Below, one piece after another: positions 1 to 43,675 of a stretch of DNA of 43,675 nt. How positions within the stretch are numbered: the stretch's first letter is position 1; each line of letters opens with the position of its first letter. This DNA comes from Dehalococcoidia bacterium (lineage in GTDB: Bacteria; Chloroflexota; Dehalococcoidia; Lucifugimonadales; UBA3495). Made by a program: the position numbers and the translations under genes. Location: assembly GCA_022450395.1 (NCBI GenBank), contig JAKUQE010000025.1:1-43675 (forward strand). Reading direction: 5' to 3'. Below the pieces are notes generated by a model, which saw only the letters and a list, made by a program, of their open reading frames with translations, did no database searches and had not been told where the DNA came from.

Positions 1-66
1 AGGAAGGGTAGGGCCTTAGGAGCAGGCGGCCTTTGCCGAGTCAGCCGGATTCCGCGGCTATTTCGC

Positions 67-1080
67 TTATTCCTCTGAAATCTTGACCAGCAGCTTGCCG
101 AAGTTCTCGCCGCGCATGAGTCCTATGAAGGCTCCGGGGGCGTTCTCTAGCCCTTCGACCACGTCTTCCCGGTACTTGATGCGTCCTTCCTTGATCCACC
201 CGGCGATCCGCTGACGGCCCTCTTCATGCTGATTCCTGAATTGACCGACGAGGAACCCTTGCGCGCGGGCCTGCTTGCCCACCAGTAGGCCCATCTTCCT
301 CGGTCCGGGCTCCGGCTCGTCCTGGTTGTATTGAGAGATCGAGCCGCAGATGGATATGCGGGCGCCCACGTTCAGATGGTCGAACACCGCGTCGGTGATG
401 ACACCGCCCACGTTATCGAAATAAACGTCCACACCCAGTGGGCAGACCTTGGTCAACGCGGCGTCGACGTTCTCGGTCTTGTAGTTGATTCCAGCGTCAA
501 AGCCCAGGCCGCTTTTGAGGTATTCCACCTTTTCCGCTGTCCCGGCGATACCAACGGTACGGCAACCCATTATCTTGGATATCTGTCCCACGACCTGGCC
601 CACCGCGCCCGACGCGGCAGAAACGACTACCGTGTCGCCCGGCCTCGGCTGACCGATCTCTAACAAGCCGAAGTAGGCCGTCATTCCCGGCATGCCAAGG
701 ATACCGAGCGCCGTGGAGAGGGGTCCGAGACCTGCGTCCACGCGTCGGAGATTATTGCCGTCGGACACGGCAAATTCCTGCCAACCTAACGGTCCCTCGA
801 CCACCTCGCCCACGGTGAACGCAGGGGTCCGGGACTGGACGATCTTCCCCACCACACCCCCAACGATCACTTGGCCCAGCTCCATAGGCGTCGCATAAGG
901 ATGGCTGGCCCGCATCCGTCCCCTTTGATAAGGGTCCAGAGATAACCAAATAACTTTGACCAGTACCTCCCCCTCGCCGGGTTCGGAGACTGGGGATTCA
1001 ACCAGGTCAAAATCCGATTCTTTAGGATAGTTGGCCGGTCTGGCCGAGAGTTGAATCTGGCGGTTTACTGTGTTTGTCAT
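67..1080 (-). CDS. MDR-family NADP-dependent oxidoreductase (CurA/PTGR-like)
   Basis: A 337-residue zinc-independent medium-chain reductase of the CurA / prostaglandin reductase / leukotriene B4 dehydrogenase branch, whose members reduce the double bond of alpha,beta-unsaturated ketones and aldehydes with NADPH. The sequence shows the N-terminal GroES-like half with the branch-typical LSLDPYQRGRM stretch (about residues 46-56), then the nucleotide-binding half with VSAASGAVGQVVGQ (about 153-166), an AxxGxxG Rossmann loop. I saw no structural zinc cysteine cluster. Length matches the family. It is the last gene of a minus-strand run and starts 69 bases after the neighbouring LLM oxidoreductase, so co-transcription is plausible. 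The natural substrate cannot be told from sequence; an enal or enone product of the adjacent pathway is an inference. Confidence 0.9.
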   Translation of the reverse strand: MTNTVNRQIQLSARPANYPKESDFDLVESPVSEPGEGEVLVKVIWLSLDPYQRGRMRASHPYATPMELGQVIVGGVVGKIVQSRTPAFTVGEVVEGPLGWQEFAVSDGNNLRRVDAGLGPLSTALGILGMPGMTAYFGLLEIGQPRPGDTVVVSAASGAVGQVVGQISKIMGCRTVGIAGTAEKVEYLKSGLGFDAGINYKTENVDAALTKVCPLGVDVYFDNVGGVITDAVFDHLNVGARISICGSISQYNQDEPEPGPRKMGLLVGKQARAQGFLVGQFRNQHEEGRQRIAGWIKEGRIKYREDVVEGLENAPGAFIGLMRGENFGKLLVKISEE

Positions 1081-1149
1081 GTCTTCCCGCTTCTGGCGAT
1101 TATCACGATAGTGCCGTCTGAAACTAGCCCGGCCGGTGAGGCCATACCA

Positions 1150-2244
1150 TCACCACGGCCCGGAGGACGGCTCCTCGTTGACCTCATTGACTAGGTCCAT
1201 CAGATGGCCTAGAACCTCGATGCGCTCCGTCAAGTTCGGGGCTTCTAACCCAGTGCGGCCCATGGCGCGATAACGTAAGGATGCGGTCAGCGTGGTTACC
1301 CCGGCATCCCGATACGCCCGGATACGGTCCTTCACCATTTCGTCGGTGCCAATCAGATTGGACTTGAGGACCATCTCCGGAGGCACCAGTTTGCGGGCCT
1401 CGTCACGACGACCATCGATCCAAAGATCCTGGATCTTCTTCGCCTCGTCGGCATAACCGGCGCGGCTGTAGGCGGAGTTGTAAAAATTGAACTCCCTGGA
1501 GCCCATGGCGCCCAAACTGAACGCCAATCCTGGCTTCAGCGCCCCCACCGCCTCGTCGACGTCGTCGGTGAAAAGCACCGTGCCCCCGGCTTGGAGGTCA
1601 AGTTCTCCCATGGACCTGCCGGCCTTCCGAACGCCTTCCTGGATGTGGTCGAAGAAGACAGCGGCATGCTCGGGCATGAAGGACGTGCCTTTCCAGCCAT
1701 CGGCCAGTTCCCCGGTTAGACGCAGATTCCGTGGGCCTAGGGAGGCGATGTAGATCGGGATGTTCGGCATCTGAGGCGCCTCGGCTCGGATCGACTTGCC
1801 TTGGCCTTCCCGAACCGGCAGCCGGTAGGTTCGTCCCTGGTAGGCTACCCGGTCGCCGTTGAATAGTTGCCTCATAATCTCGATGGTTTCCCGCGTCCGC
1901 TGTATCGGGTTGTCGAAGATAACGCCGTGAAACCCTTCAATGACCTGGGGACCGCTGGTCCCGATGCCCAAGAGGAACCGGCCATCGGACATGGAGTAGA
2001 GGGACATGGCGGTCATGGCCATGTTGGTGGGGGTGCGGGTCCCGATCTGGAGAACCCCGGTTCCCAGTTTTATACGGGAGGTCTTGGCCGCCAGGTAAGC
2101 CAGCGGAGTCGCGCCGTCGAATCCCCAACCTTCGGGAGACCAGATACTATCGACGCCGATCCGCTCCGCTTCCACGGCGAAAGTGGTGAGGTCCTGCCAA
2201 TCGGCCACCGAATAGCCGTGAATGAATCCTGTGGAAACTTGCAT
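1150..2244 (-). CDS. LLM-class (F420-type) flavin/deazaflavin oxidoreductase
   Basis: A luciferase-like TIM-barrel oxidoreductase of about 364 residues. The stretch GIGTSGPQVIEGFHG matches the signature of the F420-dependent subfamily typified by mycobacterial Rv3520c, so F420 is the more likely cofactor, though FMN is possible. Other family marks are SRIKLGTGVLQ and GPRNLRLTGELADGW. I chose the ATG at 2244 over an upstream start at 2274 because GGAGG lies six bases before it and because the 2274 start would run back into the preceding CoA-transferase gene, which stops at 2258. The 13-base gap to that gene implies one operon and a linked function, for example oxidation of the activated acid. 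Substrate unknown. Confidence 0.9.
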   Translation of the reverse strand: MQVSTGFIHGYSVADWQDLTTFAVEAERIGVDSIWSPEGWGFDGATPLAYLAAKTSRIKLGTGVLQIGTRTPTNMAMTAMSLYSMSDGRFLLGIGTSGPQVIEGFHGVIFDNPIQRTRETIEIMRQLFNGDRVAYQGRTYRLPVREGQGKSIRAEAPQMPNIPIYIASLGPRNLRLTGELADGWKGTSFMPEHAAVFFDHIQEGVRKAGRSMGELDLQAGGTVLFTDDVDEAVGALKPGLAFSLGAMGSREFNFYNSAYSRAGYADEAKKIQDLWIDGRRDEARKLVPPEMVLKSNLIGTDEMVKDRIRAYRDAGVTTLTASLRYRAMGRTGLEAPNLTERIEVLGHLMDLVNEVNEEPSSGPW

Positions 2245-2257
2245 CCAGATCCTCCGT

Positions 2258-4543
2258 TCAGCCCGCCGCAACACCTTCGGTCAATATAACGCCTCGCTCC
2301 AGCAGCCTGTCGAACTCCTGACCCATGCCAACTTCCTCTAATATCTCGCGGCCTTGGGCGCCGGGTTTGGGAGCGGGCCGGCCTGGCGCCACCGGTGTCC
2401 TCGACAGCCGGGGCGAGGGGCCGACGCCGGTTACCAACCCGATCTCGTCGTGTTCCCTGGTAAGGCTGAGACCATGGTCGATAACCCAAGGATCGTCCAG
2501 CAGCTCACTCAATGCGCTAACAACCCGGTGAGCGCCGACACCGGCATCGTTCAGCCGTTGGACCCAAGATTGGACGGTGCCAGCCTTGAAGCGTTCCTCC
2601 AGCGACTCGGTCAGCGCCTCTCCATGGAGAGCATCTATACTAGAAAGTCCGTCGACCGTGGCCAGGCGCGGCAGATCGCTCTCTTGAGCGCCGACGAAGA
2701 GCCAGCCGTCCTTGGCTTGATAGGCCCGGTGCAGCGGTCGGCCGCCCATCGAATCCATACCCCGGGGCTCGTCCCAAGATTTACCGTCGTAAAGTTGCAT
2801 ATAAGGTGATTGGTGGATCATGGCCGTGTAGGCCAGAGCCGAATCTACGTGCTGTCCTTGGCCAGTGCGCTCCCGGTGCAACAGAGCCAAGGCCACGCCG
2901 TATGCTCCCATGTACCCGGTACCGTAGTCGTTGATCGCATTGGGCTGGGTTGTGGGAGTACCATCGCCCCCCAAACGGCGGTCCATGCCGGTAGCGGCCT
3001 GGGCGAACTGTTCGTGACCCGGCCGGCCGGCCCAGGGACCCAGATGACCATAGGCATTGAGCGACACGTAGATGATATCCGGTTTTCGCTTGCGCAATTC
3101 TTCATAGCCCAGACCCAGGGCCTCAATCCTGCCCGCGCGGTAATTCTGGGCTACAACGTCGGTGTCTTCCAGCAAATGCCAGAATACGTCCAGACCCTCC
3201 TGGGTTTTCAGATCCAACAATATGCTGCGTTTCCCCCGGTTGACCTCATTGTGAGAAGAGACGGTGCTGCCACGGCTTGGGTTATCGATCTTGATAACGT
3301 CGGCGCCGTACTCGGCCAGCGTTCGGCCGCAGGTAGGCCCGGCGAGAATGATGCACAAGTCGAGCACTTTGACCCCTTCCAGAACGGAACGCATGGTTTT
3401 GTCAGCGGCCTGCGCCGGAGGAGCCTGTTGCCGAGACGCCACCTCTAAAAGAATCTCTTCCCGATCTTGGTCCGGCGCCGGCGCCGGGCGGCGCACTTCT
3501 CCAGGAGTAAGCGACAATCGGGCGTTTATGCCCGGCTGCAGCATCTTCCCGTAGGTAGGGTCCTGGACCTCTATCACCATTTTGGATTCCAAGGCGTGGG
3601 GATGGGAGAACCACTCTTCACTAGTGCGGCACATGGCGCACTCACTGCCTGCTCCGGCAACCAAGTCTTCCCACTCTTGGGCAGTGCGAGTTTTAAACAG
3701 CTCTTTCATCCGGCGCTCCAGTTCGTCAGCCAACTCAACCTCGCGGCCGAGCCGGTCGACGTCGGTCAAACCTTCGGCATGCCAGGAGGTAATGCCGGCA
3801 GCCTCGACGAACTGGTGAAGGTTCTGGTTACCAGAGCCTCCGAATCGCACCCAACGCCCATCCTTGCATTGGAAATGGCCGCCCCAGATCCGGCGCAAGT
3901 CCACACCGGTATCCTTTTCACTGTGAACTCTCATGCCGGCCCGGCCGATGGATGCAAAGGTAGCGTCGAACAAAGGTTCCTCTATGCGCTGTCCAACACC
4001 GTCCCGTTCCCGGGAGATTAGCGCCATTATCGTGGCCACCACGCCTTGGAAGGCCCCGTAATTGGAGGAGATCGGGATGGCGGTGTACACGGGATCTTGC
4101 GTTCCACTTTCCGACGGACGGGGCCGGTATGTAGCCGTAGCCGCGCCCAAGATTCCTTCCCAAGCAGGGGTGGCGGCGCGGGGGTCGTCGGAGGCGAATC
4201 CAGGCAGCGACAGGTAGACCAGGCGGGGGTTGGCCAGGGTCATGGCCTCCGCTCCCAAACCGAGCTTGTCCATGACTCCGGGGCGGAAGTTCTCCACCAC
4301 AACGTCGGCTCCTTGGATCAATCCTTTGGCCGTGGACAAGTCTCCGGCCTCCTTCAGGTCCAGCACGATGCTGCGCTTGCCCCGATTCCAGGTGGCGTTC
4401 GCCGGGGTTTTCCAGCGCGGCCCGCCGGGAGGGTCGACCTTAATCACATCGGCCCCCTGGTCCGCCATCAGCATTCCCACCAAGGGCCCAGCGATGTACT
4501 GCCCAAAGTCGATCACCTTAAATCCATCAAGCGCACCAGCCAT
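2258..4543 (-). CDS. Tandem two-domain CaiB/BaiF (family III) CoA-transferase
   Basis: A 761-residue protein made of two complete family III CoA-transferase domains, roughly residues 1-370 and 384-761, joined by an Ala/Gln/Pro-rich linker (about 371-383). Each half starts with the family motif: IDFGQYIAGP...GADVIKVDPPGG and LDLCIILAGP...GADVIKIDNPSRG. Enzymes of this family move CoA between carboxylic acids through a covalent Asp intermediate. Domain 2 keeps the Asp (INDYGTG, D539). In domain 1 the corresponding stretch reads SSNYGAF, with N161 where an acid is expected, so domain 1 may be catalytically silent or use another residue. The halves could form an internal pseudo-dimer in place of the interlocked homodimer. 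It shares an operon with the LLM gene 13 bases downstream. Acid substrate unknown. Confidence 0.93.
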   Translation of the reverse strand: MAGALDGFKVIDFGQYIAGPLVGMLMADQGADVIKVDPPGGPRWKTPANATWNRGKRSIVLDLKEAGDLSTAKGLIQGADVVVENFRPGVMDKLGLGAEAMTLANPRLVYLSLPGFASDDPRAATPAWEGILGAATATYRPRPSESGTQDPVYTAIPISSNYGAFQGVVATIMALISRERDGVGQRIEEPLFDATFASIGRAGMRVHSEKDTGVDLRRIWGGHFQCKDGRWVRFGGSGNQNLHQFVEAAGITSWHAEGLTDVDRLGREVELADELERRMKELFKTRTAQEWEDLVAGAGSECAMCRTSEEWFSHPHALESKMVIEVQDPTYGKMLQPGINARLSLTPGEVRRPAPAPDQDREEILLEVASRQQAPPAQAADKTMRSVLEGVKVLDLCIILAGPTCGRTLAEYGADVIKIDNPSRGSTVSSHNEVNRGKRSILLDLKTQEGLDVFWHLLEDTDVVAQNYRAGRIEALGLGYEELRKRKPDIIYVSLNAYGHLGPWAGRPGHEQFAQAATGMDRRLGGDGTPTTQPNAINDYGTGYMGAYGVALALLHRERTGQGQHVDSALAYTAMIHQSPYMQLYDGKSWDEPRGMDSMGGRPLHRAYQAKDGWLFVGAQESDLPRLATVDGLSSIDALHGEALTESLEERFKAGTVQSWVQRLNDAGVGAHRVVSALSELLDDPWVIDHGLSLTREHDEIGLVTGVGPSPRLSRTPVAPGRPAPKPGAQGREILEEVGMGQEFDRLLERGVILTEGVAAG

Positions 4544-4618
4544 GTCAGCCCCCTATGTTCTTATCTGCGATTAGATTTTCGGACCAATAATCTAGAAGAA
4601 GCCGGTTTCGGCTGGATG

Positions 4619-4624
4619 ATTGTA
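4619..4624 (-). promoter_or_regulatory. Possible extended -10 promoter before the CoA-transferase gene
   Basis: On the minus strand the sequence TGTTACAAT forms an extended -10 box (TG, one base, TACAAT) about 75 bases upstream of the ATG at 4543. No good -35 hexamer is seen at 17 bases. It would give the fusion CoA-transferase and the two genes after it a promoter independent of the LLM gene upstream. Weak evidence. Confidence 0.25.
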
Positions 4625-4695
4625 ACATTCGGTTGTGTGCGGAGCGACGGGGCGGACGCTTGAACAAAAATGGCAGAGGGTTGGCACACAACCCC

Positions 4696-5784
4696 CTACC
4701 CCCGCTTCGCGATCACTTCCCGGCTGAAATCTTGGATGAAGTCGCGGGCGCCCTGGGCGTTGGGGACCGAGACTACGACGTTGTCGATTCCGGCGGCTTC
4801 CATCACCTCAAGCTGCCCGATAATCTCCGGTCCGCTGCCGGTCAACGTTCTTGCCAGGGCGCTTTCCGTGGCGAATCTCTCCTCCCCAGGTTTTAAGAAA
4901 ACCATGTGCCCCCGGTGCACGTCGAGATACAGTCGGTCAGAGGGTGTCCCGCTGGTCTCCGCATATTCCTGGATATAGGTGTTGTAGGCAGCGGCCAAGT
5001 CGGCGTCAGGCTGCGCCCCAAGGTCCGCTCCCGGGCCGTAAACCGCTTCCCATTGGGCGTGCATCCCTACCAATATGCTGGGACCCAACTGAGCCACGAC
5101 CCGGTCAGACGTCAACGACTCTCCTTCGCGTAGGACGCAACCGGAAGTCAACGCCACCGTGTATGGTTTCACCGGACCGCGGCCTGCCTGCTCCGCCGCG
5201 TTGGCAATCTTGGCAAAGTTGGGCTCCAGGCTTCTCCTAGACCGAAAGGTCGTCACCCAACCATCGGCGAGTTCACCCACCGCCTGTAGCGCCCTGGGTC
5301 CGTTGGCCGCGAGATAGACAGGGATCGGGTCTTTGATATTTATGAAACTTTCGTGATCAGGGTGAACTAGACGTATCCAGCGCTCTCGCTCTCCCTCTCG
5401 GAACAGCACGTCTTCGCCGCTTAGTAGACCCTGCACTTGCCGGGTGTACTCCTTCAACCGGTTTACCGAAATGGCGGGCAAACCCATGGTATTTCGCCCG
5501 GTATAACCGGTTCCAATAGCCAAGATCACCCGGCCCGGCGCCAGTTTATTGATGGTCGCGATGGCTGACGCAGTCACCGGAGCGATGCGGTTGCTGGGGA
5601 TCGCCACCAGGGTGCCCAGCCGTATCCGGCTGGTGTTCTGGGCGGCCAGGGCCATCGTCGCGTACACGTCGCTGTATATCAACTGAGAGTCGTAGAACCA
5701 GGCGTGGGAAAAGCCTGCTTCCTCAGCCGCTTTGACCTCCCGCCAGGCGTCGATATATGACGGAATCGCTATTCCATAGTCCAT
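4696..5784 (-). CDS. LLM-class flavin-dependent oxidoreductase
   Basis: A 362-residue luciferase-like oxidoreductase, the second of three in the window. The barrel is recognised by AAEEAGFSHAWFYDSQ near the N-terminus, TSRIRLGTLVAIPSNR, then GRVILAIGTGYTGRNTMG and the C-terminal RALQAVGELADGW. The GTGYTGRNTMG loop resembles methylene-tetrahydromethanopterin-reductase-like members, so F420 or FMN could be the cofactor. It lies between the DUF255 gene (85 bases upstream) and the CoA-transferase fusion (152 bases downstream), all on the minus strand. It is only distantly similar to the LLM protein at 1150-2244, so it is not a recent duplicate. No substrate can be assigned. Confidence 0.9.
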   Translation of the reverse strand: MDYGIAIPSYIDAWREVKAAEEAGFSHAWFYDSQLIYSDVYATMALAAQNTSRIRLGTLVAIPSNRIAPVTASAIATINKLAPGRVILAIGTGYTGRNTMGLPAISVNRLKEYTRQVQGLLSGEDVLFREGERERWIRLVHPDHESFINIKDPIPVYLAANGPRALQAVGELADGWVTTFRSRRSLEPNFAKIANAAEQAGRGPVKPYTVALTSGCVLREGESLTSDRVVAQLGPSILVGMHAQWEAVYGPGADLGAQPDADLAAAYNTYIQEYAETSGTPSDRLYLDVHRGHMVFLKPGEERFATESALARTLTGSGPEIIGQLEVMEAAGIDNVVVSVPNAQGARDFIQDFSREVIAKRG

Positions 5785-5869
5785 CGCTCTTCTCCGGAGA
5801 CAAATTCTATTTCTTTCAGATCGCCCGTACGGTGGACCGGGTTTTCGGGAGGTTCGCGAGTGGGGCCGG

Positions 5870-7690
5870 TTAGCCTTGGAGGGTAACGAATCTAGGGGAC
5901 CCTACCCAGGGTAGTTCCGATGCTAATCTTCTGACTTGGGCCGGAGTGTAGACGGGCGCCATGCACATGCCGGACATGCAGACGTATAAGGCTGGCGGGC
6001 CGTCGACGGGGAATCCCAGGTCCTCTACGCGGTCTATGTCATCTTGGGGATCAAGCGCTTGGACGATCTTATGGGGCGCGTAAACCCTCAGGGCCGACCT
6101 CAGCAGGCGTCGAGTCCTACGGTCGGACGACGACCCTACCAAGACGAAGTGCACCGGCCCGCGCTGTAACATATCCCATGCCTTGGCCCAAACCGGCGCC
6201 GCCGGCAGGTACAGCTTTTCCTCGTCCTCTTCCATGCGCCGCAGCCCCGGCGGTCCTAGATAACTGCTGCCCGGAGCGACACCCCGAAACAGGCTAAGCG
6301 TATCCCGAGCCCGTTGCTCCAACGCATGTTGGCCGGTCAGGCAGCATAATCGGATAAGCGCCACCCCCATCAAAGAGTTTTCCAATACGGGTTTCACCGG
6401 CCGCATCATCGGCTCTGGGTTGGCAGAGATATCACAGACGTCGTGGTATCCACCGTCAGACGCGCCGAATAACCTTTGGATGCTCTCGACGACTTGGATC
6501 GCCGTTTGCAGCGCCTCAGCGTCCCCCGTGGCTTGATAAAGATCTAGAAATCCTCCCAGGGCGTGAACCTGATCCGAAAGGTAGCGAGACCGCTGGGTAG
6601 GTGGTTCCACATCTCGTTCTATAGGCCCGTCCATGGAATGGCGGAAACCACCTTCCTCAGTCCACCCTTCCCGCCACAGCCTATCCAGTACATCCCGGGC
6701 GAGCTGGAGATAAGATTCCTCTCCCACGGCGCCGTATGCTTTTAGCAACGACGAGGCGGCCATGGCGTTCCAGCCGGAGTAAAAAGTTCGGTCGATTCGA
6801 GGCTTCTCCGCATGCTCTCGCTGACTCCACGAGAGGGCGTAGTAGGCTTCTCCGGCGTCTTGGCTGGCGTAAAACAGCCCGCTTGAATGGTCGCAAAGGG
6901 ATTCCAGCATGTACCGGAGGGCGCCCAGACCGGACTGCCGGTAGGCCGTGCGTCCGGTAACCTGATACGCCTTGAAATAGGTTTCGGCAAGGCTGGCGTT
7001 GGTGCACAGCATCTTTTCGTAGTGGGGTACCTTCCAGTCTTTGGAAACCGAGTAGCGGAAGAAGCCTTGGTCGTTCTGGTCATATAGCCCGGCGCGGACC
7101 CCGTCGAGAGTGGTGGTCGCCATCGTCAAAAGACGTTTCTCCCGCGTGTGGCCGTAACGCTCCAGAAGCAGCTCCACCCCATCCCAAGGAGGCTGCTTGG
7201 GTTCAGATCCAAATCCTCCGAAGTTGGAATCGTACAACTCCTCCAGGCGTTGCAGCACCGAAGTTACCTCGGCGCCTGGCTCACCCGCCGAAGCCGCTAT
7301 AGATGGTGGCGCCGATTCAATGAGATCAGGATGTCCGGAGCTTGCCTGCTCTAGAAATCGGACCATCTCTTCCGGAGGGGTGTAGATCCGGCCGGCGATC
7401 AGATCGCCACGATGATCCAGAACAGCGACCGACGGGAAGCCGCCCTGGTTGTAGCGGTGAGAGATCTCAGGCCGTTGGTCCACGTCGACCCGCACCGGAA
7501 TGAATCGGGAATCGATCAGATCGATCACCTGGGGATCGCTGTAAGATGTCTCGTCCATCACGTGGCACCAATGACACCAGGTAGCGGTCAGGGCGAGAAG
7601 AATGGGCTTGTCTTCCGACTCGGACCGCCGGAAAGCCGCGTCTCCCCACTCGGTCCAATGTATGGCGTTTATTGAATCTTCTGCTGACAA
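5870..7690 (-). CDS. DUF255 thioredoxin-fold protein (YyaL/SPATA20-like)
   Basis: A 606-residue protein with an N-terminal thioredoxin-like domain carrying the hallmark CHWCHVM (C39, C42) and a long C-terminal alpha/alpha-toroid resembling N-acylglucosamine epimerase or glycosidase folds. Members are called YyaL or spermatogenesis-associated protein 20; their biochemical role is unsettled. It is shorter than the usual 650-700 residues because the N-terminal leader (normally containing a SPYL-like stretch) is missing and the protein begins just before HWTEWGDAAF. The start is inferred to be the TTG at 7690: the preceding in-frame codon group contains the aldolase stop at 7697, and no ATG occurs before the thioredoxin motif. 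It sits six bases after that aldolase stop, implying translational coupling. Confidence 0.88.
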   Translation of the reverse strand: MSAEDSINAIHWTEWGDAAFRRSESEDKPILLALTATWCHWCHVMDETSYSDPQVIDLIDSRFIPVRVDVDQRPEISHRYNQGGFPSVAVLDHRGDLIAGRIYTPPEEMVRFLEQASSGHPDLIESAPPSIAASAGEPGAEVTSVLQRLEELYDSNFGGFGSEPKQPPWDGVELLLERYGHTREKRLLTMATTTLDGVRAGLYDQNDQGFFRYSVSKDWKVPHYEKMLCTNASLAETYFKAYQVTGRTAYRQSGLGALRYMLESLCDHSSGLFYASQDAGEAYYALSWSQREHAEKPRIDRTFYSGWNAMAASSLLKAYGAVGEESYLQLARDVLDRLWREGWTEEGGFRHSMDGPIERDVEPPTQRSRYLSDQVHALGGFLDLYQATGDAEALQTAIQVVESIQRLFGASDGGYHDVCDISANPEPMMRPVKPVLENSLMGVALIRLCCLTGQHALEQRARDTLSLFRGVAPGSSYLGPPGLRRMEEDEEKLYLPAAPVWAKAWDMLQRGPVHFVLVGSSSDRRTRRLLRSALRVYAPHKIVQALDPQDDIDRVEDLGFPVDGPPALYVCMSGMCMAPVYTPAQVRRLASELPWVGSPRFVTLQG

Positions 7691-7696
7691 GTCGAA

Positions 7697-8422
7697 TCAG
7701 GCCTGGGGCCTCTCCATGAATACCGTGATTCCCATATCGATGTACTTTTGCCGCTGGTCCGGGGTGTTGTTACGGAAGCTGATTCGGACGGTGGTGCCCT
7801 CCAACTGTTTTAGCACATGCCGTAGGCAGTCATCCACCGTTTGAAATGGATGCTGAGGATGGGCTTCAATGTCGAAACTCAGATCGGCCGGTCCCCAGGT
7901 CAGGCAATCAACCCCGGGTTTAGCCAGCCGCCGGGCGTTGGTCACCGCGGCTAGGGTCTCCATCTGAAGGCATAGCACCCCGTGCTCGTTCCACCACTTG
8001 GCGTATTCCAGCCTGTCGTCCCGCCCGGCGATACCGTGCCGGGCGGCGCCGCCCCAACTCCGGTGTCCCACCTGGGGATAATAAAAGGCGTCCAGGGACT
8101 CATCCACGATCTCTTCATCTTCAACCAATGGGACCTCGATGGCAGCGGGTCCCAGGTCTAAGACGTTGCCGATGAGGTAAGCATTGTGGGTGTTCTTGAT
8201 GCGGAACTGAACCGGCATACCCAGGTCCTGGGCCGTGGCACAGAAGGCAACCAGCTTCTCTTCGTTGTATGGACTGTGTTGGCTATCGATGGTCAAGAAG
8301 CTGTAGGTGTCTTTACTTAGGATAGCTTCCAGACCAGACTTATCTGAATCCAGGGGCGCCGACACGCCCACCACCACTTCTCCAGCGTGGATCCGTTGCT
8401 TTAAAGAATCGTTATCCGGCAA
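7697..8422 (-). CDS. HpcH/HpaI-type aldolase (class II, 2-oxo acid aldolase family)
   Basis: About 241 residues, a TIM-barrel aldolase of the HpcH/HpaI/citrate lyase beta family, which typically cleaves 4-hydroxy-2-oxo acids to pyruvate and an aldehyde with a divalent metal. Family marks are TIDSQHSPY, the Arg in VQFRIKN, LQMET with a metal-ligand Glu, and WGPADLS with the second ligand Asp. An open frame extends upstream to a GTG at 8479, but a perfect AGGAGG lies at 8429-8434, six bases before the TTG at 8422, so I take that TTG as the start; the protein then begins MPDNDSLKQRI, as relatives do. It is followed after six bases by the DUF255 gene. The pyruvate product would suit the pyruvate phosphate dikinase encoded nearby. 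Confidence 0.88.
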   Translation of the reverse strand: MPDNDSLKQRIHAGEVVVGVSAPLDSDKSGLEAILSKDTYSFLTIDSQHSPYNEEKLVAFCATAQDLGMPVQFRIKNTHNAYLIGNVLDLGPAAIEVPLVEDEEIVDESLDAFYYPQVGHRSWGGAARHGIAGRDDRLEYAKWWNEHGVLCLQMETLAAVTNARRLAKPGVDCLTWGPADLSFDIEAHPQHPFQTVDDCLRHVLKQLEGTTVRISFRNNTPDQRQKYIDMGITVFMERPQA

Positions 8423-8569
8423 ACTGGGCCTCCTTGTTCTTGGCTTGATTCCGTATCTCCCAGACCGAACCGATTCCACTGGGTATGGCGCTCTCTGGGA
8501 TACGCCAAACTATAAAACGGCATGGGGATCGGGTCAACGTTCAGGCTGAGTCGCAACCGTAGGTTGGGC

Positions 8570-9289
8570 TCATGCGCTCTTCGAGGCTTGCAGGAACGCC
8601 GCCACCCCGTCCAGAAATAGCCGCGCGGCCCCGGCGGCGACGATCACATCAGAGGTCATCTGCCTTCCGGCGGCGTGGACCCGGGCCGCAACTTCGGCCT
8701 CGAATTCTTTAACTCGCGGGTGTCCGGGCTGGCCCTGCAGCCCCATGGATTGGGCGATGTCCTGGGCACCCGAGCTAAAAAGGTCTATCCTGTCCACCGC
8801 TAAAATATCGTCCAAGTGATCCAACACCTCGATGTCTTCCAGTTGCGCCATCACCAGGATATTCGAGTTGGTGTGCTCCATGTACTCGGGTCCGGATGGG
8901 AAGTCGCCGTGGTAAGCGCCCCGGCCAGAACCGAAGCTGCGCTTGCCTTGCGGAACGTAACGGCAGGCGTCGGCCAGTTGCTGGGCGCGCTCTCCGGTGG
9001 TGATATGAGGTCCGGTGATGCCCATGATGCCACGGTCCAAGAACCTAAGTATCGTGGATGAATCGATGTTCGGCACCCGGGCCATCGGAGTGAGACCCGC
9101 CATGTCGGCGACCCGGCATAGATCGTCGATACTTTCCGGAGTGAAAGGACCGTGTTCAGAATCGAAGGAGACATGGTCCAGACCAGCCATTCCTATCAGT
9201 TCCACAACAGCGGTTGATGGGAACGTAAGGCTGCACCCGTAGGCCTTCTCTCCGGCTTTCATCTTGGCTATAACGTTGTTTACTCGCAT
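8570..9289 (-). CDS. HpcH/HpaI-type aldolase, second copy
   Basis: A 239-residue member of the same aldolase/citrate-lyase family as the preceding downstream gene. It keeps FDSEHGPF (catalytic His region), MARVPN with the substrate-binding Arg, VMAQLEDIE with the metal Glu, and the GAQDIA version of the GPxDLS metal loop. The start ATG at 9289 is supported by GGAGG located a few bases upstream. It is clearly divergent from its neighbour at 7697-8422, so the pair probably handle different substrates or form different steps rather than being a recent duplication. It lies 147 bases upstream of the neighbour and 94 bases downstream of ppdK on the same strand. The substrate is not predictable. Confidence 0.87.
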   Translation of the reverse strand: MRVNNVIAKMKAGEKAYGCSLTFPSTAVVELIGMAGLDHVSFDSEHGPFTPESIDDLCRVADMAGLTPMARVPNIDSSTILRFLDRGIMGITGPHITTGERAQQLADACRYVPQGKRSFGSGRGAYHGDFPSGPEYMEHTNSNILVMAQLEDIEVLDHLDDILAVDRIDLFSSGAQDIAQSMGLQGQPGHPRVKEFEAEVAARVHAAGRQMTSDVIVAAGAARLFLDGVAAFLQASKSA

Positions 9290-9382
9290 AGGTCCTCCAT
9301 TGGTTTTGGCATCAAAGCTCTCGGCTATCTTTACCTGCCGGTGTTTGCTTGATATCCGTCGGGGCCGGATGCTAACGATCTG

Positions 9383-12142
9383 TTAAGTAGACTGCTTTAA
9401 GGCCGCTTGGGCGGCGGCCAGGCGGGCCACCGGCACCCGGAAAGGGGAACAGCTTACGTAGTTCACGCCGGCTTGGTGACAGAATTCGATGCTTGCCGGG
9501 TCTCCGCCGTGCTCGCCGCAGATGGCCATCTCCATCTCCGGGTTGGTTTTGCGGCCGCTCTTTACCGCCATGGCTAGCAGCGCGCCGACCCCATCCGGGT
9601 CGATAGTTATAAATGGATCGGCCGGCAAGATTCCTTCTTCTACGTAGAAACGAAGGAACTTTCCCTCGGCGTCATCCCGGCTGAAGCCAAAAGCCATCTG
9701 GGTCAGGTCGTTGGTGCCGAAGCTGAAAAAGTCCGATTCCTTGGCGATTTCCCCGGCGACCAGAGCGCCTCTCGGCGTCTCGATCATGGTCCCAAACTTA
9801 TAGGGAACGGAAACATTCATTTCCTGCTGCAGCCGTTCGGCCACGCCGGTTAAGGCCTCCCGCAACCGGCGCATCTCTTCCACACTGCTGGTCAGAGGAA
9901 CCATAATCTCCGGGTGAACTTGCACACCGTTTTTGATGAGCTCTCCGCTGGCGGTGATTATCGCTTCCACCTGCATCTCGTAGATGGCCGGATAGGTCAG
10001 ACCCAACCGGCAACCCCGGTGCCCCAACATCGGGTTGGCTTCTCGCAGCGACTCAACCAATTGCAAAAATTCTTCCTTTTCTCGTATCTCGGCAATGGGC
10101 GCTCTATTTGCGCGAAGTTCGGCCAGCTCGGCCAGCAGCGCTTCATGTTGCGGCAAGAACTCGTGTAATGGGGCGTCCAACAACCGGATGATCACGGGGC
10201 GGCCGGCCATAACTCGAAGTATCTGGGTAAAGTCGTCGGTTTGAAGTTGGCGCACTTCGGCCAGGGCCTGGAAAAATTCCTCTACGTCGCCGGGCATTTC
10301 GGTTGTATTCAACTGGCCAGGCTCAACGTCCAGATGAGTCCGGCGCCACTGCTCGGCGGATCCGGCGTTCAGGAGCATCCGGCGCACGGCAGGCAGGCGG
10401 ATCGGGTCCAAGAACATGTGCTCGGTGCGGCAAAGCCCGATGCCCTCGGCCCCCAAGGCGATGGCTTGCCCAGCATCCTTGGGGGTGTCGGCATTGGCCC
10501 AGACCCCTAGCCGCCGTGTTTGATCGGCCCACGCTAGGAGGTCGTTAGCTTCGGCTAGTCTGTCCAGGGTGGGACGCACCGTCTCCAGATAACCGAGGTA
10601 AACGTTGCCGCTGGCGCCATCCATACTGATCTCCGCGCCTTCCTTGATGGTCTGATCTCCGGCCACCATAAGCTGGCGCTCCGGGTCCACCTGCAACGCC
10701 TCGCAGCCGACGATACAGGGCTTGCCCATGCCTCGCGTCACCACTGCCGCGTGGCTGGTAGCGCCGCCCCGGCTGGTCACGATGCCAACGGCGGCGGCGA
10801 TCCCATGGATATCGTCAGGCTTGGTTTCCGGACGCACCAGTATGACCGCCTGGCCTGCCTCGGCAGCCTCGACAGCCCGCGTCGCGTCGAAGTACAACTT
10901 CCCGGTGGCCGCGCCCGGTGAGGCGCCAGAACCCCGGGCGATCAGCGCGGACCGGATCCGGTCCGATTCAACGTCCGCTTTGAACTGGGGCACCATCAGT
11001 TGTCCAACGTCTTCCGGGTTCACCTGAAGCAGCGCCTCCTCGCGGGTGATGGCGCCCTCCGCCACCAGGTCCACCGCGATCTTCACCGCCGCTGGGGGAG
11101 TGCGCTTGGCGTTGCGAGTTTGGAGGATGAACAACCGGCCATTCTCGATGGTGAATTCAATGTCCTGAGCGTCCCGGTAATGGGTCTCCAACCGCGCGGC
11201 TAGTTCCATCAACTGGCCGGAAGCTTCCGGCATAATCTCCGCCAAGGCGGAGATGGGTTGGGGAGTGCGCACACCGGCTACAACGTCCTCGCCCTGGGCA
11301 TTAGGCAGGAACTCTCCGTAGATCTTGCGCTCTCCCGTTGCCGGATTTCGTGTGAAGAGCACGCCGGTTCCGCTGGTGGGGCCGAGGTTGCCGAAAACCA
11401 TGGCCATAATGGTCACCGCAGTGCCCATGTTGTGGTCGATGCCGTTGTGATTGCGGTAAAAAATAGCCCTTGGGTTGGTCCAACTGCGAAAGACCGCCTC
11501 GGTGGCATGCAACAATTGGTCCCAGGGGTCGGTTGGAACATCGGTTCCGGTGGCCTGGCGGATCGCGCTTCTGAAGTCCGTAATCACGTCGTTGAGCGAT
11601 TCGGGAGTAAGTTCGTGGTCCTGGGCTACTCCAGCGCTTTCCTTATGGTGGGAGAGGATCTTCTCGAATACACCCGGCTCCACTTCCATGACCACGTCGG
11701 CATATATCTGGAGAAACCGGCGATGCGCGTCCAAGGCCGTTCGTAGGTCTCCCATCTCCAAGGCTAGGCCCTGGACGATGGAGTCGTTGATGCCCAGATT
11801 GAGGATCGTATCCATCATTCCCGGCATGGAAACCCGGGCGCCAGAACGGACAGACACCAAGAGGGGGCGTTCCACGGAGCCGAATCTGCGGCCCATCGCC
11901 TCTTCCACCTGACCTACGCTGGCGCGGATAATTCCTTCAAGCCCATCAGGCAACGTGTTGCCCAGGTCAAAATATTCCAGGCAGGTTTCGGTTGAGATCA
12001 CAAAGCCAGGGGGGACCGGGAACCCCAGCCGGAACATTTCGCACAGGTTGCTGCCTTTGCCGCCCAAAAGAGCGGTCATGGAAGCGTCCCCTTCGCTAAA
12101 TTGGTACACCGATTTCTTGAGCCCCGGTCTTCCAGTGACCAT
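9383..12142 (-). CDS. ppdK: Pyruvate, phosphate dikinase
   Basis: A 919-residue protein with the full three-domain layout of pyruvate phosphate dikinase, which interconverts ATP, phosphate and pyruvate with AMP, diphosphate and PEP in the cytoplasm. The N-terminal ATP-grasp domain contains GGKGSNLCEM and the SGARVSMPGMMDTILNLG stretch. The central swivelling domain has GGATSHAAVVTRGMGKP with the phospho-carrier His464. The C-terminal PEP/pyruvate barrel has FSFGTNDLTQM and CGEHGGDP with the catalytic Cys875. Length is slightly above the usual 870-900. The ATG at 12142 has a strong GGAGGAGGTAGGAG just upstream. A good promoter is seen at 12227-12254. It could run towards PEP for gluconeogenesis from aldolase-derived pyruvate, or in the glycolytic direction. 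Confidence 0.97.
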   Translation of the reverse strand: MVTGRPGLKKSVYQFSEGDASMTALLGGKGSNLCEMFRLGFPVPPGFVISTETCLEYFDLGNTLPDGLEGIIRASVGQVEEAMGRRFGSVERPLLVSVRSGARVSMPGMMDTILNLGINDSIVQGLALEMGDLRTALDAHRRFLQIYADVVMEVEPGVFEKILSHHKESAGVAQDHELTPESLNDVITDFRSAIRQATGTDVPTDPWDQLLHATEAVFRSWTNPRAIFYRNHNGIDHNMGTAVTIMAMVFGNLGPTSGTGVLFTRNPATGERKIYGEFLPNAQGEDVVAGVRTPQPISALAEIMPEASGQLMELAARLETHYRDAQDIEFTIENGRLFILQTRNAKRTPPAAVKIAVDLVAEGAITREEALLQVNPEDVGQLMVPQFKADVESDRIRSALIARGSGASPGAATGKLYFDATRAVEAAEAGQAVILVRPETKPDDIHGIAAAVGIVTSRGGATSHAAVVTRGMGKPCIVGCEALQVDPERQLMVAGDQTIKEGAEISMDGASGNVYLGYLETVRPTLDRLAEANDLLAWADQTRRLGVWANADTPKDAGQAIALGAEGIGLCRTEHMFLDPIRLPAVRRMLLNAGSAEQWRRTHLDVEPGQLNTTEMPGDVEEFFQALAEVRQLQTDDFTQILRVMAGRPVIIRLLDAPLHEFLPQHEALLAELAELRANRAPIAEIREKEEFLQLVESLREANPMLGHRGCRLGLTYPAIYEMQVEAIITASGELIKNGVQVHPEIMVPLTSSVEEMRRLREALTGVAERLQQEMNVSVPYKFGTMIETPRGALVAGEIAKESDFFSFGTNDLTQMAFGFSRDDAEGKFLRFYVEEGILPADPFITIDPDGVGALLAMAVKSGRKTNPEMEMAICGEHGGDPASIEFCHQAGVNYVSCSPFRVPVARLAAAQAALKQST

Positions 12143-12226
12143 CTCCTACCTCCTCCCTGGGCGTACCCTGCGGTTCTGGGTGGAACGACGTCGCGGCCAA
12201 TAGTTAGTTCAGGGCGACCGAGAGCG

Positions 12227-12254
12227 ATTATAGCCCATTCCCATGGCTCGTAAA
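12227..12254 (-). promoter_or_regulatory. Promoter for ppdK
   Basis: On the minus strand a perfect -10 box TATAAT lies at 12227-12232, with TTTACG as a -35 candidate at 12249-12254 and a spacer of 16 bases. It would start transcription about 75-80 bases before the ppdK ATG, giving a moderate leader with a strong ribosome binding site. The opposite-strand gene at 12334 begins about 80 bases away, so this intergenic stretch serves two divergent genes. Confidence 0.5.
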
Positions 12255-12333
12255 CTACCGGCTATACTGGGATATGGAAAGCCTGGAATAATGATTTAGC
12301 AATCGTGCCAACTGAACAAGTGGAGTACGCCAA

Positions 12334-12897
12334 ATGAGAGTCGGAGTCATATCTGACACACATAACCCCAGTGTTGGGGCGGAACCGCCGGCGGAAGTGG
12401 TGGCCGCGTTTCAGGGCGTGGACGTGATTATCCACGCGGGGGATATTTACGTTCCCTCATGCCTCGACTGGTTAGAGGAGATCGCGCCGGTGTACGCCGT
12501 TGAACTGGGCGCCAACGCTCAATTCAAAGAAGATGCTCGTGTGGTGGACAGAAAGAGGGTCCTACATCTGGAAGGTCACACCATCGGCTTGACCCATGAT
12601 CTGTTGGTGCCGGGTATGGCTCAAGAAATAACCGAGCTTAGCCCCTTAGCCAAGCATTTCCCGCCTGACAGCGCCCTGTCCACGGCGCTTGAGACGGTGT
12701 TTGACGCGGCGGTAGACATTGTTATATTCGGCCACACCCACTACGCCGTCGTTGAGGAATACCAAGGAATCTTGATGGTGAATCCCGGAAGTCCCAGCCT
12801 GCCGAAACAACTGCGGCGCCTGGGCCAAGTAGCTATCTTGGAGCTGGAACCAGACCGGAAGAGCGCTGAGATTCTGGACCTTTCCACGTTCAGCTAG
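12334..12897 (+). CDS. YfcE/MJ0936-like metallophosphoesterase
   Basis: A 187-residue calcineurin-like phosphoesterase of the small YfcE group, which acts as a divalent-metal phosphodiesterase in vitro. The metal motifs are visible in order: SDTH (D8, H10), HAGD (D37), a GAN in place of the common GN(H/C)D, THD with a metal His, and FGHTH near residues 132-136. Only the third motif departs from consensus, retaining the Asn. A GGAG precedes the ATG by about ten bases. It is transcribed away from ppdK and is followed by a repeat-rich gap, so it appears to be a single-gene unit. Physiological substrate unknown. Confidence 0.9.
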   Translation: MRVGVISDTHNPSVGAEPPAEVVAAFQGVDVIIHAGDIYVPSCLDWLEEIAPVYAVELGANAQFKEDARVVDRKRVLHLEGHTIGLTHDLLVPGMAQEITELSPLAKHFPPDSALSTALETVFDAAVDIVIFGHTHYAVVEEYQGILMVNPGSPSLPKQLRRLGQVAILELEPDRKSAEILDLSTFS

Positions 12898-12954
12898 TCA
12901 CCGATCGGTCATCCTGGCCCTTCGCCGGGATCCAGCTAACACTCCCCTGAATTC

Positions 12955-13168
12955 CCCTTCCGCAGAAGGGCCGGAATGGCAATTGCCGGGGTTTATGTCA
13001 TTCCACAGCCGCAGACCAATGTCATTCCGAGAAGCGGGGCGACGAAGAATCTGGGGTGGGGCGGCCCCGCACTTCCCCAGATTCCTCCCTACGGTCGGAA
13101 TGACAGGGTGTAGGTTGGGCCGGATGGCAGAGTGTAGGCTGGGCGGAATGACAGACTGTAAGCAGGAC
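12955..13168. repeat. Intergenic repeat patch: large palindrome plus degenerate 24-bp tandem repeats
   Basis: The gap 12898-13208 has no convincing gene. A small stem CCCTTC/GAAGGG lies at 12955-12970. A large interrupted palindrome spans 13021-13104: the outer arms GTCATTCCGA and TCGGAATGAC and the inner arms GAATCTGGGG and CCCCAGATTC each match over ten bases, and GGGGCGGCCCC at the centre is itself a small hairpin. Directly after it, three imperfect copies of a roughly 24-base unit start at 13097, 13122 and 13145, each beginning GGAATGAC or GGATGGC and containing TGTA. GTCATTCC occurs again at 12997. It resembles REP- or MITE-like intergenic elements. An open frame through it is a by-product of the repeats. 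Confidence 0.7.
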
Positions 13169-13208
13169 AGAATTCGGGGTATTCAACCGCCCCTGCCCAT
13201 GGAAAAGC

Positions 13209-14381
13209 TCAATAAATAACCTCTTCCTCAACCAGCCGGGCCACTTCCCGCCCGGACAGGCCTAACAGTTCCTGATAAACGTATTCGTTGTCTTGGCCCA
13301 AGACCGGCGCTTCGGTAAAAATCGGCTCCTCCCCGCCCTCGAACCGCCAAGGGAGGCCCGGCAATTCTCTCAGTTCTCCATCCCTTGTCCGAATCTGGCT
13401 GATGTACCCCACCTCTCTTAATTGCGGCTCGTTGAATACCCGGCACATGTCCAGAGACGGCCCGGAAGGAACCCCGGCCTCTTGTAACCGCCGCGTCGCC
13501 TCATGGTCGTCGAACAAGATCGTCCACTGGGTGATGGCGGCGTCCAGTTCATCCTGATGCTCGCGCCGCCCATCAGCATCGGCAAACCTGGGATCTGGCA
13601 GTAGGTCCGGCCTTTGGATAACACCGCAAAGCGACTGCCACTCCTCGTCGTTGGTTACCGCGATGGCAACCCAGCGGTCGGCGCCAACGCAGTGATAAAC
13701 GCCGTGGGGAGCATACCGGGCATCCCGGTTCCCCATGGTTTCCGGCAACCGCTGGTTCATCTGGTAGTCCAGGATCGCTCCCGGGATACCGGCGGTTAGC
13801 GCCTCGGCCATGGAGAAATCGATGTACTGCCCCTGCCCGGTCAATGCCCGATTATTCAGCGCGGCGGCGGTAACCATGGCCAACTCCATGCCCACCCAGG
13901 GGTCGGCCCACAATCCGCCGGGCACGGGTTCACTCTGGGGATTTCCCGATATGGAGTTCCAGCCGGTGTAGTGCTGCAACAGACTACCGTAAGCAACGTA
14001 GTCTTTATGCGGCCCCAAATGCCCCGTGCCAGATGAGGACACCATGATAATGTCAGGTCTGGCGGCGCTTGCGGCCTCATAGCTCAACCCGAGCCGATCT
14101 ATTACTCCTACGGCGAAATTCTCGATGACGACGTCGGAAACGGCGATCAACTGCTTGACCAGTTCCAATCCCTCTGGACTGGAAATATTCAGGGCGCAGT
14201 ACAGCTTGGACTGGTTGTATGCCTGAAATGCCGGCCCTCGGGTTGAGGGGTCAGGCCGGCGGGCGCTGCCCACCTTGATCACCTCGGCACCCATGGCGGC
14301 CATGAAGCGAGTCGCGGTAGGGCCAGCGATGATCCAACTGAGGTCTACGACTCTCACGCCGTCCAGAGGAAGATCACTCAT
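13209..14381 (-). CDS. CaiB/BaiF (family III) CoA-transferase
   Basis: A 390-residue family III CoA-transferase. The N-terminus LDGVRVVDLSWIIAGPTA and MGAEVIKV, and IIMVSSSGTGHLGP, are typical. The active-site Asp is present in GLWADPWVG (D160), corresponding to Asp169 of formyl-CoA transferase, so the enzyme should be active. Upstream, the neighbouring CoA-transferase stops only three bases before this ATG (stop at 14385-14387, start at 14381), which points to translational coupling and possibly a heteromeric enzyme. It ends in TAA at 13209 next to the repeat patch. A role in activating a catabolic organic acid by CoA exchange is inferred; the acid is unknown. Confidence 0.93.
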   Translation of the reverse strand: MSDLPLDGVRVVDLSWIIAGPTATRFMAAMGAEVIKVGSARRPDPSTRGPAFQAYNQSKLYCALNISSPEGLELVKQLIAVSDVVIENFAVGVIDRLGLSYEAASAARPDIIMVSSSGTGHLGPHKDYVAYGSLLQHYTGWNSISGNPQSEPVPGGLWADPWVGMELAMVTAAALNNRALTGQGQYIDFSMAEALTAGIPGAILDYQMNQRLPETMGNRDARYAPHGVYHCVGADRWVAIAVTNDEEWQSLCGVIQRPDLLPDPRFADADGRREHQDELDAAITQWTILFDDHEATRRLQEAGVPSGPSLDMCRVFNEPQLREVGYISQIRTRDGELRELPGLPWRFEGGEEPIFTEAPVLGQDNEYVYQELLGLSGREVARLVEEEVIY

Positions 14382-14384
14382 TAG

Positions 14385-15578
14385 TCATTCCAGTTTCCCT
14401 AGGATTGATTCGTTATGCTCGCCCAGAAGCGGGGCCGGACGTGCCGCCAGCGGTAGTTCAGTGTTTGAGAATTTGTAGGGCGCTCCCGGGTATTTCAGGG
14501 CCCCGGCGGCCGGATGCTCTATCTCGACAAAGAATTCCCGATGGGCCAGTTGCTCATCATTGAACAGGTCGAGGACGGTATTGACCGGGAAGCAGGGGAT
14601 CCGTTGCTCCTGCCCCCATCGGGCGATCTCATGTTTAGAATGATTGCTGCTCCACTCGCTCAGCAGTTTCCACAGCGAGGGAGAGTTCTTCTGCCGGGCG
14701 TCCCTGGTGGAATACCGGTCGTCGGCAGCCCAAGCCGGGTTGTCCATTATCCCTAGCCATCTTTCCCACTGCACATCCTCTCTGGGAGAGATGGCCACGT
14801 AGCCGTCATTACAGGGCAATATTCCGCCGATAGCGCTAACCATACCCGCGGCGGCCGCTTCTTCCACCTCTATCGCGTCTCTGGGAGGGGCAGGTCTGCC
14901 ATAGGCGCAACTGGCCAAGCCGCTGATGAGTTGATTGACCATCGCCTCGAATGACGAGATGTCGATGCGGCAACCCTTGCCGGTCATCCGCTTCCGGTAT
15001 AAGGCCATCAACGTAGCGGTTGCGGCGGCCATTCCGCCCACCAACTCAGCTTGATGCCCGCCCGCCCGGATCGGCGGGTTGCTATCTGGATCTTCGACCG
15101 CTCCCAGTAGCCCATGGGCGTGGCCGCTCATATGATACAAAACTAAGTCCGTCGCTTTGAAATCTTTGTATGGGCCTCGGTTGCCAAAGGGAGTGACCGA
15201 TGTGAAGATGAGGCCGGGATTGATGGTTTTCAAGGTTTCATAGCCTAAACCATGGGTTTCCAACGAGCCGGGAGGAGGGTTTTCGACAACGATGTCGGCG
15301 CCGGCCGCCAGGCGTTTGAAAGCTTCAGCCCCGTCCGGCGAAGCCAGGTCCAAAGAGACCCCATACTTGTTGGAGTTCATGGCCAGGAACAGGCCGCTCC
15401 TCTCCGGATGTGGGCTATCGCCGGGGAACGGCCCCATGCGTCGAGCCTCATCCCCGTCCGGAGGTTCCACCTTGATGACTTCCGCGCCCATTTGGGCCAA
15501 GATCTTCGCGCAATATGGCGCGGAGATACCTTGACCAACATCGAGAACCCGCACTCCTGGCAATAAACCGGCTACCAT
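14385..15578 (-). CDS. CaiB/BaiF CoA-transferase with Glu at the active-site position
   Basis: A 397-residue family III CoA-transferase with LLPGVRVLDVGQGISAPYCA, GAEVIKVEPPDGD and the SVTPFGNRGPYKDF segment. At the active-site position the sequence reads GGHQAELVGG, placing Glu178 where formyl-CoA transferase has Asp. Several subfamilies are known to carry Glu there, so activity is plausible. It is the first gene of a two-gene minus-strand unit, with the second CoA-transferase starting three bases after its stop. Its start lies 112 bases from the divergent CoA-transferase at 15691, sharing an intergenic control region. Domain order and length are complete. Confidence 0.92.
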   Translation of the reverse strand: MVAGLLPGVRVLDVGQGISAPYCAKILAQMGAEVIKVEPPDGDEARRMGPFPGDSPHPERSGLFLAMNSNKYGVSLDLASPDGAEAFKRLAAGADIVVENPPPGSLETHGLGYETLKTINPGLIFTSVTPFGNRGPYKDFKATDLVLYHMSGHAHGLLGAVEDPDSNPPIRAGGHQAELVGGMAAATATLMALYRKRMTGKGCRIDISSFEAMVNQLISGLASCAYGRPAPPRDAIEVEEAAAAGMVSAIGGILPCNDGYVAISPREDVQWERWLGIMDNPAWAADDRYSTRDARQKNSPSLWKLLSEWSSNHSKHEIARWGQEQRIPCFPVNTVLDLFNDEQLAHREFFVEIEHPAAGALKYPGAPYKFSNTELPLAARPAPLLGEHNESILGKLE

Positions 15579-15690
15579 ATACCAACCCTTGTTTCCGGAA
15601 TTACAATAAACGGCTAACGGCTGGGCCGTCAGACAGCAGGAATTGTACTTCTATCCGAATAAATGTTAAATGACAGTATAGTTGCGTGTT

Positions 15691-16881
15691 ATGGAAAGTA
15701 GCGACAAGATCCTCGGCGATATAACCGTGCTGGACTTGAGCCAGGGAGTGGCCGGGCCTTTTTGCGCCAAACTCCTGGCCGGACTAGGCGCTGAGGTCGT
15801 CAAGGTCGAGCCACCTGGAACGGGGGACCCCTCCAGACGGTCGGAGCCGTTCCTGGGCGGCCGCCCCGGCCCGGAGAATAGCGCTCTCTTCGCTTATCTC
15901 AACACCAGCAAAAAGAGCGTATCGCTGGACTTGGAGGTACCTCGCCAAGCCCAAGTTCTAAAGCGGCTGGCTCAAGACTGCGGGATCTTGGTAGAGAGCT
16001 TTGCCCCCGGCTACCTGGACTCGCTCGGACTGGGGTACGACACTCTGTCCGAAGCCGATCCCGGCCTGATCTATGTTTCCGTTACTCCCTTCGGACAGTC
16101 GGGACCTTACCGCGATTACAAGGGGTCGGACATTGTCGCCCAGGCCATCGGCGCGTTGATGTACACCATCGGCCTTCCGGACAGAGAACCGTTGAAAGTG
16201 GGAGGCGAGGCGGCCCTCTACACCACCGGCATAAGCGCCTTCTCCGCCACCATGCTAGCCCTTCACGTCAGAGACACCCAGGGCTTCGGGCAACACGTGG
16301 ACATCTCCGCGATGGACTGCATGACGGTGGCCCAGATACATTCCTCCATCCACTACCAGTTTGGACGCACCCCGGTGCGGCGGGAAACCAATCTGGTTCA
16401 GGCCAAGGACGGCTGGGTTAGCCCCGGACTGGACATCGGGGTGCAGGCGGGTACTTGGCCCAAGGTTTGCCAGTTGATGGGTGTCCCTGAATTGACCGAC
16501 GACCCCAGGTTCTCCACTCCGGAGGCGCGCCGGGCCAACCAGCAAGAATTGCTGGGCGTTGTGGGCGGTTGGGCCGCCACCAAACCCAAAGAGGAGATCT
16601 ACCACACGCTCCAAAGTCTTCGGACCATCACCGGCTACGTGGCCACGGTGGAAGACCTGCTGGTGTCCCGGCAATTTGCCCACCGGGAATTCTTCCGGAT
16701 CGTAGAAGACTCCGCGTTAGGAGATATCGTTCATCCCGGCGCTCCATTCCGGATCGACGACACGGGCTGGCAACTGTCCCGCGCCCCCCGTTTGGGCGAG
16801 CATAACGAGGAAGTGTTGGGCGGACGCCTGGGCTTGTCGCCAGAGGAATTGACCCAGCTATTCAGTGGGGACCGGGCATAA
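15691..16881 (+). CDS. CaiB/BaiF CoA-transferase-like protein lacking the usual catalytic acid
   Basis: A 396-residue family III CoA-transferase homologue with ITVLDLSQGVAGPFCA, GAEVVKVEPPGTG and VTPFGQSGPYRDY. The aligned active-site segment reads GGEAALYTTG, with Leu176 at the position of the nucleophilic Asp/Glu, so it may be non-catalytic or the alignment may hide a shifted acid (E173 is three residues away). I prefer the ATG at 15691 over a TTG nine bases upstream. No ribosome binding site precedes it, but TATAGT lies at 15677-15682, eight bases before the ATG, as in leaderless transcripts. Its TAA is followed after one base by the next CoA-transferase ATG, suggesting a two-subunit enzyme. 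Confidence 0.9.
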   Translation: MESSDKILGDITVLDLSQGVAGPFCAKLLAGLGAEVVKVEPPGTGDPSRRSEPFLGGRPGPENSALFAYLNTSKKSVSLDLEVPRQAQVLKRLAQDCGILVESFAPGYLDSLGLGYDTLSEADPGLIYVSVTPFGQSGPYRDYKGSDIVAQAIGALMYTIGLPDREPLKVGGEAALYTTGISAFSATMLALHVRDTQGFGQHVDISAMDCMTVAQIHSSIHYQFGRTPVRRETNLVQAKDGWVSPGLDIGVQAGTWPKVCQLMGVPELTDDPRFSTPEARRANQQELLGVVGGWAATKPKEEIYHTLQSLRTITGYVATVEDLLVSRQFAHREFFRIVEDSALGDIVHPGAPFRIDDTGWQLSRAPRLGEHNEEVLGGRLGLSPEELTQLFSGDRA

Positions 16882-16882
16882 A

Positions 16883-18163
16883 ATGGGCGCGGAGCGGAAC
16901 GATATCAAGCCAGCATTAGACGGACTGCGCGTTCTGGACCTGACCCAGGTGGCGGCAGGCCCCTACTCCACCATGATGCTTGCTTTCATGGGCGCTGAAG
17001 TGATTAAAGTGGAATCCTGCTCGCGCATGGACATCAACCGGGGCCGAGCCAGACCGGCGGCGGGCGACCCTCGGGTCTATCCCGGCGGCGACCCCGGCGA
17101 ACGTCCGTGGAACCGGGCCGCCCACCACGTCCACCGGAACATCAACAAGCTGTCGGTCACCCTGGATCTGAGCGCTCCCCGGGGGAAAGAGCTATTCCTT
17201 GACCTGGCACGGATCTGCGATGTGCTGGTGGAGAACTATCGAGCATCGGTCATGGACCGGCTGGGACTGGGATACGACGCAATCTCCCAAGCTAATCCTC
17301 AGATTATCTACGTGAAGATCAGCAGCCAGGGGGACAGCGGACCTGAAAGAGATTACGGGTCGCTGGGTTCCACTCTGGAACAGACAGCAGGCCTGGCATC
17401 GGTTACCGGATACGAGGGCGGGCCGCCGCTGATGACCAACGAGACCTACCCGGACCCGGTGGTGGGAATATTGGCGTTCGGCGCTTTGATGGCCGCTCTA
17501 CGGCGGCGCCGCGCCACGGGACGGGGATGTTTGGTGGACATGTCTCAAAGAGAGGTCACTTCAATGCTGTTGGGAGAGGCTTTCCTGGACTACTCAGCCA
17601 ACGGCAGAGTTGCGGGAACCATGGGCAACCGGCATCGGGACATGTCTCCCCATGGAGTCTATCCTTGCTTGGGTGACGACATGTGGGTGGCGATCTCGGT
17701 TAGTGCCGAAGATGAGTGGTTGGGGCTGTGCCGGTGCATCGGTCAGCCTCGATTGGCAAACGACTCCCGGTTCCAAGACCTGGAGTCGCGCCGGCTCAAC
17801 CAGGCGGAGCTGGACCAGATAATCTCTACCTGGACCCTGGAAAGGGACCATTATCAGGTCATGCACATGCTCCAGGCGCACGGTGTACCCACCGGAGCGG
17901 TACTCAAGGCCAATGAGACCCTAGCTGACCCGCACCTGGAGGCCAGGGGATTCTGGGACGTGGTGGATCACCCGGAGGCTGGCGCCTACAAGCAAACGAC
18001 CACCCCTTGGGTACTATCCAAGAGCCCCAGACTACCGGCCGTCGCCGCTGCCGGGCTTGGTGAGCACAATTTCCAGGTGTTCAACGGATTGTTGGGCCTC
18101 TCGCCGGCCGAGATAGACGATCTGGTGGAAAGCGGCATAACCGGTGACACGCCGGCGGAGTAG
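16883..18163 (+). CDS. CaiB/BaiF (family III) CoA-transferase
   Basis: A 426-residue family III CoA-transferase with LDGLRVLDLTQVAAGPYS, GAEVIKVES and IIYVKISSQGDSGPERDY. The catalytic Asp is present in TYPDPVVG (D191). An insertion of roughly 30 residues after the KVES motif, rich in Arg, Gly and Pro and ending near HHVHRNINK, makes it longer than its neighbours. The ATG at 16883 begins one base after the stop of the preceding CoA-transferase; a GTG at 16865 would overlap it. The pair therefore mirrors the divergent pair on the other strand: one member with a clear Asp and one with an altered active site. Substrate unknown. Confidence 0.92.
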   Translation: MGAERNDIKPALDGLRVLDLTQVAAGPYSTMMLAFMGAEVIKVESCSRMDINRGRARPAAGDPRVYPGGDPGERPWNRAAHHVHRNINKLSVTLDLSAPRGKELFLDLARICDVLVENYRASVMDRLGLGYDAISQANPQIIYVKISSQGDSGPERDYGSLGSTLEQTAGLASVTGYEGGPPLMTNETYPDPVVGILAFGALMAALRRRRATGRGCLVDMSQREVTSMLLGEAFLDYSANGRVAGTMGNRHRDMSPHGVYPCLGDDMWVAISVSAEDEWLGLCRCIGQPRLANDSRFQDLESRRLNQAELDQIISTWTLERDHYQVMHMLQAHGVPTGAVLKANETLADPHLEARGFWDVVDHPEAGAYKQTTTPWVLSKSPRLPAVAAAGLGEHNFQVFNGLLGLSPAEIDDLVESGITGDTPAE

Positions 18164-18336
18164 GCTTGGACAGCGGTCATCCATCTAGATTTTGTCATTT
18201 ATTATGGCAACTAGATTTTGGACACACCCTTTCTGACCGCTCTGACTTTAACCACCTGTTTCGGATAGATTTTCCCCTTTGGCTGCGTTAATCTGATATT
18301 CCTCCCAGAGCGTCGGATATTTTAGAGGAGAATCGC

Positions 18337-18798
18337 ATGGCTGCTGATTCGTCGCCCGTTGACCTGCCTCCAGAGGAACTTGCCGCTTGGCTTAACGACC
18401 GGGTTAAAGATACCTTGATGGAACCCTTGGGGATCAGGGCCGTTGAAGTTGGGCCGCAAAGATCGGTGGCTGAGTTTGAAGTTGGCCCCAAGGTTAAGAC
18501 ACGGACCGGCTATGTTCACACCGGGGCCATGATTTCGCTGGCCGACACCACGGCAACCTATTTGGCCGTGGCCCACATCAAGGGTAGCTACGACGGCCTG
18601 GCACGTTTCCCCGTGGCGATCGGGCTATCTAGCCAGATCGTGAGCAACGTGCAAGAGGGAATCGTAAGGGCCGAGTCCCAAGTAGTCCATGGAGGCAAAA
18701 CGCTGATCGTGGTGGAGACGCGAGTAACCAGCGGCGAGGGACGTTTATTAGCTGTGGTCAACACGACCCATTTTGTTCGAGACGGCGGGAGAGAGTAG
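18337..18798 (+). CDS. PaaI-like hotdog-fold thioesterase
   Basis: A 153-residue single hotdog-fold protein of the PaaI/acyl-CoA thioesterase group, which hydrolyses acyl-CoA or aryl-CoA esters. The characteristic segment YVHTGAMISLADTTATYLA holds the HTG/Asp region used for catalysis in the family (about residues 58-76), followed by the beta-sheet with HGGKTLIVVETRV. The ATG has AGAGGAGA just upstream. It lies 173 bases after the CoA-transferase pair on the same strand, and could release CoA from products of those enzymes. The gap carries two copies of CTAGATTTTG (18184 and 18211) of unknown meaning. Confidence 0.9.
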   Translation: MAADSSPVDLPPEELAAWLNDRVKDTLMEPLGIRAVEVGPQRSVAEFEVGPKVKTRTGYVHTGAMISLADTTATYLAVAHIKGSYDGLARFPVAIGLSSQIVSNVQEGIVRAESQVVHGGKTLIVVETRVTSGEGRLLAVVNTTHFVRDGGRE

Positions 18799-19006
18799 AG
18801 ATATTCCGGGGCAACAGAGTTGTGAGCGGCCAAAGGAGACTTACTGCTTTCGCAGGGCCTTCGATTTTTTAGGTGGAACACTCTCGGGTTTCAAGATGAA
18901 GTCCATATCCCGGATCGTGTCAGGTTGTGCCATCGATATAATTGCCATTAGGATTCGGCCTTGCAAATGCGCACGTTTGTAATTTAGTGGGCAGGATAAA
19001 CGATAT

Positions 19007-20680
19007 ATGACCGATCGAACCGCCGGTCTCCATGACTACCTGGAATCCTTGGCAAGAAATAGTTCGGAGCGCTGGACGGTGTCGGCCTGCGGGGTGACCG
19101 GCAGCAGGCAAAACATACCCGCGCTGCTGGATAAGGACGCTTACGCTCGGGCATCCAACACCGTGCCGGTGCTTCTGATCTCGGGATTATCGGGTCAAGT
19201 GGACGACGTTTCCCTGGCCTGGCACGCCCTTGAGTTATTCCAGGCTCCGGACAGCGGGTTAGCAATTCATATCGGCCTTTCCGCCATCCCAAATTGTAAC
19301 CCTGATGGCCGTCGCGACCTTTCCGCTGGCTATCCTCCCACTGATAATTTTTTCAACGACACCGATGAGCCGGAGAAACGTTATCTGTGGCGGTGGATAT
19401 GTTTTCAAGGGCCTAGTTTGGTATTGGAGTTGAGGTCCGGAGAATCGGTGCGGTGGCAGAGCAACGACGCCGGCGGCAGCCTGGCAGATGCCGTGGCGGG
19501 TCCGGTCGACTCCGTGGAAAACGGATCACTTTTGGCCGCCTTGGGCACGGGTTCGCCGGACGGTCTGGGGCCGATACCCGGCTTGAGGCTGACGACGCCA
19601 ATGGACGATCTGGGTGATGAGCTTCGACGGTTGTGGAAAGCGCTCTCGGACCAACCGGACCTGGGGGGAGCTTCACCAGCCCGCCAGGCGCTAGAAGCAC
19701 GAGCCGCGCGCTCCTATCTGGAGGTGGCCCGGACTCTGGCCAAGGTCTATGGATATCAGTTGGACCCAGTCAATTACACCCAAGGCGTCGGAATCAGCGG
19801 GCGGCTCCGGTTGCACCAGTTGAGCGATAGCGGGGAATCGCCGGCACCTGGAATCGTCCGGTTGGTGGAGCCTTATGTTTCCGGCTCCGTGGCGATGTTC
19901 GGTGAACGGGCCAGCGGAGCGAACCTAGCAGGGTTGATCTGGGGCCGGGAATTATCGGAAGCCACCGATGACCGGCGCTACTCCGATCTGATCGTCGATG
20001 TGGCCAACCGCTATCGTCCGGGCGTTGATGGCGGCGCGCCACCGCCTTGCGACCCCGACTTCCGCACCGAGGATATGTTTATGGCCGGCGCGATGCTGGG
20101 CCGGGCCTTCGAGATCACCGGCGAGGATCGGTATCTGGACCTGCTGGTCAGATTTATTATCGACGGCGGCATCCAGCAAGAAAACGGACTATTCTGGCAT
20201 TGCCGACCGGCGCATTTCTATTGGGGCCGGGGTAACGGTTTCGCGGCCATGGGGTTGACCGAGACCTTGACCTTTCTGCCCGAGAACTATCCAGGCCGTG
20301 ACGCTGTCGTGGCGATGTACCGGAGATTGCTGGACGGTCTGGTCAAGATCCAAAACCCGTCGGGAATGCTGACGGAGGTGTTGGACATCCCCGGCTCGTA
20401 CCAAGAGCTGACCGCAACCTGCATGTTGGGTTACTCCTTGGCCAGAGGACTGCGCCGGGGCTGGTTAGGGCCTTCCTATCAGGCGCCGCTGGATCTGGCG
20501 TGGCGAGGGGTTTCCCAGCGTATCGACGGCGAAGGAAACGTGGTGGACGGTTGCGCCAGCACCGGGGTCCAGGCATCGACGGACGAATACCTGGACCGGC
20601 CGGCCGTTTTCGGCTTCGACGATCGCACCGGCGGCATGGCCTTGTGGTTCGCCATCGAGATGCAACGGCATCAAGGCTGA
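19007..20680 (+). CDS. Fusion of degenerate M14 carboxypeptidase-like and GH105-like (six-hairpin) domains
   Basis: A 557-residue protein of unknown function. Residues about 1-150 resemble a zinc carboxypeptidase (M14) domain: PNCNPDGRR (96-103) matches the family PxxNPDG, and LWRWICFQGPSLVLELR fits its C-terminal strand. However, the HxxE zinc motif is replaced by GLSGQVDD (60-67), so zinc binding is unlikely. Residues about 270-557 resemble a GH105/GH88 unsaturated glycuronyl hydrolase barrel: FRTEDMFMAGAMLGR with D356, YWGRGNGFAAMG (W406) and SYQELTATCML are typical. No signal peptide is evident. The ATG follows AGGAT by about seven bases. The combination suggests a former amide- or sugar-cleaving protein with new use. 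Function not assigned. Confidence 0.75.
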   Translation: MTDRTAGLHDYLESLARNSSERWTVSACGVTGSRQNIPALLDKDAYARASNTVPVLLISGLSGQVDDVSLAWHALELFQAPDSGLAIHIGLSAIPNCNPDGRRDLSAGYPPTDNFFNDTDEPEKRYLWRWICFQGPSLVLELRSGESVRWQSNDAGGSLADAVAGPVDSVENGSLLAALGTGSPDGLGPIPGLRLTTPMDDLGDELRRLWKALSDQPDLGGASPARQALEARAARSYLEVARTLAKVYGYQLDPVNYTQGVGISGRLRLHQLSDSGESPAPGIVRLVEPYVSGSVAMFGERASGANLAGLIWGRELSEATDDRRYSDLIVDVANRYRPGVDGGAPPPCDPDFRTEDMFMAGAMLGRAFEITGEDRYLDLLVRFIIDGGIQQENGLFWHCRPAHFYWGRGNGFAAMGLTETLTFLPENYPGRDAVVAMYRRLLDGLVKIQNPSGMLTEVLDIPGSYQELTATCMLGYSLARGLRRGWLGPSYQAPLDLAWRGVSQRIDGEGNVVDGCASTGVQASTDEYLDRPAVFGFDDRTGGMALWFAIEMQRHQG

Positions 20681-20693
20681 AGTGGATCCCGGG

Positions 20694-22226
20694 TCAGCTC
20701 ATCCAGTCGGCCACCCGCTCGGCAATCATTATGGTGGTCGCGTTCGTGTTGGCCCGTATGCAGTCTGGCAATACCGAAACGTCCACCACCCGTAACCCCT
20801 CCAATCCCCGAACGTGGCAATACTGGTCCAAAACCGCCATAGGGTCGGAATCGGGCCCCATCTTGCAGGTGCCGGAGATATGCTGGGTGGTGGTCACGTT
20901 GCGCAACAGCCACTGGTCCAGAGTATCGTCGGAAACCAGATCATCAGCCGTAGGGGTGATGCACTCTTCGATTATGTCCTTGTAGACGTCGTGCTCCAAG
21001 AACTCTAAACACAGCCGAACCCCTTCACGCAGCCTTTCCCGGTCCCAGGGCTCTTGCAAGTAGTTGTAATCGAGAAATGGCTGCACGTGAGGGTCGGTGG
21101 ATGCCAGCTTCACTTCGCCAGCTCCCACCGCGAGTTCGAGAACGCAGGTAAACCGGATACCTTCTCCATCGGCGGGGTCACCTCCCATCGGAGAGGAGAA
21201 AGAGGAAGCCAAAATCTGCATGTCATTGCGGTCGCTGGAGCCTTTGGCGGTATAGCGCAAGGCTAGCTGGGTGCGCGGCGCTTCAGGGTCCAGTGGAAAA
21301 TCCTTATTGACCCGCACCGGCACCCTTACATTGGGGTGATCTCTCAAGTTCTGACCAACACCTGGCGAGTCAAGCAAAACCGGAATGCCCATCTCTCGCA
21401 GGTGTTCCGCCGGCCCAACCCCGGACAGCATCAGCACCTGTGGTGAGCCGACACCCCCGGCGCTGAGGATGATTTCCTCGCCCTCTACGATAAAGGTTTC
21501 GTCTCCGCTCTCCACCTCCACGCCGGTGGCGCGGTTGCCTTGGAATATGATCCTCCGCACCGTAACACCCGACCGAACGGTCAGATTCAGCCGGTTGCGC
21601 ACCGGATTCAGATAGGTCAGGGACGTGCTCATGCGAACGCCGTCGGGGTTGTTCATGGGGATCGGTCCAACGCCCCCAGAGTCTGGGTGATTCATGTCCG
21701 GGTCGTCGGGGTAGCCGCTGTCCAGGCAGGCCTGGTAAAAAGCGACTTGAGCGGGAAGCCAAGTCTCCCGCTTGTGGCGGCGGACCGGGATCGGGCCGTC
21801 GAATCCGTGGAAGTCGTCCTTGATGTCCATGTCGGTTTCCTGTTTTCTGAAGTAGGGCAGCGTCTTAACGAAGGACCATTCGTCGTTGCCCCATGATGCC
21901 CAGTTGTCGTAGTCTTCGGGAACGCCTCTCAGGAAAACCTGGCCGTTGATGGCGCTGGAACCACCCACAACCCAGCCGCGTGGCACGGGCATAGTTACGC
22001 CCTGCTCGTCGGTCGCCTTGCCTGAGAAAGCCCAGTTATGCGGTGCGTCCACCGCCGAAGCGGCTTGGTTGTACCCATACTTCAGGTCGTCGGGATAGGT
22101 CTCAAAGTTCGGATAGTCCGGACCCGACTCTAGCAACAGTACCGAGCGGTTGGAGTCATCCGTCAAGCGGGTAGCCAGAACACATCCCGCCGAACCTGCC
22201 CCGATGATAACGACGTCATACTTCAT
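20694..22226 (-). CDS. GMC-family FAD oxidoreductase (choline dehydrogenase-like)
   Basis: A 510-residue glucose-methanol-choline oxidoreductase, an FAD enzyme oxidising an alcohol to an aldehyde or ketone. It shows the Rossmann motif VVIIGAGSAGCVLA at the N-terminus, the GMC signature 1 around PRGWVVGGSSAINGQVFLRG, signature 2 near GGVGSPQVLMLSGVGP, and the catalytic pair in HISGTCKMGP (H449) and NTNATTIMIAE (Asn at about 495). Complete length. AGGAAGAG precedes the ATG. It converges with the carboxypeptidase/GH105-like gene, leaving 13 bases between stops, and is divergent from the Vgb-like lipoprotein at 22441. Alcohol substrate unknown; choline is only one of many possibilities. Confidence 0.94.
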   Translation of the reverse strand: MKYDVVIIGAGSAGCVLATRLTDDSNRSVLLLESGPDYPNFETYPDDLKYGYNQAASAVDAPHNWAFSGKATDEQGVTMPVPRGWVVGGSSAINGQVFLRGVPEDYDNWASWGNDEWSFVKTLPYFRKQETDMDIKDDFHGFDGPIPVRRHKRETWLPAQVAFYQACLDSGYPDDPDMNHPDSGGVGPIPMNNPDGVRMSTSLTYLNPVRNRLNLTVRSGVTVRRIIFQGNRATGVEVESGDETFIVEGEEIILSAGGVGSPQVLMLSGVGPAEHLREMGIPVLLDSPGVGQNLRDHPNVRVPVRVNKDFPLDPEAPRTQLALRYTAKGSSDRNDMQILASSFSSPMGGDPADGEGIRFTCVLELAVGAGEVKLASTDPHVQPFLDYNYLQEPWDRERLREGVRLCLEFLEHDVYKDIIEECITPTADDLVSDDTLDQWLLRNVTTTQHISGTCKMGPDSDPMAVLDQYCHVRGLEGLRVVDVSVLPDCIRANTNATTIMIAERVADWMS

Positions 22227-22440
22227 AACTCTTCCTACCTTGATGTCATGTTTACCACTGAATCAACCCTACTTGAAGAATCTGGTCGCGGCGATATTAC
22301 CTGGAAAGTCCAAAGATTGTCTACTTCTGAACGGGAGGGATCCCAAAACCGGTAAGATGGTCAAATACTGCGCATATAAAACGAACCGCGTTGTCTCCAT
22401 CACAGCTGATCGGTGGGGGTCACTCTCGGGAGGTTGATAA

Positions 22441-23721
22441 ATGAAAAGGAGGAAACTCCTGGGCGGGCACAGCGATTCACGTCGAGCGGTGTCACTATTT
22501 ATGGGATCCCTGGGTTTCCTCGCGTTGGTTGCGTGTAGTGAGTCAACCGCGCCAACGGCGATATCGGTGCCGATCAAAGCGGCGGCGACCTTGATGCCGG
22601 CGCGTGAACCCTTGGCGACATCAAAGCCCATTTCGGAACCGGATGCAAGTTCCAAGACTCAACCCGTACCCACGGCCGATAACACTCCGACCCTGTCCGT
22701 TCCGGCGGTTACGTCCACGGTTGTGGAACGCTCCACATCGACACCCTCGGCGGGTTCCGATCCTCAACCTGAACCGGCTCTGCAAATTGCCGCCACGGTC
22801 CCCGATCCGGCTAAGGAAACTCTTTCCCAACCGGTATTAAAAGCATTCCCCCTACCAGCGGGATCCCGTCCTCACGATGTAGCGCCCGCCATAGACGGCG
22901 GAGTCTGGTACACCGCGCAAGGTTCTGGCGAACTTGGGTGGCTCAACCCGGAATCCGGAGAGACCAGGCACACGCAGCTGGGCGCCGGGTCCCGGCCCCA
23001 TGGCGTGATCGTGGGACCTGACGGAGCGCCTTGGGTCACCGACAGCGGTCTGAACGCCATCGTGCGCGTCGATCCGGAAAGTCTAAGAGTGGACGTTTTC
23101 CCCTTACCACCGGACCGCCCCAACGTGAACTTAAACACTCCCACGTTTGATAACGACGGAGTACTTTGGTTCACCGGACAGGGTGGTGTCTACGGACGGT
23201 TGGACCCAGCCACGGGTGAGATGGAGGTTTTCGACGCGCCGCGTGGCCGGGGTCCCTACGGAATCGCGGCCAGTCCCAACGGCGACGTTTATTACGCCTC
23301 TTTGGCTGGGAGTTACGTGGGCCGCATCGATCCCAAAACAGGCGAAGCAACCGTCCTAGACCCGCCAACCCCGAATCAGGGCGCTAGGCGCGTATGGCCC
23401 GATTCCCAAGGCAGGATATGGGTAAGCGAGTGGAACGCCGGCAAAGTGGCGGTATATGACCCATCCGAGGAAACATGGCGCGAGTGGAAGCTTCCCGGTT
23501 CGGCGCCACGGGCGTATGCGGTTTATGTCGATGAGCTGGACATGGTGTGGCTAAGCGACTTTGGCGCTAACTCGGTCGTCCGGTTTGACCCAGAGAGCGA
23601 GGAGTTCGAGGTGTTCGACCTGCCCAGTAACCCCAGCAACGTCAGGCAGATCCTCGGCCGGGACGGCGAAGTTTGGCTGCCAGAGTCGGCGGCTGACCAA
23701 CTCGTAAGGATCCGTTACTAG
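22441..23721 (+). CDS. Vgb-like beta-propeller lipoprotein
   Basis: A 426-residue lipoprotein. The N-terminus MKRRK, a hydrophobic stretch and the lipobox LVAC (Cys32) indicate export and lipid anchoring. A Ser/Thr/Pro-rich spacer (about 33-135) follows, then a beta-propeller similar to virginiamycin B lyase (Vgb) and SMP-30 proteins, made of repeated units such as SRPHGVIVGPDGAPWVTDSG and GPYGIAASPNGDVYYAS. Vgb itself is a cytoplasmic streptogramin lyase; a lipid-anchored version in this setting is more likely to bind or sense an extracellular ligand, so I would not read it as a resistance gene. GGGAGG lies shortly before the ATG. It is divergent from the GMC oxidoreductase. Confidence 0.85.
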   Translation: MKRRKLLGGHSDSRRAVSLFMGSLGFLALVACSESTAPTAISVPIKAAATLMPAREPLATSKPISEPDASSKTQPVPTADNTPTLSVPAVTSTVVERSTSTPSAGSDPQPEPALQIAATVPDPAKETLSQPVLKAFPLPAGSRPHDVAPAIDGGVWYTAQGSGELGWLNPESGETRHTQLGAGSRPHGVIVGPDGAPWVTDSGLNAIVRVDPESLRVDVFPLPPDRPNVNLNTPTFDNDGVLWFTGQGGVYGRLDPATGEMEVFDAPRGRGPYGIAASPNGDVYYASLAGSYVGRIDPKTGEATVLDPPTPNQGARRVWPDSQGRIWVSEWNAGKVAVYDPSEETWREWKLPGSAPRAYAVYVDELDMVWLSDFGANSVVRFDPESEEFEVFDLPSNPSNVRQILGRDGEVWLPESAADQLVRIRY

Positions 23722-23912
23722 GAAATGTAGCCGGACGCGAGGCGATTCTGAACTGTGATGTTCGGCGGGAATCGGTTACCTGATAAAGGAATTCACGGCA
23801 TTGGATAGCGGTTGACGCGGTCCGGATGCCGTTTTATAGTCCGTGCAATCTAAGACAGCACATGTTTAAGAAAGTTGATTAAGTTTGGAATATACCTGGT
23901 GGGAGGGACCGA

Positions 23913-24574
23913 GTGGTCGTTAGCCGAGCAAAGACGATGAAGATCGCGAGCACTCTAGGCTGGATCGCGATAGTGCTTGCCGTGCTCCTGATGCTCTTTT
24001 CCGGGGCGAATCGCCTGGGGTCATTGACCCAGGATGCGGCAACGGCTGACGCTCTGGGCGTTCGCTATATCGAGCACCCGTGGGTCTCGCTCTTCCACAT
24101 TGTTCCGGGGGTGCTGTTTCTCACGTTTGCTCCCCTGCAGTTCGTCGCCCGGATTCGGCGGCGGAGAATCAGCATTCACCGTGGCTCGGGGCGGGTGCTC
24201 GCCACCTTGGCCGCGATCAGCGCCGTGCTCGCGCTCGTCGTCAACTTCCTCTTCCTGCCTTCGGCGGCATCAGCACACAGTCAGCAGTAATCTTCGTGAG
24301 CGTACTCCTTCTCTTTTCACTTTCTATGGCGATTCGTCACATCATTAGGAAAGAGGTGCGCCAACATCGTGAGTGGATGATCCGAACGTTCGCCGCGGCC
24401 ATGAGTGTGGCCACCCAGCGGGTCTTCCTTATTCTACTTACGTCGCTGACAGGCCTTAGCTTGGAGGAGGTATTTGGCGCCGCCTTTTGGCTGGGTATCG
24501 GCGTCAATCTGGTAGTAGCGGAGGTGTGGATCAACCACACGCGCGCGTCAAGCCGGTCTGCGGAAAGAGCTTAG
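23913..24574 (+). pseudogene. DUF2306 membrane protein, frameshifted
   Basis: A polytopic membrane protein of the DUF2306 family split over two reading frames. The first part (GTG at 23913, GGAGG six bases upstream) covers the initial helices, including HIVPGVLFLTFAPLQFVARIRRRR, and ends at a stop at 24288-24290. The second part continues in another frame from about 24260 with AIRHIIRKEVRQHREWMIRTF and AEVWINHTRAS, the normal C-terminal half, and stops at 24574. Together they would give about 220 residues, the usual family size. The frames differ by a net one-base loss or two-base gain near 24250-24290. A sequencing error in this one place would explain it equally well. Confidence 0.75.
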
Positions 24575-24710
24575 ATATATCCAGTGAGTACTCATCTGGG
24601 TAGGCTACATCTAACCGGGAAATGCCAGTCTATAATATCGAAGTCGTGCTGCGGACCACAGAAAATACTTAACAGTTACTGTTCACACAACTTGGACTGC
24701 TGGAGGTCAG

Positions 24711-25043
24711 ATGGTTACTCGTATATACAACGGTGAGGATGGTCAGGCCCACTTTGAGGACCTCAACGTGCCAGCGGGAGACCTAGAGACAATCTCCCTC
24801 ACGCCCGGAGCCAACATGACGTTCCGCAACTCCCCGGATGGGAGCTTCAGCGATTGGCACAACGGTCCTCGGCTTCAGTACGTGATCGTCCTTTCCGGAC
24901 AGATGGAAATAGGCATCGGAGACGGCACCAAACGGATGTTTAACCCCGGCGACATTCTGCAAGTCGAAGACCTGACGGGCCAGGGCCACACCACTCGTTC
25001 GGTGGGCAACCGGATCACCGCCAGTGTGCCCTTAGCCGGATGA
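24711..25043 (+). CDS. Small cupin-domain protein
   Basis: A 110-residue single-domain cupin. The first cupin strand region lies near FSDWHNGPRLQYVIVLSGQMEIGIGDG (about residues 44-70), with H48 and a Gln in place of common metal ligands, and the second near FNPGDILQVEDLTGQGHTTR with H93. The ATG has CTGGAGG five to six bases upstream. Many such small cupins bind metal or a small organic ligand; sequence alone does not reveal which. It stands alone between the broken DUF2306 gene and a convergent alpha/beta hydrolase whose stop lies 39 bases away. Confidence 0.8.
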   Translation: MVTRIYNGEDGQAHFEDLNVPAGDLETISLTPGANMTFRNSPDGSFSDWHNGPRLQYVIVLSGQMEIGIGDGTKRMFNPGDILQVEDLTGQGHTTRSVGNRITASVPLAG

Positions 25044-25082
25044 CCCGGCGAGTCCGCCAAGGACGCATCTCCGCCCTGGGCG

Positions 25083-26009
25083 TTATTCGTTTTCAGACGC
25101 GACGTTCCCTAGAAATCCTCTGATCTCACTTAGAATCAGGTCAGGATACTCCATCGGAATAAAGTGGGTACCGCAGCCCATCGCTTTCACCCGTGACCCA
25201 GCGACCGTTTTCAGAAAATTCTGCACACCAACGTCTTCGGGTTTCTGGCCGGTGGGGTAATCTCCCAGCAGCAGCAGGTACTGTCCAGTGAGCCTTTCTA
25301 TGTACACTGCATCGTTCACGCCATCACGCTGCCCGTAGAACGCCGCCTCCACTTCGGGATTGCATTTCAACTCAGCCCGTCCATCCGGCAATAAACGAGT
25401 GCCGCCTTCTATGAAATCGGCAAACACTTCTTCGGTCCACCTCTTGAATACCGGGCGGTTCCGGTAGGCCTCGTACATCGCCTCCCGGCTTTCCCAGATG
25501 GACCGTTTCAGTCTCGCCCGCCTCGCCCGTTCTTGCAGGTCCTGGGACGGCGCCGACGCTGGGGGAGGACCCACACGGGACTCTATCAGCACGGACCGAC
25601 CGATGATGCCGGGCTGCAGGGAGTCGGCAATCATAGTGGCCATCCCCCCCAAAGAGTGTCCCACCGTGTCAACACCTTCGAAGCCCATCAGCCGGATAAC
25701 TTCGGCCAGGTCTTCCCCCATCTGGTGAAAAGTTAGGTTCTGATCCGTAGATTCCGTATCGCCGTGGCCGCGCTGATCGAAACACATGACGTGGAAGTCT
25801 GCGCTCAGGGACCTGGCCGCCCGGTTCCAGGTGGAAGCACAGAGACCGACGGCATGCAGCAACAACAAAGGCGGCGCGGTGGGGTTGCCCCAATCTAGAT
25901 AGTGGTGGTTGATCCCCTGTGCCTTAACGAATTGACTTGTTGGCTGCAACAATTCCTCCCCCATTAATTCGGTCGTTCGGCGGACTATTCTAACGGCAGG
26001 GGGCAGCAT
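25083..26009 (-). CDS. Alpha/beta hydrolase
   Basis: A 308-residue alpha/beta-hydrolase-fold enzyme. The oxyanion-loop region LLLLHAVGLCAST, the segment MCFDQRGHGDTE and the nucleophile elbow GHSLGG (S119) are clear; a C-terminal GCGTHFIP provides the probable catalytic His. The start at 26009 is supported by GGGGAGGG about seven bases upstream, which a later ATG at 25964 lacks. Family members include esterases, C-C hydrolases and haloperoxidase-like enzymes; the sequence gives no specific substrate. It is divergent from the dioxygenase gene, separated by about 440 bases of AT-rich DNA. Confidence 0.9.
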   Translation of the reverse strand: MLPPAVRIVRRTTELMGEELLQPTSQFVKAQGINHHYLDWGNPTAPPLLLLHAVGLCASTWNRAARSLSADFHVMCFDQRGHGDTESTDQNLTFHQMGEDLAEVIRLMGFEGVDTVGHSLGGMATMIADSLQPGIIGRSVLIESRVGPPPASAPSQDLQERARRARLKRSIWESREAMYEAYRNRPVFKRWTEEVFADFIEGGTRLLPDGRAELKCNPEVEAAFYGQRDGVNDAVYIERLTGQYLLLLGDYPTGQKPEDVGVQNFLKTVAGSRVKAMGCGTHFIPMEYPDLILSEIRGFLGNVASENE

Positions 26010-26446
26010 TTACCACCCTCCCCTCGAGCAGGTTGGATTATGTACACCAACTGGACCCGGCCGGCGGCTCACTAGATTAACGGCCTGTCAATCAAAGGGA
26101 AGGGATCGGGCCAGAAGATAATGTTGAGCCTGCTGGGGCTCATCAAAATAGCGATGTATATTTAACTACGAATTCCGTGTGCTTACATACATATACTGTC
26201 AATAACAGCGGAATAATTAACGATAACTTGCCATTATATTGATGGGCAATCTACTGTATTGAAGTTCTAACGAAATCAATCCCGCATATTCCTTGTTCAT
26301 CCGTCGTAACATCTTAGAATCACAGGATTGGGTATGTATTATTTACTTCCATGATTGATCATGGGTTCTCAACCCCAAAAAGCTCGCAGCTAACACCTAG
26401 ATCGATCGGCGAGTATACCGCTGGCGATCACCGAGGTTGGATCGAG
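26010..26446. other. AT-rich divergent intergenic region
   Basis: This stretch between the alpha/beta hydrolase and the dioxygenase gene is clearly more AT-rich than its surroundings and holds no convincing gene. It carries a short inverted repeat TGAGCC/GGCTCA at 26125-26142 and the palindrome at 26349-26364. An in-frame ATG at 26351 exists but lacks a ribosome binding site. Control elements for the divergent genes are likely to lie here; I cannot point to a firm promoter. Confidence 0.5.
26349..26364. promoter_or_regulatory. Palindrome upstream of the dioxygenase gene (possible operator)
   Basis: CCATGAT and ATCATGG form a perfect seven-base inverted repeat separated by TG, about 80 bases before the preferred dioxygenase start. 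A dimeric regulator could bind here. It overlaps the alternative ATG at 26351, which is one reason to prefer the later start. Chance occurrence cannot be excluded. Confidence 0.3.
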
Positions 26447-28819
26447 ATGGATAATGGAGAACAAGCAGTCCGGGCAGAAGCCCAAGAGTTACTCGAACAG
26501 CGGAAATATCGAGACGCGCTGGATCTGCTGAAAAATCGCCTCCCTCAGGAGACTGACGGAGAAGGACATGCGTTGCTGGGCCTCGCCCACTATCACCTGG
26601 AAGAATACGCATCGGCTGTTGAGCAATACGCTGTGGCCCTGCAACTTGATGCTGGTAATCAAGAGTGGCAGGAGATGCTGGATGCTGCGAGAGCGAATAC
26701 CGTCGCTGAGATTCAAGTACCGGTTCCCGATGTTTACTTCTTCGATCGCGACAAGTTGTTGGCAGAGCCTATCGTGCCAGACGGAGCATTGCCGCCACGG
26801 CCGCTAATAGTTCGCGGCCCCGGACCGTTAAAGCGATTAAAGGTGATCCTCGAAACCTTGATAGGCGCCATATTAGGCTTCATTACGGATGTCCTGATCC
26901 AACTTGCCGGAAAGGTGATTGGATATCGCGGAAAAGTGTGGACCGATTGGTACAACAGGTGGTATCTGATCGGGACATTTACGTTGGCGTATCTGCGAGT
27001 CGTGCTCACCAAAAACAACCTCAAGGATACCTACCCCAAAGGTACCCTTATCGGGTTCCAAACACCCGGTCAATCGCCTCCTGAGGGTGTCACACACTTT
27101 CGCACGGCAGACGGTAGTTGGAACAACTTGGCCGACCCAAAGGAAGGGGCCGCGGGCACCCGTTTCACCCGAAATGTAGAGAATGACGCGATCCATCCGG
27201 AGACCGGGAATATCCTTATGTCCCCGAATCCCCGGGAAGTAAGCTTGCAGTTTTTAACGCGCCAAGGGGAGATGAAAACAATTCCCTTTCTCAACCTCTG
27301 GGCAGCCGCATGGATCAATTTCCAAAACCATGACTGGATCGATCACGGCCAGACTCTGACCGATGAATACCATGAGATCCCGCTACCGGCGGACGACCCT
27401 GCCCGGGAGAGATTTCGGCAAACCAAGATGCTACTCCCAAAAAGTCAGCCGGATCCGACACGACGACCCGGGCAAGAGGAAACTCCGATCTCGTTCATCA
27501 ACGAGGTGACACATTGGTGGGATGCCTCGCAGATCTACGGCAGCGATCAGGAGACAGTTGACCGGCTCCGTAGCCATGACGATGGCAAGTTAAGAATCAA
27601 CGCCGATGGTTCTCTACCGGTCGGTCAAAACGGAGTTGAGGAGACCGGATTCACTCGAAATTGGTGGATCGGGCTGACGTTGCTTCACACGTTGTTTGCC
27701 AGAGAGCACAACGCCATATGTGACAAATTAAAACAAACACATCCAGATTGAGATGATAATCGCCTCTTCAATGTGGCCCGCCTTATCAACGCGGCGCTGA
27801 TAGCCAAAATTCACTCTATCGAGTGGACACCCGCGATTTTGCCCAATCGTGCCCTACACTCGGGCTTGCAAGCCAATTGGTTTGGTCTCTTGACCAATAT
27901 CTTTAAGACCGGCCGTCAAAGGAAAACGTTGGCTGAATTCAACGTGCGAAATCCTGAGATGGGCGGACTAGTCGGGAACCGGCTTAATAAGAATGGTCAC
28001 CCTTTTGGCTTCGCCGAGGAATTCGTGGAAGTCTATCGTCTGCATTCGTTATTGCCCGAGACGATCGATATTCGGCGGATCGCCAATCAAGAACAGATCG
28101 AGAAAATACCATTTGTCGAAACGCGCCAGGCAGGTTCGCCCAAGTTGACCGAAAAAGTCGGTCTGCTCGACCTTTCCTACTCCTTTGGCCGACAGCTTCC
28201 GGGGAAACTGGTGTTGAACAATTTTCCGAAGTTCATGCAAGAGATGAGTGTTCCAGGTAACCCTTTATTCGACTTGGGCGCCGTGGACATCCTAAGGGCG
28301 CGCGAGCGGGGCGTGCCTAGATACAACAAATTCAGGCGCCAGTTAACTCTCAATCCGATTCGCGCCTTCGAAGACCTCACCGGCGACGTGAAGGTTGTGG
28401 AGCGACTCAAAGAAGTGTACGAAGACAAGCCCGAAGACATAGAAAAGTTGGACCTGATGATCGGCACTCTTGCAGAAGAACATCGGCCAAAGGGGTATGG
28501 ATTCGGCGAAACCATGTTCCAGATCTTTATTCTCAACGCCAGCCGAAGACTTCAGGCGGACCGCTTCTATACCACTAACTACAACGAGGAAACATATTCC
28601 AAAGAAGGGCTTAAGTGGATCGACGATTCCAGTTTCAAAACCGTTTTGTTGCGCCACTATCCAGAGCTTGGCGAAACCGGGTTAGAGAACGTCAAAAACG
28701 CCTTTGAACCTTGGGATACCGGAGAACGACTGGATAAGAAACGCCACCCTATCCGTGAATATGACCGGGAGTTGAAGCCCGATCCGATGCTCGGTGACTC
28801 GTATCGGCAATCACGGTGA
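26447..28819 (+). pseudogene. Alpha-dioxygenase/cyclooxygenase-like heme peroxidase, interrupted by an in-frame TGA
   Basis: A heme-dependent fatty-acid dioxygenase homologue of the animal-peroxidase superfamily. About 100 N-terminal residues form TPR-like helices (ALLGLAHYHLEEYASAVEQY), then the dioxygenase body begins. The distal heme ligand is in NFQNHDWIDHG (codon at 27329), followed by the family stretch THWWDASQIYGS. A TGA at 27749-27751 interrupts HPD-stop-DDNRLFNVARLINAA; the same frame continues without further stop to 28819 and contains AKIHSIEWTPAIL and VYRLHSLLP, with the catalytic Tyr (codon 28034) and proximal His (codon 28043) spaced Y-x-x-H as in cyclooxygenases. In relatives the interrupted codon is, to my recollection, often Trp, so TGG to TGA is likely. 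Neither fragment alone holds both heme histidines. I prefer the start at 26447, preceded by GAGG, over 26351. The P450 gene lies downstream. Confidence 0.85.
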
Positions 28820-28958
28820 CCACTTTATGACCGGGATGATTCTGGCTTCGTAAGTGCGGGCCGCTTACTTAGCGCGTTGTCACACCAGGCCCGCCGATAG
28901 AAGCTGGTGGTCTACGAATCGGGACCCACCTTAACCGGGCAAAGGAGTAAAGCAACCG

Positions 28959-30257
28959 ATGGCCAACGAAACCGGCAAAACCTTACCCTCGACCGGGTTG
29001 ATGGATCTTATTCGACTGATCTGTGGCCTCCTCCGCGCTTTGATGCCCAATCGCTACTTCTTGAATCCCGGTTTGGTCCTAAGTGATTGGATCAGGGATC
29101 TAGCCCGGCGCCGCTCGACCGAGGGCATCATCCTCAACTTTGGATTCAGAAGGTTTTTGCTGGTAACGGGAAGAGACCTGTCACGACACATCTTGAATCA
29201 AAGTCCAAGCACCAACACTTATGCGGCAGGACCGGGCAAAGTAGCGGCCGTGTCTTTCCTGGCGGAGCAATCGCTCACTCTTAGCCATGACGAGAAATGG
29301 GACAAGCTGCGACCGTTAAATGAGCAAACACTGTCAACCGGTGGCAGCCCTGATCTCCAACAGGCTGCACTGTTCCAAGTCCAGGTGGCATTTGCCCAAC
29401 CTGTATCCAGCATTGATGACATTCGAGACCGTATGGGCAGGGTCATGCTGGGGGTTGTATTTGGCGGTGCTCCGCCACAACTGGCTCAAGACATACAAGT
29501 CTTGTTTGGCTATGTCCAATCCCTGCCGAGAAGAAAATTGTTAGGATGGACCCAAAGAGGCCGCCGCGAACGGTTTTATGGGTCGATTCGGCAGTCGTGG
29601 AACGAGGCGCAAGGAACGAGTCTGCTTGCCAGAGCGCACACCTTTTCTCGAGGGGGAAATTTCGACGAAGATCAACTGCTGCAGCAGATCCCCCACTGGA
29701 TGTTCACGTTTACCGGGTCGGGCACCGATCTGCTATCGAGGACATTGGCCATGTTGGGGTCAAGGCCGGAGGTTGCCGAGCAGGTGCGACAGGAGATTAA
29801 CGCTGCTGGTCCCCTGGACCAAGCGATCTCCATCAGCCGCCTAAACTTCGTGGAAGCATGCCTATTGGAGACATGCCGCCTGTTCCCGCCGGTTACCCGT
29901 ACTTCCCACGTAGCTCCCCAAGGAGATACGTTCGACGGCGTCTCAATACCGGCCGGCTTGGAGATATTGCACTACTTCCTGATCAGCCTCCGCGACACTT
30001 CGGTGGACCCAAGCGCTAACTACTTTGAACCGGACAAATGGCTCGACCCGGGAAACGATAGGCGCTCGGTGTACCCTAATATCTTTCTAAGCGGCGCGCG
30101 AGCTTGCCCCGGTGAAAGTCTGATTCTTTTCGTCTGTAAAGCCGCGATTATATTTCTCTACGGAGTGAAAAATGAGATGCTAAGCATCCGTGCGCTCACA
30201 ACGGACCCTCTGTCTTTCCCATTCCCGAAAGGGACACCTCGTTTTCGATTATCTTGA
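28959..30257 (+). CDS. Cytochrome P450 with atypical I-helix
   Basis: A 432-residue cytochrome P450. The K-helix ExxR is ETCR (E304, R307) and the heme loop FLSGARACPGE gives the axial Cys383. The I-helix reads FTFTGSGTDLL (about 249-259); aligned without gaps against the usual AGxDTT, the acid and Thr needed for O2 activation are replaced by Gly253 and Ser254. P450s that rearrange lipid hydroperoxides or endoperoxides rather than hydroxylate, such as CYP74, CYP8A1, CYP5A1 and fungal linoleate diol synthases, typically have altered I-helices, so a hydroperoxide isomerase role is inferred. A hydrophobic N-terminal segment (LMDLIRLICGLLRALM) may touch the membrane. AAAGGAG lies upstream of the ATG. 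It starts 139 bases after the dioxygenase stop on the same strand. Confidence 0.92.
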   Translation: MANETGKTLPSTGLMDLIRLICGLLRALMPNRYFLNPGLVLSDWIRDLARRRSTEGIILNFGFRRFLLVTGRDLSRHILNQSPSTNTYAAGPGKVAAVSFLAEQSLTLSHDEKWDKLRPLNEQTLSTGGSPDLQQAALFQVQVAFAQPVSSIDDIRDRMGRVMLGVVFGGAPPQLAQDIQVLFGYVQSLPRRKLLGWTQRGRRERFYGSIRQSWNEAQGTSLLARAHTFSRGGNFDEDQLLQQIPHWMFTFTGSGTDLLSRTLAMLGSRPEVAEQVRQEINAAGPLDQAISISRLNFVEACLLETCRLFPPVTRTSHVAPQGDTFDGVSIPAGLEILHYFLISLRDTSVDPSANYFEPDKWLDPGNDRRSVYPNIFLSGARACPGESLILFVCKAAIIFLYGVKNEMLSIRALTTDPLSFPFPKGTPRFRLS

Positions 30258-30350
30258 CGTGGAACTACCGAGTCTGACCCATTAAAATAGGGCCGTTCGG
30301 CTTGGTAAGCGGGCTGGTACCGGCATCAATTTTTCACTTATTGAGGATTC

Positions 30351-30836
30351 TTGATAATCATCCTGATGGGCGTCTCCGGAGCTGGAAAGACCACCGTGGG
30401 CAAACTTCTTGCCCTTGACCTGGGTTGGAGTTTCTACGAAGGGGACGATCTCCACCCTCGGTCCAACGTGGTTAAGATGGCCCAAGGGATTCCCCTAACC
30501 GACGAAGACCGCCAGCCTTGGCTTGGCCGGATACGCCTCCTCATAGACGATCTTGTCTCCCGTGGCGAGAGCGGTGTGATCGCTTCCTCCGCCTTGAAAC
30601 AAGCATACCGGGACCAACTTGTTGGGGACGAAGATGATGTTAAGCTTGTTTACCTCAAGGGGGAGTTCCAGCTCATCTCGGAAAGGCTGGAGGGTCGGCA
30701 GGACCACTTCATGAAGAGCGGCCTGCTTGAAAGCCAGTTTAGCGCGATGGAAGAGCCGGATGGAGCAGTTAACATGGACGTAACCTGGGAGCCGAAATCG
30801 ATCGTAGTGGCGGTGAAGCAGGCTTTAGGACTGTAA
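30351..30836 (+). CDS. gntK: Gluconokinase-like P-loop kinase
   Basis: A 161-residue kinase of the GntK group, which phosphorylates gluconate to 6-phosphogluconate with ATP. The Walker A loop MGVSGAGKTTVGK is at the N-terminus, followed by FYEGDDLHPRSNVVKMAQGIPLTDEDRQPWL, the typical gluconokinase sequence, and ASSALKQAYRDQL. Length is normal. The start appears to be a TTG at 30351, with GAGGA only three bases before it; no upstream ATG is in frame. It stands between the P450 and the desaturase on the same strand but its sugar-acid function has no evident link to lipid oxidation. Confidence 0.88.
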   Translation: MIIILMGVSGAGKTTVGKLLALDLGWSFYEGDDLHPRSNVVKMAQGIPLTDEDRQPWLGRIRLLIDDLVSRGESGVIASSALKQAYRDQLVGDEDDVKLVYLKGEFQLISERLEGRQDHFMKSGLLESQFSAMEEPDGAVNMDVTWEPKSIVVAVKQALGL

Positions 30837-30901
30837 GCCTCAACCGCCCGGACTTATCGGAATTCCGCGCCCGGCCGGGGCTGGCTCGCGACTTTCCGCT
30901 C

Positions 30902-30935
30902 TAATATGCGCCCTTCCGGCATCATATTAAAGGGC
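30902..30935 (+). other. Interlocked inverted repeats upstream of the desaturase
   Basis: Two inverted repeats overlap in the order a-b-a'-b': TAATATG (30902-30908) with CATATTA (30923-30929), and GCCCTT (30910-30915) with AAGGGC (30930-30935). As RNA this order would be a pseudoknot; as DNA it may be nested operators, since a candidate promoter lies immediately downstream. The gap 30837-31038 contains no gene. Confidence 0.35.
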
Positions 30936-30940
30936 AAGCG

Positions 30941-30949
30941 TGATAGAAT
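30941..30949 (+). promoter_or_regulatory. Possible extended -10 promoter for the desaturase
   Basis: TGATAGAAT matches an extended -10 element (TG, one base, TAGAAT). A good -35 is not seen, as is common for extended -10 promoters. Transcription would begin near 30957, about 80 bases before the desaturase ATG, placing the inverted repeats at 30902-30935 just upstream of the promoter. Confidence 0.35.
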
Positions 30950-31038
30950 CGTGTTGCGCAAAGCGAATCGTTTTCCCTTCGACTCACATTCGTTTCGGGA
31001 CATACCGGCTAGCAAGATAGAGGTGACTCCTTAATAAC

Positions 31039-32055
31039 ATGGATTACCTAACTCTTAGAAAAGAAGTTGTCGAGGCAGGGCTCCTGAACCGGCAATACGG
31101 CTACTACGCCCTAAAGTTCATCATTACCTTCGGAACATTAGCCTTAAGTTACGTTCTGCTTGCCACGGTCGATAGTTTTGTTTTTCAGCTCTTCAATGCC
31201 GCGTTCTTGGCCTTCGCCATAGTACAAGTCGGGTACATGATGCATGACGCCATCCACATGCAGATCTTTAGCGACAAGTGGAAGAACGATTTTGCCGGCA
31301 TACTGACTGGCGGCTTGACCGTTAATGTCAGTAGTTCTTGGGGAGACGCGCACCTTCTACATCATAAAGCGCCCAATCATGTTGATCTCGATCCGGACGT
31401 CAATATGCCGATATTAGCGTTTTCGGAAGAGCAAGCTTTGCAGAAAAAAGGGCTCGCTAAGTTCTTGGTCAAGCATCAAGCATTTATCTGGTTTCCGTTG
31501 TTAACGTCCGTCGCCTTCATCATGCGTTTCGGAAACACCGTTACGTTGGTAAAAAACATTCGCGGTAAAAGATGGAAGTTTCATCTCACGGAAGCTGTAT
31601 TCCTCTTAGCAGGTTGCGCACTGTATTTTGGGGTGATTCTCAATTCTTTAAGTTTCACACAGGCGATCGTGTTCCTGTTAGTAAGCAATGTTCTTACCGG
31701 CTTGTACATGGGCACAAGTTTTGCGACGAACCATAAGGCCATGCCGCTGATGAAAGGAAGGTTGGATTTCCTGCACATGCAGGTGCTTACCGCCAGAAAC
31801 GTAAAGAGCAGCCCATTTACGGATATATGGTATGGCGGCCTGAATTACCAGATAGAGCATCACCTGTTTCCTTCCATGCCGAGAAACAACTACGGCAAAG
31901 CCAGCAAGATTATCAAGACCTTCTGCCGTCAGCAATCGATCGAACACTGCGAAGCAGGCGTTTTTCAAACCTACAAGGATATCTTGGGGCACTTTCATCG
32001 GATCGGCGCGGTTCTTCGGAACCCTGACGCAACTCGGGCAACTACCGCGGGTTAA
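31039..32055 (+). CDS. Membrane fatty-acid desaturase (QxxHH front-end type)
   Basis: A 338-residue integral membrane di-iron desaturase. The three histidine boxes are HDAIH (69-73), HLLHH (105-109) and QIEHH (271-275). Gln in place of the first His of the third box is the mark of front-end (delta-5/delta-6 type) acyl-lipid or acyl-CoA desaturases and relatives. No cytochrome b5 domain is fused, so a separate electron donor is needed. Hydrophobic segments occur near residues 25-65, 150-165 and 185-225. An AGAGGTG lies about 14 bases before the ATG. It follows the dioxygenase-P450 pair with one gene in between and could supply polyunsaturated acyl chains to them (inference). Its TAA abuts the next ATG. 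Confidence 0.92.
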   Translation: MDYLTLRKEVVEAGLLNRQYGYYALKFIITFGTLALSYVLLATVDSFVFQLFNAAFLAFAIVQVGYMMHDAIHMQIFSDKWKNDFAGILTGGLTVNVSSSWGDAHLLHHKAPNHVDLDPDVNMPILAFSEEQALQKKGLAKFLVKHQAFIWFPLLTSVAFIMRFGNTVTLVKNIRGKRWKFHLTEAVFLLAGCALYFGVILNSLSFTQAIVFLLVSNVLTGLYMGTSFATNHKAMPLMKGRLDFLHMQVLTARNVKSSPFTDIWYGGLNYQIEHHLFPSMPRNNYGKASKIIKTFCRQQSIEHCEAGVFQTYKDILGHFHRIGAVLRNPDATRATTAG

Positions 32056-33075
32056 ATGAGCTGCCGCGATCGCCTGCGGATAATCCTCTTCGCACTGTGC
32101 GCGCTTTTCGCGGTGGTCGCCTGCGAAGAGGAGGCGCCCACTCAGGCTGAGGCCGCTCCCACACCCACGCCCGTTCCAACGGCGGCGGTTGCGGAGCAGT
32201 TCAGCGCCGATGCCATGCCTCTCCCCGGCAAAGAATGGCTCTCAAAGTTCTCCCATATGTTGTCGGCAGTACCCGTCAACCATGGACCAGTCCTCTTTTT
32301 GGACCTGAAAGAGTTGCGGTACAAGCCTGATGTGCAGGCAGCTTTAAGATCCCAGATCTCGCCGGCCCTGGCCGCGATTCCCTCCGCCGTAACGAATGTG
32401 ATAGAAGGCGCGGTATTGGCAACAAGCGGCAACGTCGGTGGCGTGTTCGTGGTGCTGACCACGCCGCTGGATATCGGGACCATGCTTAACGCGGCCAGTA
32501 GCCTACAGATCACTTCGAAGCTGCCCGAGCCGGAAGCCTACCGGGACCACCAGATCTGGACCTTCAATGAATTCGAAACGAGCCTGGCGATCGGATCGGT
32601 GGACGCAACCACTTCCGTCGCTGCCGCGGGTTCACCCCCCTCAGATATCTCCCCGTCAAAGCGGGTAAAGAGCGCCTTGGACACGGTCGATGGATTGACA
32701 CCCCGTCTGTTGGACTCCTCGGCAGTTTCCCAGGTTGTGAACCGCCTGCCCCAGGGCATTGTGGTGGCGGTATTCGATGGTTGTTCGGGCTTGGGCAGCC
32801 AGCCAGGTATTGGCGGTCTCCTGGATTGCAGCGTCATGGGCGTAAGCGCCGAGCTACTAGACCAGAATGTCGTAGCCATCAACATAGTAGCCGCCTTTCA
32901 AGAAGATGGACTTGCTAAGGCGGCGTTGCTGACGTTGAACGATGCTGAGTTAAGGTTGGCCGGATCGGTTACGCAGGACTCGGCATCCAGGCAGGAAGGC
33001 TCTCTGGTTTTGGTGAGGCAAATCATAGAGTTCGACCAGATCGGTGATCTGTTCGATGCCTTTGGCCGCCCGTAA
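32056..33075 (+). CDS. Lipoprotein of unknown function
   Basis: A 339-residue predicted lipoprotein: basic N-terminus, hydrophobic segment and lipobox AVVAC with Cys23, then an acidic and Pro/Thr-rich spacer (about 24-46). The remainder has no motif I recognise; it looks like a soluble mixed alpha/beta domain with segments such as GPVLFLDLKELR and QGIVVAVFDGCSGLG. The start ATG immediately follows the desaturase TAA with no gap, so it is probably co-translated with the desaturase. That linkage hints at a role outside the membrane connected with lipid modification, but nothing in the sequence shows it directly. Confidence 0.8.
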   Translation: MSCRDRLRIILFALCALFAVVACEEEAPTQAEAAPTPTPVPTAAVAEQFSADAMPLPGKEWLSKFSHMLSAVPVNHGPVLFLDLKELRYKPDVQAALRSQISPALAAIPSAVTNVIEGAVLATSGNVGGVFVVLTTPLDIGTMLNAASSLQITSKLPEPEAYRDHQIWTFNEFETSLAIGSVDATTSVAAAGSPPSDISPSKRVKSALDTVDGLTPRLLDSSAVSQVVNRLPQGIVVAVFDGCSGLGSQPGIGGLLDCSVMGVSAELLDQNVVAINIVAAFQEDGLAKAALLTLNDAELRLAGSVTQDSASRQEGSLVLVRQIIEFDQIGDLFDAFGRP

Positions 33076-33177
33076 AGCTCGGGAAGTTTATTCCTAAAAG
33101 GCTTCCCAAAGGCTCGCCGGCGGGGCCACGGGATTTCCGGCGCGGCCGGATGGGCTACACCTTCGATCTTCTGAGAT

Positions 33178-34410
33178 TTACCTGACGAACTCGGATGCCA
33201 GCAGACCTGTGTCGACGCTCTCGACGTCGGGCCGGGACGACCTGATCTCCTTCATAACACCTGCATCGTAAGACGCGGTCAACTCCTTGAGCCTGGGGTA
33301 TACCTCTTCAGTGAACAGCTTCATCGACTTCAACGTTTCGTCGTAGGTCATGAAGCCCGCCTGGCCCATCATCAGCAAATGTCCAAAACCGCCCGAGTAT
33401 TCCCAGAAATTCTTGATCTGTTGAAATACTTGATCGGGAGTTCCGGAGAAAACGTTGCCCCGCGCCTTTTGAGTTTCCAACCGTGGATCGCGCCGGTCAG
33501 GCTCGCCGGGCCGCGGACCTCTGATAATGTTGGCGGACACCGCCGGGGGATGATATCCGGGAGGATTGTTGAATTGGGGAGCGACTTTGTTGGACCTGAT
33601 ATACCAAAGTAGTTTTTCCGTTCCGTTCTCCGCCTCTTTCTCGTTTTCTCCAACACAAACGATGGCGGCATAGGCGAGCCGGTCCAGGGGCGCTTCTTCC
33701 CCGTGAGCTTGGAGGAATCCCTCCCGGTAACCGTCAAATAATCTGCGGATGCCAGGGTAACCGGCCAGGAAAACCGCGCCGATGTGCTTCCGCTGGGCTA
33801 CTTGGGCGGCGGAACCGGCGCTGCCCATGGTCACCCATACGGGGGGATGGGGTTGCTGGTAAGGCCGGGGCCAGATGTTAACTTGGCGGGCATGGAACCA
33901 ACGCCCCTCGAAATTGAACGGGCCATCGTGGTGGGTCCAGGCCTTCATGATCAGGTCGTGGGCCTCCCACAGTTTTTCGGACCCCCGATAGGGATACGCG
34001 TTGGCCGGCGCAATCTCATAGGGGACGCCTCGGACGAAGCCGCAGTCCAAGCGGCCCCGGGACAGCACGTCGATATAAGCCATCTCTTCGGCGACTCGAA
34101 TGGGCTGCTTCCGGTTGACGATGGGATTACCCAATATCAAAAGCCGCGCCTTCTTGGTCTCGCGAGCCAGGACTCCCAGGGTGATGGGGGCCGCCGGCAG
34201 CACGCAAGTGGCGGTTTGGTGATGCTCGTTGAGCATTATCTCCAAACCCATCTCGTCGGCCGCGCACCAAATGTCCAGGTACATGTTGTAGAGCTCAGCG
34301 CCCAATACCGGATCGAAATGCTTATTGGGCAGGTTGACCCGGACCGACTCGTAGGTGTCGTCGTCCGGCAGGTTGGGATAGGCATCTTCGGTAAAAAACC
34401 ATGTTTTCAT
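33178..34410 (-). CDS. LLM-class flavin-dependent monooxygenase (bacterial luciferase family)
   Basis: A 410-residue luciferase-family enzyme, the longest of three here. Typical features are MKTWFFTEDAYPNLP at the start, GLEIMLNEHHQTATCVLPAAP, ARLLILGNPIVNRKQPIRVAEE and the RGRLDCGFVRGVPYE loop. This branch resembles FMN-using alkanal/alkanesulfonate-type monooxygenases more than F420 reductases. SAR202-type genomes are known for many paralogues of this group, proposed to attack recalcitrant organic matter. The ATG at 34410 has AGGA upstream. The alpha/beta hydrolase gene ends ten bases before it on the same strand, so an oxygenase-plus-hydrolase pair (oxidation, then ester or lactone opening) is plausible. 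Confidence 0.92.
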   Translation of the reverse strand: MKTWFFTEDAYPNLPDDDTYESVRVNLPNKHFDPVLGAELYNMYLDIWCAADEMGLEIMLNEHHQTATCVLPAAPITLGVLARETKKARLLILGNPIVNRKQPIRVAEEMAYIDVLSRGRLDCGFVRGVPYEIAPANAYPYRGSEKLWEAHDLIMKAWTHHDGPFNFEGRWFHARQVNIWPRPYQQPHPPVWVTMGSAGSAAQVAQRKHIGAVFLAGYPGIRRLFDGYREGFLQAHGEEAPLDRLAYAAIVCVGENEKEAENGTEKLLWYIRSNKVAPQFNNPPGYHPPAVSANIIRGPRPGEPDRRDPRLETQKARGNVFSGTPDQVFQQIKNFWEYSGGFGHLLMMGQAGFMTYDETLKSMKLFTEEVYPRLKELTASYDAGVMKEIRSSRPDVESVDTGLLASEFVR

Positions 34411-34419
34411 CTTTCGATC

Positions 34420-35292
34420 CTATTTCGAGGCGAATTCGAGGAAGGCTTTAGCGAAAGCTTCGGGCTGCTCAACGTGGGGAGAATGGGCGGCGTCGGGTAT
34501 AACCACCATTTTCGCGCCGGGAATCATGTCCCTAAACGCTTCGCCGTAGGTTGGCGTTACGATCCCGTCGCCCGCGCCCCAAATCAACAGCGTGGGAATG
34601 TCGATTCGGTGCAAACGATAGGGAAGTTTGGGATTGTGCATGTACGGTTCCCAGGTGTAAAGCCCATGGGCGATCCGGTCTGAGGCAAAAGTCTGGAGTT
34701 CCTCATCGGTCATGGAATTCGGGTCGGGCGCCTTCGAAGGATCGTGCCAGCTCAGTGCGGTTAGTTCCGCGGCCGCTGTCGCGAACACGTCGGCGATGTC
34801 GCGGTCGAAGGGCCCGCCCACCTTTATGCCAACGGAGTCCACCAGAACCAGTTTGGAGAACCGCTGCGTATTGATCGCCGCGATCTCCGCAGCCGCCCAC
34901 CCGCCCATGGAGAAGCCCATCAAGATGGCATCACTCAGGTTCAGATGGTCGATGAGGTCGAGGTAAAGGAAGATCAGGTCCTGGAGATTATCAAAGTGTT
35001 CCGGGATGGGTGTACCGGCAAATCCGGGATGTACCGGCTGTATGATCTCGAATTTTTCCGCCAATCGGTCCGCGAAGGGGAACCGATCGACGGGACCGTC
35101 GCCACCATGAAGGACGAGGATCTGCGGCCCAGACCCTTTCCGTACTACCGAAAGGTCCACGCCTTTTAATCCTATTGTAGTTGTAGATTCCGTACTTGAC
35201 TCCTTATGCGTTCCTGAGTGATTGAATTTCGCACATTGTACCATCGGATCGACGGAGCGATCTCTACCAGTTTTGAAGGCTAGGACCATCAT
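34420..35292 (-). CDS. Alpha/beta hydrolase
   Basis: An alpha/beta-hydrolase of up to 290 residues. LVLHGGDGPVDRFPFAD forms the oxyanion region, GFSMGGW is the nucleophile elbow (S128 from the first Met), GAGDGIVTP holds the acid and DAAHSPHVEQPEAF the catalytic His. The first 40 residues are poorly structured and the start is uncertain: the ATG at 35292 or 35244, or a later codon, are possible, and none has a convincing ribosome binding site. It lies ten bases upstream of the LLM monooxygenase and is probably co-transcribed with it. Substrate unknown. Confidence 0.88.
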   Translation of the reverse strand: MMVLAFKTGRDRSVDPMVQCAKFNHSGTHKESSTESTTTIGLKGVDLSVVRKGSGPQILVLHGGDGPVDRFPFADRLAEKFEIIQPVHPGFAGTPIPEHFDNLQDLIFLYLDLIDHLNLSDAILMGFSMGGWAAAEIAAINTQRFSKLVLVDSVGIKVGGPFDRDIADVFATAAAELTALSWHDPSKAPDPNSMTDEELQTFASDRIAHGLYTWEPYMHNPKLPYRLHRIDIPTLLIWGAGDGIVTPTYGEAFRDMIPGAKMVVIPDAAHSPHVEQPEAFAKAFLEFASK

Positions 35293-35344
35293 CCAACGCC
35301 CCTAACGTTGGCGACAAGAAAGTCCCGTATTTGAAAAGCGATAG

Positions 35345-35376
35345 AAAAAGGCCCCGAGGTAATTCCTCGGGGCCTT
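35345..35376 (-). terminator. Intrinsic terminator of the repeat-protein gene
   Basis: AAGGCCCCGAGG and CCTCGGGGCCTT pair over twelve bases around the five-base loop TAATT (35348-35376). On the minus strand the hairpin is followed by a U-tract (the A-run at 35345-35349 of the plus strand). It lies 44 bases after the stop of the gene at 35420-36076 and makes that gene a single-gene transcript. Confidence 0.88.
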
Positions 35377-35419
35377 ACGCTTCCCTCAGTCACCGGCTGA
35401 GTGAAGAAAGGAAGTCTGC

Positions 35420-36076
35420 TTAAAGCTCCACCTCTGGAAAGATGTTGGCCTGCTCATTCTGGTCGTGGTCCATTCTGACCTTGCTGGTCCAGGCCTCTTC
35501 GAAGTCGGTGATGCCTCCGCCCAGGTTTCTGATGTCCATGCTGACTTCGCTAGTGTAGGCTTCTTCGAAGTCGGTGATGCCGCCGCCTAGATCGCTGACG
35601 TCCATGCTGACTTCGCTGGTGTAGGCCTCTTCGAAGTCGGTGATGCCGCCGCCTAGATCGCTGACGTCTACCAGGGGCTCGGCGATTAGCAGAGGGGCCG
35701 CCAGAACTCCGACTTGGGACGAATCTCTTTGGTTCGCGTAAGGGTTGGTCCCTTCTCCAAACTCCCAGGCCTCGAACATCCTACCGGTGCCACCTTCATT
35801 TTCGATGTCTACCGTCATTCCCGTCACCGGGGGTTCCGTCAGAGGGCTGGCCTGAGCGTTGCCCGAGGGCAGAGCTACTGCCGCCATCAAGATTGCTCCT
35901 AAGGCTAGTCCACCGAGTAGTTTCGCCGGAACCGTGATCTTCATTCCATTAAGCAGGTTGACCATTACGTTTTGTATTTTGCTCGCCATCTTCATTTCAA
36001 ATCCTCCCTTTATCGACGATGAATTTTTCTGGGTTTCTTGGAGTTGCTGTCCTGAGTTGTTGTTCTGCGCTTTCAT
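35420..36076 (-). CDS. Secreted or membrane-anchored protein with 22-residue tandem repeats
   Basis: A 218-residue protein I do not recognise. A hydrophobic segment (about 52-70) ending in GNAQA looks like a signal peptide with possible cleavage near residue 76. The mature part is acidic and has three tandem 22-residue repeats at 137-158, 159-180 and 181-202, each of the form DVSDLGGGITDFEEAYTS. A fourth, degenerate copy appears at about 90-106 (DIENEGGTGRMFEAWE). Two starts in the same frame have ribosome binding sites: 36076 (AGGAG) and 35998 (GGGAGG); the latter gives a shorter leader. A hairpin can cover the first site, and a strong terminator follows the gene, so it is a separately regulated single-gene unit. 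Confidence 0.8.
   Translation of the reverse strand: MKAQNNNSGQQLQETQKNSSSIKGGFEMKMASKIQNVMVNLLNGMKITVPAKLLGGLALGAILMAAVALPSGNAQASPLTEPPVTGMTVDIENEGGTGRMFEAWEFGEGTNPYANQRDSSQVGVLAAPLLIAEPLVDVSDLGGGITDFEEAYTSEVSMDVSDLGGGITDFEEAYTSEVSMDIRNLGGGITDFEEAWTSKVRMDHDQNEQANIFPEVEL
35471..35668 (-). repeat. Three in-frame 66-bp tandem repeats
   Basis: Units at 35603-35668, 35537-35602 and 35471-35536 encode the 22-residue repeats. The first two differ at two of 66 bases, one of them silent-looking third-position change, so they arose by recent duplication. The third differs from them at about ten positions. Such repeats can change in copy number by slippage or recombination. Confidence 0.92.
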
Positions 36077-36085
36077 CGTTTTCTC

Positions 36086-36126
36086 CTGCCGGTGACTTAC
36101 TGTGTCAACAGATTAGACCCGGCAGG
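36086..36126 (-). promoter_or_regulatory. Leader hairpin able to mask the ribosome binding site of the repeat protein
   Basis: Read on the minus strand, CCTGCCGG (36119-36126) pairs perfectly with CCGGCAGG (36086-36093) across a 25-base loop that itself contains a small CTGT/ACAG hairpin. The 3' arm includes the start of the AGGAG ribosome binding site for the ATG at 36076. Closed, the hairpin should hinder translation from that start; the second start at 35998 lies outside it. I do not recognise a known riboswitch class. Whether this is transcribed as a leader is not shown, because TTGACA in the loop could instead be a -35 box. Confidence 0.45.
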
Positions 36127-36267
36127 GACGGGGTACATCGAAGGAAACAATTATCTTTGGAAACCCGTATTTGGCGGAGAATTTGGGGACATAGCAATAA
36201 ACCATTAGTTGAGGCGCCGGGCAGGGAGAAAATGAGCCTGGAGTACGTTGGTGGGTGGGGGTAGAGG

Positions 36268-39225
36268 TTATTCGGCTAGGCCGTTTTGAGAGGCGTATCC
36301 GGCGGCTTCGGTACGGTTGGACGAGCCGGTCTTGGCCAGGATGTTGCTGACGTCGCGTATTACGGTGTTGGGGCTTATTACCAGTTCCACGGCGATGTCG
36401 GCGTTGCTCTTTCCAGCAGCCACCAGCCCCAATACCTCAACCTCCCGTTGGGTCAGTCCGTCGGGATAGGCCGGAGCTGTCGATGGCTGGGCCTGAACCA
36501 ACTCTTGCCGAGAGGCGACCCGCTCCATCAGGGGCCGCATCCCCAATTCGGTCGAGATAGCCAGAGCCTCGTCCAGCAGAGCAATGGACTTGGCTCGGTC
36601 TCCGGAACCATCCCTGAGAGACAAGGTGTCCGCATAATCGCAGCAGGTCCAGGCCAGCTCGGGCCGGTAGCCGGCCCTGTGGCAGAAGGCCAAGCCGTCC
36701 TCAAAGTGGGCAGCCGCTTGGTCCAGATTGCCCATGGTTTGAGACAGGAGGCCGAGAATACGATCGATCGATATTGCCGTCAATATCATCGTGCCTCGCA
36801 GCTCTATAAGGTCAGCGTAATGCTCTTCCGCCGCGGCTTGGTCGCCCCTTTGCACGGCCACGAGTGCCAAAGCAGATCTGGCCTGTCTTGACCCGTTGGG
36901 GAGGGCAGACTGTACTGAGACAATCGCCTTGGCCGCTTCGGCTATTTCCAACCTGTCGGGGATACCGGTGATGCGGGTGATGGCGGCGATCGCCACAGGC
37001 ACCCTTGTAGACGCTAACATTTTGTACAGCCCCGCCCCACTCATCGCCTCGAGGAGCCGCTCCAGGTAAACCTTCCCCTGAGTGGACTCGCCCGTCTCAT
37101 CCTCCAACAGAACCCGAGGTGATAGCAGCATCGGAGTCAGGGGAGATATCTCCAGGCCCCGGTCGCTATATTCCCGCCCTGCGATCCAGTCGCCCTCAAG
37201 ACATGACGAGGACGTAATCGGTGTTAAGGCATTACTGGCGTACAGTCGAGGTGTATTTCGCTTCTCTGTCAGATCTCGCAAGAACAATGCGTGGGGGCGG
37301 GCCGCATCAAGCTCACCCAAATAAAGCAAACTCATCGCTGTCCACCAACGAGAGGTCCTAATGGAGTTTTCTTCATCGGTGGCCAATGCGATGGCCTTCA
37401 GCCCATTGTCTACACACTCTTGCAGTTGGAAGTGTTGCCCGCTAAGGACTGTCAGATTCGTTAGGGTATGTACTTCCAAAGGCACGTCCCCCTCACGCCT
37501 GGCGATGGATATAGACCGCCCAAAGGCCTGTTGTGCGCCTTCGTAGTCACCTTCGTCGATCCCAATAAATCCACCTTAGACACAGAGGATGCGCCCAGCC
37601 TCGTGGGAATCGGCCGGGACCAAAGTAAGAGCACGGGCTAAGAGTCCGGTAATTCCTGGAATCCGATAAGATGGAGTCACGATTGGGAACAGGGCGGCAG
37701 CTACCGCCTGCGCGACATTCCCAGCCTCGGCGTAGTAGTCGAAGGCGCGGCTTAGAATGGCGAACGCTTCCACAAGCTGTTGCCCCGAGACGGTGTTGGA
37801 CCGGGCCCGCGCCAGTCCGAATAGCAGATCCGCTGCCTCTTCATCGCAAGCCGCGTCCGTTCCGGACAGAGCTATGTCCCGGGCCGCCAAGCCCTTTTCA
37901 AAATATGTCAGTGCGTCATCGTAGGCATAGGAGGCTAGCGCCTGTTGCCCAGCCATCAACGAGTAGCGGACCAACTTTTCGGGACCGGTCAACGTCTGTG
38001 CTTCGGCGAAATGGTAGGCCAACTCCTCAGCGTGGACATCGGCGTCGTTTCCGTACAACGTCTCAAGACCCTCAGCAATCCGCGCGTGCAGCCGCACCCT
38101 GCGTGTAGTGGATAGTTCCTCAAATAGGGTTTCCTGAATCAGGGCGTGTGTGAATTGATAGAGTCCCACTGAATTAGGCAGTTCCTCGATCAATTGGACT
38201 TCCACCGCCTCGTCCATTGCCGCCAGCAACTGGTCTTCAGTGATGTCGCTCATTAATGAATTCAGCAACCTGAATTCGAACTCCTGGCCGACAACCGAGG
38301 CGGTGGTCAACATCTGGTTGCAGTGATCCGAAAGCCTGTTGAGACGCCTGCCAATGGCATCGCGAACTCCTTCGGGAATGATGCTGGCCCACCCGGGGTC
38401 TTCGGTGATATTCTCCAGCGTAACGTGTCGTGTTACCTCACCAACAAAAAACGGGTTGCCATCGGTGCGATTATGTATGGCTTCCGCAGCTTCAAGAGTC
38501 AGATCTATCCCCGCGCTACCTTGGACCAACTCCCCCACCTCCTGCTGGGTCAATCCATCAAGCTGCACTCTGTGGAACAGTTGCTCCCGGACCAGAGCGC
38601 CAAGGGTCTGGGACAAGGGATGGCGCCGGGAAACCTCGATATCCCGGTAGGCGCCAACAAGCGATATCTTGCTGGTTCCAATCTCTCGAGCCACGAACTC
38701 CAGAAGTAGCAAGGTCGAACGGTCGGCCCAGTGAAGGTCGTCCAGGACGACCATGAGGGGCTGACGTTGAGCCACGTTTTTAAGGAAGATGGTTATGGAG
38801 TCGAAGAGACGGAAACGGGCCGCATCAGGCTCCAATGCCGGAGGTGTTTCCGCGCCAGGCAATTTACTCCGTATCTCGGTAATGATCTCGCCGATGGCGG
38901 CGGCTCCGAGCCCCATCTCCTCGACGAGTTGTTCCGGAGCAGTCTGCTGAACGTAGGTACGCATGGATTGGACCCATGGCCAATAGGGCGGCGCTCCTTC
39001 TTCTTAGTGGCACCGTCCCCATAAATTCTGGGCTCCTCGTTGCTCGGCCAACACGCCCAACTCCTGGGCGGTACGGGTCTTGCCGATGCCCGGCTCACCG
39101 GCCAGCATGACCAACCGTCCCTGGCCGGACAGGGCGTCATTCAGGGCTGACGTCAGCTCAGCCATCTCCCGCCGACGGCCTACGAAGACCTGGGCTATAT
39201 CGCTGTTGGGACGAATCTCTGCCAT
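36268..39225 (-). pseudogene. LuxR-type large ATP-binding regulator (LAL/AAA16), broken by two in-frame TAA codons
   Basis: A 986-codon frame for a LAL-type transcription regulator. Order: FVGRRREMAELTSAL and the Walker A GEPGIGKTR (codons about 15-50), AAA16 ATPase core with LMVVLDDLHWADRSTLLLLEF, a long TPR-like helical sensor, and a C-terminal LuxR helix-turn-helix (LTQREVEVLGLVAAGKSNADIAVELVISPNTV). TAA occurs at codon 74 (39004-39006) between WGRCH and EEGAPPYWPWVQ, and at codon 550 (37576-37578) between GRILCV and GGFIGIDEGDYEGAQ. All three pieces lie in one frame and the flanking residues match the family, so these are simple nonsense changes (probably from Glu and Tyr codons). Recent loss of function is likeliest; assembly error is possible. 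No ribosome binding site is evident at 39225. Confidence 0.85.
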
Positions 39226-39484
39226 GCAGCAACTACCGAAATTGTATTTAATTCAGGCCACTGGTCCAGGTATGGGGAAATGTTACGTTGGAGGTGACGG
39301 GTTGTCCAGCAAGAAATAAAACCCATAAACACGGGACCTGGCCGGTAAGTTGGCAATCAATGCTGAGCCCTGGGCGGGATCGCCAATGAGGGTGTAAACT
39401 TGGGACTTCTACGGGACTTGGTTTTAGCGATTCCTTGCGTCTCACGCGATTTTTGAAATGCGAATGAATAGAGGAGTTTTACAC
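39226..39484. other. Divergent gap between the broken regulator and the RidA gene
   Basis: This 259-base stretch separates two divergent genes and contains no open frame worth calling. ACGGGAC followed by a TGG-type ending occurs twice (near 39337 and 39411) but the repeat is short. I see no clear promoter. Confidence 0.4.
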
Positions 39485-39934
39485 ATGGAAATAGAGAACA
39501 AACTCAAAGCGATGGGACTGGAGCTACCTGCCGCCGGAACCCCGCCGGCGGGCCGCGCCGGGGCGGTCCAAGTTGGGAACATACTTTTCGTCGGCGGGCA
39601 CACGGCGGGGGCAACGTACCGGGGCAAGCTGGGAGCGGAGATATCCGTGGAGCAAGGTTACGAAGCCGCTAAAGAAGCGTGCCTCAACTGTCTAGCCGAT
39701 GTGAAAGCCGCGATCGGTGACCTGGATAAGGTGAAGCAGGTGGCCAAGCTGCTGTGTATGATTAACGCCGTTCCCGATTTCGGCCAGCAACCCTTGGTCG
39801 CCAATGGAGCCACCGACCTTCTGAGCGAGTTATTCGGTGACGCCGGGGCACACGCCAGGTCCGCCGTGGGGATGGGTTCGCTACCCAACGGGGTCTGCAT
39901 CGAGATTGAGATGATTCTGGAAATATCGGACTAA
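39485..39934 (+). CDS. RidA/YjgF-family protein
   Basis: A 149-residue RidA-family protein. Members deaminate reactive enamine/imine intermediates or have related small-molecule roles, and act as cytoplasmic trimers. VQVGNILFVGGHTAG and VKQVAKLLCMINAVPDF are typical, and the C-terminal ARSAVGMGSLPNGVCIEIEMI holds the conserved Arg and Glu of the active cleft. I take the ATG at 39485, which has GAGGAG about eight bases before it, rather than an in-frame ATG at 39458. It is followed after 32 bases by an MBL-fold hydrolase on the same strand. Confidence 0.92.
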   Translation: MEIENKLKAMGLELPAAGTPPAGRAGAVQVGNILFVGGHTAGATYRGKLGAEISVEQGYEAAKEACLNCLADVKAAIGDLDKVKQVAKLLCMINAVPDFGQQPLVANGATDLLSELFGDAGAHARSAVGMGSLPNGVCIEIEMILEISD

Positions 39935-39966
39935 GCTGATCGGTCTGAAGCCCGGAAATATCTACC

Positions 39967-40689
39967 ATGGCTGAACCCGCAGGGCAGGTGACGGTCACTT
40001 ATTACGGCCACTGTGCCTTCCTGTGGGAGACCAGCCAGGGCGCCAGGGTGCTGGTTGACCCCTACCGGAACCGGGAAGACCGCTACTGGTTCACCCGTAA
40101 GTTTCCAAGCATCCCTTGCGATCTGGGCCTGATAACCCATGCCCATTTCGACCACGACGCCGCAGACCGTTTGCCGGAGACCGCTTCCCTCCTCCGGATG
40201 CCGGGGGAGGTGAGCTACCGGGATTTTTCGGTTCGGGGGATCGGGGATCTCCATTCCAATCCTCGAGGCAACACACCCAATTTCCCTAACGTGATGTTCC
40301 GGTTTGAGGCCGGCGGCTTGCGCTTTCTGCATATCGGCGACAACCGGGCCGACTGGCCCGGCGATGTGGCCGAGTCGGTGGGCGAAGTGGATGTCCTAAT
40401 GGTCACCGTGGACGATTCCAATCATCTTCTTACTTACCGGGAAGTGGACTCCCTCATCGACCGGCTGAGTCCCAAGGTAGTGATTCCCATGCACTATCAG
40501 ATCCCGGGACTGGTACCAGACTCGGCCGGTCTATTGCCCCCCGACGGTTGGCTGGCGACGCACCCAGGGGTGAAGCGATTGGGACACCATTCTGCTCTTT
40601 TTTCCGGGGCAGACCTGCCCGGCAACACCGAGATCTGGGTCTTTGATCCGTCACCAGAATCTTTGGCGGCGTCCTTGACAAGCCCTTGA
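39967..40689 (+). CDS. MBL-fold metal-dependent hydrolase (UlaG-like)
   Basis: A 240-residue metallo-beta-lactamase-fold hydrolase of the UlaG/L-ascorbate lactonase-like group. VTYYGHCAFLWE near the N-terminus, ITHAHFDHD (the HxHxDH metal motif, about residues 57-63), LHIGDN with a bridging Asp and VVIPMHYQIPG with a late metal His are all present. Members hydrolyse lactones, phosphodiesters and other esters; the substrate here is unknown. It lies 32 bases after the RidA gene and probably shares its transcript. Confidence 0.9.
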   Translation: MAEPAGQVTVTYYGHCAFLWETSQGARVLVDPYRNREDRYWFTRKFPSIPCDLGLITHAHFDHDAADRLPETASLLRMPGEVSYRDFSVRGIGDLHSNPRGNTPNFPNVMFRFEAGGLRFLHIGDNRADWPGDVAESVGEVDVLMVTVDDSNHLLTYREVDSLIDRLSPKVVIPMHYQIPGLVPDSAGLLPPDGWLATHPGVKRLGHHSALFSGADLPGNTEIWVFDPSPESLAASLTSP

Positions 40690-40844
40690 TATCCCCATTG
40701 AAAGATTCTTAGGCTGGCCAAGACCGGAGAAGCAGCCCGATAAAACTCGGGAACACAGGCTCAGATAGGCGCCATCCCCGTCCTCGGATCAACGAAAAAA
40801 GCGGCATCCACCACAAACCCGCAAAACGTAGTAAAATAAACGGC

Positions 40845-41147
40845 ATGATGGACCTAAAGTCTTGGTTGGGCGAACAAAGCATAAGTGTGCGGGAGTTTGC
40901 CTTGGAACTAGAGGTGCCGCTTAAGACTGCCCAAGATTGGGTATATCGAGGCGTCGCGCCGTCTGCGGAAAACCGCGACAGGCTCAGCGGCTTCATCTCT
41001 TCTCGTTGTGCCCACCATTGGGTCATCGACGCCGCTAACGGTCACACCAGCCGTGGTGTGTGCAAGATATGTGATGAAGTTCGGGAGTTTGAAAACTCAA
41101 CCGAGGCGTCGTTGTGGATACCTCCTAAACGTACATCCAGTGCCTAG
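40845..41147 (+). CDS. Small protein with HTH-like N-terminus and Cys/His zinc-binding motif
   Basis: A 100-residue protein. Residues about 3-45 resemble a helix-turn-helix (SVREFALELEVPLKTAQDWVYRG). Residues 55-76 hold C55, H57, H58 and the pair C73-x-x-C76 (CAHHWVIDAANGHTSRGVCKIC), a probable zinc site. Together they suggest a small DNA- or RNA-binding regulator. The start is ATG at 40845 or the adjacent ATG at 40848. No ribosome binding site is visible, but TAAAAT lies seven bases before the ATG, compatible with a leaderless message. Function not assigned. Confidence 0.7.
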   Translation: MMDLKSWLGEQSISVREFALELEVPLKTAQDWVYRGVAPSAENRDRLSGFISSRCAHHWVIDAANGHTSRGVCKICDEVREFENSTEASLWIPPKRTSSA

Positions 41148-41311
41148 TCCCTCCCCTTAACCACCTTGGACCAACTCTTCGTATCTAACCCCGCCATCTT
41201 GGATCTAGCAACAGACGTTGTACGGCGAGTACGAAGTATCACTGCCTTAAGAACTGCAAGGGCCCCATCGCCAATTTCCCTCAGACGCCCCACATCATGT
41301 CGAGCCGCCAT
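41144..41311 (-). CDS. Possible small ORF of 55 residues
   Basis: An open frame from ATG at 41311 to TAG at 41144, overlapping by a few bases the end of the opposite-strand small regulator. The product is basic in its second half and has no motif I recognise. It lacks a ribosome binding site. I list it only because the stretch 41148-41600 is otherwise empty and the frame is longer than most here. Confidence 0.15.
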   Translation of the reverse strand: MAARHDVGRLREIGDGALAVLKAVILRTRRTTSVARSKMAGLDTKSWSKVVKGRD

Positions 41312-41600
41312 CACTGTGGCAGGATGTCGTGGTTTGCGAATTCATCTATCCCGGTAGTCCGGAGACCCGTTCGGGATGGTAGAATGTCGGTCAAATGGGC
41401 CGGAGTATCACCGTCAATCTTACCCACTCGGCAACGGCGAAGACGATGATCTCATGGTCCGAACAAGGAATTGGTTCCTTTGGTTCACCTATAGCGGCCC
41501 CTACAACCCGATATGAATCATTGCTGGGCCACTGCGCCGGTCCAACGGGCGTTCACGGTTAATCGATCCACCATCATTTAATCTGAGGGAGCATCAGCGA
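41148..41600. other. Intergenic stretch of about 450 bases
   Basis: No convincing gene, tRNA or repeat was seen between the small regulator and the transketolase-like gene. It contains the doubtful minus-strand ORF at 41144-41311 and a plus-strand open frame from 41396 without a ribosome binding site. A promoter for the downstream gene should lie here, but no clear boxes stand out. Confidence 0.4.
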
Positions 41601-43675
41601 ATGGCAAGCACGAAATCGCCGGCGACGGCAACGGTCAACAGCGTAGCCCTCTCCAGTCAAACATTAGGCAGTTCTGTGCCTCTACCGGACTATGACAAGC
41701 AGCGGATCGAAGACATTGGGTTCTTAACGGACATGACTTTGGTGCTATTGGGCAACTACGCCCAAACCGGGCACTTTGGCGGCCCGCTAGCTTACTCCGC
41801 CTATACCGTCGCATCTCACCTGGCCGGCCCCGATCTGGGCGGACTCCGTTTTGACTATCGCCGGCCCAAACACCCTTACGCCGACAAATTCATGCTGGCG
41901 GGAGGCCATAACGCACCGGTCACCTATGCCCTCTGGATGATCATGGGTGAGGCCATGGCCCGCAAGCATGCCCAGTCAGGTGACGCCCGGTTTCACGTTG
42001 ACCCGAATCTGGCAATGTTGTCCATCGACGCCTTAGGCTTCCGCCGAGGGGCCGGGGCACTGAAAAATCTGCTGGAGCAGAACAACCTCCAAGACCATCC
42101 ACTGATGGCTCAAGCCAAGATTCGCGGCATCCGGTCACTGGCAGGGCACGCGGAGACCACGGACGTTACCAACGATGTTAATGGAGGGCCCTCTGGAATA
42201 GGGATAGCGACCGCCGCGGGCAAGGCCGCATTTTGGGACATCATGGGTGCGCCGGATAGCCTGAAGATTCTGGCTATCGAAGGCGAATTTGCCATGACCT
42301 CCGGCCATGCCCAAGAATTGAAAACCACAGCGGTGGCCCAGCAGGTCGGCAAGCGTCTAAGGATCCTACTCTCATATAACAACGCCGGCATTGATGACGA
42401 GTTGGTGGGCGGCGTGATCAATCCGGCATACGACGCTTACCGGATACAAGACCAATGGGCCTCCTACGGCTGGAACGTTTTTGCGTTGGACGACGGTAAT
42501 GATTACGATCAGGTGGTAGCGGTCCTCAAGACCATGGAGGACTGGGACCCCACAGACAACCGGCCCATGATAGTGGTCGGCCGCACGGTCAAAGGATGGT
42601 GGCCCGCTGCCGAAAACGGAAATATTCCCGGATTCGGAGAGCAGATCGTCAGCTACCACAGCCATCCTTACGCCTTCGCCATGAACGGCGATTATTTCCA
42701 AGCCTTGGCCGCAACCTTCGAACAGCGTTTCGGGGTCGAGTTCCAAGGCATCAGGGATGGCGCGGTATCCGATAACCGGGAACGCTTGATCCAATTCAAG
42801 CGCAACATCGATGTCGCCATGTCCGTCCTAGAAAAGGATGGTCTGGGGGACTGGCTGGCCGAGCGGCTGGTGGAGATTGGCGACTCGGTTAACGACGAAT
42901 TGCCTTTGCGTATCGACCGGAATATCGACCCGTTCCTCGACCCTCGGTTGGGCGTCGGCAACTTGCCGATAGAGCCACAGAAGGTCACGATCCGGAATCC
43001 CGTATCCGGAGCTGAGAAAGAAGCGACCATCACTTTGTTTGAAGAACCCGGCCGGGTCCGCGGCACCCGCCGGGGCATATCCGAGATAATCAAGTGGATG
43101 AACTACGTCACCGGCAACCGTTTGATCACAGTCGCCGCTGATCTGTCGGACTCCATCAACGTTGAAAGTGGGTCCTTTTGGGGACACTACGACCCAGTGG
43201 ATAACCCGGCCGGCACCCGGCTCAAGGCGAGTATTCAGGAAGCGGGAAACGCCTCCACGGCCGTGGGTTTGGTGGGCCAGTCCGCATCCCTGGACCCGGC
43301 CAAGCACGTTGGACTTTGGGCCCTGAGCGGCACCTACGGGGCCTTTACGCCCCTGATGTATCTCCCGGCCCGGGTCTGGAGCCAGCAGAACCAGGACAGC
43401 CCCTTCCGGGTGGGCGTGTTGAACATCCTGGCCGGCCATTCCGGCCCGGAAACGGCCGCCGACGCCCGCACCCACTTCGGCATCTTTTCTCCTCAAGTGT
43501 GGAAACTGTTCCCCAGACACCAGGTGATCACCCTGAGTTTCTGGGACTACAACGACGTCGCCGCCGGGTATTTCGCCGCGGTCGAAATAGCGGCGCGGGA
43601 CCCAAAGGTCGGCGTCATTGTTCTAGAGGTGGCCAGGCCCGACTTCCCGGTGGCGGACCGCAATACCTTCGCCGA
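41601..43675 (+). CDS. Divergent transketolase-like thiamine-diphosphate enzyme (3' end outside the window)
   Basis: An open frame of 691 codons running off the right edge. It follows the transketolase plan: GHFGGPLAYSAYTVASHL and KFMLAGGHNAPVTYALW (N-terminal ThDP half), VNGGPSGIGIATAAGKAAFWD, then the pyrimidine domain with KASIQEAGNASTAVGLVG, whose Glu fits the cofactor-activating acid, and GLWALSGTYGAFTPLMY. The usual GDG Mg-binding motif is replaced by AIEGEFAMTSGHAQE, with Asn-Asn in SYNNAGID downstream. The enzyme may use a different cofactor geometry or substrate from pentose-phosphate transketolase. The ATG at 41601 is preceded by GAGGGAGC. A C-terminal domain is expected beyond the window. 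Confidence 0.82.
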   Translation, partial: MASTKSPATATVNSVALSSQTLGSSVPLPDYDKQRIEDIGFLTDMTLVLLGNYAQTGHFGGPLAYSAYTVASHLAGPDLGGLRFDYRRPKHPYADKFMLAGGHNAPVTYALWMIMGEAMARKHAQSGDARFHVDPNLAMLSIDALGFRRGAGALKNLLEQNNLQDHPLMAQAKIRGIRSLAGHAETTDVTNDVNGGPSGIGIATAAGKAAFWDIMGAPDSLKILAIEGEFAMTSGHAQELKTTAVAQQVGKRLRILLSYNNAGIDDELVGGVINPAYDAYRIQDQWASYGWNVFALDDGNDYDQVVAVLKTMEDWDPTDNRPMIVVGRTVKGWWPAAENGNIPGFGEQIVSYHSHPYAFAMNGDYFQALAATFEQRFGVEFQGIRDGAVSDNRERLIQFKRNIDVAMSVLEKDGLGDWLAERLVEIGDSVNDELPLRIDRNIDPFLDPRLGVGNLPIEPQKVTIRNPVSGAEKEATITLFEEPGRVRGTRRGISEIIKWMNYVTGNRLITVAADLSDSINVESGSFWGHYDPVDNPAGTRLKASIQEAGNASTAVGLVGQSASLDPAKHVGLWALSGTYGAFTPLMYLPARVWSQQNQDSPFRVGVLNILAGHSGPETAADARTHFGIFSPQVWKLFPRHQVITLSFWDYNDVAAGYFAAVEIAARDPKVGVIVLEVARPDFPVADRNTFA

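Follow-up and report, generated by a model that had tools for sequence, protein, structure and literature searches.

The window analysed here, a stretch of 43,675 nucleotides from a Dehalococcoidia bacterium (GCA_022450395.1, contig JAKUQE010000025.1), contains four genes on the forward strand that encode a heme peroxidase, a cytochrome P450, a gluconokinase and a membrane fatty-acid desaturase (Table 1). These four identities, already proposed in a first-pass annotation of the sequence, are borne out by Pfam and TIGRFAM profile matches and by motifs. For the presumed dioxygenase frame, the assignment as a heme peroxidase with a Y-x-x-H motif (Y562/H565) stood, but not its description as a single open reading frame (ORF), as an in-frame TGA lies within it; the start chosen in that annotation (Met33) is plausible. 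The dioxygenase (DOX) and the P450 are separate ORFs with a gap of 139 bp. Elsewhere, the window contains five genes for family III CoA-transferases (positions 2258-4543 and 13209-18163), a membrane-protein gene on the plus strand (23913-24574; DUF2306-like by eye) with an apparent frameshift near 24285, and a gene on the minus strand (36268-38964) for an AAA_16/TPR/LuxR-type regulator, which an in-frame TAA at ~37576 interrupts.

Table 1. Genes and sequence features of the dioxygenase-P450 locus (positions in the window).
Feature	Position	Strand	Remarks
TPR-alpha-dioxygenase gene	26351..28819	+	Pfam An_peroxidase, E 8.5e-112; split by one in-frame stop
Possible dioxygenase start	26447	+	In-frame Met33 of the longer ORF
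TPR-like helical repeats	26468..26704	+	Residues ~40-118; weak TPR_16 match; AF2 helices
In-frame TGA	27749..27751	+	Trp467 in relatives; TGG in closest relative
Y-R-L-H motif: radical tyrosine Y562, proximal heme ligand H565	28034..28045	+	Alignment to rice alpha-DOX
Cytochrome P450	28959..30257	+	I-helix FTFTGSGTD; Gly253-Ser254 replace the acid-alcohol pair
Gluconokinase (GntK/IdnK type)	30351..30836	+	TIGR01313 above its cut-off
Membrane fatty-acid desaturase, QIEHH motif	31039..32055	+	PF00487, E 6.4e-35

Judged by match scores and residues, the heme protein is a plant-type fatty-acid alpha-dioxygenase (alpha-DOX). Plant alpha-DOX are its best solved relatives, and the match to the rice enzyme (E 1.2e-113, 40% identity) is far stronger than that to lactoperoxidase (E 1.5e-29), contrary to a grouping with non-lipid peroxidases; COX-2 matched with E 1.3e-18. 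Six residues of rice alpha-DOX are kept in the window protein, namely H157 (H327, the distal heme histidine), H311 (H488), T316 (T493), Y379 (Y562), H382 (H565), and R559 (R733). As the PDB chain 4kvl has Phe at the position of the radical tyrosine, the tyrosine of the window protein was checked directly. In an alignment of 92 proteins, the residues corresponding to H311, Y379, and H382 are invariant, R559 is found in 90 and T316 in 89, while the distal histidine is kept in 80 and varies in 12. In plant alpha-DOX, H311, T316, and R559 are the carboxylate-binding residues. Since their equivalents are kept, the predicted product is a 2-hydroperoxide or a shortened aldehyde, not an 8- or 10-hydroperoxide; alpha-DOX oxygenate fatty acids at C2 (PMC13049297). 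With the plant and cyanobacterial enzymes (rice 4kvj, Arabidopsis 4hhr, CalDOX, LepDOX) the window protein shares the whole catalytic domain including YxxH, the distal histidine and the H311/T316/R559 set, but it adds an N-terminal extension of ~200 residues with TPR-like helices, and operon partners. The TPR_16 match of this extension is weak and below the Pfam cut-off, and the AF2 helices reach a pLDDT of ~60-91 depending on the block; of the full-length AF2 model, which is poor (mean pLDDT 45.8), only the TPR part was used. Chloroflexota is missing from the five bacterial phyla that are named in a published tree of alpha-DOX (PMC8720084).

The in-frame TGA separates two ORFs (26351-27751 and 27773-28819). 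Both relatives that were aligned first have Trp at this position, and no internal stop occurs there in the other DOX loci. A variant genetic code that reads TGA as Trp was rejected, because other genes in the window terminate in TGA. As dN/dS is ~0.1 both before and after the stop, indicating equal constraint on both sides, the nonsense codon should be either recent or an assembly error, and it may leave the pathway inactive in the window genome. Decay of the window copy into a pseudogene locus, which would be compatible with sequential action of alpha-DOX and P450 in intact relatives, is possible but doubtful: besides the TGA in DOX, the window holds two more disrupted genes (near 24285 and at ~37576), but the constraint before and after the stop and the intact P450 frame argue against decay, and in a metagenome-assembled genome (MAG) of 359 contigs such disruptions may be assembly errors.

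The P450 of the window matches PF00067 (E 1.7e-20 over residues 234-388) and contains the ExxR motif (E304, R307) and Cys383. Its predicted model has a full P450 fold resembling BM3 and others, and structure searches with this model matched P450s in general, which allowed no assignment to a family. The Gly-Ser in the I-helix is common to the P450s of the window, L049 and L034, whereas ordinary Chloroflexota P450s have D/E-T. This replacement (Gly253-Ser254) suggests that the enzyme uses a ready-made peroxide rather than activating O2. Arg-Pro at the acid-alcohol position is a hallmark of the CYP152 peroxygenases, from which the window P450 differs by its Gly-Ser. The P450s of the DOX clusters fall into three divergent types with 13-28% identity between types; the representatives from L091 and L057 show matches to CYP120 and CYP152, and the window P450 is a type separate from them (17-20% identity). 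The P450 of L077 retains Glu-Thr, and thus not every DOX-adjacent P450 looks peroxide-driven. This retention, the BM3-like fold and the possibility that Ser254 could partly stand in for Thr are in line with a conventional monooxygenase, which would act on fatty acids or aldehydes with O2 and NAD(P)H, independently of any hydroperoxide, and draw on redox partners encoded elsewhere in the genome. We regard this as rather unlikely, as Gly replaces the acid of the pair in the P450s of the window, L049, and L034, and no redox partner gene adjoins the window P450.

DOX was present in 2 of 50 genomes of the window's family, the window genome included, and a scan of a genome collection yielded 80 DOX loci. 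The 47 TPR-alpha-DOX loci among which neighbors were counted (a tree group of 45 rows including the window, plus two fragments) are spread across many phyla. The first-pass annotation had proposed looking for conserved adjacency in relatives, and the dioxygenase-P450 pairing indeed recurs. G150 and the window genome are the two among 400 Chloroflexota genomes in which a P450 of the window type (E<=1e-35) was detected, adjoining DOX in both, and a third such P450, 49% identical, again adjoins DOX in the MAG locus L049. In G150, where the P450 is frameshifted, and in L049 this gene lies upstream of DOX, in the window downstream. A different P450 type directly follows DOX in L077, and another is located about three genes downstream in L057 and L091, after a RoxA-like diheme cytochrome. 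In each of these last three genomes the cluster P450 is the only one found; the chance of this is ~1e-8, a rough guide only, as it takes genes to be placed at random and relies on guesses of gene number based on genome size. In the DOX tree, which was built without COX and Ppo sequences, the window protein is sister to that of L048 (support 100), and a six-member group including the window (support 93) has a P450 in five clusters and a catalase-like gene in one. For the gluconokinase and the desaturase, no match was obtained near other dioxygenase genes. The former had been set aside from the outset as not fitting the idea; the proposed role of the latter as supplier of a polyunsaturated substrate is unsupported, and the desaturase was rejected as part of the unit. 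Mere neighborhood of DOX and P450 with no metabolic link, caused by joint horizontal transfer, would agree with the patchy distribution of DOX in the family, but it is very unlikely in view of the swapped gene order, the different P450 types and other partners beside the same DOX, and the three genomes whose sole P450 lies in the cluster.

In L048 of genome G045, the locus whose DOX is most closely related to that of the window (75% identity), a catalase-like gene stands where the P450 would be. The window-type P450 is absent from G045, and the catalase-like homolog was found only in this one of the seven genomes searched, a small sample with several incomplete genomes. The protein itself had no Pfam match, while its relatives give weak catalase matches. 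On the same strand within <=300 bp of the 47 TPR-alpha-DOX genes, a hidden Markov model (HMM) scan recorded lipoxygenases (12), P450s (4), catalase-like proteins (4), aldehyde dehydrogenases (2), one RoxA-like protein and one GMC oxidoreductase. These counts are lower bounds, because the scan missed a catalase-like gene that tblastn placed 278 bp downstream of DOX in L063; many of the loci are without a recognized partner. Patatin-like phospholipases adjoin DOX in L075 and L076. The lipoxygenase, patatin phospholipase, and aldehyde dehydrogenase neighbors fit lipid oxidation. In the window genome, a Pfam search for lipoxygenases gave no match, but it also failed to match its controls and thus carries no weight; a DOX-adjacent mycobacterial lipoxygenase used as query detected none in G000, G045, and G150, a search that barely recovered the Nitrosomonas enzyme and can miss distant ones.

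Further observations concern the surroundings of individual DOX genes. In six loci from Mycobacterium and Mycolicibacterium (L066, L073, L078, L085, L089, L119), a lipoxygenase gene directly follows DOX at 18-31 bp, and a large gene of one family lies upstream on the opposite strand, whose product in L066 and L085 has Pfam guanylate cyclase and AAA_16 domains. In Nitrosomonas marina (L056, L090), an aldehyde dehydrogenase gene is found just upstream of DOX, and genes for a lipoxygenase, a DyP-type peroxidase and catalase-like proteins are located further out. A plasmid of Calothrix PCC 6303 (L140, possibly the source of CalDOX) encodes a shorter alpha-DOX, after which come genes for a GMC oxidoreductase and a patatin. 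On a Streptomyces NBC_00069 plasmid (L138), a P450 lies two genes away from a shorter alpha-DOX, and the gene between them encodes an alpha/beta hydrolase.

The close analogy to the fungal linoleate diol synthases (Ppo proteins) drawn in the first-pass annotation found no support. Those enzymes are fusions that form mid-chain hydroperoxides and have HxC in their P450 part (PMC13049297), and near the heme their SRS4 contains Asn in the LDS and EAS types and Thr, Ile, or Val in the AOS types (PMC13049297). The likeness of the locus to Ppo, DOX-AOS, and EAS lies in the combination of a dioxygenase of the peroxidase-COX superfamily with a P450; these are, however, fused diheme proteins, whereas the window encodes the two enzymes separately. 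Moreover, its P450 has ARACPG, i.e., RxC, at the heme thiolate instead of HxC, and FTFTGSGTD is devoid of the Asn, which speaks against the LDS and EAS types only. A Ppo-like pathway, in which DOX would form an 8- or 10-hydroperoxide from a polyunsaturated substrate supplied by the desaturase and the P450 would isomerize it, is thus highly improbable despite the adjacency of the same two enzyme classes and the nearby desaturase, given the conserved alpha-DOX carboxylate residues, the deviating P450 signatures and a desaturase that is not conserved. Closer precedents are the plant and cyanobacterial alpha-DOX (PMC8720084) and the 10S-DOX of Nostoc punctiforme, from which a catalase-related hydroperoxide lyase, encoded by a separate gene, takes over the product (PMC13049297), although the latter is a mid-chain 10S enzyme whereas here an alpha-DOX has P450s or lipoxygenases among its neighbors.

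We give about even credence to a bacterial alpha-DOX and a P450 that would act in sequence, the P450 consuming the DOX product. According to this model, the free fatty acid would be held by H488, T493, and R733, and the heme-generated tyrosyl radical (Y562) would take hydrogen from its C2. Addition of O2 at this carbon would yield a 2-hydroperoxy fatty acid, which could lose CO2 to give an aldehyde one carbon shorter (Cn-1). The adjacent P450 would then take the 2-hydroperoxide or the aldehyde; most likely it is peroxide-driven, transforming the hydroperoxide with no need of a redox partner, and would take the place occupied in the closest relative by a catalase-like heme protein. The C2 chemistry, the flow of substrate between the enzymes and the peroxide-driven mechanism are what we infer from the sequences. 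The conserved pairing supports a dioxygenase with a partner that would consume hydroperoxide or aldehyde. Aldehyde formation by alpha-DOX requires no partner, which counts against sequential action, as do the three divergent P450 types, the partnerless TPR-alpha-DOX loci, the stop in the window copy and the frameshift in G150.

The recurrence of the pairing in unrelated bacteria points to a putative undescribed bacterial pathway for oxidized lipids (oxylipins). The part of the open literature that was covered, with subscription papers mostly and preprints wholly outside it, contained no description of TPR-alpha-DOX or of its P450 and lipoxygenase neighborhoods. Quite tentatively, and with the odds clearly against it, one may go further and propose modular bacterial oxylipin operons built on TPR-alpha-DOX, in which unrelated partners (several types of P450, catalase-like proteins, lipoxygenases) interchange, with the window-type P450 as a new, self-sufficient class that transforms 2-hydroperoxides. 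If true, enzymes that make and process fatty-acid hydroperoxides would be organized in operons in many phyla, with Mycobacterium, Nitrosomonas, Bacteroidota, and Chloroflexota among the bacteria concerned, and would offer testable pairs for the study of bacterial oxylipin or aldehyde production and of the handling of peroxides by P450s.
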